DNA from: Asticcacaulis aquaticus
GTDB lineage: Bacteria; Pseudomonadota; Alphaproteobacteria; Caulobacterales; Caulobacteraceae
Length of the DNA: 64,000 nt
Assembly: GCF_028550415.1 (NCBI RefSeq)
Contig: NZ_JAQQKX010000001.1
Coordinates: 310,001 to 374,000 of the forward strand
Direction of reading: 5' to 3'
Each line of letters opens with the position of its first letter. Position 1 is the stretch's first letter. Shown here piece after piece: positions 1-64,000 of this stretch. The translations under genes were made by a program, and so were the position numbers. The notes under the pieces are model-generated. The model did no database searches. It saw only the letters and a program-made list of their open reading frames with translations, and was not told where the DNA came from.

Positions 1-825
1 CTGGTCATCCGGCCCGAGCCGCAATGCTGGTGGTCGCCGAAATATCCGGCCCTGTGGGATACCGCCGACGCCATCTTCGACGCTGAAAACGAAGACGAGG
101 ACGGCGGCCGCTGGGCCTTCCGCCGCCGCCCGGACGATCAATGGGCGCTGGGCTATGACCGGGTGAAGTTTTATGGGCGCTTCACCTCGTTCCGTCACCT
201 CGCCTTCTTCCCGGAACAGGCCGCCAACTGGGCCTGGCAAAAGGCCGCCATCGAAAAGCGTGACGATCAGCCGCGTGTGCTGAACCTGTTCGGCTACACC
301 GGCGTCGCCAGCCTGGTCTGCGCGGCGGCCGGGGCGCGGGTGACCCACGTCGACGCTTCGAAAAAATCTGTCACCTATGCGCGCGAGAATGCGACACTGT
401 CGGGCATGGAAGATGCGCCCATCCGCTGGATCGTCGAGGACGCCCGCAAATATGTGCAGCGCGAGGTCAAGCGCGGCTCGAAATACGAAGGCATTATTCT
501 CGATCCCCCGAAATATGGCCGCGGCCCGACCGGTGAAGTGTGGCGTCTGTTCGAAGACTTGCCCGAAATGCTCGGCCTGTGCGCACAACTTCTGTCGGAC
601 GATGCCGCCTTCTTCCTGCTCAACGCCTATGCCGCCCGCGTCTCGGGTCCAGCCCTGGCGCACCTTATGGCCGAGTCGATCGGCCAGCGTCCGGGGCGTA
701 TCGACTATGGCGAACTGACCCTGATCGAAGACGGCAAGACGCCCAAAGGCGCGAAAGCCAGCGAGGTCGCCCCGCGCGAAATCGGCCTGTCCTTCTTCGC
801 GCGCTGGATGAAAGACCCGGTCTAA
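1..825 (+). CDS. Class I SAM-dependent RNA methyltransferase (RlmI/COG1092-like), 5' end outside window
   Basis: The frame is open from the first base, so the N-terminus lies upstream and 274 residues are visible. A Rossmann SAM-binding motif (LNLFGYTGVAS, about fragment residue 92) is followed by an acidic residue after the second strand (THVDAS) and by the catalytic-type motif LDPPKYGRG near residue 167. The DPPK form is typical of the RlmI/RlmK group, which methylates rRNA bases, so an rRNA cytosine-C5 or guanine methyltransferase is likely; the exact target cannot be read from sequence. A GTG at 163 is an internal codon, not a credible start, because the homologous sequence continues upstream of it. 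The stop lies four bases before the TrmH-family gene, which suggests one transcript for two RNA-modifying enzymes. Confidence 0.85.
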   Translation: MVIRPEPQCWWSPKYPALWDTADAIFDAENEDEDGGRWAFRRRPDDQWALGYDRVKFYGRFTSFRHLAFFPEQAANWAWQKAAIEKRDDQPRVLNLFGYTGVASLVCAAAGARVTHVDASKKSVTYARENATLSGMEDAPIRWIVEDARKYVQREVKRGSKYEGIILDPPKYGRGPTGEVWRLFEDLPEMLGLCAQLLSDDAAFFLLNAYAARVSGPALAHLMAESIGQRPGRIDYGELTLIEDGKTPKGAKASEVAPREIGLSFFARWMKDPV

Positions 826-829
826 GTTT

Positions 830-1621
830 ATGATTAAGCAAATAACCTCACTCACCAACCAGACGATCAAGGATCTGCGTGCGCTACACATGCGCAAGGA
901 ACGCGAAGCGACGCAGCAGTTCCTGGCCGAAGGGCTCAAGATCATCATCGATGCGCTGGATCAGGGCTTCGCGCCGCAGATTCTGGTCTATGGTAAGGAC
1001 GCCGACCACCATCCCCTGTTGGAGCGCGCCATCGATGCGACGCTGAAAGCGAACGGTCAGGTGCTGGAGGTCACACGCGAAATTCTCGAAAAGGTCGCGC
1101 GCAAGGAAAACCCGCAGATGGTGCTGGCGGTGTTTCCGCAACTGACCAAACGCCTGAGCGATATCGATCCGAAGACCAATGACGTTTGGGTGGCGCTGGA
1201 GCAGGTGCGCGACCCCGGCAATCTGGGGACGATCATCCGCACCGCCGACGCGGCAGCCATCGGCGGCGTCATCCTGATCGGCGATTGCGTCGATCCGTTC
1301 AGTGTCGAAACGGTGCGCGCCACCATGGGTTCGATCTTCGCCCTGCCGATCGTCAAATGCACGCGTGAAGAATTCATTGCGGACCGCGCCCGCTGGACCG
1401 GTTCGGTCGTCGGCACATTGCTGACGGCCCAGCACGATCACCGCAGCGCGCCGTATCGTCGCCCGACCCTGATCCTCATGGGGACCGAGCAGTCGGGCCT
1501 GACACCCGATATCGCCGCGACCTGCGACACCCACGTCAAGATTCCCATGCGCGGCCGCGCCGACAGCCTCAACCTGTCGGTCGCCACGGGCATCATGATC
1601 TATGCGGCCAGCGGCTTATAA
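830..1621 (+). CDS. TrmH/SpoU-family RNA 2'-O-methyltransferase
   Basis: This 263-aa protein has the SpoU layout: an N-terminal substrate-binding domain (residues about 1-105) and a C-terminal knotted SPOUT domain. Motif 1 appears as EQVRDPGNLGTIIRTADA, motif 2 as LMGTEQSGL and motif 3 as IPMRGRADSLNLSVA, which supply the catalytic Arg/Asn region and the knot that binds S-adenosylmethionine. Family members methylate ribose 2'-OH groups in rRNA or tRNA; the substrate here is undetermined. The ATG at 830 has no clear Shine-Dalgarno and follows the upstream methyltransferase stop by four bases, which fits translational coupling. A second SpoU enzyme (rlmB) lies at 42638-43573. Confidence 0.9.
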   Translation: MIKQITSLTNQTIKDLRALHMRKEREATQQFLAEGLKIIIDALDQGFAPQILVYGKDADHHPLLERAIDATLKANGQVLEVTREILEKVARKENPQMVLAVFPQLTKRLSDIDPKTNDVWVALEQVRDPGNLGTIIRTADAAAIGGVILIGDCVDPFSVETVRATMGSIFALPIVKCTREEFIADRARWTGSVVGTLLTAQHDHRSAPYRRPTLILMGTEQSGLTPDIAATCDTHVKIPMRGRADSLNLSVATGIMIYAASGL

Positions 1622-1680
1622 ACGTTTTACAACACGGTTAAGCTTTCCCATTTCGCCTTTTCCGGGGCATGGCGCAACCT

Positions 1681-1702
1681 GAAGCCTCGAAAGAGAGGCT
1701 TC
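1681..1702 (+). promoter_or_regulatory. Hairpin covering the ribosome binding site of the 1707 lipoprotein gene
   Basis: An 8-bp perfect stem (1681-1688 with 1695-1702, loop of six) places part of the Shine-Dalgarno (GAGAGG, 1693-1698) in its 3' arm, eight bases before the ATG at 1707. The pairing is read directly; a regulatory role such as temperature-dependent opening is inference. Confidence 0.4.
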
Positions 1703-1706
1703 GAAC

Positions 1707-1916
1707 ATGGCCAAAGCGATTATCAAAAGGGTTATCGGAGGGCTGGCCGTCATAGCGCTGGGGGCCTGCGCGCATTATGACGCCCCAGCGGCCTATGACG
1801 CCTATTATCAGGACTCCCCACCCAACTACGAGGAGCCGCGGTGCGACCGCGTCTATGACGATCGCCGTTGCGAGCAATATTACGAACGCAGGACTAAAAA
1901 AACAGCGTCATATTAA
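1707..1916 (+). CDS. Small putative lipoprotein, Tyr- and Asp-rich
   Basis: This is a 69-aa product. A basic start (MAKAIIKR) is followed by a hydrophobic stretch ending in the lipobox LGAC (Cys about residue 21), so it is probably lipid-anchored in the envelope. The mature part is rich in Tyr, Asp and Arg and holds two cysteines in a CDR-(6 residues)-C arrangement. A Shine-Dalgarno lies eight bases before the ATG but overlaps a hairpin. I recognise no family and assign no function. Confidence 0.6.
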   Translation: MAKAIIKRVIGGLAVIALGACAHYDAPAAYDAYYQDSPPNYEEPRCDRVYDDRRCEQYYERRTKKTASY

Positions 1917-2052
1917 TTGGTTCAACCGTCAGCTTTAACCGGCTATTTTCATTACAAAAATGTCATTCAGCCTGCGTTCAGGTAAGGTCGCCTATGCCTT
2001 GGTTACGGGGCATGGGTTGGGAACTTGGCCCTTTGTTCAAATTGTTTGTTTG

Positions 2053-2098
2053 TCGCGCATTTATATCCGAAAACCGCTACACACTTTTCGGAAACGGA
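2053..2098. repeat. Dispersed palindromic element, copy 1
   Basis: The copy carries the CGCGCATTT block, TCCGAAAACCG and the complementary arm CACTTTTCGGAA of the family found repeatedly in this window. Its last bases diverge from the usual ATGCGCTC end. It lies about 42 bases before the lipoprotein start at 2141, and the AT-rich flank preceding it resembles the flank of the copies at 2815 and 46459. Confidence 0.75.
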
Positions 2099-2140
2099 GT
2101 TCGGCGTAGCCAATGCGCTTTAAGAAAAAGGAGCCATCTC

Positions 2141-2272
2141 ATGAAACTCGCGCTGAAACTTATCGCCGCCGCCACGCTGGCTGCTACCCTGTCCGGCTGC
2201 ATCATCTATGCCGACAGCGGCTCAAGCGTGACGCACACCGAAAAGCACGAAACCAATAAAACCACTAAGTAG
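2141..2272 (+). CDS. Very small putative lipoprotein, 43 aa (first of a tandem pair)
   Basis: The start is the ATG at 2141 because it follows a good Shine-Dalgarno (AAGGAG) and begins a perfect lipoprotein signal: MKLALKLIAAATLAA, then lipobox LSGC with Cys at residue 20. The mature peptide is only about 24 residues, hydrophilic, ending in a Thr/Lys/His-rich tail. The next gene, 11 bases downstream, encodes a similar micro-lipoprotein with the same C-I-I start after the lipobox, so the pair probably arose by duplication. The function is unknown; envelope location is inferred from the lipobox. Confidence 0.65.
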   Translation: MKLALKLIAAATLAATLSGCIIYADSGSSVTHTEKHETNKTTK

Positions 2273-2283
2273 GGGTCGCTGAT

Positions 2284-2409
2284 ATGAAAACGGTTTTGAA
2301 ATTCGCCCTGCTCGGTGCCCTCGCCGCTTCGCTGTCGGCCTGCATCATCATCGTCAAGGATGGCCACCCGCAAAAGCCGCGCCCACCGGCGCATCAGGAT
2401 CACGCGTAA
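2284..2409 (+). CDS. Very small putative lipoprotein, 41 aa (second of a tandem pair)
   Basis: This reading frame is short. It starts at the ATG at 2284 with a signal peptide (MKTVLKFALLGALAASL) and lipobox LSAC (Cys about residue 20), then CIII and a Pro/Lys/His-rich tail of about 20 residues. Lipobox position, length and the residues following the cysteine resemble the gene 11 bases upstream. Its last 10 bases overlap the 3' end of the convergent glutathione S-transferase gene. The function is unknown. Confidence 0.6.
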   Translation: MKTVLKFALLGALAASLSACIIIVKDGHPQKPRPPAHQDHA

Positions 2410-3158
2410 GCGTAATCACCGCCGCGTTCCAGCGCGCGTTTATAGGCGTCCCAGCCATGAATGCGCGCGAGGAACGCGGTGACGTTCGGCAGGCTGTCGG
2501 CTCCGGCACGGCTAACCGCCGCCTCCAGCGGAAAACTCATCATGATATCGGCGGCGGTCAGGGCGTCGCCCGCAAACCAGCCCGTGGCCTCCAGCGACGA
2601 TTCCCAAAAGGCAAAATGCGCCGTCAGACCCGGCGCGACCATGGATCTTTCCAGACCGCCGGAAATAAGCTTCGCGATAGGCCTGATCAAGAACGGTACA
2701 CGCTTGGGAATCTGCGACGCTACCAGCTTGAGCAGCAATAAGGGCATGGCCGAGCCTTCGGCATAGTGCATCCAGTAGGTCATCTGCCGCCGCACTGCCG
2801 GGTCGCTTGGCACCAGAGCACATCCCGCTCCGTTTGGATCGGAATCGTGCTCTGAATTTTTATTTGATCGCGCATTTGATTCCGAAAACCGTTGCACACT
2901 TTTCGGAATGCGCTCGGATTGTCCCCGCCCATAGGTTTCCAGAATATAATCGACGATATTGCCGGTCTCGGCGACCACCACCTCGCCATCGACGACGATC
3001 GGCGATTTGCCGAGTGGATGGATGTCCTTCAGTTCCGGCGGTGCGAACATCCGGGCGTCGCGCTCGTAATGAACGACCTCGTACTCAAGCCCCAGTTCTT
3101 CCAGCAGCCACAGAACGCGTTGAGATCGGGAGTTATTGAGATGATGGACCGTGATCAT
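2400..3158 (-). CDS. Glutathione S-transferase with an in-frame repeat-derived insertion
   Basis: The N-terminal thioredoxin-like GST domain (residues 1-79) has the HHLNNSRSQRVLWLLEELG active-site helix and the cis-Pro/ETGNIVDYILE glutathione-binding segment. The helical C-terminal domain resumes at LVPSDPAVRRQ (about residue 115). Between them, residues about 80-114 are not GST sequence. They are encoded by 2817-2921, which coincides with a composite palindromic repeat also found between genes in this window. The insertion is a multiple of three and contains no stop, so the frame is kept; without it the protein would be about 217 aa, normal for the family. It falls in the linker between the two domains, where extra length may be tolerated. 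Activity and substrate are unknown. Confidence 0.85.
   Translation of the reverse strand: MITVHHLNNSRSQRVLWLLEELGLEYEVVHYERDARMFAPPELKDIHPLGKSPIVVDGEVVVAETGNIVDYILETYGRGQSERIPKSVQRFSESNARSNKNSEHDSDPNGAGCALVPSDPAVRRQMTYWMHYAEGSAMPLLLLKLVASQIPKRVPFLIRPIAKLISGGLERSMVAPGLTAHFAFWESSLEATGWFAGDALTAADIMMSFPLEAAVSRAGADSLPNVTAFLARIHGWDAYKRALERGGDYAYA
2815..2915. repeat. Composite palindromic element inside the GST gene, copy 2
   Basis: Two parts are visible. A hairpin has arms AGAGCAC (2815-2821) and GTGCTCT (2847-2853). It is followed by an AT-rich link and the common palindrome 2868-2915 (CGCGCATTTG, TTCCGAAAACCG, CACTTTTCGGAATGCGCTC). The second part is nearly identical to the copies at 42584 and 46459. 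This is the only copy here within a coding sequence. Confidence 0.85.
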
Positions 3159-3218
3159 GGCGTGTCTCCGATAACCCGTACAATACGCCCATGTCCGGCA
3201 TATGGATTAAATGCGGGA

Positions 3219-5681
3219 TTAGGTTCCTCTGGGTTTGGCCCGCGTGGTCGGCGCGGCATGGGCCGGGTCTTCGGGCCAGACGTGGCGCGGATATCGGCCC
3301 TTCATATCGGTCCGCACCTCCGCCCAAGTACCTTTCCAGAACGCGGGAAGATCGCGGGTGATCTGAATGGGGCGATGCGCCGGCGACAAAAGCGCCAGCG
3401 TCAGGGGCGTTTTATGCGGCCCAACCGTCGGATGCTGGGTGACGCCGTAAAGTTCCTGCACCCGCACCGAGACCTGCGGTCCGCCCTCGGCAGCGTAATC
3501 AATTCGCGCACCCGAACCGGTCGGCAACCGCAGGCTTTCGGGCGCGAGCTGGTCGAGGTGTCGTTGCTGGTCGTAATCAAGCAGCCCCAGCAGCCCCTGC
3601 GACACGTCGCTGGCCGACAGCGACAGCAAGGGTTTGCCCGCCGCATAGGGGCCGAGCCAGTCGCTCAGGCCCGCCAAGAGCGCGGCATCCGACATATCCG
3701 GCCACGTGTTGTCCTGCGTATGGAGGAAATTGACGCGCTCACGCAGGCTTTCGGCATTTTCCGAAAATTTAAGCGCTTTCAATCCTTTTTGACGGATTTC
3801 CTCAACTTCCGCTTCAATCAGCAATTCTGTGGGTACCTGCGCCAGAGGCCGCGCCGACAGGATCAGTTCGCCAAGGCGCTTTTGTTCGACGGCCTTGAAT
3901 TTTCCACTGCTGCGTTCCAGCACGACACGCGTCTCCAGCCGATCGGCAAACAGAGCCAGTATCTCGGTTTCGGCCAACGACGCGGCCAGCAGAACCCGGT
4001 CACGCCCCGCCCCGCCCCCAAGATCGCCGACTGCAATATAGGCGGCCTTCGCCAGCCCATCGTGCTCATCGACATAGACACCCCGCCCATTGGCCATGAC
4101 AAACTCTCCCGGCTTGCCGCGCGCCTTGGCCACGCGTTCGGGGAAACATTCGGCCAGCAGAGCATGGGCCGGTTTGGCACTCGCTTTGCCTTTCGCGGCC
4201 CCGATCAGGGCCTGCGCCTGTCGTGCCCAGTTTTGCGCCAGTTGCCGCGCCTGCGATGCCTTGGGCGAGCGATCGCGGCTCAGGCCTTCCAGCCGCAGAT
4301 CAAGGTCCGCCGCCTTGCCACCCAGTCCGTTTTCCGACAACAATGCCGCCAGCGCCGCCCCGGTTTCGGCCACGCCATCGCGCGCCGCCAGCAGCAGCAT
4401 GTGCGCCAGTCGCGGCGACAGCGGCAGCCGTCCGACCATCCGACCATGCTCGGTCAGATCGCCTTTGGCATCCAGCACGCCAAGGCCTCTGAGCAGGTAT
4501 TCGGCTTCCTGAAATGCGGCCTTCGGTGGGTGGTCGAGCAAGGCCAGACCCTCGGTCGATTTCGCGCCCCACAGGCGCAGGTCAAGCACGAGCCGCGACA
4601 GATCGGTCTCAAGGATTTCCGGCCGTGCAAACGGGATCAGCGACCGATCGTTTTCCTCGTCCCATAGGCGGTAGGCGTCCCCGGCTTGCGTCCGCCCGGC
4701 GCGGCCCCGACGCTGATCGGCCGACGCCTTCGAGACGCGCTCGGTGACCATCCGCACCACGCCACGCGCCGGATCGAACCGCCCCAATCGCGCTAAGCCG
4801 CTGTCGACGACCATCGACACCTTGTCGAGCGTCAGCGAGGTTTCGGCAATGGCGGTGGCCAGTACGATGCGTGGACGTCCGGGTTTGTTTTTGCTTAAAA
4901 CCGCCGACTGATCGCGCGGGTCCATCGCGCCGTAAAGTTTATGCAGATCAATATGGTCCGGCAATCCTTTCTCGGACAGGATTGAGGCCACGCGGTGGAT
5001 TTCGCCCTGCCCCGGCAGGAAGACCAGCAGGGTCTCGGCGCGCTCCGGCGTCAGTTTTTGCGCCACGCGGCGCACGGTCTTCGCGACGTCATCCTCAAGC
5101 CGCACCGCCTGATCGCGACCGACATAGTGCGTCGTCACCGGGAAGGCGCGCCCCAGACTGTGGAACACCTCGGCGTCATCCAGCACGCCCTTCACGCGTT
5201 CACCGTCCAGAGTCGCCGACATGACCAGCAGCCTCAGATCGTCGCGAAGCACGCCCTGACTGTCGCGGGCAAAGGCCAGACCCAGATCGGCATCGAGGCT
5301 GCGTTCGTGGAATTCGTCAAAAATGACGCAGCCAATCCCCTCCAGCGCCGGGTCGTCTACAATCATGCGCGAAAAGACGCCTTCGGTGACGACCTCGATA
5401 CGCGTCTGTTTGGATATTTTGCTTTCGCCGCGCACCCGGAACCCGACGGTTTGCCCGACCGGCTCGCCCAGGGTCTCAGCCATACGCATGGCCGCCGCTC
5501 GCGCCGCCAGCCTGCGGGGCTCCAGCATGACGATCTTCTGCCCGCCCAGCCACGGGGCATCAAGCAGGGCCAGGGGCACACCTGTCGTTTTACCCGCCCC
5601 CGGCGGCGCGATGATGATCGCCGTCGTCCGGTCTCTAAGGTACGCCGTGAGCGCAGGAAATATCTCTTCGATAGGCAGCAT
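3219..5681 (-). CDS. hrpB: ATP-dependent RNA helicase HrpB (DEAH-box)
   Basis: The 820-aa length fits the HrpB family. The start is the ATG at 5681 (MLPIEEIFPAL); upstream codons in frame read through a terminator and a repeat and are not homologous. Helicase motifs appear in order: GAGKTTGVP (about residue 28), DEFHER (about 121), MSATLDG, ATAIAETSLT and QRRGRAGR, followed by the helicase-associated region and the HrpB-specific C-terminus. HrpB proteins are DEAH-box helicases of poorly defined role in RNA metabolism; they lack the tRNA-synthetase-like or processing domains that would fix a substrate. The gene stands alone, downstream of and co-oriented with the amino-acid permease but separated from it by a terminator and a repeat copy. 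Confidence 0.93.
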   Translation of the reverse strand: MLPIEEIFPALTAYLRDRTTAIIIAPPGAGKTTGVPLALLDAPWLGGQKIVMLEPRRLAARAAAMRMAETLGEPVGQTVGFRVRGESKISKQTRIEVVTEGVFSRMIVDDPALEGIGCVIFDEFHERSLDADLGLAFARDSQGVLRDDLRLLVMSATLDGERVKGVLDDAEVFHSLGRAFPVTTHYVGRDQAVRLEDDVAKTVRRVAQKLTPERAETLLVFLPGQGEIHRVASILSEKGLPDHIDLHKLYGAMDPRDQSAVLSKNKPGRPRIVLATAIAETSLTLDKVSMVVDSGLARLGRFDPARGVVRMVTERVSKASADQRRGRAGRTQAGDAYRLWDEENDRSLIPFARPEILETDLSRLVLDLRLWGAKSTEGLALLDHPPKAAFQEAEYLLRGLGVLDAKGDLTEHGRMVGRLPLSPRLAHMLLLAARDGVAETGAALAALLSENGLGGKAADLDLRLEGLSRDRSPKASQARQLAQNWARQAQALIGAAKGKASAKPAHALLAECFPERVAKARGKPGEFVMANGRGVYVDEHDGLAKAAYIAVGDLGGGAGRDRVLLAASLAETEILALFADRLETRVVLERSSGKFKAVEQKRLGELILSARPLAQVPTELLIEAEVEEIRQKGLKALKFSENAESLRERVNFLHTQDNTWPDMSDAALLAGLSDWLGPYAAGKPLLSLSASDVSQGLLGLLDYDQQRHLDQLAPESLRLPTGSGARIDYAAEGGPQVSVRVQELYGVTQHPTVGPHKTPLTLALLSPAHRPIQITRDLPAFWKGTWAEVRTDMKGRYPRHVWPEDPAHAAPTTRAKPRGT

Positions 5682-5715
5682 GTCCCTGCCTAATCCGCGT
5701 CCCTTCACGCGGCAA

Positions 5716-5745
5716 GAAAAAAGCGCCCGGCGGAACCGGGCGCTT
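5716..5745 (-). terminator. Intrinsic terminator after the amino-acid permease
   Basis: A 10-bp GC-rich stem (5721-5730 with 5736-5745, loop CGGAA read on the plus strand) is followed on the minus strand by a run of T. It separates the permease transcript from hrpB. Confidence 0.8.
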
Positions 5746-5751
5746 TCATCA

Positions 5752-5800
5752 GAGCATGCTGCGAAAAAGTGGAAACCGGTTTTTCGCGTCAAGCATGCGA
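5752..5800. repeat. Dispersed palindromic element, copy 3 (variant)
   Basis: Outer arms GAGCATGCT and AAGCATGCGA enclose GCGAAAAAGTGG and CCGGTTTTTCGC. The architecture matches the other copies, but GCATGC replaces GCGCAT. It lies between the permease stop and the terminator serving that gene. Confidence 0.7.
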
Positions 5801-5818
5801 CCAGTAAAGAATCCAGGA

Positions 5819-7393
5819 TCAGGTCGTCGCCGGTGGCGGCGGCAGATCGGCATCGTCCTCGTGGACCTCGATCAGACCCTTGCCGACGTGCGAATGACGG
5901 CGGCTATAAGCGAAGTAGATCACCAGACCGATGGCGCCCCACACCGGCAGCACCATCTTGGCAACTGTCGGGAGGTTCAGATACAGGCCGAGGCAGCCGA
6001 GGGCGGCCAGAGGCGCGATGATCCACACCAGAGGCGTCTTGAACGGACGATGACGGTTCGGTTCCTTGATACGCAGAACCATGATGGCGATCGCCACCAT
6101 GAAGAAGGCGAACAGCGTACCGGAGTTCGAAATATCAGCCAGTTGCCCGACCGGGAAGAAAGCACCGGCGATGGCGACGCAGAGGCCGGTAAAGATCGTC
6201 ATTTTCCACGGCGTCTTGAACTTCGGGTGTACGTCAGCCAGCTTTTCCGGCAGCAGGCCGTCGCGGGCCATGACGAAGAAGATACGCGTCTGACCATAGA
6301 TCATCATCAGGATGACCGACGGCAGAGCGATCATGGCGGCGACGCCGATCAGGTTGCCGACCTGTTCAAAGCCGCTCATGCGCAGGACCTCGGCCAGCGC
6401 TTCGCGCGAACAGACGATCGGGGCGTTACCGGCTTCGGTGGCAGCACGGCAGGCCTCCGAAAAGGCCGCGGAGTCCGGCGACAGGACGACGCCATTGACG
6501 GTCAGGGGCTGAGCGCCGACCGTACCGATGACGCCGGCCGCGACCAGCAGATAGAAGACCGTACAGATGCCGAGCGAGGCAATCAGGCCGATCGGTACGT
6601 TCTTTTGCGGGTTCTTGGTTTCTTCGGCGGCGGTCGACACGGCATCGAACCCGACATAGGCGAAGAAGATCGACGCGGCGGCACCGATGACGCCGAGGCC
6701 TTCCGGACCGATCAGACCCGTCGGCATCAGCGGGGTGAAGTTCTCGCCCTTGATGATCGGCAGGCTCAGCGCGATGAAGGCGGTGAGCGCCGTAACCTTG
6801 ACGACGACCAGAAGCGCATTGACCTTGGCGCTTTCGCTGGTGCCGATGACCAGAAGACCCGTCACCAGCAACGCCACGATGATGGCCGGCAGGTTGACGA
6901 CACCATGGGTGAAATCAACCGTCGGCAAGGTGCCCGACCAGCCCCAGATCGGCCCCGCGGCAAGGAAATAGGGTAACTCAAACCCGGTATAACTTTTCAG
7001 CAGCCCCATGACGTAGCCGGACCAGCCGACGCACACGGCCGAAGCGGCAACCGCATATTCCAGAATCAGCGCCCAGCCAACCGTCCAGGCCAGAAGTTCA
7101 CCCATAACGGCGTAGGTGTAGGTATAGGCCGAACCCGACACCGGCACCATCGAGGCCAGTTCCGAGTAACACAGCGCCGCCACGGCACAGACGAAGCCCG
7201 CGACGACAAAGGAAAACAGCATCCCCGGCCCGGCCTTCTGAGCAGCGGCAGCGGTCAGAACGAAGATACCGGTGCCGATAATGGCGCCGATCCCCAGCAT
7301 GGTCAGTTGAAATGCGCCGAGCGAACGGTGGAGCGATTTTTTCTCCGCCGTCGCCAGAATCGCATCGAGTGGCTTGATGCGCCAAGTGTTCAT
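5819..7393 (-). CDS. APC-superfamily amino-acid permease (cationic amino-acid transporter type)
   Basis: This is a 524-aa integral membrane protein with about 12-14 hydrophobic helices. The first helix carries the APC signature GIGAIIGTGIFVLT (about residues 34-47), which forms part of the substrate site, and helix 6 has FFAYVGFDAVSTAAEETKNP. These features match the cationic/neutral amino-acid permeases of the YfnA/CAT group. An extracytoplasmic loop of roughly 50 residues with two cysteines (EACRAA, VCSREA) lies between helices 7 and 8. The ATG at 7393 follows an appropriate spacer. It is monocistronic, with its own terminator. The substrate is not predictable beyond amino acids. Confidence 0.88.
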   Translation of the reverse strand: MNTWRIKPLDAILATAEKKSLHRSLGAFQLTMLGIGAIIGTGIFVLTAAAAQKAGPGMLFSFVVAGFVCAVAALCYSELASMVPVSGSAYTYTYAVMGELLAWTVGWALILEYAVAASAVCVGWSGYVMGLLKSYTGFELPYFLAAGPIWGWSGTLPTVDFTHGVVNLPAIIVALLVTGLLVIGTSESAKVNALLVVVKVTALTAFIALSLPIIKGENFTPLMPTGLIGPEGLGVIGAAASIFFAYVGFDAVSTAAEETKNPQKNVPIGLIASLGICTVFYLLVAAGVIGTVGAQPLTVNGVVLSPDSAAFSEACRAATEAGNAPIVCSREALAEVLRMSGFEQVGNLIGVAAMIALPSVILMMIYGQTRIFFVMARDGLLPEKLADVHPKFKTPWKMTIFTGLCVAIAGAFFPVGQLADISNSGTLFAFFMVAIAIMVLRIKEPNRHRPFKTPLVWIIAPLAALGCLGLYLNLPTVAKMVLPVWGAIGLVIYFAYSRRHSHVGKGLIEVHEDDADLPPPPATT

Positions 7394-7612
7394 TTGTCAC
7401 CCTTTATGAACTTTGATTTAAGCTCAGGCAGTCCCCCCTTTAGGAATCCGCCAAGCCCCCAAAAATTTTGCCGACATTTCGGTGTGATACGTCGATTTAA
7501 TCGAGACTATAATGCAAAGGTTCAATCTGCAACCATCTTCGCAAATGCGTCATAAAGCCTGTTACGATAAGGCGTAGCGGTGTATGCAGAACAAAACCTC
7601 ACTGGAATCGTT

Positions 7613-8302
7613 ATGACTGCTGAATCCCCGATCCGCTTGTTCGTCGCCCCGGTCACGCCGCTACAACAGAACTGTACCGTCGTCTGGTGTACGAAAACCA
7701 ACAAGGCGGCGGTCATCGATCCCGGCGGCGATATCGAGCCGGTGCTGCACGAGATCAAGCGGCGCGGCCTGACGCTGGAGAAAATCTGGGTCACGCACGG
7801 TCATGCCGACCACGCGGGCGGGACGCAGGCCCTGCGCGAGGCCACCGGCGCACCGGTCGAAGGCCCGCACGAGGACGACCGCTTCTGGATCGAGCGCATC
7901 CCGGAGGACGCCCAGCGCTGGGGCATCTACGACGCGCAAAGCTTCGAGCCCGATCGCTGGCTGAACCACGGCGATACGGTGACCCTGGGCGAAACGACGT
8001 GGGAGGTCATCCATTGTCCCGGCCATACGCCGGGTCACGTGATCTTCTACCACGCACCGTCGCAGTTCGCGCAGGTCGGCGATATCCTGTTCAAGGGGTC
8101 TATCGGGCGGACGGATTTTCCACGCGGCAACCACGCCGACCTGATCGAGGCCATCACGACGCGTCTGTGGCCTCTGGGCGATGTGCGCTTCGTCTGCGGC
8201 CACGGACCGATGTCGAGCTTTGCCCAGGAGCGGCAGAGCAATCCCTATGTCGGCGATCGCGTAATCGCCGCGTCGATGCCCAACCGGTCGGGACCGGGTT
8301 AA
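7613..8302 (+). CDS. Metallo-beta-lactamase-fold hydrolase (glyoxalase II / YcbL-like)
   Basis: The 229-aa protein has the metal-binding signature THGHADHAGG (about residues 61-70), a later zinc His in CPGHTPGH, the bridging Asp in VGDILFKGSIGRTDFP and a C-terminal GHGPMSS. The SIGRTDFPRG stretch is characteristic of YcbL-type glyoxalase II-like proteins, which hydrolyse thioesters such as S-lactoylglutathione. The ATG at 7613 (MTAESPIRLF) is preferred over one eleven codons upstream, because homology starts here. A perfect TATAAT lies about 100 bases upstream (7508-7513) but I see no good -35 element. A bidirectional terminator follows. Confidence 0.88.
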   Translation: MTAESPIRLFVAPVTPLQQNCTVVWCTKTNKAAVIDPGGDIEPVLHEIKRRGLTLEKIWVTHGHADHAGGTQALREATGAPVEGPHEDDRFWIERIPEDAQRWGIYDAQSFEPDRWLNHGDTVTLGETTWEVIHCPGHTPGHVIFYHAPSQFAQVGDILFKGSIGRTDFPRGNHADLIEAITTRLWPLGDVRFVCGHGPMSSFAQERQSNPYVGDRVIAASMPNRSGPG

Positions 8303-8311
8303 ATCACATAC

Positions 8312-8345
8312 AAAAAGGCCTGAGGATTTATCCTCAGGCCTTTGT
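8312..8345. terminator. Bidirectional intrinsic terminator
   Basis: A 13-bp stem (8314-8326 with 8331-8343) is flanked by A-rich and T-rich runs, so it can serve both the plus-strand hydrolase and the convergent SCP2 gene. Confidence 0.85.
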
Positions 8346-8357
8346 TTTTGAATTAGA

Positions 8358-8663
8358 TTACCCCTTAAGCAGCGGGATCAGTTTCTGAGCGATCCCCATG
8401 TCGCCGAGCACCTTCAACTTACCCGACATGAAGGCCATCATCGGGTCGAGTTGCCCCTGTTTCAGCGCGATCAGATTGTCGAGCGAAACCACGACTGTCG
8501 TATCCGCCGGACCATCATCGTTGCTGACGACGTTCGGCACATTGGCGGCATCGATCAGAATCTTGCCATCGTCGCCGAAATCAAGCTTGATACGCTTGCC
8601 GAGGCCCGAGTTTTCACCCACGGCGGAAGCGATTTTTTGTGTGATGGCGGCCAGATCGGTCAT
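8358..8663 (-). CDS. SCP2 sterol-binding domain protein
   Basis: A 101-aa single-domain protein. The sequence DTTVVVSLDNLIALKQGQLDPMMAFMSGKLKVLGD is split here as an SCP2-type core: the segments DNLIALKQGQLDP and AFMSGKLKVLGD (about residues 58-86) line the lipid-binding tunnel in this family. Stand-alone bacterial SCP2 proteins probably carry lipids or acyl-CoA. The ATG at 8663 follows a strong GGAGG. It is divergent from the BaiN-type gene, with a dyad in the shared promoter region. Confidence 0.88.
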   Translation of the reverse strand: MTDLAAITQKIASAVGENSGLGKRIKLDFGDDGKILIDAANVPNVVSNDDGPADTTVVVSLDNLIALKQGQLDPMMAFMSGKLKVLGDMGIAQKLIPLLKG

Positions 8664-8713
8664 GGTACATTCCTCCGGATGTTTGTATGAGACGCGAGTC
8701 GCGCCGTTCAAAT

Positions 8714-8759
8714 TGACCTTAACGGCAATTTCCGTTTCAACAAGTGTGACTTAAGGTCA
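8714..8759. promoter_or_regulatory. Inverted repeat in the SCP2/BaiN divergent promoter
   Basis: TGACCTTAA (8714-8722) and its exact complement TTAAGGTCA (8751-8759) are spaced 37 bp apart, and the second half-site lies within TGAC-N5-GTCA. It could be a paired operator, but no regulator gene is adjacent. Confidence 0.25.
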
Positions 8760-8787
8760 GGTCTCGGTAAAATTTTTGGGATAAGTC

Positions 8788-9981
8788 ATGGCTGCACCGC
8801 GTAAATTCGACGCCGTAATCATAGGCGCCGGGGCCGCGGGCCTGATGACCGCCATCGAGGCCGCCAAACGCGGGCGCACCGTCGTCGTCATCGATCACGC
8901 CAAAGCACCCGCCGAGAAAATCCGTATTTCCGGCGGCGGACGCTGCAACTTCACGCATCTGGACGCGGCTCAGAAGAATTACATTTCGGCCAATCCGAAC
9001 TTTTGCAAATCAGCGCTCAAGCGTTTTACGCCGTGGGATTTTCTTGATCGTGTCATTGCGCGCGGCATTCCCTATCACCATAAGGCCGAAAACCAGCTCT
9101 TTTGCGATAATTCGGCGATGGATATCATCGATATGCTGCTCGATGATCTCAAAAGCCACGGCGGCGAACTGTGGCTGCAAAGCCCGGTCAGCGATCTGGA
9201 AAAGACACCGGAGGGTTTTCGCCTGAGCGTTCCCGGCGCAGTTATCGAATGCCAAAATCTGGTGCTGGCGACCGGCGGGCTGTCGATCCCCAAGATGGGG
9301 GCGACGGGCTTTGCCTATGACGTGGCACGCCGGTTCGGGCACGACATCGTCCCTACCCGCGCCGGTCTGGTTCCCTTCACGCTGGGCGGTGAAAAACTGC
9401 AATATATAGAAGGGCTTTCCGGTGTGTCTTTGAATGCGCGCGTCAGGATCGGCAAGAAATCATTCAATGACGGATTCCTGTTCACCCATCGCGGTTTGTC
9501 CGGGCCGTCGATCCTGCAAATTTCCTCCTACTGGACACCGGGTCAGGCCGTCGAGATCGACCTGCGCCCCGATATCAATGTGATGGAGACGCTGAAAGAG
9601 CGCCGTCGCTCGACCCCGCGTCAGCATATCGCCAATGTCCTGTCGGAGATCGTGCCGAAACGCCTCTCCGACCGTATTCTCGAAGCCGCGATCCTCGACG
9701 GCGAGACGCGCATCGCCGACCTGTCGGACAAGAAACTGATGGCGATCAATACGTGGCTGCAACCGTGGAGCCTGATCCCCGACGGCAGCGAAGGCTATCG
9801 CACCGCCGAAGTCACGGTCGGCGGTATTGACACACAGCACATCTCTTCGCAAACCTTTGAAAGCGCCCTGTGTCCGGGCCTGTACGTCGTCGGCGAAGCG
9901 CTCGATGTCACAGGCTGGCTGGGCGGTTACAATTTTCAGTGGGCCTGGTCTTCGGGCTGGGCGGCGGGGCAAGCCATATGA
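8788..9981 (+). CDS. BaiN/RdsA-family (HI0933-like) NAD(P)/FAD-dependent oxidoreductase
   Basis: The 397-aa length is typical of the HI0933 family. The N-terminal FAD-binding fold has GAGAAGLMTAIEAAKRG (about residues 12-28), then the family hallmark EKIRISGGGRCNFTH (about 44-58). A second cluster, TGGLSIPKMGATG, binds FAD/NAD, and the C-terminus closes with GEALDVTGWLGGYNFQWAWSSG. Members include flavoproteins acting on bile acids and uncharacterised reductases; the substrate is unknown. The stop codon overlaps the ATG of the downstream LtrA gene (ATGA), so the two are almost certainly co-translated. Confidence 0.92.
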   Translation: MAAPRKFDAVIIGAGAAGLMTAIEAAKRGRTVVVIDHAKAPAEKIRISGGGRCNFTHLDAAQKNYISANPNFCKSALKRFTPWDFLDRVIARGIPYHHKAENQLFCDNSAMDIIDMLLDDLKSHGGELWLQSPVSDLEKTPEGFRLSVPGAVIECQNLVLATGGLSIPKMGATGFAYDVARRFGHDIVPTRAGLVPFTLGGEKLQYIEGLSGVSLNARVRIGKKSFNDGFLFTHRGLSGPSILQISSYWTPGQAVEIDLRPDINVMETLKERRRSTPRQHIANVLSEIVPKRLSDRILEAAILDGETRIADLSDKKLMAINTWLQPWSLIPDGSEGYRTAEVTVGGIDTQHISSQTFESALCPGLYVVGEALDVTGWLGGYNFQWAWSSGWAAGQAI

Positions 9982-11165
9982 CGTCTCTTCTGTTTCGCGA
10001 TCGTAGCGCCGCCCATTCCGGCCGCGTCAGCTTTATCGAACTGTTCTTCGACCTCGTTTTTGTATTTGCGATCACGCAGTTGTCGCATTCGCTTCTGGCG
10101 CATTTCACGCCGCGCGGTGCGCTGGAAACGGTGCTGCTGCTGCTCGCCGTGTGGTGGGTGTGGATCTATACCTCGTGGGTCACCAACTGGATGAACCCCG
10201 AAAGCGGCCCGGTGCGCGTCATGCTGTTCGTGCTGATGCTGGTGGGGTTGGGTTTGACCACCTCCCTGCCGCAGGCCTTTTCGAGCCCCGTCCACGGCCT
10301 GATCTTCGCGGGCTGCTACGTGGCCATGCAGGTCGGACGGTCGCTGTTCATGGCCATCAGCGTGCGCGGCCATAGCTATGAGAACCATCTGAATTTCATC
10401 CGCATCAGCGTGTGGTTCGCGACCTCGGGCATCTTCTGGATCTGGGGCGCGTTCAGCAGCGGCGACCTGCGGCTGGGCCTGTGGGCCGTGGCGCTACTCA
10501 TCGAATATATCGGGCCACGCGCCTTTTACTGGATACCGGTGATCGGCAAGTCGTCCTTCGCCAGCTGGGATGTGGACGGCGAGCATCTGGCCGAACGCTG
10601 CGGGTTGTTCGTGATCATCGCTCTGGGCGAATCGATCCTCGTCATGGGGGCCAGCTTCGCGCACGAAGCCCTGTCGCTCGATACGACTCTGGCCTTTTTG
10701 CAGTCCTTCGTGACCTGCATCGCCATGTGGTGGCTCTATTTCGGTCTCACGGCCAGCAAGGCCAGCCATAAGATCGCCCACGCCGAATTGCCCGGGGAAC
10801 TGGCGCAGGTCGCCTATACCTATATCCATCTGTTGCTGGTGGCCGGGATCATCCTGACGGCGGTCGGTGACGAGCATGTGCTGATGCACCCGCATGAGGA
10901 GGCCGGGATCGTCAATATCGCGTCGATCCTCGGCGGTCCGGCGCTGTACCTGCTCGGTAATCTGCTGTTTATCCGCGTGACGGCGTCGAAATGGGCGCCC
11001 TTGCATCTGCTGGGTATCGTCGCACTGGCGGGCGTGGGGGCAGGCGCATTTTACTGCGCCTTACCGCTCAATGCGCTGGGTCTGGCCTTTGTCAGCGCGG
11101 CGGTACTGGTGGTCGTGTCGCTGGTCGAGCCGTGGCTCTATCGCCGCCTGAGCGCAAAAGCCTGA
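9978..11165 (+). CDS. Low temperature requirement protein A (LtrA) family membrane protein
   Basis: This 395-aa protein has about ten hydrophobic helices. The N-terminal block with VSFIELFFDLVFVFAITQLS (about residues 16-35) is the LtrA signature, followed by WWVWIYTSWVTNW. The family was named after a Listeria gene needed for growth at low temperature; the molecular function is unknown. The start at 9978 overlaps the upstream stop as ATGA. The stop directly abuts the stop of the convergent GH105 gene (11163-11165 against 11166-11168), with no intergenic base between them. Confidence 0.88.
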   Translation: MTSLLFRDRSAAHSGRVSFIELFFDLVFVFAITQLSHSLLAHFTPRGALETVLLLLAVWWVWIYTSWVTNWMNPESGPVRVMLFVLMLVGLGLTTSLPQAFSSPVHGLIFAGCYVAMQVGRSLFMAISVRGHSYENHLNFIRISVWFATSGIFWIWGAFSSGDLRLGLWAVALLIEYIGPRAFYWIPVIGKSSFASWDVDGEHLAERCGLFVIIALGESILVMGASFAHEALSLDTTLAFLQSFVTCIAMWWLYFGLTASKASHKIAHAELPGELAQVAYTYIHLLLVAGIILTAVGDEHVLMHPHEEAGIVNIASILGGPALYLLGNLLFIRVTASKWAPLHLLGIVALAGVGAGAFYCALPLNALGLAFVSAAVLVVVSLVEPWLYRRLSAKA

Positions 11166-12362
11166 TCACACCCGCAGCGCCTCGGCCAAGGCCATGAACA
11201 GGGCGCCGACGCCCTTGGGGTCGTTGGCGACGATCTTTTCCGACAGGTAGTAGTCGTAACTGCCGTCGCGGTACGGCGTCCCGCCAAGACCCGCGACCTG
11301 ACAGATACCGTTCAGCGCCGTAGGCGTGACGAAGCGGTTGATCAATGCCGAAAGGCTTTTCATTCCCGCCGCACGTGTCGGTGCATCGACAATGCTAAGA
11401 CGCGCGGCTTTCAGGATGGCATAGGTGATCATGGCGGACGCCGAGGCTTCTTCGTAATTACCGGCGCGCGTCCCCTGATCGAGGACCTGATACCACAGGC
11501 CGTCGCGGCTGCGGACCGCCAGCAGCGCCTCGATCGTCTGGCGCAGGATGCGCGCTATATCCGCCCGGCCCTGCGCATCGAAACCGTCCGACAGGTCGTA
11601 GGTGTCGATCAGGGCGCAGACCCACCAGCCCATGGCGCGGCCCCAGACATTCGGCGACAGGCCGGTCTTCGGATCGGCCCAGCGCTGCGCGCGGCTTTCG
11701 TCCCAGCCGTGGTAGTAGAGGCCGTTACCGGGGTGACGCAGGATTTTCTCTACCGTCCTAATCTGGTTCACCGTATCGGTGAACAGGGCCGGATTTTTCG
11801 TCACGCGGGCATACTGGGTCTGGAACGGCTGGCCCATATAGAGGCCGTCGAGCCAGACCTGCCACGGATAGCGCGCCTTGTGCCAGTAGTTGCCGGTCTT
11901 GGTACGTGGGAAAGTTTTCAGCGACTCGAACTGCACGTCCATCGCCTTGCGAAAGCGCGCCTCGCCGGTCGCCTTGTGCAAGGGCAGCAGCACCCGGCCC
12001 GCATTGATCATGTCGATATTGTACGGCATCGGCTTGAACAGCGGCAACGCACCATCAGCAGCGACGCGGGTGTGCATGTCGTCGTAAACGTAGGTGAGGA
12101 ACGCCTTATCCCCGGTGGCGTCATAGAGCTGTAAAATGCCCGTCCACACCACCCCGTCTTCATAGCCCCAGACCGAGGTGTGGGGCTGAAAATGCGGAAG
12201 GTAGAATTTTACGAACGCCGGAACGTCGCGACCCAGCCGGGCCAACCTTTCCAGCGTCCTGGCCTGAGGGCGGAATGCCGGACGTGGTGCTGGCGTGGCG
12301 GCGTGGGTTGTGGCCGGCAGGGTCAGGGCCGCCGCCGCCGCGCAAAAGGTCCGTCGATCCAT
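11166..12362 (-). CDS. Glycoside hydrolase family 105/88, unsaturated rhamnogalacturonyl hydrolase-like, exported
   Basis: The 398-aa protein begins with a Tat-like signal (MDRRTFCAAAAALTLPATTHA). The (alpha/alpha)6-barrel GH105 features include YEDGVVWTG, WLDGLYMGQPF, GWDESRAQRWADP, NVWGRAMGWWV and a late SYDYYLSEKIV. Acidic residues in the DG, DGLYM and GRAMGW motifs correspond to the active-site region of YteR-like enzymes. These remove the unsaturated galacturonyl residue left by pectin lyases. No lyase, TonB receptor or sugar transporter sits nearby, so this looks like an isolated pectin-degradation gene. The signal fits periplasmic action. Confidence 0.88.
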   Translation of the reverse strand: MDRRTFCAAAAALTLPATTHAATPAPRPAFRPQARTLERLARLGRDVPAFVKFYLPHFQPHTSVWGYEDGVVWTGILQLYDATGDKAFLTYVYDDMHTRVAADGALPLFKPMPYNIDMINAGRVLLPLHKATGEARFRKAMDVQFESLKTFPRTKTGNYWHKARYPWQVWLDGLYMGQPFQTQYARVTKNPALFTDTVNQIRTVEKILRHPGNGLYYHGWDESRAQRWADPKTGLSPNVWGRAMGWWVCALIDTYDLSDGFDAQGRADIARILRQTIEALLAVRSRDGLWYQVLDQGTRAGNYEEASASAMITYAILKAARLSIVDAPTRAAGMKSLSALINRFVTPTALNGICQVAGLGGTPYRDGSYDYYLSEKIVANDPKGVGALFMALAEALRV

Positions 12363-12455
12363 GTGTTTCTCCCTTGCCGTCGCTTATGTTGCGAGGTCTT
12401 TGAAATTCATAATACGACCTGTCCACCCCCGTCAAACGCTTTACTTGGCACAAAG

Positions 12456-12486
12456 AAAAACCCCTGAGCGAAAGCTCAGGGGTTTT
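12456..12486 (-). terminator. Intrinsic terminator downstream of rpoC
   Basis: A stem (12457-12469 with 12474-12486, loop GAAA) is followed by T residues on the minus strand. It is also T-rich on the plus strand, so it may act in both directions. It ends the rpoBC transcript about 110 bases after the rpoC stop. Confidence 0.8.
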
Positions 12487-12492
12487 CAAAAA

Positions 12493-12555
12493 GGCCCCCC
12501 ACCGTCAGCCCTTCGGGCTGCCACCTCCCCCACACGTGGGGGAGTATGAGGGATT
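12493..12555. repeat. GC-rich repeat with two hairpins between the GH105 and rpoC genes
   Basis: The segment holds a CAGCCC-TTC-GGGCTG hairpin and a CTCCCCCACACGTGGGGGAG palindrome within a CCACC/CTCCCC-rich context. Its composition and layout resemble the repeats at 45317-45389 and 54650-54818. Confidence 0.55.
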
Positions 12556-12565
12556 GTATCGGGGT

Positions 12566-12585
12566 CAAGGGGGCGAGCCCCCTTG
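12566..12585 (-). repeat. Post-stop GC hairpin after rpoC
   Basis: A 9-bp perfect stem, CAAGGGGGC / GCCCCCTTG, begins 13 bases after the rpoC stop and is followed by ACCCC on the coding strand. Similar hairpins follow rpoB (16845-16867) and tuf (45231-45251). Confidence 0.7.
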
Positions 12586-12598
12586 CCTTTTCTTAGTT

Positions 12599-16786
<4,188 letters not shown>

Positions 16787-16844
16787 TCCAGTACTCCAAC
16801 TGTGCCTGTGGCACGTAAAACGATTTGGACGGGTTACGGGGTGT

Positions 16845-16867
16845 CTGAGGGGCCTGCGGCCCCTCAG
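16845..16867 (-). repeat. Post-stop GC hairpin between rpoB and rpoC
   Basis: A perfect 10-bp stem, CTGAGGGGCC / GGCCCCTCAG with a three-base loop, starts three bases after the rpoB stop codon. No T-run follows, so it is unlikely to terminate on its own; it may protect or process the mRNA between the two genes. Confidence 0.7.
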
Positions 16868-16870
16868 CCT

Positions 16871-20944
<4,074 letters not shown>

Positions 20945-21000
20945 CGTTATTCCTTGAAGGCGTTGGGAAGGCGTTGAAACGCGCTTTGATTTTAGAAATT

Positions 21001-21017
21001 GCCCCGCACGCGGGGCG
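21001..21017 (-). promoter_or_regulatory. GC hairpin in the rpoB 5' leader
   Basis: GCCCCGC / GCGGGGC arms are separated by two or three bases, about 57 bases before the rpoB start. The following bases on the minus strand (AATTTCT) are only weakly T-rich. It may be an attenuator or stability hairpin in the leader; the promoter itself was not identified with confidence. A TTGAAA with a poor -10 lies near 21060-21090. Confidence 0.35.
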
Positions 21018-21221
21018 TTTTGAGAAACGTTCATGCGCCTGCTCTTTTATGGCGATTACTCGCCAAAGACGCTGTTTTTCAAAGGCTTTCGCTTTAGAAA
21101 GCTTGAGACCCCTCGCCGGTGGAAAGAGCATAAAACCGGCATTCGGGCCTGAATCGAGACGCAGTACGCCTCAAAAGGGAGTGTGCCATAGCCTACTTAT
21201 CCCCGTCTGTCGAGAGGAGAT

Positions 21222-21869
21222 TTAAACTTTCTCAGCGGGCCTGTAAAACCACATCCAGATACCGAGACAAATGCCTGCGACCAACGGCAGGACGTAGTTC
21301 GCAATATCGGTCACGCCGACAACCATAAGGATCAGACTGCCAAACAAACAGCACCCGGCGGCAACTCTGTCATGGGCGACGATTTTGAACGTTTTCGACA
21401 AACGAATGAACTGCGTCGCCATCACCTGCGCGAGAAACCAGACGATGAAGGCCTGAACCACGGCATAGGGCGTGGCCATGGCGGGTGCGAATATAGCGCC
21501 TGCGCCAATGCTAAGCGCGCCGGCCACCGCCCACATCTTCATTGGAAATCGCTTGTCCTGCGCTAAAATCAAGAGCGGGTTCAGGAGGTAGATAGCCATC
21601 CATAAGCCGCTGGGGAAGTCGTTCCCCTTGGCAAACGCCGCTATATTGGCCAACAGAGGCACCGTCAGCGGCTCTATCCAATACCGCCATGGACTTGCGC
21701 CCTCATCGTGAACCGCAATGAACACAAGCCACTGGCTGGTAATCAGCAGTGCCGCGACGATGCTCATCGTATTGTAGACGCCGATCGTTTTCGGTTCCGA
21801 AATATCCCGGATTCCGACATCGCGATCGCGCTTGTTCATGATGGCCTGAAACTGTGACGGTGTATCCAT
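21222..21869 (-). CDS. Hypothetical multi-pass membrane protein
   Basis: This 215-aa product has about six hydrophobic segments after a soluble N-terminal part of about 28 residues (MDTPSQFQAIMNKRDRDVG). The start at 21869 follows GGAGGG; an in-frame codon 17 residues upstream lacks such a site. I recognise no family. It is one of four unrelated-looking small membrane proteins in the rplL-to-rpoB interval, and resembles the next two in size and topology only. Role unknown. Confidence 0.6.
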   Translation of the reverse strand: MDTPSQFQAIMNKRDRDVGIRDISEPKTIGVYNTMSIVAALLITSQWLVFIAVHDEGASPWRYWIEPLTVPLLANIAAFAKGNDFPSGLWMAIYLLNPLLILAQDKRFPMKMWAVAGALSIGAGAIFAPAMATPYAVVQAFIVWFLAQVMATQFIRLSKTFKIVAHDRVAAGCCLFGSLILMVVGVTDIANYVLPLVAGICLGIWMWFYRPAEKV

Positions 21870-21951
21870 GCCGCCCTCCCCTGGCCCAACATACCACAGA
21901 TGGTTGCAGGCCTGAACCATCTGTTTTTCTGGCAGTCGAGGGGATAGATGA

Positions 21952-22569
21952 TTATTTTACGATCCGATTACCGGTATCCCAAAAGACCTTTCCGATCCCC
22001 CATCCACCTAAGGCGGCGAGGCAATAGACCAGTATGCCAAAACCATTTTCGGAGACGTCCTCATAAACCAGAAACAGCCATAACCCGGTAAACACCAGCG
22101 CGACCGCTCGCCTTCCGTGGTCCTGCCAGTCAGTCAGCGCGGTCTTCCGGAATACGGGCACACCAAAATCCAACACTGGCTTTGACCGTTTAATCAGAGG
22201 CAACGCGACCAGCGAACCGAAAGCCTGAGACACCAAAAGGGGAAGAATATAAAGTGCCGAGACAATCCCGGATAAAGCTATCGCCAGTACGACCGTCACA
22301 GCGGACAGTGCCAAATTCGCCAATAAAACCTTGGCAATGCGAGGCTTGGATTGCTGTTGAGAATTCGTGACACCATCTATGATGGGAACAAGACTGTAAA
22401 ACGGCAAGGCGCTCAAAGCCAGAACCAACCCTTTGGCATCACCCCAGAGGTAAAGATTACCAGCCCTCAAGGTCTCGTTAGCGTGGGTGGACATATGAAC
22501 AGCAACGAAAAGCGGAAGAAACATGGCCGCGCAAAGCCAATAGACAATTCTTGATACCAGATTTTTCAA
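21952..22569 (-). CDS. Hypothetical multi-pass membrane protein, TTG start coupled to upstream gene
   Basis: The 205-aa product has about six hydrophobic segments, with a short polar loop (SQQQSKPRIAK) in the first half. The likely start is TTG, whose bases overlap the upstream stop as TTGA, so translation is probably coupled to the nucleotidyltransferase-like gene. No family is recognised. The coupling suggests the two proteins are made together, possibly as functional partners. Confidence 0.55.
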   Translation of the reverse strand: MKNLVSRIVYWLCAAMFLPLFVAVHMSTHANETLRAGNLYLWGDAKGLVLALSALPFYSLVPIIDGVTNSQQQSKPRIAKVLLANLALSAVTVVLAIALSGIVSALYILPLLVSQAFGSLVALPLIKRSKPVLDFGVPVFRKTALTDWQDHGRRAVALVFTGLWLFLVYEDVSENGFGILVYCLAALGGWGIGKVFWDTGNRIVK

Positions 22570-23006
22570 TAGGCTCCCCCGATTAAAGCTATACGCTTCA
22601 AATCCTTATCCCTCCCAAAAAGATACAGAATCTTTGCCTGATCTTCAAGCGAAGGCAACGGCAAACCCTCAATCCACACTTTGCTTTCAATTTGCAATTT
22701 GCTCCACTCGTCCTCTGAAAACACCTCCAGATCACCCATGAAGTCGATCTCGACGCCGCCGTCGGGTGTATGCTGGAAATAGGGGTTTGAGCGGAATTTG
22801 CCGTCCGGGCGCGGCGGCATGGGCGTAGCGTTTAGCTTCACCCGCGCCGCCTCGATCACCGCAGACGAGGCGAAGACATCGACGTCCTTTGGGACGATAT
22901 CGACACCGCTGAGACAGAGCGCGGTCGAGCCGATAATCCACCACGGTTCGTCCTGCGGCATAATCGAGCGGATCAGGTCGAGCGACAGTCTGAGTTCGGG
23001 CGTCAT
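22566..23006 (-). CDS. Putative nucleotidyltransferase-fold protein
   Basis: The 146-aa protein has a segment WWIIGSTALCLSGV, then DIVPKDVDVFAS (about residues 23-47), reminiscent of the GS-x(n)-D-x-D core of minimal nucleotidyltransferases (AbiEii/MNT-like or DUF6036-like folds). A later acidic strand, VEIDFMGD, could supply the third carboxylate. The C-terminal helix (LEDQAKILYLFGRDKDLKRI) is typical of such proteins. The ATG at 23006 is chosen; a GTG five codons upstream is possible. Its stop overlaps the TTG of the following membrane-protein gene. The assignment is structural inference, and the substrate is unknown. Confidence 0.5.
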   Translation of the reverse strand: MTPELRLSLDLIRSIMPQDEPWWIIGSTALCLSGVDIVPKDVDVFASSAVIEAARVKLNATPMPPRPDGKFRSNPYFQHTPDGGVEIDFMGDLEVFSEDEWSKLQIESKVWIEGLPLPSLEDQAKILYLFGRDKDLKRIALIGGAY

Positions 23007-23114
23007 GCGGCAATCTACCACAGGGTTTGTTACGACAAAACCGTCAGTCTTGCGGCGGCGACATCATACCGCCGCGTGAGCCGTTTAGACTATGCTCCGT
23101 TCAAGTGAGGTCTC

Positions 23115-23960
23115 ATGCGTAAACCGTTCCCGTCCCGCCGCCACGTCATGTCCCTGATCGGAGGCGTCGCCCTTGCCAGCCGCACACCGGCTCTGGCCGA
23201 GACCTGCGTCGCCCTGCCCGAAGAGACCGAAGGCCCCTTCCCCGCCGACGGCTCGCGCCGGGGGCCGCCGGGCCCAAATCCAGGCATGCAAGCGTCAAAT
23301 GCCGAAAGCCCCAATGCGCTGAAATTACCGTTTATCGAGCGCCGCGACATCCGCACCAGCGGCAATACGGGGGCTATGGCGGCGGGCGTGCCGCTGACCC
23401 TGCGCATCCGGTTGACCGGTGCCGGATGCCGTCCGCTGGCCGATCACGCGGTCTATATCTGGAACTGCACCCGCGACGGACAGTATTCGCTCTATGCCCT
23501 GCCGAAAGAGGATTTCCTGCGCGGCATCCAGCCGACGGATAAGGACGGCGTGGCCGAATTCCTGACCATCATTCCAGGTTGCTACGACGGGCGGATGCCA
23601 CATATCCATGTCGAGGTCTATCCGTCACCCGATAAAGCCCGCAGCGCCGACGACAAGATCGCCACGACGCAATTCGCCTTCGACCGAGCGCTTTGCGAGC
23701 AGATCTACCGTGAGGTGGAGGGCTATGAGGCCAGCACCGATAATCTGGCGCGGGTCAGTTTCGACACGGATATGGTCTTCGGCGACAATACCGCCGCCGA
23801 ACGCGAGGCCCAGACGGTAAAACTTACCGGTAATGTGCGTGAGGGCTTTGTCGGGACCGTCACCCTGGCCTTGGGGGATGGCCCGCGTCAGGCCAGCCGG
23901 ATGGGGCCGCCCCCCGGTGGTTTCGGCGGCAGCCGTCCGCCTTTCCCGCCACGGGGATAG
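23115..23960 (+). CDS. Intradiol ring-cleavage dioxygenase-like protein, exported
   Basis: The 281-aa protein has a Tat-like signal (SRRHVMSLIGGVALAS) and then a catechol-dioxygenase beta fold. The candidate iron ligands are visible: Tyr in CTRDGQYSLY, Tyr in PGCYDGR and the His-x-His of MPHIHVEVY, the usual Tyr2His2 set. The QPTDKDGVAEF loop is also typical. Exported members of this family exist in many Proteobacteria, with uncertain substrates, so aromatic ring cleavage is probable but unproven. The C-terminus is Gly/Pro-rich (MGPPPGGFGGSRPP). It lies alone on the plus strand within the ribosomal/RNA polymerase cluster. Confidence 0.82.
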   Translation: MRKPFPSRRHVMSLIGGVALASRTPALAETCVALPEETEGPFPADGSRRGPPGPNPGMQASNAESPNALKLPFIERRDIRTSGNTGAMAAGVPLTLRIRLTGAGCRPLADHAVYIWNCTRDGQYSLYALPKEDFLRGIQPTDKDGVAEFLTIIPGCYDGRMPHIHVEVYPSPDKARSADDKIATTQFAFDRALCEQIYREVEGYEASTDNLARVSFDTDMVFGDNTAAEREAQTVKLTGNVREGFVGTVTLALGDGPRQASRMGPPPGGFGGSRPPFPPRG

Positions 23961-23972
23961 TGTGAACGCGCT

Positions 23973-24530
23973 TCAGTCTATTTCCGCCCGCTTTGTCGCC
24001 TTGCGACGCACATACTGAAGCCCGCCTCCCGCCAGTGCGCCCAGACTGTATAAAACCCCTGCTTTCAATCCGGACGTCTCAATGAGATATCCAGCCATTA
24101 CAGCGATAAGAACGACAAACCCGACCGCATTCAATCCAAACAGGCCGAGGCTTGTAATGCTGCGATTATCTTTCGCGACTAACGGCAAGACATATGTCGA
24201 AACGCAGTAGGCGATCCACGCGCCCGCGCCGGTATAGGCGACGGTATTCACGAGATGAACGGGTTCGGGATCAAGGAAAGCCACGGCGACCAGAACAAGG
24301 ATGGCGCTTACCGCGCAAAATAAGGCTGCACTTATGACGCGATGTCGCCCCGTGGGCCGAAAACTCAAAAAGGCCACCGTAAAAAGCAGCGCGGCCTGAA
24401 AGGAAAACGTCGGATTGGCGAGCCACACATTTCGCCACAGATTGATATTCCCACCCGCAGGCAAGGACTCAAGGCCATAAAAGGCCGCGAAAAATATCAG
24501 GCTGACGATAAGAAAGTGTTTGTATGACAT
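23973..24530 (-). CDS. Hypothetical multi-pass membrane protein
   Basis: The 185-aa product starts at the ATG at 24530 (MSYKHFLIV) and has about six hydrophobic segments. The C-terminal tail is basic (YVRRKATKRAE) and probably cytoplasmic. It is convergent with the dioxygenase gene, twelve bases away, and follows the rplL terminator. No family is recognised. Confidence 0.6.
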   Translation of the reverse strand: MSYKHFLIVSLIFFAAFYGLESLPAGGNINLWRNVWLANPTFSFQAALLFTVAFLSFRPTGRHRVISAALFCAVSAILVLVAVAFLDPEPVHLVNTVAYTGAGAWIAYCVSTYVLPLVAKDNRSITSLGLFGLNAVGFVVLIAVMAGYLIETSGLKAGVLYSLGALAGGGLQYVRRKATKRAEID

Positions 24531-24554
24531 GCGTCCCCCGGCTTGCCTTATAAC

Positions 24555-24593
24555 AAAAACAGGCCCGGGAGCGAACTCCCGAGCCTGCATTTT
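24555..24593 (-). terminator. Intrinsic terminator after rplL
   Basis: A 12-bp stem with one mismatch (24560-24571 with 24576-24587, loop CGAA) has T-runs on both strands. It ends the rplJ-rplL transcript well before rpoB. A smaller GC hairpin (24624-24637) sits between it and the rplL stop. Confidence 0.8.
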
Positions 24594-24645
24594 TCAGTAA
24601 GTTGAGCGATACCGCTCCAAGTACCCCCGGTCGGGGGCACCCGAC

Positions 24646-25032
24646 TTACTTAACTTCGACCTTGGCACCAGCAGCTTCCAGCTTCGACTTGATGTCGGCA
24701 GCTTCTTGCTTCGAGATGTTTTCCTTGACGTTCTGCGGAGCGCCTTCGACCAGGTCCTTGGCTTCCTTCAGGCCGAGGTCGGCGCGGATGCCACGGATTT
24801 CCTTGATCACGTTGATCTTCTTGTCGCCACCGTCCACGAGGACGACGGTGAACTCGGTTTGCTCTTCGGCAGCTTCGGCCGGAGCGGCAGCAGCGCCACC
24901 GGCGACGGCAGCGACGGCGACCGGAGCGGCGGCGGAGACGCCCCACTTGTCTTCGAGCAGCTTCGACAGTTCAGCGGCTTCGAGAACGGTCAGGGCGGAC
25001 AGGTCGGCGACCAGTTGTTCCAGTTTAGACAT
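24646..25032 (-). CDS. rplL: 50S ribosomal protein L7/L12
   Basis: The 128-aa protein has an N-terminal dimerisation helix ([20 protein letters not shown]), an Ala/Gly-rich hinge (about residues 36-58) and the conserved C-terminal factor-binding domain [20 protein letters not shown] with [13 protein letters not shown]. It forms the stalk that recruits translation GTPases. It lies 39 bases after rplJ in one transcript. Confidence 0.98.
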
Positions 25033-25071
25033 TGTATTTCCTTAAAGGTAAGATGGGATGGGAATGAGCTG

Positions 25072-25587
25072 TTAGGCGGTTTCTTTGGTCGCGTAAGCGT
25101 TGAAGACGCGAGCCAGTTGAGCCGCGGGCGCCTGAAGCACGCCGGCAACCTTGGTCGCCGGGGCCTGAAGCAGACCGATGAGCTTGCCGCGCAGTTCGTC
25201 GAGCGACGGCAGGGTGGCGAGCGCCTTGACCCCGTCGGCGTTGAGAACATTACCGTCCATGATGCCGCCAACGATTTTGAACTTGTCGTTCTCTTTGGCG
25301 TACTGGGCGGAGATTTTCGCGGCCGTCACCGGGTCATTGGCATAGGCCAGCACGGTCGGGAATTTGAAGAGGGCGTCGCCCGCTTCGCCGGCCGAGCCGT
25401 CCAGAGCCTTTTGAGCCAGACGGTTCTTAAACACTCTGAGCACGGCGCCTTCTTTACGAAGACGCAGGCGCAGATCAGCCATTTCCACAAAGGTCATGCC
25501 CGAATATTGGGCAACAACCACGGAGCCGGATTCGGCGAAGACGCTCTTGAGCTCTTCAATCGATTCGGCTTTTTTAGCGCGGTCCAT
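25072..25587 (-). CDS. rplJ: 50S ribosomal protein L10
   Basis: The 171-aa protein starts MDRAKKAESIEELKSVF, with the N-terminal rRNA-binding domain carrying GMTFVEMADLRLRLRKEG and KNRLAQKAL. The C-terminal helix (about residues 130-171) binds L7/L12 dimers. In many bacteria L10 or the L10-L12 complex represses its own operon by binding the mRNA leader. The leader here is long and strongly structured, consistent with such control. A GGAGG lies seven bases before the ATG. Confidence 0.98.
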   Translation of the reverse strand: MDRAKKAESIEELKSVFAESGSVVVAQYSGMTFVEMADLRLRLRKEGAVLRVFKNRLAQKALDGSAGEAGDALFKFPTVLAYANDPVTAAKISAQYAKENDKFKIVGGIMDGNVLNADGVKALATLPSLDELRGKLIGLLQAPATKVAGVLQAPAAQLARVFNAYATKETA

Positions 25588-25602
25588 TGTGGCCTCCGTT
25601 AA

Positions 25603-25646
25603 GCTACGACCAAAAAGTGGAATGCACTTTTTGGATTAACCGTAGC
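25603..25646. repeat. Possible diverged palindromic element in the rplJ leader, copy 4
   Basis: Outer arms GCTACG / CGTAGC enclose CCAAAAAGTG and CACTTTTTGG around GAATG. The two-level palindrome and the AAAAAGTG core resemble the dispersed family, but the bases differ enough that membership is tentative. It ends 15 bases before the rplJ start. Confidence 0.45.
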
Positions 25647-25948
25647 GTGACTTGGAATCAGAAGCTTGCTTCTGATGGAATTTACCCCGTGGGACGATCC
25701 CACGAAGCTAACGACTTTAAGCGCTCCGGTTGCCCGAAACGATGAAGTCACTGTCCATGATGAGAGGCAAAAATCACAAGGATCGCGTTACCCTTTAAAG
25801 GATAGCGTGATATCTTGAGGCGTTTCGCGTCCCGTCTCAATTTCGACGCCCGGGGGCTCCCGGTGCATTACGGAACAGGTGGCCCCTGCTCCCTCGAAGG
25901 TCTCGGACAGAACGACAGGAAAGATTGCTCTTTCTAGCCGAGGCGCGC

Positions 25949-25977
25949 TCTTTATCCGCAAGTCCGGCTAAAATCAA
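25949..25977 (-). promoter_or_regulatory. Candidate promoter for rplJ-rplL
   Basis: On the minus strand TTGATT (-35) and TAAAGA (-10) are 17 bases apart, about 365 bases before rplJ. A GCTAGAAA matching the Caulobacter housekeeping -10 style lies just downstream and is an alternative. Confidence 0.35.
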
Positions 25978-26091
25978 GCCCTCTATAGCGTTTATTACAA
26001 ATCCCGTCAGGCCGCGCCATACCCCCTGAATATGGGTTGTGGAGAAAACGCCGTTTTGTGACTCTTCGGCGGTTTATCCCCGGGGCTGGCC

Positions 26092-27876
26092 ATGTTCGCG
26101 AAAATCCTGCGTTTCGTCTGTCTGCTGTTCGTCCTGACCGGCACCGCCATGGCGGCGGAAAAGATGCCGTCGCGCTATGACGAGATGCGCGAATTTTATC
26201 TCGATACCGGCCATCAGAACATGCCCTTCAAGCTGTGGGGCGTGTCGATGACGTGGCACCGCGAGTGTCAGGCGGGCAAGGTCGCGCAATGCGTGAAGCT
26301 GGCCGAGGCATTCGAGACCGGGCTGGGCCCACTGCGGGCCGACATGCGGGTGGCGCTCGGCTACTGGCGGCTGGCCTGTAAAGCAGGCAGCGGCCACGGC
26401 TGTGCGCGTACTGCCGAGGTCATCCTGTCGGGCGAAGCCAATTTCGTCAATGTCGACATGGCGCGTCAATTCGCCAAAACCGGCTGTGAAACCTACAAGA
26501 CGCCCAAGGCCTGTTCGGCTCTGGCTCAGGCCCTGATGCGCGGCCCTGATGCGGCGCAAAATCGGGCACAGGCCGACGCCCTGATCGCGCAGGCCTGTGC
26601 GGCGAATGACGACGACGGCTGCCGGATTCAGGCGCGCCAGTGGTTCGACGAAACGACCGATGTGGCGCTCAACAAAAAGGCCGTGCCGCTGTTCGAAAAG
26701 GGTTGCGCCGCGAAACAGGCCTGGGGGTGCAGTGGTCTGGCGGAGGCCTATAATCAGGGCAAAGGCGTGCCGCTCGATGCCACCAGGGCCCGCGCCGCGG
26801 CTGAGACCGGCTGCGTCAGTTCGACCGGCGACCGGGTCAGGGCCTGCCGCCTCTACGGCATGTTCCTGATCAAGGGCGACAAGGCGTCGCTGAACAAGGG
26901 CGAGAAGTTTCTCGATACCTCGTGTCAGGCGGGCGACGGCGTCGCCTGCGTCGTCATCGGGCAGATCGGTATGTACGGCAAGAGGCCCGGCGCCACGACG
27001 AACCAGATGGAAGGGCTCTATTTCATGCGCCGGGGCTGCGACCTCAATAACGGTCAGGCCTGCGACGAGCTGTCCTACGCCTATCAGAAAGGGCTGGGCA
27101 TTCCCGGCCACGGCGGCGTGACCATCGCGCTCCTCGATAAGTCGTGCCGGCTGGGCTGGGCCAATGGCTGCAAATACGCGAAGATGGTCGCCGACAGCAA
27201 TCCCGGCATCCGCGGCACGATCCCGAAGATCGACCCCAGCCTGACGGTCACCCAGCAACTGGCCGAGGCGCAGACATACGTCAAATCGGCCAGTGCCGCC
27301 GACCGCAACGAAGGCGTCAATGCCGTCGTGCGCCTGATGCAGGAAGGGAATGAAGACGCAGCGTGGGTTATTGGCGGCTGGCTGGTCTATGGCCTTGACG
27401 GCGTGTTCGACACCTCGCGCAAGGCCGAGGGCATCATTGCGATCGAGAACGCCGCGCGCGTCGGCCACGTCGAAGCCGCCATCTGGATCGGCATGGCCTA
27501 CTGGTACGGCGACGGCGTCAAGGAAGACCGCAAAAAGGGCGAAAACTACATGCTGATCGCCGCCAGCCGCGGCAGCGAAATGGCCGAAGGCATCTACCGC
27601 TCGATGCTGGCCGAACCGATCCGCGTCGAAAGCAAGCGCCGCGCTGAGGAATTCGCCGCCTATCAGAAGGCGCAGTATGAGCGCTGGTCGCGGTGGAACG
27701 CCTCGGCGTACGCCAACTACGTCTCGGCGGGTTCGACCTATACGCCGTACAAGTCGAGCAGCTATTCCGGCCAGAGCGTGTCCTCGATCATCGACAATTC
27801 CAACTGGAACCAGATGTACAACTACCTGTCCGGTTCCACGACCGCCTGCCCGTCATCCAACCCCTATTGCCGTTAA
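26092..27876 (+). CDS. Secreted Sel1-repeat (SLR) protein
   Basis: The 594-aa protein has a cleavable signal peptide (MFAKILRFVCLLFVLTGTAMAAE). The body is built from Sel1-like/TPR-like helical pairs rich in paired cysteines, for example ACKAGSGHGCARTAE, CAANDDDGCRI, CAAKQAWGCSGLAEAY and CDLNNGQACDELSYAYQKG; many repeats could be cross-linked by disulfides. A canonical SLR follows near residues 450-490 (AARVGHVEAAIWIGMAYWYGDG is the core, shown here only in part: AIWIGMAYWYGDGVKED). The last 70 residues are Tyr/Ser-rich. Sel1 proteins usually act as periplasmic adaptors; the partner here is unknown. It is the first gene of the plus-strand block between rplJ and rplA. Confidence 0.82.
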   Translation: MFAKILRFVCLLFVLTGTAMAAEKMPSRYDEMREFYLDTGHQNMPFKLWGVSMTWHRECQAGKVAQCVKLAEAFETGLGPLRADMRVALGYWRLACKAGSGHGCARTAEVILSGEANFVNVDMARQFAKTGCETYKTPKACSALAQALMRGPDAAQNRAQADALIAQACAANDDDGCRIQARQWFDETTDVALNKKAVPLFEKGCAAKQAWGCSGLAEAYNQGKGVPLDATRARAAAETGCVSSTGDRVRACRLYGMFLIKGDKASLNKGEKFLDTSCQAGDGVACVVIGQIGMYGKRPGATTNQMEGLYFMRRGCDLNNGQACDELSYAYQKGLGIPGHGGVTIALLDKSCRLGWANGCKYAKMVADSNPGIRGTIPKIDPSLTVTQQLAEAQTYVKSASAADRNEGVNAVVRLMQEGNEDAAWVIGGWLVYGLDGVFDTSRKAEGIIAIENAARVGHVEAAIWIGMAYWYGDGVKEDRKKGENYMLIAASRGSEMAEGIYRSMLAEPIRVESKRRAEEFAAYQKAQYERWSRWNASAYANYVSAGSTYTPYKSSSYSGQSVSSIIDNSNWNQMYNYLSGSTTACPSSNPYCR

Positions 27877-27882
27877 TATTTA

Positions 27883-27928
27883 ACGCGCATCTTATCCGAA
27901 AACCGTTTCACACGTTTCGGGATGCGCT
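27883..27928. repeat. Dispersed palindromic element, copy 5
   Basis: The segment ACGCGCAT, TCCGAAAACCG, CACGTTTCGGGATGCGCT matches the family with small changes. It fills nearly all of the gap between the Sel1 gene and the next start codon at 27943, fourteen bases away. Confidence 0.8.
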
Positions 27929-27942
27929 AGAGAGGAACTTCC

Positions 27943-28458
27943 ATGCGCATCGCTCTGTTTGCTTTGGCCACTATGCTGGCCGCGCCGGCTGCTTTTGCCG
28001 CCGAGCCGGAAACCCATGCCTTTCAGCTTGAGGTCGGTCGCGACCGCTGCACGCTTAACTATCCGCGCACCGATGGCCGCACCCTCACCTTCCTGCTGCA
28101 CGTGGACGGCACCTTCAGCGCCAGTATCCACCAGAACCGCTGGGAGATCGTCGACGACAAGGACACCAAGGATCAGTCGAAGCCGATGACGCTGGAGTTC
28201 AAGGGCGTCGGCAAGACAACCGCCAAGTGGGGCGGCTACCGTAATGGCTATGTGCAGGGCCTGTGGGCGGGGTGGGACAAGAACCCGTCGGGTCCGGCCA
28301 GCACCGGTGAGGCGATGGGCCTGCTCGAAAAGGCACAGGTGGTCAGCGTGACCTTCGAGGGCAAACCGATGGGCACCTTCGATATGAAAAACAAAGGCTT
28401 TGCGGCGATGGCTTTGCGCACCTGCGCCCGCAATGTGGCCAATATCCCGGCGGGCTGA
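27943..28458 (+). CDS. Hypothetical exported protein
   Basis: The 171-aa protein has a clear signal peptide (MRIALFALATMLAAPAAFAA, cleavage about residue 20). The mature domain is beta-rich and holds two cysteines (DRCTLNY and LRTCARN) near its ends, which could form a disulfide. I recognise no family. A palindromic repeat occupies the upstream gap and a GAGAGGAA Shine-Dalgarno precedes the ATG. Confidence 0.6.
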   Translation: MRIALFALATMLAAPAAFAAEPETHAFQLEVGRDRCTLNYPRTDGRTLTFLLHVDGTFSASIHQNRWEIVDDKDTKDQSKPMTLEFKGVGKTTAKWGGYRNGYVQGLWAGWDKNPSGPASTGEAMGLLEKAQVVSVTFEGKPMGTFDMKNKGFAAMALRTCARNVANIPAG

Positions 28459-28489
28459 TCCATTGCCAATGGCAGGATTTCAGCGCATA

Positions 28490-29473
28490 ATGCCAATCAT
28501 GCCAAATTTGTCGTTCAATCGTGATGTCTGCGCCCTTGCCTTCGACGGGATGCCGTTGTTCGAATTTTCCATCGCTGTGGAACTGTTCGGCCTTGAGCGG
28601 CCTGAGATGGGTCCGGACTGGTATCGCTTTCGCGTCGTGTCGCTCGATGACGGCCCGTGCCGGACGACGGCGGGCCTGAGCATCACAGCGGACGCGCCCC
28701 GCGTGTGGCTGGAGACCGCCGGGACGATCATCATCCCTGGCTGGCCGATGGACAAGCCGATCCCCGACACCCTGATCGATTTAATGCAGCGCGCGCACGA
28801 TCGCGGGGCGCGCATCGTCACCATCTGCTCCGGTGCCTTTGTGCTGGCGGCGGCGGGTTTGCTCAAAGGGCGCAAGGCCACCACGCACTGGAAGTATGTC
28901 GACTATGTCACTGAAACCTATCCGGATATCGAGCTGGTGCCGGACGTGCTCTATATCGACGAAGGCCAGATCCTGACCTCAGCGGGCAGCGCAGCGGGGA
29001 TCGATCTGTGCCTGCATCTGATCCGCCGCGACTTCGGCCCGGAAGCCGCCAACAAGGTCGCCCGCCGTCTGGTCGTGCCGCCGCACCGCGACGGTGGTCA
29101 GGCGCAATATATCCCGAAATCCGTGCCCATCGAATACGAGCGCAACCGGTTGGGGCCGCTGCTCGATTACCTGCGCGAAAACGTCGAAGCCCCGCACACC
29201 GTCGCCCAACTGGCCCGCCGCGCCGGGATGAGCGAGCGCACCTTCCTGCGCCGGTTCGAGGAAGCGACCGGAACGACGCCCGCCAAATGGTTGATGCAGG
29301 TTCGCTTGCAAATCGCACGTGACATGCTGGAGGCGACGCCGGAGCCGATCGACAGCATCGCGCTGACCTGCGGATTCGGCAGCGCCGCCAATTTCAGGCA
29401 TCATTTCCGCGAAAACCTGTCGACCACGCCGACGGCCTATCGCCAGACCTTTCAAAGATTATCGCTGACCTGA
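28490..29473 (+). CDS. FtrA/GlxA-family transcriptional regulator (DJ-1/PfpI domain plus AraC HTH)
   Basis: The protein is about 327 aa. The N-terminal DJ-1/PfpI-like domain (VCALAFDGMPLFEFSIAVEL to about residue 190) has ICSGAFVLAAAGLL around the nucleophile-elbow cysteine position, and the C-terminal AraC domain has AQLARRAGMSERTFLRRF, then CGFGSAANFRHHF. This pairing defines the GlxA group; FtrA members often respond to reactive or metabolic signals. The start is set at 28490, where a GGCAGGA lies upstream; 28499 is also possible. Its 3' end overlaps the convergent Lrp-family gene by 15 bases. The target is not evident. Confidence 0.85.
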   Translation: MPIMPNLSFNRDVCALAFDGMPLFEFSIAVELFGLERPEMGPDWYRFRVVSLDDGPCRTTAGLSITADAPRVWLETAGTIIIPGWPMDKPIPDTLIDLMQRAHDRGARIVTICSGAFVLAAAGLLKGRKATTHWKYVDYVTETYPDIELVPDVLYIDEGQILTSAGSAAGIDLCLHLIRRDFGPEAANKVARRLVVPPHRDGGQAQYIPKSVPIEYERNRLGPLLDYLRENVEAPHTVAQLARRAGMSERTFLRRFEEATGTTPAKWLMQVRLQIARDMLEATPEPIDSIALTCGFGSAANFRHHFRENLSTTPTAYRQTFQRLSLT

Positions 29474-29938
29474 CAAATCGACACTCAACCCCACCTTGAC
29501 CCGGTCGAGCGTGACCATCGACTTGAAGGTCTTGACGTTGCGGTTGTCGTAGAACAGCCGCCGCGCCAGCGCCTCGTACTGCTCCATCGTCTCGACCAGC
29601 ACGATCAGCACAAAATCGGCCTCGCCCGTCACGTAGTAGCATTGCTGCACCTCCGGCGCGGCGGTCAGCAAGGCGCGCATGGCATCGAGTTCGTCGATAT
29701 GGGTGCGCTCCATCGTCACCTCGACAGCGATGGTGATGGGCAAGCCGACGCGATGCGGCTCGATAACCGCGATATTGCGCGTGATAACGCCTTCGTCCTC
29801 CAGCCGCCGGATACGCCGCTGCACCGCCGCCGTGGACAGATTGACGCGTTCGGCCAGTTCCCGCAGCGGAATGCGGTTATCGATCTGCACGGCCTCCAGA
29901 ATGGCGTAGTCGAAGGCGTCGGGGGTAAAATTTTTCAT
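29459..29938 (-). CDS. Lrp/AsnC-family transcriptional regulator
   Basis: The 159-aa protein has an N-terminal winged HTH (IPLRELAERVNLSTAAVQRR, residues about 22-41) followed by the RAM ligand/oligomerisation domain with CYYVTGEADFVLIV. Such proteins sense amino acids and often regulate an adjacent divergent transporter. Here the divergent neighbour, 109 bases away, is an EamA-type exporter. Local control of that gene is therefore the simplest hypothesis, though unproven. The start at 29938 gives MKNFTPDAFDYAIL, the usual beginning of the family. Confidence 0.9.
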   Translation of the reverse strand: MKNFTPDAFDYAILEAVQIDNRIPLRELAERVNLSTAAVQRRIRRLEDEGVITRNIAVIEPHRVGLPITIAVEVTMERTHIDELDAMRALLTAAPEVQQCYYVTGEADFVLIVLVETMEQYEALARRLFYDNRNVKTFKSMVTLDRVKVGLSVDLSGQR

Positions 29939-30047
29939 ATCGCGCGCCCTGATGAGATATTTTCCCGCACAAGGCGTCATTTCAGAGCGCACTTATCGGT
30001 ACACGCGCAATATATTCCCCATAACTTCATCCGACAAGGAACAGATT

Positions 30048-30965
30048 ATGCGCAGCGCGGCGTCTCAGGGGTATTTGCTGGCCTTTCTCGGCGCCTTGAT
30101 GTGGGGCGTGTCCGGCACGGCCATGCAATACCTGTTCGAGACCAAGGGTGTCAGCGCCGAATGGATGGTCACGGTGCGAATGCTGATATCCGGCGCGGCG
30201 CTGCTGGTCATCTGCGCCGTGCGCTATCCCCGCGCCGTGTGGACCATCTGGCGCGACGAGCCTAACCTCAAGCGCCTGTTCGCCTTCGCCATGCTGGGGA
30301 TGATTTCGGTGCAATATACCTATTTCGCCGCCATCCGGGAATCGAACGCCGCCACGGCGACCGTGCTGCAATATACTGGACCGGTGATGATCGCCGCCTG
30401 GTACGCCTTTCGCGAAAAGCGCCTGCCCGGCCCATTCGAGGCCTTGTCGATTGCGCTCGCCGTCGGCGGCACCTTCCTGCTGGTCACCCATGGCAATCCG
30501 GGCGGGCTCTCGATCTCGCCTGCCGCCCTGTTCTGGGGGCTGGCCTCGGCGGTGGCCTTCGCCGTCTATTCGATCCAGCCGATCACCCTGATGCGCCATT
30601 ACCCGGCCCCCGTGGTGCTCGGCTGGGCCATGCTGATCGGCGGCGTCGCGTTCAGCTTCATCCACGCGCCGTGGGATGTGCGCGGCACATGGGACGCAGG
30701 CACTTTGGGCGCGGCGTCGTTTGCCATCATCGGCGGCACTCTGATCGCTTTCCTCGCCTATATTCAGGCGACCAAGCTGATCGGCGCGCGCACGGCCAGC
30801 CTGATGGCCAGCGCCGAGCCCTTGTCGGCGACGGTCATCGCGGTCCTGTGGCTCAGCGTGCCGTTCGGGGTGTTCGATGTGATCGGCACGGCCTGCATCA
30901 TCGCGACCATCCTGCTGCTGACCCTGCGGACCAAACCCGCCGTCATCGCCCAGCCCGCTGAATAA
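30048..30965 (+). CDS. EamA-family (DMT superfamily) transporter
   Basis: The 305-aa protein has ten predicted helices in two EamA repeats, as in RhaT/YdcZ/YedA-type exporters. Signature parts are GALMWGVSGTAMQYLF near the start and the second-repeat ending ASLMASAEPLSATVIAVLWL. Family members export amino acids or other small metabolites. The ATG at 30048 follows AAGGA. The divergent Lrp-family gene suggests amino-acid-responsive expression. The substrate is unknown. Confidence 0.88.
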   Translation: MRSAASQGYLLAFLGALMWGVSGTAMQYLFETKGVSAEWMVTVRMLISGAALLVICAVRYPRAVWTIWRDEPNLKRLFAFAMLGMISVQYTYFAAIRESNAATATVLQYTGPVMIAAWYAFREKRLPGPFEALSIALAVGGTFLLVTHGNPGGLSISPAALFWGLASAVAFAVYSIQPITLMRHYPAPVVLGWAMLIGGVAFSFIHAPWDVRGTWDAGTLGAASFAIIGGTLIAFLAYIQATKLIGARTASLMASAEPLSATVIAVLWLSVPFGVFDVIGTACIIATILLLTLRTKPAVIAQPAE

Positions 30966-31001
30966 CTTGATTTCGGCGGGCGGCTTTGGCAAACACCGGC
31001 C

Positions 31002-31613
31002 ATGCTGGCTGACATCATCGACTTTCTGGGCTCTGAGACCCCGCGCGCGTGGATCGACGCGGCGCTGACGCATCAGGACCTCCTGCTGCTCGATCACAAG
31101 AACTGCGAGTACAAGGCCGCGTCGAACGCGCTCAATGTGATGGCCAAGTACAATACGCACGAAGCCCTGATGAACGCTATGTCGCGGCTGGCCCGCGAAG
31201 AGCTGGTTCATCATGAGCAGGTGATGAAGCTGATGAAGAAGCGCGGCGTTGAGTTGCGTCCTCTGACGCCGTCGCGCTACGCCATGGGCCTTCGGCGGAT
31301 GGTGCGGCGAAGTGAACCCGGCATGATGACCGATATTCTGATCGTTTCGGCCTTTATCGAGGCGCGCTCATGCGAGCGCTTCGGAGCGCTATGGCCGCAC
31401 CTGGACGCGGAATTGGGCAAGTTCTACAAGGGTCTGCTCGACAGCGAAGGCCGCCATTTTACCAACTATCTCAAGTTGGCGCATCTGTATGGCGACGCTG
31501 ACGATATCGCCCGCCGTATCGAGGCCATCCGTCCGGTCGAACAGGCCCTGATTAGCGATCCCGACCCGGAATTCCGCTTCCACAGCGGCACGCCCGCCCT
31601 TGCCGTAACGTAA
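31002..31613 (+). CDS. miaE: tRNA-(ms2io6A)-hydroxylase
   Basis: The 203-aa length and sequence match the MiaE diiron family. Carboxylate/histidine ligands are visible in LLDHKNCEYKAAS, LAREELVHHEQV, FIEARSCERF and DSEGRHFTNY. MiaE hydroxylates the isopentenyl group of the modified A37 in tRNAs reading UNN codons, using oxygen. It is the fourth RNA-modification gene in the window, 36 bases after the EamA gene and possibly co-transcribed. Confidence 0.92.
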   Translation: MLADIIDFLGSETPRAWIDAALTHQDLLLLDHKNCEYKAASNALNVMAKYNTHEALMNAMSRLAREELVHHEQVMKLMKKRGVELRPLTPSRYAMGLRRMVRRSEPGMMTDILIVSAFIEARSCERFGALWPHLDAELGKFYKGLLDSEGRHFTNYLKLAHLYGDADDIARRIEAIRPVEQALISDPDPEFRFHSGTPALAVT

Positions 31614-31653
31614 AAGCCTGCGCATAGTCCTCACAAAAACAAGAGGAAACGAC

Positions 31654-32460
31654 ATGCGTAAATCACTGCTTGCGGCGGGTTTTATGGCCCTCGCCGCCCT
31701 GCCGGTTGCCGCCGAACGGGTGACGACTCCCGTTTTCGAGACGGTCGGCCCGGTCGTACCGAAAACCGTAAAACGTCCCGCTATCCTGATCCTGTCCAAG
31801 GCCAATGACTGGCGGCACGACAGTATGCCTGCCACGGCAAAAGCGGTGACCGATATCGCAATCCGGCGCGGCTGGGTGGTATATGAGACCAGCAATGCCG
31901 CCATTTTCAATGCGCACGACATGAAGCGCTTCAACGTGGTCGTGCTCAACCATTCGACGGGTGAGCTGTTCACGCCGGAACAGAAGGTCGTTTTTCAGGC
32001 ATGGCTCGAAAGTGGTGGTCGAATTGTCGCCCTGCACGGCGCAGGCGGCACCAGCCGCCATCCCTGGCCGTGGTATATCGATAATGTCATCGGCGCAGGC
32101 TTCGGCGGTCATCCGCAAATTCAGGACGGCGTCGTCCATATCGAAAACCCGGCGCATCCGGCGATGAAAAAACTGCCGGTCAACTGGACGCGCAACGAAG
32201 AATGGTACAGCTTCGACCGCAATCCGCGCGGTCCCGGCGTCCATGTGCTGGCAACCGTCGATGAGACGACCTATGACCCCGGCGACAAACGGCGCATGGG
32301 CAAGGACCATCCCATCATCTGGACGAAGTGCGCAGGCAAGGGCGGCATCTTCTTTACCGCGCTCGGCCACCAGATTCAGGACTGGTCCGACCCGGTGTTC
32401 CTGACCCACATCGAAGGCGCGCTGGAATGGGCGAAGAATAAAAAGGCGAAGATATGCTGA
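31654..32460 (+). CDS. Exported ThuA-domain protein
   Basis: The 268-aa protein has a signal peptide (MRKSLLAAGFMALAALPVAA) and a ThuA-like class I glutamine-amidotransferase fold. Characteristic segments are ILILSKANDWRHDSMP, VVVLNHSTGELFTPEQK, GRIVALHGAGGT and KGGIFFTALGHQIQDW. The family was named for trehalose utilisation genes and is widespread in carbohydrate metabolism; the enzymatic role is not established. Its stop abuts the stop of the convergent parE gene without a spacer. Confidence 0.85.
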   Translation: MRKSLLAAGFMALAALPVAAERVTTPVFETVGPVVPKTVKRPAILILSKANDWRHDSMPATAKAVTDIAIRRGWVVYETSNAAIFNAHDMKRFNVVVLNHSTGELFTPEQKVVFQAWLESGGRIVALHGAGGTSRHPWPWYIDNVIGAGFGGHPQIQDGVVHIENPAHPAMKKLPVNWTRNEEWYSFDRNPRGPGVHVLATVDETTYDPGDKRRMGKDHPIIWTKCAGKGGIFFTALGHQIQDWSDPVFLTHIEGALEWAKNKKAKIC

Positions 32461-32760
32461 TCAGGCGTCTGACGACAGTAACGCCTCATGATCCTGAGCG
32501 CTGTTCAGAATATGGATGACGACAATCTTATCGTCCTCGACGCGATAGAAGATCACATATCGTTTATACGGCTTGCGTCTAATGCCTGCGTTTTCAAAGT
32601 TGGGCACAAGCCTGAAAGCGAAAGGCATATTGCCTAAAGCGAGAGCAGCATCAATCAGCTCATTGATAAAGCTTGCGGCTCGCCGGTTGCTGTCCAAAGC
32701 AATATAGTCAGCAATAGCTTCAAGTTCGTCCTCAGCTGATTTTGAGAAGACAACCTTCAT
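32461..32760 (-). CDS. parE: ParE/RelE-superfamily toxin
   Basis: The 99-aa protein has the ParE pattern: helix AEDELEAIADYIALDS, then NMPFAFRLVPNFENAG, and the C-terminal strands RRKPYKRYVIFYRVEDDKIVVIHIL. ParE toxins inhibit DNA gyrase; the RelE-like fold alone cannot exclude another target. Its ATG overlaps the antitoxin stop by four bases (ATGA), the usual arrangement. Confidence 0.88.
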   Translation of the reverse strand: MKVVFSKSAEDELEAIADYIALDSNRRAASFINELIDAALALGNMPFAFRLVPNFENAGIRRKPYKRYVIFYRVEDDKIVVIHILNSAQDHEALLSSDA

Positions 32761-33005
32761 GCGTCGGTAGTGTATTTCGCCAGCAACCGGGCGCGTACAT
32801 CTTCCGCATCATGCACCCTGCCCGCATCGGCATCGGCAATGCCCCGCGCGATCGCGGCATCCAGAGCCGCCAGACGCTTTTCGCGTTCTTCGATAATCCG
32901 CACGCCTTCGCGCAGGACCTCACTGCGCGAACTGTAGCGACCGGACGTTATCAAATTGGTCACCACGTCTTCGAGATGAGGACCGAGATTGACGCTGCTG
33001 GGCAT
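32757..33005 (-). CDS. parD: ParD-type antitoxin
   Basis: The 82-aa protein has an N-terminal ribbon-helix-helix (SSVNLGPHLEDVVTNLI, then SGRYSSRSEVLREGVRI), followed by a charged C-terminus (DAEDVRARLLAKYT) that would wrap the toxin. It is first in the operon, with a strong GGAGG before the ATG at 33005. A near-perfect palindrome 15 bases upstream is a likely operator for autoregulation. It is downstream of rplA on the same strand but behind a terminator. Confidence 0.9.
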   Translation of the reverse strand: MPSSVNLGPHLEDVVTNLITSGRYSSRSEVLREGVRIIEEREKRLAALDAAIARGIADADAGRVHDAEDVRARLLAKYTTDA

Positions 33006-33019
33006 GAGGCACCTCCGGC

Positions 33020-33038
33020 GTTGATAATAATTATCAAC
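33020..33038. promoter_or_regulatory. Palindromic operator candidate upstream of parD
   Basis: GTTGATAAT-A-ATTATCAAC is a perfect 9-bp inverted repeat around one base, immediately upstream of the parD ribosome binding site. Location and symmetry fit a ribbon-helix-helix operator, and it overlaps the likely promoter. Confidence 0.6.
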
Positions 33039-33054
33039 CCACATTCTGGCAATA

Positions 33055-33083
33055 AAAAAGCCGCCCCGTTACCGGAGCGGCTT
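33055..33083 (-). terminator. Intrinsic terminator after rplA
   Basis: AAGCCGC / GCGGCTT arms with an inner CCG/CGG pair are followed by six T residues on the minus strand. It ends the rplK-rplA transcript before parDE. Confidence 0.75.
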
Positions 33084-33104
33084 GATTTGGTCATGTAAGC
33101 GAAC

Positions 33105-33791
33105 TTACTGAGCCGTGGCCGTATCAACCTTCACGCCCGGACCCATGGTCGAGGACAGCGAGATCTTGCGGACATAGAGGCCCTTGGCACCCGACGGACG
33201 CGCCTTGACGAGGGCGTCGACCAGCGCCTTGGCGTTGGCTTCCAGTTGTTCGACCGTGAACGAGGTCTTGCCGATGCCGGCGTGAACGATACCGGCCTTT
33301 TCGACGCGGAACTCGACGGCGCCCGACTTGGCGTCCTTGACAGCCTGAGCGACGTTCGGGGTCACGGTGCCGACCTTCGGGTTCGGCATCAGGCCGCGCG
33401 GGCCCAGCACCTTACCGAGGCGACCGACCAGAGCCATCATGTCCGGCGACGCGATGACGCGGTCGAAGTCCATGAAGCCGCCCTGGATCTTTTCGACCAG
33501 GTCTTCGGCGCCGACGACTTCGGCACCCGCGGCCAGAGCCTCTTCGGCCTTCTTGTCCTTGGCGAACACGGCGACGCGGACGTCCTTGCCAGTGCCCGAC
33601 GGCAGTTGAACGACGCCACGGACCTGCTGGTCGGCGTGACGCGGGTCAACGCCCAGATTGACGGCGATTTCGACGGATTCGTCGAATTTGGCCTTGGCGT
33701 TGGCCTTCACGACGTTGAGGGCTTCGGTCAGGCCGTGCAGCTTTTCGGCTTCGACGTTCCAAGCCTTGATGCGCTTTGCAATTTTGGTCAT
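33105..33791 (-). CDS. rplA: 50S ribosomal protein L1
   Basis: The 228-aa protein is typical of L1: the start [11 protein letters not shown], the segment [18 protein letters not shown] and the signature [22 protein letters not shown]1 binds 23S rRNA at the E-site stalk and in many bacteria represses its own mRNA. It lies 11 bases after rplK. Confidence 0.98.
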
Positions 33792-33802
33792 CAGATTTCC
33801 CC

Positions 33803-34231
33803 TTAGTCGACGATCTTCAGACCCATCGAACGGGCCGAGCCCTCGATGATCTTGGCGGCGGCGTCGATGTCGTGTGCCGAAAGGTCCTTCATCTTCTTTT
33901 CAGCGATGTCGCGCAGTTGAGCCTGCGTGATCGAACCGGCCGAATCGCGGCCCGGCAGCTTCGAGCCGGACTTCAGGTTCAGGGCCTGCTTGATGAAGAA
34001 GGTCGCCGGCGGCGTCTTGGTGACGAAGGTGAACGACTTGTCCTGATAGACCGTGATGATGGTCGGGAGCGGCGTGCCTTTTTCGACGTTTTCAGTGCGG
34101 GCGTTGAATTCCTTACAGAAACCCATGATGTTGACGCCGCGCTGACCCAGAGCCGGGCCGATGGGGGGCGAAGGCGTGGCAGAGCCGGCCTTCACCTGGA
34201 GCTTGATGTAGCCCAGGATTTTCTTAGCCAT
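33803..34231 (-). CDS. rplK: 50S ribosomal protein L11
   Basis: The 142-aa protein starts at the ATG at 34231 ([13 protein letters not shown]). It shows the proline-rich loop [19 protein letters not shown] and the C-terminal rRNA-binding part ending [11 protein letters not shown]11 forms the GTPase-associated centre and is needed for RelA-type stringent signalling. It opens the rplK-rplA unit, with a good promoter candidate about 100 bases upstream; it is separated from nusG by two unrelated genes. Confidence 0.98.
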
Positions 34232-34331
34232 TGGATATCTCCATAAAGTCCCGATGTTTTGGGACGTTGTGAGCCGTGGTATGAATCGCTTCTTCCACGG
34301 ATTTGACTTCACGCTGAGTGAAGAGCGGGCG

Positions 34332-34360
34332 CTATAGACGATAAGAGCAAGGAGCGCAAG
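34332..34360 (-). promoter_or_regulatory. Promoter candidate for rplK-rplA
   Basis: On the minus strand TTGCGC and TATAGC lie 17 bases apart; transcription would start near 34325, about 95 bases before rplK. The rest of the 355-base gap up to 34586 contains no gene, only this promoter and the inverted repeat at 34413-34555. Confidence 0.45.
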
Positions 34361-34412
34361 GGATTATCGCGCCTTCACCGCTACATTCGCAGCAGAAGGA
34401 ACGGGTATTAAG

Positions 34413-34555
34413 TTTTGACCACGAAAAACACGAAAAGCACGAAAAAGATGCGTTTTCTCTTGCGCGAAGCGCCTGAGATTTGAGCCGCAAAAAGGTAAAA
34501 GGCCCTTCGGGCAAAGGCGTTTCAATCTGCTTTTTCGTGATTTTCGTAGTCAAAG
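34413..34555. repeat. Inverted pair of CACGAAAA-type repeats
   Basis: The left arm (34413-34447) contains ACCACGAAAAACACGAAAAG and a further CACGAAAAAG. The right arm (34530-34555) is its inverted partner with a few mismatches over 26 bases. About 80 bases lie between, including a GGCCCTTCGGGC hairpin. Similar CACGAA-type repeats are, from memory, scattered in many bacterial genomes. Confidence 0.55.
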
Positions 34556-34586
34556 ACTTAAACTCGCCCACACACTCCGCAGACGT

Positions 34587-35567
34587 TCATTCTACCGGGA
34601 ACAGGCCATCGGCATAGGCTTTGCCGTGATAGCCCTTGATGCCGATCTGACGCGCCAGAGAGCTAACCGGATCGTCGCCGCGTCTCAAACGCTCGATCAA
34701 TGACGCAAAGTCGTGTTTGGGCTGCCAGCCCAGATCGCGGCGGGCACGGGCGTTGACATAGACGCGATCCAGCCGCTCCGGCATCCGCCAGACACGCGAC
34801 GCAAACACCTCTGCATAATCGACATAGCGGCGCACGACGTCCGGCACATGATCGCGCAAGGCTACGAGGTCCGAGGACTGAAATGGCGTCGTGGCGCTGA
34901 TGATATATTTGCCGAAACCGATGTCGCCGACCCGCTCGATAGCCAAGAGATGCGCGCTGACCGCGTCCTCTATATCGACGCGGCGATAGAGATATTCGAC
35001 GACCTTGAGGTTCGTATCGTCAAAAGCCTCACGCGCCGCCTTCGAGTCATCCGGCTCCGGAAAGAAACGCGAGGTGCGCAGGACAATGCACGGCAGGCCG
35101 TGATTGCGATGGAACAACTGGCACAGGTCTTCGGCGGCGGCCTTGGTGACGCCGTAGATATTCTTGGGTGCCGGCACAACGTCTTCCGTGATCCACGCGG
35201 CAGGCTGCCCCGGCGGTGGGATCAGCGCGTCGCCGAATACGCTGGTGGTCGAGGTGAAGACGAACGCCCTCACCTGCCGCGCCGCCCCTTCCTCCAGCAG
35301 GTTCAGCGTGCCGGTGATATTGGTGTCGATGAAGTCCTGACGGCTGTGGGTCGCCACGTGCGGCTTGTGCAGGGTCGCGGTGTGCAGCACGGCCTCGACG
35401 TCCGCCATGCAGCGCGCCAAAAACGCCCGATCGGCAATCGAGCCCACGTGATCGGTAAACACCGACGGCAGGATATCGACACCGACGACATCCGCGCCAC
35501 GTTCCCGAAGCATCCGCATCAGGGCCTCGCCCAGATGCCCTGAACTGCCGGTCACCAGTATTTTCAT
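34587..35567 (-). CDS. NAD-dependent epimerase/dehydratase (extended SDR)
   Basis: The 326-aa protein starts at the ATG at 35567, where the nucleotide-binding motif GSSGHLGEAL (residues 7-16) begins. The extended-SDR catalytic set is present: FTSTTSVFG supplies Ser/Thr, and IYGVTKAAAE supplies the Tyr-x3-Lys pair. These enzymes modify nucleotide sugars or related substrates; I cannot name the substrate. The gene stands between the nusG and rplK blocks and shares a strand with both, but a terminator lies just upstream of it. Confidence 0.88.
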   Translation of the reverse strand: MKILVTGSSGHLGEALMRMLRERGADVVGVDILPSVFTDHVGSIADRAFLARCMADVEAVLHTATLHKPHVATHSRQDFIDTNITGTLNLLEEGAARQVRAFVFTSTTSVFGDALIPPPGQPAAWITEDVVPAPKNIYGVTKAAAEDLCQLFHRNHGLPCIVLRTSRFFPEPDDSKAAREAFDDTNLKVVEYLYRRVDIEDAVSAHLLAIERVGDIGFGKYIISATTPFQSSDLVALRDHVPDVVRRYVDYAEVFASRVWRMPERLDRVYVNARARRDLGWQPKHDFASLIERLRRGDDPVSSLARQIGIKGYHGKAYADGLFPVE

Positions 35568-35581
35568 CGTACGCTTTCCAG

Positions 35582-35619
35582 ACAAAACAAAACCCACGCT
35601 GGCCGCGCCAGGTGGGTTT
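35582..35619 (-). terminator. Intrinsic terminator upstream of the epimerase gene
   Basis: Arms AAACCCAC / GTGGGTTT with inner CTGGC / GCCAG are followed by TTTTGTTTT on the minus strand. It ends the transcript of the hypothetical gene at 35647-36003. Confidence 0.75.
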
Positions 35620-35646
35620 CGTCAACGCATAAGATATGCGCTAAAA

Positions 35647-36003
35647 TCACCTATCGCCGACGCCATACTGACGCGCAGCCTGTACGTTCTCCATAGCTTC
35701 AAATTCATAACGTCCATAGGCGTAAGGGAGTTTAGCCTGCATTTCATGGAATAGGCTTCTGGCGTCAGCATAGGACAAACCGGCCCGGCTATCCTGAGAC
35801 AAGTGGTAATCTTCTTGAGTAAGAAATGCCGCACGGGCTATGTCTTTAAATGAGCCCGAAACATCCAATGAGGTGAGGACTGCCTCCACCTGTCCGACTG
35901 TGTAGAACTCGGACTTGCCCCACCCCTTGCGCAGGGCGGCAGGCACATATCGGGCGTATCGCCGCGCGGCCCGACGCAATCTGAAGCGCTCAAACCATCC
36001 CAT
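35647..36003 (-). CDS. Hypothetical cytoplasmic protein, 118 aa
   Basis: The start at 36003 (MGWFERFRLRRAARRYARYV) is six bases after GGAGG; an ATG two codons upstream abuts the GGAGG and is less likely. The N-terminal 30 residues are strongly basic and helical; the rest includes WGKSEFYTVGQVEAVL and an acidic helix. There is no signal peptide or membrane segment. I do not recognise the family with certainty. It is separated from nusG by a terminator. Confidence 0.6.
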   Translation of the reverse strand: MGWFERFRLRRAARRYARYVPAALRKGWGKSEFYTVGQVEAVLTSLDVSGSFKDIARAAFLTQEDYHLSQDSRAGLSYADARSLFHEMQAKLPYAYGRYEFEAMENVQAARQYGVGDR

Positions 36004-36045
36004 GATCATCCTCCACGTCGATCATAACACACCCTGATCTGAAAC

Positions 36046-36078
36046 AGAAAACCCTGCGCAGAGGCTCTGCGCAGGGTT
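36046..36078 (-). terminator. Intrinsic terminator after nusG
   Basis: A 13-bp perfect stem (36050-36062 with 36066-36078) is followed by TTTTCTGTTT on the minus strand. It closes the tRNA-Trp-secE-nusG transcript. Confidence 0.85.
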
Positions 36079-36102
36079 CAAAATCTTCAAAAGTCGAAGG
36101 CC

Positions 36103-36675
36103 TTAGCCAGCCGTCTTTTCGACCTGACCGAATTCCAGATCGACCGGGGTGGCGCGACCGAAGATCGACACCGACACCTTGAGGCGGGCGTGTTCCTGGT
36201 CGACGCTTTCGACCACGCCGTCGAACGAGGCGAACGGGCCGTCGGTGACCTTGATCTTTTCGCCGATGTCGAACGACAGGACGACCTTGGGCTTTTCGGC
36301 GGCGACTTCGACATTACCGACGATGCGCTGGACTTCTTTTTCGCTGACCGGCACAGGCTTCAGGCCCGAACCGAGAAAACCCGTGACCTTCGGCGTATTC
36401 TTGACGAGGTGGTAGGCTTCGTCGGTCATTTCCATCTTCACCAGCACATAGCCGGGGAAGAATTTGCGTTCCGAGTTGAACTTGCGGCCGCGGCGGATTT
36501 CGACGACGTCTTCTGTGGGGACGAGGATTTCGGAGAACTTGTCCTCAAGGCCCTGCGACTTCGCCTGCTCGCGCAGGGATTCAGCCACCTTCTTCTCGAA
36601 GTTGGAATAGGCGTGGACGATATACCACTTGTGGCGGGGATTGGGAGCCAGAGTGGCTTCGAGCGTTTCGGCCAT
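36103..36675 (-). CDS. nusG: Transcription termination/antitermination factor NusG
   Basis: The 190-aa protein starts at the ATG at 36675. The NGN domain begins HKWYIVHAYSNFEKKVAE and includes KFFPGYVLVKMEM; the KOW domain is near residues 135-165 (IGEKIKVTDGPFASFDGVVE). NusG links RNA polymerase to Rho or ribosomal S10. It lies four bases after secE. Confidence 0.98.
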   Translation of the reverse strand: MAETLEATLAPNPRHKWYIVHAYSNFEKKVAESLREQAKSQGLEDKFSEILVPTEDVVEIRRGRKFNSERKFFPGYVLVKMEMTDEAYHLVKNTPKVTGFLGSGLKPVPVSEKEVQRIVGNVEVAAEKPKVVLSFDIGEKIKVTDGPFASFDGVVESVDQEHARLKVSVSIFGRATPVDLEFGQVEKTAG

Positions 36676-36679
36676 AAGA

Positions 36680-36982
36680 TTAGCGTCCGATATTGATAAG
36701 GAAGTTGACCACGAATCCGAGGCCACCATCGACTATATAGAAGAACACGCAGGCCACCAACACCATGATGAAGACCATGACGGTCGTGATCCAGGTTTCC
36801 TTGCGCGAGGTCCAGGTGATCTTGCGCGCTTCCTGGCGCACTTCCTGAATGAACTTGGCCGGGCTGGTGCGCTTCTTCGGGGTGACAGTGTCCGTGCCGG
36901 CGGTACGTGCCGTGGTCACGGGGGCGACGCTGACCTTGCGCGCGCTGTCTGCCGTGGTCGTCGAAGTCGGCTTTTTGGCCAT
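36680..36982 (-). CDS. secE: Preprotein translocase subunit SecE
   Basis: The 100-aa protein has a hydrophilic Thr/Ala/Lys-rich N-terminal extension (residues 1-42), then the conserved amphipathic helix PAKFIQEVRQEARKITWTSR and a single transmembrane helix (about residues 66-90). This is the single-helix SecE form usual in Alphaproteobacteria. It follows tRNA-Trp in the same transcript. Confidence 0.96.
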   Translation of the reverse strand: MAKKPTSTTTADSARKVSVAPVTTARTAGTDTVTPKKRTSPAKFIQEVRQEARKITWTSRKETWITTVMVFIMVLVACVFFYIVDGGLGFVVNFLINIGR

Positions 36983-37100
36983 GAGCTGCAGTTCCAAAAG
37001 TTTTTTGAACAACAGAAATGAGGCCGGAAACGCGAATTTCAAGCCTCACTTCGAAAGTGAAGGTCCCGGCTTTACAGAAAAAAACGGAAACCTGAATAAA

Positions 37101-37176
37101 TGGCAGGGGCAGAGGGACTCGAACCCACGACTTCCGGTTTTGGAGACCGGCGCTCTACCAGCTGAGCTATACCCCT
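37101..37176 (-). tRNA. tRNA-Trp (anticodon CCA)
   Basis: On the minus strand a complete cloverleaf is seen: acceptor AGGGGTA with TGCCCCT, the D-arm AGCTCAGCTGGTAGAGC, anticodon loop with CCA, T-arm GTGGGTTCGAGTCCC, and CCA encoded. It precedes secE, the common bacterial linkage. Confidence 0.95.
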
Positions 37177-37229
37177 TCAGGTCATCGGCGTAAGGCCTGA
37201 GGCCGCGCGCAAATCTCTGAGAGGGCAGC

Positions 37230-37258
37230 CGTTTATCAGTGGTTTATCTCAAGGGCAA
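37230..37258 (-). promoter_or_regulatory. Candidate promoter for tRNA-Trp-secE-nusG
   Basis: TTGCCC and TAAACG are 17 bases apart on the minus strand, about 55 bases before the tRNA 5' end. No other gene lies in the 294-base gap up to 37470, which otherwise holds only a terminator. Confidence 0.35.
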
Positions 37259-37300
37259 GCCACGGCGGTGCAAAATCCACCGAAAAAGCGGCATGGCAAC

Positions 37301-37338
37301 AAAAAAGAGCGCAGCCACACGACGGTGACTGCGCTTTT
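37301..37338 (-). terminator. Intrinsic terminator, minus strand
   Basis: AGCGCAG-x-CAC / GTG-x-CTGCGCT arms are followed by six T residues. It lies about 130 bases beyond the GIN-domain gene stop and separates it from tRNA-Trp. Confidence 0.7.
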
Positions 37339-37470
37339 CAGGTTTGGAGAACCAGAGAAATGCAGGATCACAAGGGATCAGGCCTTTTCCTGGATCGCCG
37401 CCGGGACGTGATGAACCGGCGGAGATATTGGCGTCGCAATCCTTATAGGGATTTACCGCGACAAATTCTG

Positions 37471-38295
37471 TCAGTTACCGATGTGCACGTTGCCCGAACC
37501 CATGACGCTTTTCGACACCCGGCCCGTCACCTTGCGAATCGTCACGTCACCGGCGCCGACAACCGAAAGCTCGACGTCCCGCGCCTCGCCGTTGAAGCGC
37601 ACATTGCCCGAACCGGCGATGCTGACCTCGACCTTGGGCGAGATGCCCTTATCGATCTTCACATCGCCCGACCCACCGATAGCGATTTCGACCGGGCCAT
37701 TGATTTCGTTCACATTGATCGAGCCCGAACCGCCGATGGCCCCTTCCAGCTTGCCAACGCGTCCGGCATAGACATCGCCCGAGCCGCCGACGGCGATTTC
37801 CGCCTCGCCGACATTGCGCGCCCGTACCGTGCCGGACCCACCGATGCTCAGTTCGGCCTTTTTCTCGACATCGTCCACGCTCCAGTCGCCGCAGCCGCCC
37901 AGCGCAAACTCCAGCGACCGCGTGGCACCGATGCGGCCATAGACCGCGCCGCCCGCGGCCACCTTGGCGTCACGCGGTACGCGGATATGGATCACCGGCA
38001 GGTCGTTCTGGGCGAAGGTGCCCTTGCCGTTGATGCGGGCATTGCCACCGGCGCAATGGACGCTCTTGCCCAGTTGCCCGTTGGCGATCAGGCGGTCGCC
38101 GCGCGTCGCGATCAGGATTTTCGGCAGTTGCGCCTTGCCATAGGCCACGGTCAGTTTGACGTCGCTACGGTCTTCCGGCGTGACGATGACGCGGGCGGCC
38201 ACATTCTTGAGTTCGACCTCGGTGGCGGCATGGGCCTGTGCGGCCGCCAGCGCCAGCGTGGAGACGGCAACGCCCGCCAGTACGGATTTGATCAT
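37471..38295 (-). CDS. Exported GIN-domain (DUF2807) beta-solenoid protein
   Basis: The 274-aa protein has a signal peptide (MIKSVLAGVAVSTLALAAAQAHA, split here as MIKSVLAGVAVSTLAL and AAAQAHA). The second half is a run of about 18-20-residue repeats each ending in GGSGxV or a variant (GGSGTV, GGSGDV, GGSGSI, GGSGDV, AGSGNV, GAGDV, GSGNV), which fits a right-handed beta-solenoid. Putative auto-transporter adhesin head GIN domains are described in this way. Its role in this organism is unknown; a periplasmic or surface location is likely. Confidence 0.85.
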   Translation of the reverse strand: MIKSVLAGVAVSTLALAAAQAHAATEVELKNVAARVIVTPEDRSDVKLTVAYGKAQLPKILIATRGDRLIANGQLGKSVHCAGGNARINGKGTFAQNDLPVIHIRVPRDAKVAAGGAVYGRIGATRSLEFALGGCGDWSVDDVEKKAELSIGGSGTVRARNVGEAEIAVGGSGDVYAGRVGKLEGAIGGSGSINVNEINGPVEIAIGGSGDVKIDKGISPKVEVSIAGSGNVRFNGEARDVELSVVGAGDVTIRKVTGRVSKSVMGSGNVHIGN

Positions 38296-38407
38296 TTCGT
38301 TAGCCCCTAAATGGATCTGATGAAACGATTTTGCCGCACGGCGGGCGCCTGAGACAACTTAATTAGCTGTCATGAAGCACTTGTAATGTAACGAAGTGTC
38401 TCGGGAC

Positions 38408-40639
38408 CTACTCCGAATCCTTAAGCTTGCGGGCGAAGAAGTCGAGATAGAGCCGGTAGCGGAACAGGTTCTTAGCATTGCCGCGCACGCCGTGACGCTC
38501 GCCGGGGAACAGCATCAGTTCGAACGGGATCGACTTCTTTTGCAGGCCGTCGATGACCCGCGTCGTGTTCTGCAGGATCACATTGTCATCGGCCATGCCG
38601 TGCATCAGCAGCAGGCTGTTCGGCTTGAGATTATCAAGACGGTTGACCACATCATACTTCGCGTAATTCTCGGCATTGGCCTGCGGCATCGACATATAGC
38701 GCTCGGTATAGGCGGTATCATACAACCCCCACTCGGTCGGCGGCGCGCCGGCGGCCCCGGCGACGAACGGCGTATCCTTGGCCGTCAAGGCCATCAGGGT
38801 GACGAAGCCGCCCTGCGACCAGCCCATCATGCCGATCTTGTCCGCCTTCACGTAAGGCAGGGTTTGCAGCCACTTGCCGCCCGCGATCTGGTCGTCGATG
38901 TCCGCCCCGCCGAACGACTTATAGATGGCGCGCTGGAACTTGACCGAGCGATTGGGCGTCCCACGGTTATCGAGGACGAAGACGATGTAACCGGCCTCCT
39001 GAAACAGGCGATTGGCCGGTGAGACCCAGGCGCGCTTGACGTCCTGACGCGCCGGACCGCCGTAGATCGAGACGATGACCGGATATTTCTTCGCCGGATC
39101 GAAGCCCTTGGGTTTCAGCATCAGCCAGTGCAGGGTTTCACCATCGGCGGCTTTCATCGTACCGAATTCCGGCGCGCTGTAGCTGTCCTTATAGGCGAAG
39201 TACGGATGCTTGTCGGTGTAGGCGTTTTCCTCGATCCAGCGCACGCGCTTGCCGGTCGAGTCATAGAGCGCAGTCTGCGACGGCGTCGCCGGGTCGGAAT
39301 AGGTGCCGATAAAGGCCTTGCCATTACCCGCGACATCGGTCGCCCACCAGCCGCCGTCCTTGGTCAGGGCGACCGGTTCGGCGGCCTTCGTATAGGCGAC
39401 CTTGTACAGGCCCATTTCGATCGGCGTTTTGTACGACGCCTCGAACCATACCTCGCCCTTGGCCTCGTCCAGAGCCGCGACCTTGGCGACCGGGAAGTCG
39501 CCGTGCGTCACCTGCCGGACCAGCTTGCCCGCCTTGTCATACAGATAGAGGTGGTTGTTGCCGTCGCGTTCCGACGACCAGATGAAGCCGCCGTCTTTCA
39601 GCAGACGCAGGTCGTTGTGCAACTCGACCCAGGTGTCCGAAGTCTCGCTGAGCACGGTTTGCGCCGCGCCGCCAGTCGCCGAATATTTCAGCAGATCAAG
39701 GGTTTGTTGATTTCGGCTCAGGCGCTGAACATAGATCGACTGCCCGTCCGCCGCCCAGTTGACGCGCGCCAGATAGATGTCCGTATTGGCCCCCAGATCG
39801 AGCGGCGTATCGGTGCCGGTCTTCATATCGTGCACGAACAGGCTGACGATGGCGTTGGGGCGTCCGGCCTTGGGGTAGCGCTGATCGATGATTTTCGCGC
39901 CCGTACCGCTGATCTCAAAGCGCTCTACGATATCGACGGGGGTTTCATCGACCTTGGCATAAACGATCTTGCTACCGTCCGGCGACCACCAGTAACCCGT
40001 ATAACGCCCCAGTTCTTCCTGCGAAATGAACTCGGCCACACCATAGGAGATCACCCCCTCGCCCTTCGGCGAGACGGCAATTTCCTTGCCGGTAGCCAGA
40101 TCCTGCACATAAAGCGTCTGATCGCGGACATAGGCGACCTGGCCCCCTTTCGGATTCAGCTTGGCATCGACCTCGTCGCCTTCGGTTTGCGTGGCGCGGG
40201 TAATTTTCTTCGTGGCACGATCGACGATGTAGATATCGCCATCGAGCGGCACCAGAATCGACTTCGACGACGAGTCCCAGTCATAGGCCACCACACCGCG
40301 CGCCGAAACGCGCATCCGTTCGCGCCGCGCCTTTTCGGCTTCGGACAGTTCCTTGCCCGCCGACGACAGGCTGTCGGCATCGACCAGCACGTAAGGCTCC
40401 CCGCCCTTGACATCGACCGCCCACAGATCCTGCACCGTAGCATTGCTCAGTTTCGGCTTGAGAAAGGTCAGCAATGTGCCGTCCGGCGACAGCTTGGCCC
40501 CCACCGCCTTCGGCCCCGACAGGTCCGGATCGGCGAACACGCGCTCCGGCGTCAGGGTGGCTTGCGCGGCGGCGCTCATCGGCGAAAACATCAGCGTGAC
40601 TCCGAGCAGCGCGGCGGCAGCGGTGGCGGTTTTGAACAT
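38408..40639 (-). CDS. Exported S9-family prolyl oligopeptidase (dipeptidyl peptidase IV-like)
   Basis: The 743-aa protein has a signal peptide (MFKTATAAAALLGVTLMFSP). An eight-bladed beta-propeller N-terminal domain (to about residue 480) precedes an alpha/beta-hydrolase domain. The catalytic triad is visible: Ser in MGWSQGGFV, Asp in HGMADDNVI and His in PGERHGV. The Glu pair motif DETPVDIVERF-like segment near residue 250 fits DPP4-type enzymes, which remove Xaa-Pro dipeptides. The ATG at 40639 is the start; longer in-frame sequence upstream comes from a palindromic repeat. Likely periplasmic peptide degradation. Confidence 0.9.
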   Translation of the reverse strand: MFKTATAAAALLGVTLMFSPMSAAAQATLTPERVFADPDLSGPKAVGAKLSPDGTLLTFLKPKLSNATVQDLWAVDVKGGEPYVLVDADSLSSAGKELSEAEKARRERMRVSARGVVAYDWDSSSKSILVPLDGDIYIVDRATKKITRATQTEGDEVDAKLNPKGGQVAYVRDQTLYVQDLATGKEIAVSPKGEGVISYGVAEFISQEELGRYTGYWWSPDGSKIVYAKVDETPVDIVERFEISGTGAKIIDQRYPKAGRPNAIVSLFVHDMKTGTDTPLDLGANTDIYLARVNWAADGQSIYVQRLSRNQQTLDLLKYSATGGAAQTVLSETSDTWVELHNDLRLLKDGGFIWSSERDGNNHLYLYDKAGKLVRQVTHGDFPVAKVAALDEAKGEVWFEASYKTPIEMGLYKVAYTKAAEPVALTKDGGWWATDVAGNGKAFIGTYSDPATPSQTALYDSTGKRVRWIEENAYTDKHPYFAYKDSYSAPEFGTMKAADGETLHWLMLKPKGFDPAKKYPVIVSIYGGPARQDVKRAWVSPANRLFQEAGYIVFVLDNRGTPNRSVKFQRAIYKSFGGADIDDQIAGGKWLQTLPYVKADKIGMMGWSQGGFVTLMALTAKDTPFVAGAAGAPPTEWGLYDTAYTERYMSMPQANAENYAKYDVVNRLDNLKPNSLLLMHGMADDNVILQNTTRVIDGLQKKSIPFELMLFPGERHGVRGNAKNLFRYRLYLDFFARKLKDSE

Positions 40640-40662
40640 GGAAATATCCCGGAACTTTTTTG

Positions 40663-40708
40663 ACGCGCATCTCCTCCGAAAACCGGTGGCCACTTTTCGG
40701 GATGCGCT
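40663..40708. repeat. Dispersed palindromic element, copy 6
   Basis: ACGCGCAT, TCCGAAAACCGG, CCACTTTTCGGGATGCGCT. It lies 23 bases upstream of the S9 peptidase start. Confidence 0.8.
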
Positions 40709-40763
40709 CGATGCGGGAGGCTAGACCTATCACGCCGCAACGGTCAAGCGGTTACGTCGGTTA

Positions 40764-41114
40764 CTATTCCGAAGGCCGAGACAACACATAGAGGGCGCAC
40801 AGGGCGCATACCCCCGCCGGCACCCACATCCATACACCGCGCAGGGTGAAAAACCCGATCAGCGACGACACCGTCATGCCGCCGACCGCCGCGATCTTGG
40901 CCGTGCGGCCGATGACGCCGCGCTCGCGAAAGGCCTTGATCGGCGGGCCGAATTTCGGATGCGCCATGATCCTGCGCTCCCATTCGGGGTTGGAGCGCGC
41001 GAAAATCACCGCCGCGATAATCCAGAACACCGTCGTCGGCATGACCGGCAGGAACATGCCGATGATACCGAGCGCCACGAACAACAGACCGAGAATGTTC
41101 AGAACTATTCGCAT
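40764..41114 (-). CDS. YbaN/DUF454-family inner-membrane protein
   Basis: The 116-aa protein has three or four hydrophobic segments. The N-terminal LGLLFVALGIIGMFLPVMPT, the motif FARSNPEWERRIMAHPKFGP and RGVIGRTAKIAA are characteristic of the YbaN family. The function is unknown. It is divergent from the DUF805 gene at 41275. Confidence 0.85.
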   Translation of the reverse strand: MRIVLNILGLLFVALGIIGMFLPVMPTTVFWIIAAVIFARSNPEWERRIMAHPKFGPPIKAFRERGVIGRTAKIAAVGGMTVSSLIGFFTLRGVWMWVPAGVCALCALYVLSRPSE

Positions 41115-41274
41115 TTGCAGAGCATAGCCTCAATTTTCATCATACGCATCTGCAATCTTGTCGCAGCCCTCCCGACAAGTTTACCGGCGGCGGCCTTTTG
41201 AATGAACGGCGTTATGGTAAATTCGTCCGATACAAGAGTCGGCCCGCAGCGTGAGAGGCCGAACGGGAGGAACC

Positions 41275-41703
41275 ATGAATATCATAGACACTTTGCTGAA
41301 CCCCAATGGACGCCTGTCCCGACTCGGCTTCTGGGCGTGGACGATCACGCTCTTCCTGCTGATAAGCGTCGTGGCGTTTCTGAATACGTCCTTGCTGTCC
41401 AACAGCCTGCCGACCTCTGTTGAAAGCCTGCAAGCCCAGCCTTTGGGGCCGTGGCTGGTGCTGGCCGTGCCGCTGACCTGGATCGGTTTCTGCCTGCTGG
41501 CCAAGCGCTGGCACGACCGCGGCAAGTCCGGCTGGTGGAGTCTGTTCGCCCTGATACCGGTTGTGGGGCAGCTCTGGGCGCTGATCGAATGCGGCTTTCT
41601 GGCCGGGCAGCGGGGCACGAATCGTTTCGGGCCGTCACCCGACGGCTATCGCGCCCGGCTGTCGTCCTACCGGCTGGAGGACATGCCCGAAGACATGCCC
41701 TGA
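41275..41703 (+). CDS. DUF805-family membrane protein
   Basis: The 142-aa protein starts at the ATG at 41275 after GGGAGG. The segment LLNPNGRLSRLGFWAW and later LAKRWHDRGKSGWW are the DUF805 hallmarks, along with a C-terminal GTNRFGPSP. It has three or four hydrophobic helices. The function is unknown. A second DUF805 protein lies at 47668-48177 on the other strand. Confidence 0.85.
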   Translation: MNIIDTLLNPNGRLSRLGFWAWTITLFLLISVVAFLNTSLLSNSLPTSVESLQAQPLGPWLVLAVPLTWIGFCLLAKRWHDRGKSGWWSLFALIPVVGQLWALIECGFLAGQRGTNRFGPSPDGYRARLSSYRLEDMPEDMP

Positions 41704-41709
41704 AACGAC

Positions 41710-41735
41710 AGAAGCGCCTGAATTCAGGCGCTTCT
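41710..41735. terminator. Bidirectional hairpin terminator
   Basis: A 26-base perfect palindrome (AGAAGCGCCTGAA and its complement) lies between the convergent DUF805 and TerC genes. T-richness after the stem is modest on the plus strand. Confidence 0.65.
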
Positions 41736-41738
41736 GGT

Positions 41739-42506
41739 TTAATGTGCCGCTTTACCGCCGTGCGTGAAGTGGTCGATATCCTTTTGCGTGATGTCCATGA
41801 AGTCCGGCACCACCTGATTATATTCATCGACCTTTTTCAGATCGACGACGACGTCACGGTGACCTTCCCAGATCATGTTGCACGCCACATAGAGGATGAC
41901 GGCCAGACCGACGAAGCCGATCCAGCGGAATTTGTGCAGGACCTTGGCGATAAAGTGCGAAGCGACCCCCATCAGGGCGATGGCAAGGATCAGGCCGAAG
42001 ACCATGATTTCCGGATGCTGACGCGACGCCCCGGCCACCGCCAGCACGTTGTCGAGCGACATCGAGAGGTCGGCAATCAGGATTTGAATGACGGCAGTCT
42101 TGAAGCTCTTGGTCTTGGCGGGGGTGGCTGCGGCGCCGCCCATGCTTTCGCCATTGATGTCGGCACCGGTCGCGTCTTCGAGGTTGGCCTTGGCGCGGGC
42201 TTCGGCTTCCTGCTCGTGCAGTTCGCGCCACATCTTCCATGCGACCCACAACAGCAGCAGACCGCCCGCGAACAGAAGCCCGACGACGCTCAGCAACTGC
42301 GCCGTGATAAGCACGAAGCCGATGCGCATGATGACGGCGGCGATCAGGCCGTAAAGAATGGCCTTCTTGCGATCGTGCGCCGCCAGACCCGCTGCCGCCA
42401 GACCGACGGCCACGGCATTATCGCCCGCCATGACCAGATCGATAAACACGACCGAAAAAAAGGCCGAAACCTGAGACAGGAAATCGGGGCTGCTGAGGAT
42501 GTCCAT
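41739..42506 (-). CDS. TerC/YjbE-family integral membrane protein
   Basis: The 255-aa protein has about seven hydrophobic helices. The two acidic transmembrane motifs diagnostic of TerC are present: FIDLVMAGDNAVAVGLA (about residues 21-37) and IADLSMSLDNVLAVAG (about 146-161). Family members are linked to manganese export or metal loading of exported proteins. A charged loop (residues about 94-130) separates the halves. The typical manganese riboswitch (yybP-ykoY) was looked for upstream and not seen. Confidence 0.88.
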   Translation of the reverse strand: MDILSSPDFLSQVSAFFSVVFIDLVMAGDNAVAVGLAAAGLAAHDRKKAILYGLIAAVIMRIGFVLITAQLLSVVGLLFAGGLLLLWVAWKMWRELHEQEAEARAKANLEDATGADINGESMGGAAATPAKTKSFKTAVIQILIADLSMSLDNVLAVAGASRQHPEIMVFGLILAIALMGVASHFIAKVLHKFRWIGFVGLAVILYVACNMIWEGHRDVVVDLKKVDEYNQVVPDFMDITQKDIDHFTHGGKAAH

Positions 42507-42583
42507 GCGGTCGCGCTCGTTACGAATGAAAGGAGGATGGCTCCTGTCCTAGATTTGCGCCGCGCCCTTGTCCAGAGGGTTAA

Positions 42584-42631
42584 GAGCGCATTCCGAAAAG
42601 TGTGCAGCGGTTTTCGGAATCAAATGCGCGA
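42584..42631. repeat. Dispersed palindromic element, copy 7
   Basis: GAGCGCATTCCGAAAAGTG, then CGGTTTTCGGAATCAAATGCGCGA. It is nearly identical to the copies in the GST gene and at 46459, in inverted orientation to the former. It lies six bases past the rlmB stop and about 78 bases upstream of the TerC gene. Confidence 0.85.
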
Positions 42632-42637
42632 AAAAGA

Positions 42638-43573
42638 CTATTCTGCAGGGATAATCTCGCGACCGAGGCTTTCATACAGCGCAATCGATGTCGCGTGGCT
42701 GACATTGAGGCTCTCGAATCCGCCGGGCATGGGGATCTTGACCAGAAAATCGCAGTGTTCGGCCACAAGGCGGCGGATGCCCTCGCCTTCCGAGCCCATG
42801 ACGATGACCAGACCGCGCGGGCTGCCCTGACCGCGCCAGACCTGCTGCTCAAGGACGGCTTGCAGGCTGTGTTCGGCCTCACCTGCCATGCCCAGCGTGA
42901 CGAAACCATTTTCCGACAGCGCCTCAAGCGCCCGCGACAGGTTGGTCACGCGCGCAAACGGCACCATATCCATCGCGCCCGCGGCCGTCTTGGCCAGCAC
43001 GCCCTGCATGACCGGCGAATGGCGATCCTGCATGATCAGGCCCGCCGCCCCGAACGCCGCGCAGGTGCGGAAGATCGCGCCGATATTCTGCGGATCGGTG
43101 ACCTGATCGAGCATGATAATGACCGGGGTCGGACGATTGAGGGCCAGCTCCATCAGCGAATCGATATCTTCGCCGTCCAGCGGCGGGGCATTGAGCGCGA
43201 TGCCCTGATGGACCGCGCCCTGCGGCAGAAAGCTGGAGAACTCCGCCATTTCGGTCAGGCGCTGATGCACATCACCGCGTTTCAAAGCCCCCGCAAACAG
43301 GGTTTTCTGCCGCTCCGCCGTCAGATAAAGCCGGATCGGCCCCTTACGCGACAAATTTTTAAGCGCCGCGTCGACCGCGTGCAGGCCCCACACCCACCCA
43401 TCTTCGCTGGCCTTAGGCTTTTGAAAAGACTGAGATTTCGAAGGACGCCCACCGTCCTGCATCACGGGGCGCGCAGGCCCCTTATCGCGACTTTTCCCCT
43501 GAAAACCCGATTTTTTGTCGAAGTTTTGCCCCTTGCGCGCCTTAGGGTCGTTGCGTTCGCGATTTGATGACAC
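42638..43573 (-). CDS. rlmB: 23S rRNA (guanosine-2'-O)-methyltransferase RlmB family
   Basis: The protein is 311 aa from a GTG at 43573. An Arg/Lys/Gln-rich, probably disordered region (to about residue 55) precedes the substrate-binding domain (DGWVWGLHAVDAAL) and the SPOUT domain with motifs DQVTDPQNIGAIFRTCAA, MGSEGEGIRRL and IPMPGGFESLNVSHA. RlmB methylates G2251 in the ribosomal P-loop; SpoU relatives can act elsewhere. The start is uncertain: the frame stays open to 43657 (TTG). The GTG at 43573 has a GGAG upstream, so I prefer it. The gene is divergent from the tRNA-Tyr/tRNA-Gly/tuf unit. Confidence 0.88.
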   Translation of the reverse strand: MSSNRERNDPKARKGQNFDKKSGFQGKSRDKGPARPVMQDGGRPSKSQSFQKPKASEDGWVWGLHAVDAALKNLSRKGPIRLYLTAERQKTLFAGALKRGDVHQRLTEMAEFSSFLPQGAVHQGIALNAPPLDGEDIDSLMELALNRPTPVIIMLDQVTDPQNIGAIFRTCAAFGAAGLIMQDRHSPVMQGVLAKTAAGAMDMVPFARVTNLSRALEALSENGFVTLGMAGEAEHSLQAVLEQQVWRGQGSPRGLVIVMGSEGEGIRRLVAEHCDFLVKIPMPGGFESLNVSHATSIALYESLGREIIPAE

Positions 43574-43736
43574 TATAAGACGCGCTCCGATTTGAGGCCG
43601 GGAAGGCTTTTGGGTCGATTGGGCGCCCTCTTTACTGCGGGCATCCACAGAAACCAAAAAGTTTTTTCGTTTTTGGGCTTGTTCTTTTGCGAAAGATTGA
43701 GTTTAAGGACGACCGGTTTTGAGACACCGTGCGTTT

Positions 43737-43820
43737 GGGGGAATGTCCCGAGCGGCAAAGGGGGGGGACTGTAAATCCCCTGCGTAAGCTTCGCAGGTTC
43801 GAGTCCTGCTTCCCCCACCA
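43737..43820 (+). tRNA. tRNA-Tyr (anticodon GTA)
   Basis: An 84-base class II tRNA. Acceptor GGGGGAA pairs with TTCCCCC, the anticodon GTA is in a CTGTAAATC context, there is a long variable arm (TGCGTAAGCTTCGCA) and CCA is encoded. It lies upstream of tRNA-Gly and tuf. Confidence 0.95.
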
Positions 43821-43899
43821 TCGCACAGTCTCAAAACCCTTTCCCTACAGCTTCGGATCATCCCTGTACGAACCGCATGGCACCATGCGTTCGAAACGG

Positions 43900-43973
43900 G
43901 CGGGTATAGCACAATGGTAGTGCAGCAGCCTTCCAAGCTGAGGATGTCGGTTCGATCCCGTCTACCCGCTCCA
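43900..43973 (+). tRNA. tRNA-Gly (anticodon TCC)
   Basis: A 74-base tRNA. Acceptor GCGGGTA pairs with TACCCGC, anticodon TCC in CTTCCAA, and CCA is encoded. It is 79 bases after tRNA-Tyr and 50 bases before tuf, consistent with one mixed tRNA-mRNA transcript. Confidence 0.95.
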
Positions 43974-44023
43974 GAAATTTTTGAAACCCTTAGCCCGCTT
44001 TGGGCAAATTGGAGCCTGGACCT

Positions 44024-45214
44024 ATGGCCAAGGAAAAATTCAACCGCAGCAAGCCGCACTGCAACATCGGCACGATTGGTCACGTTGACCACGGCAAGAC
44101 GACCCTGACGGCGGCGATCACGATGACGCTGGCGAAGTCGGGCGGCGCGACGGCGAAAAAGTACGAAGACATCGACGCGGCGCCGGAAGAAAAGGCCCGC
44201 GGCATCACGATCAACACGGCGCACGTGGAATATGAGACGGAAAACCGTCACTATGCGCACGTCGACTGCCCGGGTCACGCCGACTACGTGAAGAACATGA
44301 TCACCGGCGCGGCTCAGATGGACGGCGCGATCCTGGTCGTTTCGGCCGCTGACGGCCCGATGCCGCAAACGCGCGAGCACATCCTGCTGGCCCGTCAGGT
44401 CGGCGTGCCGGCCCTGGTCGTGTTCATGAACAAGGTCGATCTGGTCGACGACGAAGAGCTGCTGGAACTCGTCGAAATGGAAGTTCGTGAACTTCTGTCG
44501 TCGTACCAGTTCCCGGGCGACGATATCCCCATCACCAAGGGCTCGGCCAAGGCCGCGACCGACGGTGTAAACCCGGAAATCGGCGAACAGCGCGTTCTGG
44601 AACTGATGAAGACGGTTGACGAGTACATCCCGCAGCCGGCGCGTCCGATCGACCAGCCGTTCCTGATGCCGGTTGAAGACGTGTTCTCGATCTCGGGCCG
44701 TGGTACGGTTGTGACCGGCCGCGTCGAGCGCGGTATCGTTAAGGTCGGTGAAGAAGTCGAAATCGTCGGCATCCGTCCGGTTCAGAAGACGACCTGCACG
44801 GGCGTCGAAATGTTCCGCAAGCTGCTCGATCAGGGTGAAGCTGGCGACAACGTCGGCGTTCTGCTGCGCGGCACCAAGCGCGAAGACGTCGAGCGCGGCC
44901 AAGTGCTGTGCAAGCCGGGTTCGATCACCCCGCACACCAAGTTCATCGCCGAAGCCTACATCCTGACGAAGGAAGAAGGCGGTCGTCACACGCCGTTCTT
45001 CACCAACTACCGTCCGCAGTTCTACTTCCGCACGACCGACGTGACGGGTATCGTGAAGCTGAAGGAAGGCGTCGAGATGATCATGCCGGGCGACAACGCC
45101 GAGCTGGACGTCGAGCTGATCACGCCGATCGCCATGGAAGAGAAGCTGCGCTTCGCTATCCGTGAAGGCGGCCGTACCGTCGGCGCCGGCGTCGTGGCCA
45201 AGATCCTCGCCTAA
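44024..45214 (+). CDS. tuf: Translation elongation factor Tu
   Basis: The 396-aa protein starts at the ATG at 44024 ([16 protein letters not shown]) after GGAG. GTPase motifs are GHVDHGKTT (G1), [11 protein letters not shown] (G2), DCPGHADY (G3), NKVDLVDD (G4), GSAKAATDG (G5). Domains 2 and 3 are intact. EF-Tu carries aminoacyl-tRNA to the ribosome. The upstream tRNA-Tyr/tRNA-Gly linkage is common for tufB-type loci. No second tuf gene is in the window. Confidence 0.99.
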
Positions 45215-45230
45215 TTGCGATGATCTAAGG

Positions 45231-45251
45231 CAAGGGGCCTCAGGCCCCTTG
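45231..45251 (+). repeat. Post-stop GC hairpin after tuf
   Basis: A 9-bp perfect stem, CAAGGGGCC / GGCCCCTTG, 16 bases after the stop, is followed by ACCCC. The sequence and its ACCCC tail match the hairpin after rpoC closely. Confidence 0.7.
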
Positions 45252-45276
45252 ACCCCATGACAAACGAAACCAAATG

Positions 45277-45308
45277 AAAGCCCGTTGAGTTACCTCAGCG
45301 GGCTTTTT
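45277..45308 (+). terminator. Intrinsic terminator of tuf
   Basis: AAAGCCCGTTGAG and CTCAGCGGGCTTT form a strong stem, followed by TTTTTTTG. Confidence 0.85.
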
Positions 45309-45316
45309 TTGTTGTT

Positions 45317-45389
45317 CTCCCTCCTCCCTATCGAGCATAGCGATGATGGGGAGGTGGTTTTTGCCGCAGGCAAAAAGACGGAGGGGGCG
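45317..45389. repeat. GC-rich hairpin repeat between tuf and the CAP-domain gene
   Basis: It contains CCCTATCG/CGATGATGGGG, a TTTTTGCC-GCA-GGCAAAAA hairpin, and outer CTCC/GGAGGGGG arms. It is related in layout to the segments near 12500 and 54700. Confidence 0.55.
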
Positions 45390-45396
45390 CGAAGCG

Positions 45397-46326
45397 CTAC
45401 TGAACAATCCTGAACCAGTAGCTGTAATCCCGAGCGACGCCCCTCACCTTCACATTGGTGATGCTGACGTCATAATAGACGCCGTATTGCAGCACCGGGG
45501 TCTGGACCTGCAAATTGTTCGGCATCCCGAAACCGTAAGTGTCATAGGCGATTTTCCCAAGCCCGATCGCACCCCCGCCACGACGCGTAATGGTCACCTT
45601 GGCGGCCGAATAATCGACCGCCTGATTGTTCCAGCTTGAGCTCGTGTCGATGATCGCCGCGAATGACAGCAGCGCCTTGGGATCGAAATATCTGGCCGGA
45701 TAGTCGCCCTGTGGATAGGCGACAAACTCGACCTTTGCCATCGTCGCGCCATTGGACGGATAGATGACCTTGATCGCCGAACCGTCGGTCATGCCGCCCG
45801 CCGTAGGACCGCTCACCCGACCGAAGGCGATTTTCTTCAGGAATGGATCGAGCAGCCAGCGTCGGTGTCCCACACTATCCGGCACGGCGTTCCGGGCCTC
45901 GGTCACCCAGCCGATGACAATATCCTCGGTCGTATCGAAGCCCAGATAAGGCGAGATCAGCCCGCCATGCAGATTACCACTCTGCGCCCCCTTCACGCCC
46001 GCCTCGCTGTAGCAACGCCAGCTTTGCGGTGGCAGGTGGCTCAACTGCCCATTGGCCGCCGTCATCAGCGAAATCTGCATGACCTCTTCATCGCCCGCCG
46101 GGTCATAAACCACCGGCGGCAAGGCGTGCAGACGGCGGATATCGTTGACCGTATCGAGCGCCTTTTGTTTCTCCGCCGCCGTCAGTTCACCCGCCTTGCA
46201 GCCGCCGATATCCGGCGCGACGCGATAAAGCGCCGCCGCTTTCGACGCATAGGCGGGGTCCTGCGCGGCCGCCTGACCGGCGATCAGTGCAGACATTATG
46301 GCTAAGGCGGAAACGCGCTTTTTCAT
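45397..46326 (-). CDS. Exported CAP-domain (SCP/PR-1-like) protein
   Basis: The 309-aa protein has a signal peptide (MKKRVSALAIMSALIAGQAAA). CAP-domain features are VNDIRRLHALPPVVYDPAGD, an NGQLSHLP segment, TEDIVIGWVTEARN and GHRRWLLDPFLKKIAFG, which form the CAP sandwich. Bacterial CAP proteins are secreted, with lipid-binding or unknown roles. About 80 C-terminal residues form an additional beta-rich part. Monocistronic. Confidence 0.85.
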   Translation of the reverse strand: MKKRVSALAIMSALIAGQAAAQDPAYASKAAALYRVAPDIGGCKAGELTAAEKQKALDTVNDIRRLHALPPVVYDPAGDEEVMQISLMTAANGQLSHLPPQSWRCYSEAGVKGAQSGNLHGGLISPYLGFDTTEDIVIGWVTEARNAVPDSVGHRRWLLDPFLKKIAFGRVSGPTAGGMTDGSAIKVIYPSNGATMAKVEFVAYPQGDYPARYFDPKALLSFAAIIDTSSSWNNQAVDYSAAKVTITRRGGGAIGLGKIAYDTYGFGMPNNLQVQTPVLQYGVYYDVSITNVKVRGVARDYSYWFRIVQ

Positions 46327-46458
46327 GGAAATCCCCTTCATACCGGGGACTTTGGCACACGGCCACCGATGCCAAAACCCACGTTCAGGGGTTAGCGCAT
46401 AAAAAGAGACCGTGTTTACGTGTCGTTTGTTTCAGGCATGTAATGTGGAGCGCGACCA

Positions 46459-46523
46459 GAGCGCATTCCGAAAAGTGTGCAACGGTTTTCGGAAGCAAAT
46501 GCGCGACAAAACAAAAAATTCAG
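46459..46523. repeat. Dispersed palindromic element, copy 8
   Basis: GAGCGCATTCCGAAAAGTGTG, with the internal 20-base limit respected here: arms GAGCGCATTCCGAAAAG and CGGTTTTCGG..AAATGCGCGA, then an AT-rich tail ending AAAAAATTCAG. The tail resembles that of the GST copy, so the conserved unit exceeds the palindrome. It lies 20 bases upstream of the acyltransferase start. Confidence 0.85.
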
Positions 46524-46543
46524 CCTTCAGGGGAATATTTTAT

Positions 46544-47671
46544 ATGACTATCACGCGGGTGGACGTGATCAGACCGGCTGAACTGAGCGATACAGATAGG
46601 GCGTTGTGGTCGCAATGGGTGGCGGAAAACCCCGATCTGTCAGGGCCTTATTTCGATGTCCGCTATGTCGTGGCCCTGGGCGAAACGGTCCCGCACGCCC
46701 GCATCGCCAAACTATATGCCGACGGCTACCTGATGGGTTTCCTGCCGTTTCAGAAGCGCGGAGGTGTCATTCAACCGCTGGGCGCGCCGCTGACCGATTT
46801 TCATGGCGTGATTGCCGCCTCCACCACGCGCATCGACATCGGCGACGTACTCTCGCACCTCAAAAGCCGCCGTATCGAGTTCAATGGCTGGGTCAGTCCG
46901 CTGGCACAGGGCACCGAGCGTTTTCGCCTTTATGCCGATCTGAGCAACGGTTTCGACGCTCAGTACCGGACCTGCTACGACGCCCACAAAAAGTTTTACC
47001 GTAATACCGAACGCTGCCGCCGCAACCTGCACAAGGACGTGCCGGACTTAGCTTTCACATGGGAAACCGCCTCGCCCGATCTGATCGACTGGGTCGTGGC
47101 GCACAAGCGCCGTCAATATAAACGCACCGGTCTGCACGACGTCTTCGCCTGCGGCTGGACGCAGGACATGCTGAATGCCCTGAGCGTACACACCGATGTC
47201 GGCTTCGGTCTGATGGCCGGGGTCTATCGCCATAAAGGTCAGGTCATCGCCGCCGAAATCGTCCTGCGCAGTGGCCCCGACCTGCACCTGTGGTTCCCGG
47301 CCTATGACTCCGACTACAGCCGTTACGGCCCGGGCATTCTGCTGTCGCTCGATATCCTCAAGGCGGCGGCGCAGGATGGCATCACTCGCGTCGATTTCGG
47401 CTGCGGCGATGAGATTTATAAGGCGACCATGACCACGCATCGTCAACCCTGCCGCGAAGGCTATGTCCAGACGACCGCGCCGCTGATCGACCTGCACCTG
47501 AAAACGCGGGTGTCGATCATCCGGGCCTGCGAGACGCGCCTGTCGGGTCAGGTTATGGCGGGCTGGCAGTTGTCGCGTCGTGTGGTCATGAAGACGCGCA
47601 AGTCGGTGCTGGCCTTCGTCAGCCTGCTGGGCCTGATCGGCGGCACGATGATCGCCGTCGAGATGTTTTAA
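46544..47671 (+). CDS. GNAT-superfamily acyltransferase (BioF2/CelD-like; HfsK-like candidate)
   Basis: The 375-aa protein starts at the ATG at 46544 after AGGGGAA. Features are the N-terminal PYFDVRYVVALGE segment, a central QYRTCYDAHKKFYRNTERC and the C-terminal acyltransferase core AGVYRHKGQVIAAEIVLRSG, with LHLWFPAYDSDYSRYGPGIL and VDFGCGDEIYKATM, matching the Acetyltransf_6 group. Members acylate polysaccharides; in Caulobacter crescentus HfsK is such a protein acting on holdfast. A hydrophobic C-terminal helix (residues about 348-370) may anchor it to the membrane. Holdfast modification is plausible, not demonstrated; no hfs cluster is nearby. Confidence 0.75.
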   Translation: MTITRVDVIRPAELSDTDRALWSQWVAENPDLSGPYFDVRYVVALGETVPHARIAKLYADGYLMGFLPFQKRGGVIQPLGAPLTDFHGVIAASTTRIDIGDVLSHLKSRRIEFNGWVSPLAQGTERFRLYADLSNGFDAQYRTCYDAHKKFYRNTERCRRNLHKDVPDLAFTWETASPDLIDWVVAHKRRQYKRTGLHDVFACGWTQDMLNALSVHTDVGFGLMAGVYRHKGQVIAAEIVLRSGPDLHLWFPAYDSDYSRYGPGILLSLDILKAAAQDGITRVDFGCGDEIYKATMTTHRQPCREGYVQTTAPLIDLHLKTRVSIIRACETRLSGQVMAGWQLSRRVVMKTRKSVLAFVSLLGLIGGTMIAVEMF

Positions 47672-48177
47672 AAGACGTCCTCGGCCACGCCGATGCCCTT
47701 GGGCGACGGGCCGTATTTATTCGGCCCCTTTGTGCCGTCGAGACAGCCGCATTCGACGAAAATCCAGATCACGATCGCCGTATCAAAAAGACTGCACATA
47801 TTAGCAAACCAGCCATCGACCGGCACTGGGAGGCCGAGGTTCCACAGAACACGGGGCGCATAATCTAATACGAGTAAGACTGTCGTCGTTATCAATGCTA
47901 GCCATCCGCTTTTATTCCGATCATGCCAGCGTTTAGCCATGATACAGATCGCTGGCCACTGCCCTAAGGTCTGAACGACAAACATGAAATAGTGAAAGGG
48001 CGTTGGGGACATAGTTCCCGCACTGGTTATTTCACTGATGAAGTCGTCAGTTCCAATAAAAGCATGCACGGCATAGCCCGCTATAAAGAAGGCTGCCGTT
48101 ACTGAGAGCGAATATATCCAATAGTCACGACGACGCATGCGCCCCTTGGCGCTGAACAGCACATCGACAAACGACAT
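47668..48177 (-). CDS. DUF805-family membrane protein
   Basis: The 169-aa protein has FSAKGRMRRRDYWIYSLSV at the start and AKRWHDRNKSGWLA later, the DUF805 signatures, and ends with GTKGPNKYGPSP. It has about four hydrophobic helices. It overlaps the 3' end of the acyltransferase gene by four bases (convergent). It is 20 bases downstream of metG and may share its transcript. Confidence 0.85.
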   Translation of the reverse strand: MSFVDVLFSAKGRMRRRDYWIYSLSVTAAFFIAGYAVHAFIGTDDFISEITSAGTMSPTPFHYFMFVVQTLGQWPAICIMAKRWHDRNKSGWLALITTTVLLVLDYAPRVLWNLGLPVPVDGWFANMCSLFDTAIVIWIFVECGCLDGTKGPNKYGPSPKGIGVAEDVF

Positions 48178-48197
48178 AATCCCCCCTTTAAATCCGT

Positions 48198-49913
48198 TTA
48201 GCCCTCGCCGCCGCCGAAGCGCGCGGCCCAGTCGGCCAGCATGTCCTCGTCGATCTTTTTGAACAGCACTTCGCCGGACGCGACCGACGTACCGCTTGCC
48301 AGCTTCGACAGTTCCGCCCGGGCGTCCGTGGTCGGCCAGTCAAGCGGCAAGCTCGCCCCTACCGTCGCGGCGATCTTTTCCGCCGTGAAGGGGATCAGCG
48401 GCTGGGCCAGCACCGCGAACAGGCGCACCAAATTCAGACCGTGACGCACCACGACCCCGGCGCGCACGGCGTCGGTCTTGAGCGCGGTCCACGGCGCGGC
48501 TTCCTGCAAATAGACATTGCCCAGCACCCAGATGGCGCGGACGGCCTGCGCGGCCTTGCGCATCTCCATCGCCTCGAAGGCTTCGGTGGCCTCACGCAGA
48601 AGCACCGACAGGTCGGCATAGAGTTTCTCTTCCAGTTCGCCGGCCTCGCCGCCATCCGGTACCACGCCGCCCATCTTGGTTTCGGTGAACTTGGTGATGC
48701 GGTTGACGAAGTTGCCCAGCACGTCAGCGAGGTCCTTGTTCACCGCGCCCTGAAACTGCTCCCAGGTGAACGACGAATCCGAGCCTTCCGGCGACTGCGA
48801 GATCAGATACCAGCGCCAGTAATCGGCGGGCAGAAGCTCCAGCGCCTGATCCATGAAGACGCCGCGGTTCATCGAGGTCGAGAACTTGCCACCGTACCAA
48901 TTGAGCCAGTTGAACGCTTTCAGCGTATCGACCATCTTCCACGGCTCATTTGACCCGATGATCGTCGCCGGGAAACTGACGGTGTGGAAGGCGACATTGT
49001 CCTTGCCCATGAATTCGACATAGGTCACGTCGTCGGCGCCCTGATCGAGACGCCACCAGCTTTTCCAGCCGTCGGCGTCGCCCTGAGCATTGAAATATTC
49101 CTGCGTAGCACCGATATATTCGATCGGCGCATCGAACCACACGTAGAAGACCTTGTTTTCAAAGCCTTCGCGCGGTTGGCCGTCCTTGGTCACCGGCACG
49201 CCCCATTTCAGGTCGCGTGTTATGCCGCGATCAATCAGCCCCTCTTCGAGGTGCTTCATGGCGATGGATTTCGCCAGTTGCGGCCACTCGGTCTTCGACT
49301 CGATCCACGCGCGTAGTTGCGGCTCGACCTTGGTTTGCAGCAGATAGAGGTGCTTGGTGTCGCGTACCTCAAGATTGCGCGAACCCGACACCGCCGAATA
49401 GGGATCGATCAGTTCCGTCGGATCGAGCAGCCGTCCGCAATTGTCGCACTGATCGCCGCGCGCCTTTTCGAACTTACAATGCGGGCACGTCCCTTCGACG
49501 TAGCGGTCCGGCAGGAAACGTCCATCGTCGATGGAATAGACCATCTTGTCGGTGCGTTCTTCGATCAAGCCGTTCTTGTCCAGAGCCTCACAGAACATCT
49601 GGGTCAGGGCGCGGTTTTCCGGCGACGACGAGCGCCCGAACCAGTCGTAGCTCAGACCGAAGGTGTCACCGGCATTTTTCTGCACCTCGTGCTGTTCGTC
49701 GCAATAGGTGCGCACGTCCTGCCCCGCCTTGGCGGCGGCCAGTTCCGCGGGCGTCCCATGTTCGTCGGTGGCGCAGATATAGAGCACCTCATGTCCGCGC
49801 GCCCGCATGAACCGCGCATAGACATCGGCCGGCAGCATGGACCCTGCCAGATTGCCGAGGTGCTTGATGCCGTTGATATAGGGGAGCGCGGACGTGATCA
49901 GGATACGGGACAT
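48198..49913 (-). CDS. metG: Methionyl-tRNA synthetase
   Basis: The 571-aa class I synthetase has the HIGH equivalent in [14 protein letters not shown] and the KMSKS equivalent as [10 protein letters not shown] zinc-knuckle pair CPHC and CDNC (about residues 143-160) is present, as in the MetG1 type with four cysteines. It ends after the anticodon-binding helices, with no C-terminal tRNA-binding (Arc1p-like) domain. Attaches Met to initiator and elongator tRNAs. Confidence 0.98.
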
Positions 49914-50031
49914 GAGACCAGCAAAGGAGCGATTGAAATCAGTGCGCCGTTCTTAGCCTATGTCGCCCGCTGAAAACACCGCCTTGTCGGGAATTAATCA
50001 CAAAATTGTCGTCGCGCGCTCGTCTTTGCCG

Positions 50032-50060
50032 TTGCCTTTGTGACATCGCATAGGCATAAC
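50032..50060 (+). promoter_or_regulatory. Candidate promoter for tRNA-Thr
   Basis: TTGCCT and CATAAC are 17 bases apart. The predicted start falls about seven bases before the tRNA 5' end. An overlapping alternative (TTGCCG/CATAGG) lies six bases upstream. Confidence 0.35.
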
Positions 50061-50073
50061 GGCCCACCTGTGT

Positions 50074-50149
50074 GCCGGTTTAGCTCAGTTGGTAGAGCAG
50101 TTGTTTTGTAAACATCAGGTCACGAGTTCGAATCTTGTAACCGGCACCA
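50074..50149 (+). tRNA. tRNA-Thr (anticodon TGT)
   Basis: A 76-base cloverleaf: acceptor GCCGGTT with AACCGGC, TAGCTCAGTTGGTAGAGCA D-arm, loop TTTGTAA giving anticodon TGT, CCA encoded. One T-T mismatch is in the anticodon stem. Confidence 0.93.
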
Positions 50150-50225
50150 GATTTCCCCTCCCGGCATTGGTTTTTTACGCGTCCCGGCGTTAGGCTGAAA
50201 GGCTAAATCATAAGGGAGACGCCCC

Positions 50226-50495
50226 ATGCCCGGTCTGGCCTATCGCTTCTTCGACAACAATACCGGTGAAGAGGTTTTCGCTTCGGACGATTTCGATTTC
50301 GCCGACGCGCCGACGGTCAATCACCGCATCAAGGACCCCGACCTCATGACGCGCTACGGCGGTCCGGCGATCATCAACCGCATTGAACAGGGTGAGGTCA
50401 ACAAGGCCGGTTCGATCGAATATCGCATCTATATCGATGGCTCGGAAGAACGCCTCAATTCGCAGGACATCGAGCAGAATTACCGGCGATCTTAA
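50226..50495 (+). CDS. Hypothetical small cytoplasmic protein, 89 aa
   Basis: An acidic 89-aa protein beginning MPGLAYRFFDNNTGEEVFAS with later strands SIEYRIYIDGSEE; no signal peptide or membrane segment. A GGGAGA lies upstream of the ATG. Codon use matches the neighbours and the frame avoids stops cleanly, so it is probably real. No family recognised. Confidence 0.6.
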   Translation: MPGLAYRFFDNNTGEEVFASDDFDFADAPTVNHRIKDPDLMTRYGGPAIINRIEQGEVNKAGSIEYRIYIDGSEERLNSQDIEQNYRRS

Positions 50496-50499
50496 GCCC

Positions 50500-51600
50500 T
50501 TAGCGGAATAAGTTAATCTGCCACGACACGCCGAAGCGGTCATTGACCCAGCCGAAGCGCGGGCTGAAATCGTAGGCGGCCAGCGGCATCAGCACCTGCC
50601 CGTCATCGGACAGGGCCGTAAACAGCCGGTCGACCTCGGCTTCGGTGGCGCAGCTGATCGTAACCGACGTCGCGGGCGTAAACCCAAACTCGTGCTTGAT
50701 AGGGCTGTCGAGGCAGATAAACGGGCTGCCGTTGAGCGTAAAGCGCGCCTGACGGACGCTGCCCGGCTTACCGCCTTCTTTCAGTCCGTAGGTGTCGAGG
50801 GAGACGATGCGCGAATCCGGAAACAGCGACACGTAAAAGCGCATGGCCTCTTCGGCCTGACCGCTGAACATCAGGGTGGTCGCAATCATCGGCACGGCGT
50901 CGTTCGTGTTTGCCGCTGCGCCTTCGGGCTGCACCAGATCAGGAAAATCTGCGTCGCGCGCCACGGCGTCACGCAGCAAGGTTTGCACATCGGCCTGTGC
51001 GTCCAGTTGGGTTTGCAGCCCGCGCAAAACCTCGGCATTGTGCGCCAGATCGGCAATCAGGCGCACATTTTCCATCGCCACCGAGGCCGAGTCGGCCAGC
51101 GCCTGAAGAATGGTGATCTCCTCAGCGGTCGGCTGATGTTTATGGGCCCAGTAATTGCCGATCGATCCCACGGGTTGCTCAGAGCGGATCGGCACCATGA
51201 CCAGACTTTTGACGAAGGTCGGGCGATAGGCCTCGTGCGGGATGCGCGGATCGCTGTAAATATCCTCGATGACGGCCGTTTCGCGATTGAGCATGGCCCA
51301 ACCGCTGATGCACAGGCTCAGGGGAAAGCGCTTGCCCTTCCATAGCGGCGCGATGGCGTTCTCATCGACATAGTAGCATTGCTCGCCGTCTCGCAGCACG
51401 AAGGTCGCGCCATCGGCCCCGGTCAGTTCACGGGCAGCGTCGCGCACGATGCGGATGACGTGGTTCAGGTCGCGGGCGCGCGACAGGGCCTGAACGACCT
51501 CGATCAGGCGCTCCATGGCCGCGGCATACAGGGCCGAATAGGCCTTTTCGCTCTGAGGCAGGAACGGGAGGTCCGGCAATGCCGTCCGATATGCCGCCAT
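50500..51600 (-). CDS. GAF-domain plus PhnB-like VOC-domain fusion protein
   Basis: The protein is 366 aa from the ATG at 51600 after GGGAGA. The N-terminal GAF domain covers about residues 25-190 (DGATFVLRDGEQCYYVDENA, FPLSLCISGWAML, KSLVMVPIRSEQPVGSIGNYWA). A helical linker follows. The C-terminal PhnB-like/glyoxalase-fold domain covers about residues 240-366 (MFSGQAEEAMRFYVSLFPDS, FGWVNDRFGVSWQINL). Each domain is familiar, but the combination is unusual: a small-molecule or redox sensor joined to a VOC enzyme or binding domain. The active-site metal residues of VOC enzymes are not clearly complete, so the C-terminal part may bind rather than catalyse. Confidence 0.85.
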   Translation of the reverse strand: MAAYRTALPDLPFLPQSEKAYSALYAAAMERLIEVVQALSRARDLNHVIRIVRDAARELTGADGATFVLRDGEQCYYVDENAIAPLWKGKRFPLSLCISGWAMLNRETAVIEDIYSDPRIPHEAYRPTFVKSLVMVPIRSEQPVGSIGNYWAHKHQPTAEEITILQALADSASVAMENVRLIADLAHNAEVLRGLQTQLDAQADVQTLLRDAVARDADFPDLVQPEGAAANTNDAVPMIATTLMFSGQAEEAMRFYVSLFPDSRIVSLDTYGLKEGGKPGSVRQARFTLNGSPFICLDSPIKHEFGFTPATSVTISCATEAEVDRLFTALSDDGQVLMPLAAYDFSPRFGWVNDRFGVSWQINLFR

Positions 51601-51719
51601 GATCTTCTCCCGCACGCCAAGCTTTTGACACAACCCTACGCTGATTATCTTAACAAACCTTATCGGTGGCCGGAGTCAAAAGACCGTGATTTAAGGCCAT
51701 GATTCAAGAAAGGCGTCAG

Positions 51720-52283
51720 TTAAGGAAGTACGTGTGCGATCAGACCGGGACGCTGGCTATGGATGGCCTCGATCAGGACGGCGTCGGCAACCGTCAGGCC
51801 GCCTAGCCCGATATGCAACTCGGGCCGCTTCTGCCAGCGCGCCGCCAATCGGTTGAGTGCAAATATCGGATAGGCCTGTGACGGACGATAGTCATCCGGC
51901 CCGTCCGCCGTGGCGGGCTTGAGGTCCATTTGCAGCATCCATTGCCAGCCCTTGCGATAAAGATGCAGCGTTTCGATATCGTCCCAGCGCACCGGACCGC
52001 GTGTCAGGCGACGGTCGTACAGGCCTGTGTGGTCGATGCGCAGGATCAGGCCGGGCCGCATCAGGTCGATCGCGTGGGTCAGCCACAGGGGCACGAAAAC
52101 CAGACACATGAGGGCGATGAATACCGCGCCTTCGCTGACCTCGAAGTGCGTGCCCTCCGCCGTGCGCGCGATCTCCCACCCCGCGCCGACGCCGATCAGC
52201 AACCACGCCTCGAACGCCAGCAACGCGGCGATACCCACCATGACGATCAGATTATAAAGACGGGTAAAGCGGGCTTCGATCAT
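51720..52283 (-). CDS. Hypothetical two-helix membrane protein
   Basis: The 187-aa protein has two transmembrane helices near residues 13-33 and 51-70. The following cytoplasmic domain includes RIDHTGLYDRRLTRGPVRWDDIE, given here as GLYDRRL and PVRWDDIETL, typical of PH-like domains in STM3941-type proteins. Function unknown. It is divergent from the lipoprotein gene at 52393. Confidence 0.65.
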   Translation of the reverse strand: MIEARFTRLYNLIVMVGIAALLAFEAWLLIGVGAGWEIARTAEGTHFEVSEGAVFIALMCLVFVPLWLTHAIDLMRPGLILRIDHTGLYDRRLTRGPVRWDDIETLHLYRKGWQWMLQMDLKPATADGPDDYRPSQAYPIFALNRLAARWQKRPELHIGLGGLTVADAVLIEAIHSQRPGLIAHVLP

Positions 52284-52392
52284 GTCGTTTCGTACCCGAA
52301 ATGCGGCGGCGGTTCACATGACAATCTTTGTAAGTGGGCGGTGCGGCGATTCAGGCCTAGCGTACGGACATCATCACAATAGGGAAACGACC

Positions 52393-53067
52393 ATGTCCGA
52401 CCTGCTTGCCCGCCGCGCCGTGCTCGGCACCCTCGCCCTCCTGCCGCTGGCGGCCTGTGCGAAACCCGAAGCGACCGACGAGGTCTCAGCTTCCGCACCG
52501 GCTTCGGCACCTGCCAATGTCACGCAATGGATGACGTGGGAAGGCGGGGTCGATCTGGCCGCCGTGACCGACTCGACGCTGAAACAGCCCAATGTCATCG
52601 TCCATGTGGCTCGTCTGGTGACCACCCCTAAGGGAAGCGCCGCCAGCGGCATGATTCTGTATCAGCCCGACGCAACCAAGCCTCCGCTGGTCATGGGCTT
52701 TGTGTCCGGCACGCCCGAAGTCGGAGCCTATTTCGGTCCGCATATCTTCAAAGGCACGCCGTTCGAAGCCGCCCCCGCCCTGCCCGCCGAGATCGTCATC
52801 GACGACAGCAAAGCCCCGCACACCGTGTCAGCCAAGGTTAGGGTTGCTGGTCATGTGTTCGAGGTAACACTCAATGGTCTGTTGCCGCTCCAAACCGTCA
52901 ATCGCCCTGCCGGTGCCCTGCCTTTTTCGCAGCAGGGGGTCGAGGCAGCGGCCACGAAAGCCAGCCTTAAGGTCGATGGCAAGGACATCGCCATCGTCGT
53001 CCCGCCGGTCGGTCTGTCGGGCGGTCCCGCCGCCGTCTGGTCGCCCGCCGGCACCTATGCCCGGTAA
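52393..53067 (+). CDS. Putative lipoprotein, 224 aa
   Basis: The start at 52393 gives MSDLLARRAVLGTLALLPLAAC, split as MSDLLARRAVLGTL and ALLPLAAC: a signal with twin-Arg-like ARR and a lipobox-like LAAC. The next 25 residues are a low-complexity Ala/Ser/Pro/Glu linker. The body is beta-rich with no family I recognise. It is nine bases upstream of the next exported protein gene, so likely co-transcribed. Confidence 0.6.
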   Translation: MSDLLARRAVLGTLALLPLAACAKPEATDEVSASAPASAPANVTQWMTWEGGVDLAAVTDSTLKQPNVIVHVARLVTTPKGSAASGMILYQPDATKPPLVMGFVSGTPEVGAYFGPHIFKGTPFEAAPALPAEIVIDDSKAPHTVSAKVRVAGHVFEVTLNGLLPLQTVNRPAGALPFSQQGVEAAATKASLKVDGKDIAIVVPPVGLSGGPAAVWSPAGTYAR

Positions 53068-53076
53068 GCCACGCAG

Positions 53077-54111
53077 ATGAACCCGTTGCGGCAAACCCTT
53101 CTGTCGGCGTTGTTTTTCGTCATTCCGCTCATGGCATCGGCAGCCCCGCCTCAGCCGCCGAAAATCGTCGCCGATGCCGCGATCAGAATGTATTTCGACT
53201 ACGACTACGCCGATCCGGACAATGCCTGGGCCCCGCGACCGAAAGCAAACCAGACCGCGATCTTCCTGAAAAAGAAGGTTCTGCGGCCGGTCTATCTGAG
53301 CGGAAATGCCGAGCCGGACTGGATGATCGACGTCGAGGCCGATCCGCAAGGCGCGCTGTGCGGCACCGGCGGTTGTCCGCTGCAAATCTGGGTCAAAGAC
53401 GGCGACGACTATCGGCTGGTCATGGACAAACAGGTTCGTGAATGGAAACTGCACGCGGTTCAGAACGAAAAGCGTCAGTGGCTGTGGGTCGACCTGCACG
53501 GCACCGCCTGCGGCAGCTTCGGCGCCGACGAATGCCCGTTCGCCTTCGAATGGTCGCGCGAAGGCTATCTGATGGCATCGGCACGCTACGCCAAGGCCTC
53601 GCTGATCCACGTCGCCGCCTTGCCGCAAGCCATGGACAATTATCTGAGCGATGCCCCCGATCCGCCTGCGCCGTTGGCTGCCCTGATCGCCACCGCGACC
53701 GAAGCATGCAAATCACGTGGCGGCGAACTGGCCAGCGAGCAGGCGCTCGCTAACCGCGCCCCCGACCTCAACGGCGACGGCATTGGCGACTGGAGCTTCG
53801 ACAACGGCTGGTCCTATTGCGCGTTTCCGGACAGCGAGGATTTTGCGGCGAAACGCGCCGAAGACCCGTGCGGGTATCTCGATTGCCGGACGGTACTGTT
53901 CGTATCGATCAAGGCCGCCAACGGCACGAAATGGCGTCAGCAGGATATCGGTAAGGAACAATACGCCTACCGCGTCGACCCCGCCAAAGGCTTTACCCCC
54001 GTACGCCTGATCCCGTTGGACGGGCATAAGGACAATGACGCCGAACCCTGCGGCGTTTCGACGCTGCAATTTTGCCGTATAGAGCCGATTGTGATCTCGC
54101 CAGACCTTTAG
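53077..54111 (+). CDS. Hypothetical exported protein with paired cysteines
   Basis: The 344-aa protein has a signal peptide (MNPLRQTLLSALFFVIPLMASA, cleavage about residue 23). The mature part has several closely spaced cysteines (LCGTGGCPLQ, TACGSFGADECPF, EDPCGYLDC) suggesting disulfides, and a DLNGDGIGDW loop (about residue 230) resembling a calcium-binding FG-GAP/dockerin loop. No family recognised. Confidence 0.6.
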   Translation: MNPLRQTLLSALFFVIPLMASAAPPQPPKIVADAAIRMYFDYDYADPDNAWAPRPKANQTAIFLKKKVLRPVYLSGNAEPDWMIDVEADPQGALCGTGGCPLQIWVKDGDDYRLVMDKQVREWKLHAVQNEKRQWLWVDLHGTACGSFGADECPFAFEWSREGYLMASARYAKASLIHVAALPQAMDNYLSDAPDPPAPLAALIATATEACKSRGGELASEQALANRAPDLNGDGIGDWSFDNGWSYCAFPDSEDFAAKRAEDPCGYLDCRTVLFVSIKAANGTKWRQQDIGKEQYAYRVDPAKGFTPVRLIPLDGHKDNDAEPCGVSTLQFCRIEPIVISPDL

Positions 54112-54147
54112 GTCTGCGCTACATCGTCTCGGGACTATGGGAGGCAG

Positions 54148-54633
54148 ATGATGCGTGTTGCGATGACGGTTCTGACGGCGGGGTTATTGCTGACAGCGTG
54201 CGGGGAAAAGCCAGCCAGTGCGCCGAAAGCCGCACCACCGGCGGGCCCGACCGAGGCCGAAAAAGCCGCCTTGTTGGCCACCCTGCCCGCTCCCTATAAC
54301 ACCGCCGATCTGACGGCAGGCGAAAAGGCGTGGAACAAGTGCCGCTCGTGCCACACCCTGGTCGAGGGCGGGATCAATATGGTGGGCCCGAATCTGTTCG
54401 GCGTCTTTGGTCGTGTGGCGGGCAGCAAGGCCGATTATCAGTTTTCCGACGCCATGAAGGCGCACGGCACTAAGGATAAGGTGACGTGGGACTACGCGTC
54501 GATGGACGACTATCTGACACACCCGCAATCGACCGTCCCTGGCACTAAAATGGGCTTTATGGGCCTCAAGGACGAGACGGAACGGCACAACCTGATCGCC
54601 TGGCTCAAGGTCGAAACGACGGGGAAGAAGTAA
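54148..54633 (+). CDS. Class I cytochrome c, probable lipoprotein
   Basis: The 161-aa protein starts ATG-ATG after GGGAGG. A signal peptide ends in lipobox LTAC (Cys about residue 18), then an Ala/Pro-rich linker. The haem motif CRSCH is near residue 65, and a later Met in GTKMGFMG is the likely sixth ligand, as in cytochrome c2-type proteins. Likely a membrane-tethered periplasmic electron carrier. It follows two exported-protein genes on the same strand. Confidence 0.88.
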   Translation: MMRVAMTVLTAGLLLTACGEKPASAPKAAPPAGPTEAEKAALLATLPAPYNTADLTAGEKAWNKCRSCHTLVEGGINMVGPNLFGVFGRVAGSKADYQFSDAMKAHGTKDKVTWDYASMDDYLTHPQSTVPGTKMGFMGLKDETERHNLIAWLKVETTGKK

Positions 54634-54649
54634 ACGTCTTCTGCATATC

Positions 54650-54818
54650 TATACCTCCCTAGCTTTGCTGGGGAGGGGGACCGCACGAGACGCGCAGCGG
54701 TGAGATGTGGTGGTGGGGGTTCTTGCTTTTTAAGCGCGCGGACAGTGGATTAAGTAAGATACCCCACCACCACGCCTTTCAGGCGCGGTCCCCCTCCCCA
54801 ACAAGTTGGGGAGGTATA
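54650..54818. repeat. Long inverted repeat, 169 bp, between cytochrome c and gmk
   Basis: The left arm from 54650 (TATACCTCCC, then CTGGGGAGGGGGACCGC) is matched by an inverted right arm ending at 54818 (GCGGTCCCCCTCCCC, then GGGGAGGTATA). The arms are about 60-70 bases with several mismatches around a central AT-richer 40 bases. Each arm also folds internally (CTCCC...GGGGAG). There is no reading frame inside. Confidence 0.75.
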
Positions 54819-54825
54819 AGTGGGC

Positions 54826-55467
54826 TTAAATCTCTTCGCCCATCAGTTCGTCGACGAAGGGCGCGATCCACAGACCACGCGAACGGCGCGCGGTTTCCGA
54901 ATGATAGATATGGACCAGTTCCGCATAGGACCGGTCGAAGTCATCATTCAAGATCACATAGTCGTATTCCGCCCAGTGCGCGATCTCGCCCTTGGCGCGG
55001 CTCAGACGGCGCTGGATGACGTCGTCGGCGTCCTGCGCGCGGGCATAGAGACGGCGTTTCAGTTCTTCCATCGACGGGGGCAGGATAAAGACCCGCACCA
55101 CGTCCGACGGGGCCTTGGCCGAGATACGCTGCGCGCCTTGCCAGTCGATGTCGAACAGCACGTTTTGGCCTTTTGAGAGCGCGTTTTCGACTGGTTCGCG
55201 CGGGCTGCCGTAGCGATGATCGTGGACCGCCGCCCATTCGAGCAGGGCGTCGTCCTTCACCAGCCCGTTCATCGCGTCCTCGCTGATGAAGTGGTACTCG
55301 CGACCGTCCTTTTCGCCCGGCCGCGCCGAACGCGTCGTCACCGAGATCGACAGGTCGAGGTCCGGATGATCGGCCATCAGACGACGGCACAGAGACGTCT
55401 TGCCCGCACCGGACGGCGAAGACACGATCAGCATAAGACCACGACGGAGGCGCTGGGAATTGGGCAT
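54826..55467 (-). CDS. gmk: Guanylate kinase
   Basis: The 213-aa protein has the P-loop SSPSGAGKTSLCRRL (about residues 16-30), the GMP-binding DGREYHFIS-type segment (about 53-61), and a typical lid. Converts GMP to GDP with ATP. It is two bases downstream of the yicC gene. Confidence 0.97.
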   Translation of the reverse strand: MPNSQRLRRGLMLIVSSPSGAGKTSLCRRLMADHPDLDLSISVTTRSARPGEKDGREYHFISEDAMNGLVKDDALLEWAAVHDHRYGSPREPVENALSKGQNVLFDIDWQGAQRISAKAPSDVVRVFILPPSMEELKRRLYARAQDADDVIQRRLSRAKGEIAHWAEYDYVILNDDFDRSYAELVHIYHSETARRSRGLWIAPFVDELMGEEI

Positions 55468-55469
55468 TT

Positions 55470-56351
55470 CTACTCTACGTTTTGAACCTGTTCACGGAAC
55501 TGATCGATGACGGCCTTGAGGTCCAGACCGATTTTCGTCAGGTCGTTGAAGGCCGATTTCGAACAGAGGGTATTGGCTTCGCGCATGAATTCCTGCGACA
55601 GGAAGTCGAGCTTGCGGCCCTGCGACGCCGCATCATTCAGCAATTCGTGCGCCGCCGCGATATGGGCGCGCAAACGATCCAGTTCTTCGCGCACATCGGC
55701 CTTGACGGCCATGACGGCGGCTTCCTGAAGAATGCGTTCCTGAAGATCGCTATCGGGTAAAAGCTCGTTCACACGGCGCGCAAAACGCTCGCGGATCGTA
55801 TCGGCCTGTTGTACCGTCAAGGCCTCGGCACGATCAACGCCGTCAGTAATGGTCGCCAGATGCTGGCTGAGAATGTCGTGCAGGGCGCGGCCTTCATGCA
55901 GACGCGCCTCTTTCAGTTGCTCCAGCACCGCGCCCAGATCGGCCAGCAGCGGCGCTTCGATAACCGCGAACCCGTCCGGCGTGTCTTCATTTCCAGCGGC
56001 TTCGATCACACCGCGCAGCGACAACAGCCCGTCAAGGCTGGGCATGGTCGCCTGCCCCTGCGCCATCAGGGTTTGTCCGACCTCCAGATAGTAGTCGAGC
56101 AGCCTGTGATTGATGGTGAAGTCGGATTTTGCTTCCGCCGTCCGCACCGAGAGCGTCAGCGACACCTGACCGCGCTGAAACCGCGCCTTGCCGAGGTCCT
56201 TGGCGGCACGCTCAACCGCGTCGTACCCGGCGGGGGTGCGCACCTTGATATCGAGCGAGCGGCCATTGACCGAGCGCGCCTCATAGACCCAGCCGATATC
56301 GCCGTGGCTGCCCTCGACGCGGGCAAAACCGGTCATGCTCGACAGGGTCAT
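55470..56351 (-). CDS. YicC-family endoribonuclease-like protein
   Basis: The 293-aa protein starts at the ATG at 56351 (MTLSSMTGFARVEG), the family N-terminus, and ends with KLDFLSQEFMREANTLCSKS, characteristic of YicC. Other YicC proteins act as ribonucleases involved in sRNA decay. The start overlaps the mltG stop as ATGA. Gene context (mltG-yicC-gmk) is common in Alphaproteobacteria. Confidence 0.92.
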   Translation of the reverse strand: MTLSSMTGFARVEGSHGDIGWVYEARSVNGRSLDIKVRTPAGYDAVERAAKDLGKARFQRGQVSLTLSVRTAEAKSDFTINHRLLDYYLEVGQTLMAQGQATMPSLDGLLSLRGVIEAAGNEDTPDGFAVIEAPLLADLGAVLEQLKEARLHEGRALHDILSQHLATITDGVDRAEALTVQQADTIRERFARRVNELLPDSDLQERILQEAAVMAVKADVREELDRLRAHIAAAHELLNDAASQGRKLDFLSQEFMREANTLCSKSAFNDLTKIGLDLKAVIDQFREQVQNVE

Positions 56352-57415
56352 TGGCCCTCCTTGGCAACCGTCTGTGCCGCGTCGGTTTGAATCTTGCCGC
56401 CATCGGCCTCGATCACGCGCCATTTGGCGACGTTGATCAGGTGCTGATCGTAGGTTTCAGCAAAGACATGGCCGCCCGTGCCGTCGGCGACGAAATAGAC
56501 GTCCTTGGTTTCCGGGGGATTGAGCACGGCCTCAAGCGCCGCCTTACCCGGATTGGCGATCGGCGTTACCGGCAACCCGTCGATCAGATAGGTGTTCCAC
56601 GGCGTCGGCGTATCGAGTTCCGAGCGCTTCAGACCGCGCCCCAGCGGTTCGCCCTTCGAAACACCATAGACTACGGTCGGGTCCGACTGCAGCCGCATCC
56701 CCGTGCGCAGGCGATTGACGAAAACGGCGGCGACTTTTGGGCGCTCAGACGCGATGCCGGTTTCCTTTTCGACGACCGAGGCGAGGATCAGGGCCTCTTC
56801 CTTGCTCTTGATCGGCAGATTCGGCGCGCGTTTGGCCCACAGGTCGTCGAGCGTTTCACGCCCCGCCGCCAGCATACGATCGAGCACCGCCTGACGCGTC
56901 TCGCCGATCTCGTACTGATAGGTTTCAGGTAAAATCGAGCCTTCGGGCGGCACCTCGACATCGCCTTTTAGGCCGTCGGTGGCCATCAGGATGCGTACCG
57001 CCATGGCCGAGGTGCGGCCTTCGGGGATGGTGACGAAGTGCTGGACGACGCGGCCTTCGAGGATCTGATCCAGCACGCCCATCATCGACAGGCGCGAGGC
57101 GAATTCATAGGTGCCTGCACGCAGCGACGTATCGCGGCCGTCGAACTTGGCCGCCAGCCGGAAGGCCGCAACCGAGCGTATGACGCCCGCGGCCTTGAGC
57201 TTCTTGGCGATGGCGTTGAGGCCCTGCCCGCGTTCGACGACGACCGCGGTCACCTGACCCGATTTCGCCGATGGGCCAGGGCCGTAGGTATTGGCATAAA
57301 CAAAGAGTCCTGCCGCCAGAAGCAGCAGGACGATACCGGACAAAAGGCCCGCCACAGGCGCCATCAGGCGTCTGGATTTTCGCCGCGGGGCAGGACGGGC
57401 CTTCTTTTTCGCCAT
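56348..57415 (-). CDS. mltG: Endolytic peptidoglycan transglycosylase MltG
   Basis: The 355-aa protein has a basic N-terminus, a transmembrane helix (residues about 19-42) and a periplasmic YceG domain. The catalytic Glu lies in SVVEKETGIASERP, followed by VFVNRLRTGMRLQSDPTVVYG. MltG cuts nascent glycan strands and terminates their growth. It is two bases after fabF. Confidence 0.95.
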   Translation of the reverse strand: MAKKKARPAPRRKSRRLMAPVAGLLSGIVLLLLAAGLFVYANTYGPGPSAKSGQVTAVVVERGQGLNAIAKKLKAAGVIRSVAAFRLAAKFDGRDTSLRAGTYEFASRLSMMGVLDQILEGRVVQHFVTIPEGRTSAMAVRILMATDGLKGDVEVPPEGSILPETYQYEIGETRQAVLDRMLAAGRETLDDLWAKRAPNLPIKSKEEALILASVVEKETGIASERPKVAAVFVNRLRTGMRLQSDPTVVYGVSKGEPLGRGLKRSELDTPTPWNTYLIDGLPVTPIANPGKAALEAVLNPPETKDVYFVADGTGGHVFAETYDQHLINVAKWRVIEADGGKIQTDAAQTVAKEGQ

Positions 57416-57417
57416 GA

Positions 57418-58701
57418 CTAGTCGACTTTACCGAGGATCAGGGCCGCATTGGTGCCGCCGAAGCCGAACGAGTTCGACATGACGGTGTCGATCTTCATCG
57501 GCTTGGCCTTATGGGGCACCAGATCGATGGTCGTCTCATAGGCCGGATTGTCGAGGTTGATCGTCGGCGGGGCAACCTGATCGCGGATGGCCAGGGCGCA
57601 GAAGATGGCCTCGACCGCACCGGCGCCGCCGAGCAGGTGCCCGATGGCCGACTTGGTCGAAGAAACCGTGCCGGTCGCCGCGCGCTCACCGAGGAACTTC
57701 TCGATGGCTTTCAGCTCGATGCCGTCGGCCATGGTCGAGGTGCCGTGCGAATTGACGTAGTCGATGGTCGCCGGATCGATGCCCGCATTCTTGGCTGCCG
57801 CGATCATGGCGCGATAGCCGCCGTCGCCGTCTTCCGAAGGCGCGGTGATATGGTAGGCGTCGCCCGACAGGCCGTAGCCCAGCACTTCGGCGTAGATCTT
57901 AGCGCCGCGCGCCTTGGCGTGTTCATATTCTTCGAGGACGACGACGCCCGCACCTTCGCCCATGACGAAGCCGTCACGGTCCTTGTCGTAGGGGCGCGAA
58001 GCCTTGGTCGGTTCGTCGTTGAAGGCCGTGCACAGGGCGCGGCAGGCGATGAAGCCCGCAATACCGATCGGCACGATGGCCGATTCGGCACCACCCGCGA
58101 CCATGACATCGGCGTCGCCGGACTTGATCAGGCGCGCCGCGTCGCCGATAGCATGAGCCCCGGTGGCGCAGGCCGTAACGACGGCGTGGTTCGGGCCCTT
58201 GAGGCCGTGACGGATCGAGACCTGACCCGAGGCCAGATTGATCAGTGACGACGGGATGAAGAAGGGCGAAATGCGCTTCGGGCCCTTTTCCTTAAGCTCA
58301 AGCGCCGTGTCGGCGATGATGCCGAGACCGCCAATACCCGACCCGATCATGACGCCGGTGCGGAACTGATCGTCGTCGGATTCCGGGTGCCAGTTGGCAT
58401 CGTCCAGCGCTTCGTCAGCCGCCGCGATGGCATAGAGGATAAAGTCGTCGACCTTGCGGCGCTCCTTGTTCGACAGGACTTTCGACGGGTCGAACGAGCC
58501 TTCGATGTCGGGGCCGCCGCCGCCGCGACCGTCCACCATCGGGATTTCGCAGGCGACCGTACAGGCATAGTCCGTGGTGTCGAAAGCGGTGATCGGACCG
58601 GCGCCCGACTGACCTTCCAGCAGACGTTTCCAGGAAATTTCGACCCCTGCGCCCAGCGGCGAGACGAGACCAAGACCCGTAATGACAACGCGACGAACCA
58701 T
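57418..58701 (-). CDS. fabF: Beta-ketoacyl-ACP synthase II
   Basis: The 427-aa protein starts at the ATG at 58701 (MVRRVVITGLGLVSPLG). The catalytic triad is visible: Cys in VTACATGAHA, His in VNSHGTSTMADG, His in KSAIGHLLGGAGA. It elongates acyl-ACP in type II fatty-acid synthesis. A terminator-like hairpin lies between it and acpP. Confidence 0.97.
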   Translation of the reverse strand: MVRRVVITGLGLVSPLGAGVEISWKRLLEGQSGAGPITAFDTTDYACTVACEIPMVDGRGGGGPDIEGSFDPSKVLSNKERRKVDDFILYAIAAADEALDDANWHPESDDDQFRTGVMIGSGIGGLGIIADTALELKEKGPKRISPFFIPSSLINLASGQVSIRHGLKGPNHAVVTACATGAHAIGDAARLIKSGDADVMVAGGAESAIVPIGIAGFIACRALCTAFNDEPTKASRPYDKDRDGFVMGEGAGVVVLEEYEHAKARGAKIYAEVLGYGLSGDAYHITAPSEDGDGGYRAMIAAAKNAGIDPATIDYVNSHGTSTMADGIELKAIEKFLGERAATGTVSSTKSAIGHLLGGAGAVEAIFCALAIRDQVAPPTINLDNPAYETTIDLVPHKAKPMKIDTVMSNSFGFGGTNAALILGKVD

Positions 58702-58737
58702 TCGTACCCTACCTATCGTAACAACGAACGCGTGATG

Positions 58738-58771
58738 AAAACCCACGCGCCCTGAATAGCAAGAGGGCGCG
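58738..58771 (-). terminator. Hairpin with short T-run between acpP and fabF
   Basis: CGCGCCCT / AGGGCGCG arms (8 bp, loop of ten) are followed on the minus strand by TGGGTTTT. It may partly terminate after acpP, so that ACP mRNA is made in excess of fabF. Confidence 0.5.
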
Positions 58772-58828
58772 GCTTAGGACCGGTATGCACACCCGTCGTA
58801 AACCACGCCCTATATCCGGTAATTCAGA

Positions 58829-59068
58829 TTAAGCGGCCAGCTTTTCCTGAATGTAGTTGACGGCGTCGCCAACGGTCAGGATGTGCTCGGCCGAGTCATC
58901 GGGAATTTCGATGTCGAACTCTTCTTCGAAAGCCATGACCAGCTCGACGATGTCGAGGCTGTCGGCTTCCAGATCGTCGATGAAGCTCGCCTTATCGGTG
59001 ACCTTATCCGGATCGGCATCCAGGTGATCGATCACAATCTTGCGAACACGTTCAAGAACTTCAGACAT
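58829..59068 (-). CDS. acpP: Acyl carrier protein
   Basis: The 79-aa acidic protein carries the phosphopantetheine Ser in the [16 protein letters not shown] motif (Ser about residue 38). Carries growing acyl chains. It is preceded by 171 bases of non-coding sequence after fabG, which may contain its own promoter. Confidence 0.98.
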
Positions 59069-59239
59069 ATCGGGCCCTCTAGAGGTTTGTAAACACGACC
59101 CAAAGCGGCTTAAAGCTTTGTTGGGGCCGGGTAGAAGAATCTAAGCCAACTGCCTTTTATGCACACTGTGTGCAGGTTTCAAGCGGTTTTAACGCTGGCT
59201 CAGGGTGGTCTTGCACAACTAAACGCAACGATCCGTAAC

Positions 59240-59980
59240 CTAGATCATCACCATGCCGCCGTTGACGTGCAGGGTCTGACCGGTGACGTAGCCCGCCTCA
59301 TTGCTGGCCAGATAGACGGCGGCCGACGCGATGTCGGCACCCTCGCCCAGCTTGCCGGCGGGTATCTTGGTCAAGATGGCCTCGCGCTGGGCATCATTCA
59401 AGACGTCGGTCATCGGCGAGGCGATAAAACCGGGCGCGATGCAGTTGACGGTGATGTTGCGGCTGGCCACTTCCTGCCCCAGAGCCTTCGAGAAACCGAT
59501 CATACCGGCCTTCGAGGCGGCATAGTTGGTCTGGCCCGGATTGCCCATGACGCCGACCACCGAAGTGATGCCGATGATACGGCCAAAACGGCGCTTCATC
59601 ATGCCCTTCACGGCGGCGCGCGACAGGCGGAAATAGGATTCGAGATTGACCTTGATCACGGCCTCCCAGTCCTCGTCCTTCATGCGCAGGATCAGGCCGT
59701 CCTTGGTGATCCCGGCATTGGCGACGAGGATATCGAGCGGCGAGCCTGCAGCCGCTTCGGCCTTGGCGATCAGGCCGTCGACTTCGGCGGCATCGGACAG
59801 GTTACAGGCGGCAACATAGGCGTTGTCGCCCAGTTCGGCGGCCAGTTCCTGAAGCACGGCTTCGCGCGTGCCGGACAGGACGACCTTAGCGCCTTGCTTG
59901 TGCAAAGCGCGGGCGATATTGGCCCCAAGGCCGCCGGTGGCACCCGTAACGAGCGCGGTCTTGCCGGAAAGATCGAACAT
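59240..59980 (-). CDS. fabG: 3-oxoacyl-ACP reductase
   Basis: The 246-aa SDR protein starts at the ATG at 59980. It shows the NADPH motif GATGGLGANIA, NAG in LVANAGIT, and the Ser-Tyr-Lys set (ITSVVG, then NYAASKAG). The last residues GQTLHVNGGMVM are typical of FabG. It is 13 bases after fabD. Confidence 0.97.
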   Translation of the reverse strand: MFDLSGKTALVTGATGGLGANIARALHKQGAKVVLSGTREAVLQELAAELGDNAYVAACNLSDAAEVDGLIAKAEAAAGSPLDILVANAGITKDGLILRMKDEDWEAVIKVNLESYFRLSRAAVKGMMKRRFGRIIGITSVVGVMGNPGQTNYAASKAGMIGFSKALGQEVASRNITVNCIAPGFIASPMTDVLNDAQREAILTKIPAGKLGEGADIASAAVYLASNEAGYVTGQTLHVNGGMVMI

Positions 59981-59993
59981 GGTGACTCCTGAA

Positions 59994-60938
59994 TTAAAGG
60001 GTTTTAGCGAAAGCTTCGAAATCGGCGGCACCGTTCAGCGCGACGGATTCCGTATCGGGCGCCAGACGCTTGATCATGCCGGTCAGCACCTTGCCTGCGC
60101 CCAGTTCGGCGAATTTCGTCACGCCACCTTCACCGGCCAGCCACTGCACCGATTCGCGCCAGCGGACGCGGCCCGTGACCTGCTCGACCAGCAGCGGCAC
60201 GTATTGCGCCTTGTCGCCGACCGGTTGGGCCGTGACATTGGCGACCAGCACCGACTTGGGATCGTGGATCGTCGTCTTGCCCAGCGCCGCCGCCATTTCT
60301 TCGGCCGCCGGCTTCATCAGGGGGCTGTGGAACGGCGCGGACACGTTGAGCAGCATGGCCTTGGCACCCAGTTCCTTGGCCTTTTCGATCGCCAGATCGA
60401 CGGCGGCCTTTTCGCCGGAAATGACGATCTGACCGGCATTGTTGTCATTGGCGACCACCACCACACCCGCCGCGCGACCGGCCTCGCAGGCGGCTTCGGC
60501 CAGATCGAGGTCGGCCTTGGCGCCGATCAGGGCCGCCATGGCACCTTCGCCGACGGGTACGGCACGCTGCATGGCCTGACCGCGCAGCTTGAGCAGGCGC
60601 GCGGCATCCGACAGGGTCAGGACTTCCATCGCCGCCAGCGCCGAATATTCGCCCAGGCTGTGCCCAGCACAGAAGGCGGCCTGCGATACATCGACACCGA
60701 AATCGGCCTTGAGCACCCGCACCACCGCCAGCGACGTCGCCATCAGGGCGGGCTGGGCGTTTTCGGTCAGGGTCAGATCGGCCTCCGGGCCTTCGCGCAT
60801 CAGCTTGAGCAGGTCCTGCCCCAGCGCGTCGTTGACCTCTTCGAACACCGCACGGGCGGCGGCGAAGGTGTCATAAAGCTCTCCGCCCATACCGACGCTT
60901 TGCGCGCCCTGCCCCGGGAAAACGAATGCCAAAGTCAT
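59994..60938 (-). CDS. fabD: Malonyl-CoA:ACP transacylase
   Basis: The 314-aa protein has FPGQGAQSVGMG at the N-terminus, the nucleophile GHSLGEYSALAA (Ser near residue 94) and the His in NVSAPFHSPLM. It supplies malonyl-ACP. First gene of the cluster. Confidence 0.97.
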   Translation of the reverse strand: MTLAFVFPGQGAQSVGMGGELYDTFAAARAVFEEVNDALGQDLLKLMREGPEADLTLTENAQPALMATSLAVVRVLKADFGVDVSQAAFCAGHSLGEYSALAAMEVLTLSDAARLLKLRGQAMQRAVPVGEGAMAALIGAKADLDLAEAACEAGRAAGVVVVANDNNAGQIVISGEKAAVDLAIEKAKELGAKAMLLNVSAPFHSPLMKPAAEEMAAALGKTTIHDPKSVLVANVTAQPVGDKAQYVPLLVEQVTGRVRWRESVQWLAGEGGVTKFAELGAGKVLTGMIKRLAPDTESVALNGAADFEAFAKTL

Positions 60939-61192
60939 GGTTTAAGGTCCGAACCTGTTGAACGTGAGGGCGCATGGGTTAGGCCAAACCGTCCCCAAGG
61001 GCAAGGGGCAAGCGCCGTGTCACCGTATTTTGAAGCCTCAGGTCCTGCGCATTCGGACTTATGCACAGCCCAAATGTCACCGTCGCTTTGATGAGCTATT
61101 GGCCGATCTACGTACTTATGGTTACATTTGAACATAGTGATGACGGCGTGGACTTCGTTGGGGCGAAGATACGCCGGACCGGGGGAATATCC

Positions 61193-63139
61193 ATGACCAG
61201 AACGACCATCGACCGCCGCACCGTGCTGGCCTCTATGACCGCTGTGGGCGCCGTCAATGCCTTGCCGCAACCTGCTTCTGCCGCGAACGCGCTCGGCACG
61301 CCGCCACCGCTGGAAATCTTCGGCGACCTGCCCGGTCTGGATCACGTCACCTTATCAAAGGATGGCCGTCAGGTGGCCATGGTGTCCGGGCGCGGCACCG
61401 CACGCAGCCTTATTGCCTTCGACCTCTCTACACAGAAACTACTCAAACAACCTGTTGGCAATCTGAAACTCAGATCTCTGGAATGGATCGACGACTCCCA
61501 CATCCTGATCGAAAGTTCGGCGACCTCGTCGCTGGCCAATCTATCGGACACCCAGGCCGAATGGTTCATGGCTTTGTCGTTGAACATGCAGACCGGCAAG
61601 GCCAAACCGCTCTATGACAATATGGCCGACTATTTTCCCGTGCTGGGGTCAGGCGCGTCGGTGGTTCGCAAGGGCGATAAGGCCAGCCTGATGGCCGTCG
61701 GTATAACGCGGGTCAAGTATCAGTTCATCCTCAATCGATTCGACCCCGAAACCGGGCGGGCCTCCCAGGTCGACGAAGGCGGCCCCGACACACGAGAGTG
61801 GGCCTTCACCCGCGAAGGTACACTTGTGGCACGGCAGAACTACCGTCGCGACACCTATACCTGGAGCCTTGAAATGAACCGGGGTGGCTGGAAAACCGTT
61901 CTGACGGAGGTGGAGAAGATCGATACGCCGAATCTGGTTGGGATCGGGCGCACCACAGATACGGCGGTCGTCTATTTCAATAAGGGTAAGCTAGCCGATC
62001 AGTATGTCGAGGTCGATATGAACGGCAAGCTTACGCCGCTGTTCGAGGACGCCACACAGACGAAGGGCCTTTTGCGTCATCCGGCGACCGGCGTGATCGC
62101 AGGCACCTATACCTATCCGGGATGGATCAAGTACGACTACACCGATCCGCTGCTCAAGCCCCTGCCTCAGATGATCGAGGCCATATTTTCCGGCTATAGG
62201 ACGCAAATCACCGGTCTGGCGCAGGATGGGCGTAAAACCATTATCTACAGCGAAGGACCCGATGACGCCGGGACCTATTTCTTTATCGATTTCGAGTCGG
62301 GTCAGAACCTGCGCCTGGGTCAGGCCTATCCCGACCTGCCCGCCGCCTGGATTGCAGAAAAACAGGCCATTACCTACAAGGCCGCCGACGGGCTTGAGAT
62401 CGAGGCTTACCTCACCCTGCCGCCCGGGCGCGACAAAAAGAACCTGCCGCTGATCGTCCTGCCCCACGGTGGGCCACAGGCGCGCGACGATCTTAGCTTT
62501 GGCTGGGATGTCAATGCCTATGCCTCGCGCGGTTACGCCGTGCTTCAGCCTAATTTCCGCGGTTCCGGCGGTTACGGAACCGCCTTCGTCGAAAAAGGCT
62601 ATGGCGAATGGGGCCGCAAGATGCAGACCGACCTTTCCGACGGGGTCCGACATCTGGCCGACAAAGGCATAATAGACCCCAAACGTGTGGCCATCGTCGG
62701 TTATTCCTATGGCGGGTATGCGGCCATGGCGGCGGCGGCCTTTGATAACGGCATCTATCGGTGCGCGGCCTCTTATGCCGGGGTATCCGATCTCAAAAGC
62801 ATGATCGCAGGTGAAGGCCGCCAGTCCGGCGACGCCAACAGCGATGCTATTCGTTACTGGAAACGTTACCTTGGCGATGAAGCCCGCTGGGACTCGATCT
62901 CACCATTGAAAAATGCCGATAAGGTTACCATCCCGCTTCTGCTGATGCACGGCAAGGACGATACCGTGGTCGAATACATCCAGTCGAAACAGATGGCCGA
63001 CGCCTTGCAAAAAGCCGGCAAACCCGTTGAATTCGTCACCTTAACCGGCGAAGATCACTGGCTGTCGCGCGATGAAACGCGGTTACAGATGCTCAAGACG
63101 ATTCTGGCCTTTGTCGAAAAATATAATCCGGCCTACTAG
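61193..63139 (+). CDS. Exported S9-family peptidase (acylaminoacyl-peptidase-like)
   Basis: The 648-aa protein starts at the ATG at 61193 with a Tat-like signal (TIDRRTVLASMTAVGAV). A propeller domain (to about residue 390) precedes the alpha/beta-hydrolase domain with Ser in GYSYGGYAAM, Asp in HGKDDTVV and His in GEDHWLS. LPHGGPQARDD and NFRGSGGYG form the oxyanion region. Likely a periplasmic oligopeptidase. A paralogue follows at 63278. Confidence 0.9.
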   Translation: MTRTTIDRRTVLASMTAVGAVNALPQPASAANALGTPPPLEIFGDLPGLDHVTLSKDGRQVAMVSGRGTARSLIAFDLSTQKLLKQPVGNLKLRSLEWIDDSHILIESSATSSLANLSDTQAEWFMALSLNMQTGKAKPLYDNMADYFPVLGSGASVVRKGDKASLMAVGITRVKYQFILNRFDPETGRASQVDEGGPDTREWAFTREGTLVARQNYRRDTYTWSLEMNRGGWKTVLTEVEKIDTPNLVGIGRTTDTAVVYFNKGKLADQYVEVDMNGKLTPLFEDATQTKGLLRHPATGVIAGTYTYPGWIKYDYTDPLLKPLPQMIEAIFSGYRTQITGLAQDGRKTIIYSEGPDDAGTYFFIDFESGQNLRLGQAYPDLPAAWIAEKQAITYKAADGLEIEAYLTLPPGRDKKNLPLIVLPHGGPQARDDLSFGWDVNAYASRGYAVLQPNFRGSGGYGTAFVEKGYGEWGRKMQTDLSDGVRHLADKGIIDPKRVAIVGYSYGGYAAMAAAAFDNGIYRCAASYAGVSDLKSMIAGEGRQSGDANSDAIRYWKRYLGDEARWDSISPLKNADKVTIPLLLMHGKDDTVVEYIQSKQMADALQKAGKPVEFVTLTGEDHWLSRDETRLQMLKTILAFVEKYNPAY

Positions 63140-63277
63140 ATCGGAATGAGTCTAAATCTAATCATCATTCCAGCCTAAGCTTTTGCATAAGCGCAATATT
63201 GCAGCCGAAAACCACTTAATATGCCTGGCTGCGCCGAACGTCTTTTCAGCTTACCCATTTAGGTCAAGGGGGACCAT

Positions 63278-64000
63278 ATGACGACACATACGCAATGGCG
63301 GCTTGACCGGCGAACCCTGCTTTCCGGGCTGACCGCCGGTCTCGCGACCGCTCTGACCGGTACAGATACCGCACAGGCCGCAGCTTCCAGCACCCCGCCC
63401 GCCCTCAGCGTCTATGGCCGCCTGCCTGATATGGCGGAGGTTGTCCTGTCGCCCGACGGCAAGCGCGTGGCTCTGGTCAAGAACATGGATGGCCAGCGTA
63501 TCGTCGTCGACTTCGAGCTGGCGACTGGCGTCACCAAGTTCATGTCCGTCGGCAAGATGAAGGTCCGCGACCTGATGTGGGCCGATAATGATCGCCTGTT
63601 CCTGCTGTCGTCTCAGGCAGCGGATCTGGCCGGCTTCGCAGGCGACAAGAACGAATTTTCGACGGGTCAGATTCTCGACGTCCGCGCCAACAAGGCCTTC
63701 CTGCTGTTCAAGGATATGCCGGGTTTTTATCCCATCGTCATGGGCGATTTCAACCGCATCGTCGTCGACGGTCAGGCGCGCTTCACCGCAGCCAATGTCC
63801 GCTTTAAAGGCGAAGGCCTGCGCAGCCTGTACAGCTTCGACACGATCAAGGGCGCGCCGAAGCTGCTCGATGAAGACGACCATCCGATCGACAACTGGGT
63901 CGTCCGGCCCGACGGTACGCTCATGGCGCGCGCCGAACACGATCCCCGCACCAAGGCCTGGAGCCTGTTTTACCGGACCACCGGCTGGAAAAAGCTGTAC
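63278..64000 (+). CDS. S9-family peptidase paralogue, 3' end outside window
   Basis: The 241 visible residues start at the ATG at 63278 after GGGGGA. The signal (RLDRRTLLSGLTAGLATA) is twin-arginine-like. The following sequence (SVYGRLPDMAEVVLSPDGKR, then LMWADNDRLFLLSS) parallels the upstream peptidase propeller start (EIFGDLPGLDHVTLSKDGRQ), so the two are tandem duplicates. The catalytic domain lies beyond the end of the window. The frame reaches base 64000 without a stop. Confidence 0.8.
   Translation, partial: MTTHTQWRLDRRTLLSGLTAGLATALTGTDTAQAAASSTPPALSVYGRLPDMAEVVLSPDGKRVALVKNMDGQRIVVDFELATGVTKFMSVGKMKVRDLMWADNDRLFLLSSQAADLAGFAGDKNEFSTGQILDVRANKAFLLFKDMPGFYPIVMGDFNRIVVDGQARFTAANVRFKGEGLRSLYSFDTIKGAPKLLDEDDHPIDNWVVRPDGTLMARAEHDPRTKAWSLFYRTTGWKKLY

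Follow-up and report, generated by a model that had tools for sequence, protein, structure and literature searches.

A glutathione S-transferase (GST) gene of Asticcacaulis aquaticus carries within its coding sequence, and in frame, a complete copy of a palindromic repeat that is dispersed in the genome. The gene lies in the 64,000-nucleotide stretch of DNA that was analysed (the window), part of a 4.0-Mb draft assembly of 38 contigs. These data are very probably explained by the insertion of a non-autonomous dispersed palindromic element into the GST gene, insertions into genes being mostly purged and the survivors lying in frame in linkers or loops. The interpretation given by an initial annotation of the window, that of a mobile repeat tolerated in a flexible linker, is supported as a whole.

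The GST gene and its in-frame insert

The features of the insert-bearing gene are the following:

2400..3158, minus strand: insert-bearing GST gene, 252 amino acids (open reading frame and Pfam matches)
2817..2918, minus strand: net insertion of 102 bp, codons 81-114 (SERIPKSVQRFSESNARSNKNSEHDSDPNGAGCA), from DNA alignment with locus L031
2812..2918, minus strand: full two-armed palindromic element in the order arm 1, A-rich linker, arm 2 (model positions 1-107 of 107, 120.4 bits; fold)
2870..2913, minus strand: arm-1 core within the GST gene, with 0 mismatches to the 44-base core

The Pfam families GST_N and GST_C were matched by residues 4-73 (61.4 bits) and 177-233 (22.7 bits), respectively, both scores exceeding the cut-off. 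The insert is found after the end of the first match (73) and before the start of the second (177), in agreement with its earlier placement between the thioredoxin-like and helical domains. The palindromic repeat described in this gene by the initial annotation was confirmed by a covariance model, which matches the copy (itself among the 17 members of the model) end to end. The insertion is indeed in frame, but the size first given, 105 bp and residues 80-114, has to be corrected: DNA alignment with the insert-free orthologue of Asticcacaulis sp. YBE204 (L031), the nearest GST relative found in the public genome collection, gives 102 bp and 34 residues (81-114). The isolated copy folds into two hairpins (-46.7 kcal/mol, z = -6.6).

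The residues had been predicted to be absent from close relatives, and none of the relatives carries them. The insert is missing in 80/80 GST relatives of the public collection, with both flanks aligned and with 1-13 of residues 80-114 aligned as the usual short linker, and 0 of 33 tested insert residues could be aligned in the 14/14 relatives from the genus. In the genus genome G012, the GST match comes in two halves that adjoin with 0 bases between them. An ancestral origin of the residues, followed by loss in the relatives, is refuted for practical purposes by these 80/80 and 14/14 absences, and the segment moreover matches a dispersed repeat.

In the AlphaFold2 model of the protein (41 sequences, mean pLDDT of 87.7), the blocks covering residues 81-110 score 51-55; the insert is predicted as a low-confidence stretch, as for a flexible segment, in an otherwise confident GST model. 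The best solved-structure match of this model is 4hz4.

Structure of the element and its copies in the genome

The covariance model was built from 17 full genome copies and has 107 positions with a mean column identity of 84%. The consensus consists of two hairpin arms and an A-rich linker, with 34 consensus pairs, 10 of which differ at both positions in one copy or more. The full form is about 105 bp long and the half form about 57-60 bp. A search of the window with Rfam gave only four tRNA matches and no match at gathering score over the element. Similarity by chance was ruled out by the 44-base core, which gave 0 matches in 100 shuffles, and by the genome-wide matches of the model. Five other copies are present in the window:

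42581..42632, plus strand: half element (arm 1), outside genes (hairpin z = -3.7; model match 42581..42679, 61.7 bits)
46456..46523, plus strand: half element (arm 1 and linker), between genes (model match 46456..46583, 73 bits)
2032..2102, minus strand: degenerate element upstream of a small open reading frame (model match, 34.7 bits)
27856..27932, minus strand: degenerate element (model match, 37.1 bits)
40600..40712, minus strand: degenerate element (model match, 41.7 bits)

The near identity claimed earlier between the GST copy and those at 42584 and 46459 was verified, the 44-base cores at 42586..42629 and 46461..46504 having 1 mismatch each; both are half copies that contain the first arm.

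The search of the own genome with the model yielded at least 146 matches at E values up to 10, for 150 scored out of 1382 first-look candidates, so that weaker copies may be missed. The location of 129 matches was classified with genes called by a simple score of codon usage, for which the window and six trusted genes served as the training set; the 17 of the 146 that were left out comprise the matches under 31.4 bits and a partial one of 34.2 bits on the opposite strand. As a result, 66 copies are intergenic, 56 overlap a gene edge by less than half, 2 lie mostly over a gene end or start and 5 are inside genes, all five in frame. Since the coding fraction of the window is about 0.81 by the same method, the 5/129 proportion indicates that genes are strongly avoided. 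The earlier statement that the element can move into genes is supported within this limit. At 13 of the other 124 sites, coding-like sequence was found on both flanks on one strand, and some of these may be broken genes.

The half form occurs at many places and accounts for 4/7 of the gene insertions described below; arm 1 with the linker therefore seems to be a unit in its own right. Two half elements were observed head to tail (L021/L025, G000 C7:66098-66210). In addition, nine contig-end places of the genome share a 111-base sequence that matches records carrying the annotation IS5 family transposase. This sequence directly adjoins the palindromic element at 3/9 places (both ends of G000 C29 and the end of C8; L007, L023 and L019), and the element may be a target of the insertion sequence.

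Insertions in other genes of Asticcacaulis

The search for other copies inside coding sequences, proposed at the time of the initial annotation, led to seven in-frame sites in seven gene families, namely the GST, ApbA/PanE, FAD oxidoreductase, DnaE2, CysG, MetE and an MFS transporter, the last one in Bartonella. Besides the GST, the sites in Asticcacaulis are:

L002: ApbA/PanE-type 2-dehydropantoate 2-reductase (ketopantoate reductase), full element of 102 bp (NCBIfam 282 bits, cut-off 252)
L020: FAD-dependent amine oxidoreductase family protein, half element of 60 bp
L156: DnaE2-type error-prone DNA polymerase, half element (1360 bits, cut-off 939)
L299: CysG siroheme synthase, half element (506 bits, cut-off 400)
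Genome G017, single contig: MetE of this other Asticcacaulis genome, half element of 57 bp

The insert is missing from the genus relatives of ApbA (14/14, no more than 4 of the 33 insert residues being aligned) and of the FAD oxidoreductase (24/24, at most 1 of 20). The same is true for DnaE2 in 25/25 loci from 22 genomes, where the 7 of 18 residues aligned correspond to the usual short linker, and for MetE in 15/15 relatives with 0 residues aligned, a difference of 57 bp being seen against the four relatives displayed. No target duplication is visible at the MetE half element. The downstream bases CTCTGGTGCC are common to the GST (window 2815..2835) and ApbA (L002 1501..1520) copies; the empty ApbA site of G012 has CTCTGGTGCC too, and part of the sharing may be target likeness.

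The CysG insert is missing in 22/24 relatives, G012 and G004 carrying it at the same place. Comparison of the insert between the own genome and G012 revealed 0 synonymous and 1 nonsynonymous changes over 20 codons, a stretch too short to prove selection, against 63 and 15 in the rest of the gene. The position is the same in G000, G012 and G004 (L299, L385 and L389). It was also observed that G007, G013, G017 and G020 are devoid of the insert, though their CysG flanks resemble those of G004. This distribution would be compatible with parallel insertion, transfer or loss.

The 35-residue peptide was matched in 20/25 genomes of the genus at E values up to 1e-3. At the level of the class, the peptide profile was found at E values up to 1e-6 in 1/289 sampled genomes, that of the window itself, which indicates that the exact form is narrowly distributed and speaks against any wide claim. 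Nineteen of the long open frames that encode the peptide in other genomes were examined, and in one of them (MetE) the insert is in mid-gene, with coding-like sequence on either side. In an ABC permease carrying Pfam BPD_transp_1 (L420), in MutY (L431) and in TilS (L429) of other Asticcacaulis, the element seems to be added at or before the N-terminus. The remaining frames were rejected as being, by their look, intergenic, shadow or upstream frames. A TonB gene annotated in A. excentricus was also rejected as a further insertion, since it overlaps the match by 2 bases only.

A filled and an empty site on Bartonella plasmids

A full element is present, in frame, in the MFS transporter gene of plasmids of Bartonella sp. 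HY328 and HY329, the two plasmids with the filled site being complete sequences. In HY406 and HY761 the site is empty, the alignment with HY328/HY329 showing a clean gap of 102 bp. The sequence is GGCATTAG-CAATAG at the empty site and GGCATTAG-AGCG...GCTCTAA-CAATAG at the filled one, and no target duplication was seen between the two. By our reading of the sequence, the insert would be located in mid-transporter, in the loop between the two halves. The Asticcacaulis model matches the Bartonella copies over the full length of the model, and the outer stem of the Bartonella fold joins the ends of the copy. Between two 50-kb stretches of Bartonella plasmids, no further filled/empty pair was detected; five elements were found, four at corresponding places in both and one beyond the shared stretch.

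This independent pair and the intact orthologue of the GST gene were both counted in favour of insertion. As the assembly is a draft and some of its 38 contigs end in repeats, an assembly artefact or a chimera fusing the GST gene with the repeat was also considered. Such an origin is highly improbable: the site is mid-way in a 612-kb contig, a full-length relative lies in frame on the two complete Bartonella plasmids, and the MetE case was found on the single contig of G017.

Reading frame of the inserts

With frame +1 defined as GAG CGC ATT CCG, the number of stop-free sequences among the 17 full copies is 13 (+1), 5 (+2), 10 (+3), 16 (-1), 13 (-2) and 5 (-3), so that in four of the six frames 10/17 copies or more are open. 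The length added by either form is a multiple of three bases. All seven inserts have the same orientation relative to the gene, and 6/7 (GST, ApbA, FAD oxidoreductase, DnaE2, MetE and Bartonella) are read in frame +1, CysG being in +3. The +1 peptide is the most hydrophilic of the six, with a mean GRAVY of -1.35 and 36% of charged residues, the other five ranging from -0.64 to +0.25. The MetE site is biased, as it came from a query with the +1 peptide; the other six (five in the own genome and one in Bartonella) were obtained without any frame-specific query. Five of these 6 unbiased sites are in +1 (P = 0.005 for a particular one of the four mostly open frames and 0.02 for any of them, both values being post hoc and for few sites). 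Selection would retain the insertions whose peptide harms least, giving the frame bias; a preferred orientation of insertion is an alternative, and the data do not separate the two.

It could also be proposed that the GST is dispensable in this strain, the insert marking a decaying gene whose frame remains open by luck. Since GSTs are often redundant, the insert could be tolerated simply because the function was lost. Moreover, the insert occurs in a single lineage and, with four of the six frames mostly open, an insertion of matched length stays open fairly often. This explanation is nevertheless unlikely, as the GST gene contains neither stop nor frameshift and retains the conserved positions of the GST alignment, and as the same pattern was found in DnaE2, CysG, MetE and the ketopantoate reductase. 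The substitutions counted over the short CysG insert shared with G012 go in the same direction.

GANTC sites in the element

The GANTC motif was found in 17/21 full copies (at least 90 bits), with 20 sites in total, and in 65/129 classified copies. In the consensus fold, GAATC was placed by eye on the 3' side of the arm-1 stem and bulge. These sites, the strong hairpins and the CysG insert kept in two related genomes could suggest that the insert is in use, as an enzyme-altering linker, as a DNA or RNA hairpin or as a CcrM (GANTC) site within the gene. In 500 shuffles the mean number of sites was 11.5 (sd 3.2), a modest excess for the 20 observed, and the largest value among these shuffles was also 20. 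Furthermore, the GST insert is modelled with low confidence, as if flexible, and no conserved use was seen. A function of this kind is unlikely.

Proposed origin and movement of the inserts

In the explanation favoured here, namely insertion of a mobile element followed by purging, the GST insertion would postdate the split from the closest sampled relatives. One orientation and frame of both forms encodes a very hydrophilic, stop-free peptide (ERIPKSVQRFSESNARQNK...), and insertions into genes would mostly be purged, those that remain being in domain linkers or surface loops and mostly in one frame. The insert-bearing proteins are presumably made and working. REP or IS200/IS605-type elements are moved by a trans-acting enzyme that works on hairpin DNA. 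By analogy, we would guess that an enzyme acting in trans on hairpin DNA moves the present element, which would fit its movement; among the copies analysed, no transposase could be linked to the element and no fixed target rule was seen.

Comparison with known repeat families

The Caulobacter CcrM-associated intergenic repeats (CIR; Chen and Shapiro 2003, according to PMC2229807 and PMC10969869) share several properties with the present element in the accounts given there: a size of about 110 bp, two inverted-repeat arms with a linker, TA near the ends and dispersion in Alphaproteobacteria. GANTC motifs, which the CIRs have as well, occur in the present copies at a modest excess over shuffles. 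CIRs are described as not within genes and with stops in all six frames (PMC2229807), and as strictly intergenic (PMC10969869, a 2024 review). The Asticcacaulis copies differ from this description by their presence in genes (5/129), by several open frames (+1 in 13/17 and -1 in 16/17) and by GANTC outside the terminal loop of the consensus, as judged by eye. By structure and description, rather than by comparison with a published CIR sequence, the repeat resembles the CIR type. Size and palindromic make-up, as described, also bring it close to Bru-RS1 and Bru-RS2 of Brucella (103 and 106 bp in the account of PMC10800456) and to the RIME of Rhizobium, and weak partial relatives were detected by blastn in Ochrobactrum and Ensifer. 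In the open-licence literature, no report was found of CIR-type repeats inside genes or of in-frame copies of Bru-RS or RIME.

In-frame palindromic insertions are discussed mainly for Rickettsia and Wolbachia, whose genomes are small and decaying, a similar process in other prokaryotes being considered conceivable in PMC10969869. In the present data, such insertions into housekeeping-type enzymes are accompanied by empty sites, both in Bartonella and in a genus that is free-living, and involve a repeat type described as strictly intergenic. It can tentatively be proposed, as a possibility that we hold with some doubt, that protein-coding palindromes have a second and independent source in the CIR-type palindromes of free-living Alphaproteobacteria, mobile elements in which one sense frame is a ready-made hydrophilic linker, the same frame being kept in two orders (Caulobacterales and Hyphomicrobiales). 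If so, new protein segments would arise by insertion outside Rickettsiales as well. With orthologues that carry the insert and others that lack it, tolerance versus use becomes directly testable.

The Wolbachia protein-coding palindromes and the enterobacterial RU elements, small repeats reported within coding sequence, belong to other hosts and are likened to the present element by their descriptions. Rickettsia palindromic elements (RPE), to which the insertion had first been compared, are palindromic, 105-150 bp long and found both in frame in unrelated protein genes and between genes, nearly half of the R. conorii copies being in genes (as stated in PMC2229807 and PMC10969869). The present element is similarly palindromic and in frame within unrelated conserved genes (seven sites in seven families). 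Unlike RPE, its hosts, Asticcacaulis and Bartonella, are of a different order and not Rickettsia, its Asticcacaulis copies fold as two arms, where RPE form a single long stem with terminal inverted repeats, and 5/129 classified copies are genic, against the proportion of nearly half given for R. conorii. The likeness to RPE first put forward therefore holds for the mode of action, but a common ancestry goes beyond what the comparison supports. The repeat works like an RPE but is assigned here to neither CIR nor RPE, and on the descriptions compared its closer structural relatives would be the CIR-type repeats.
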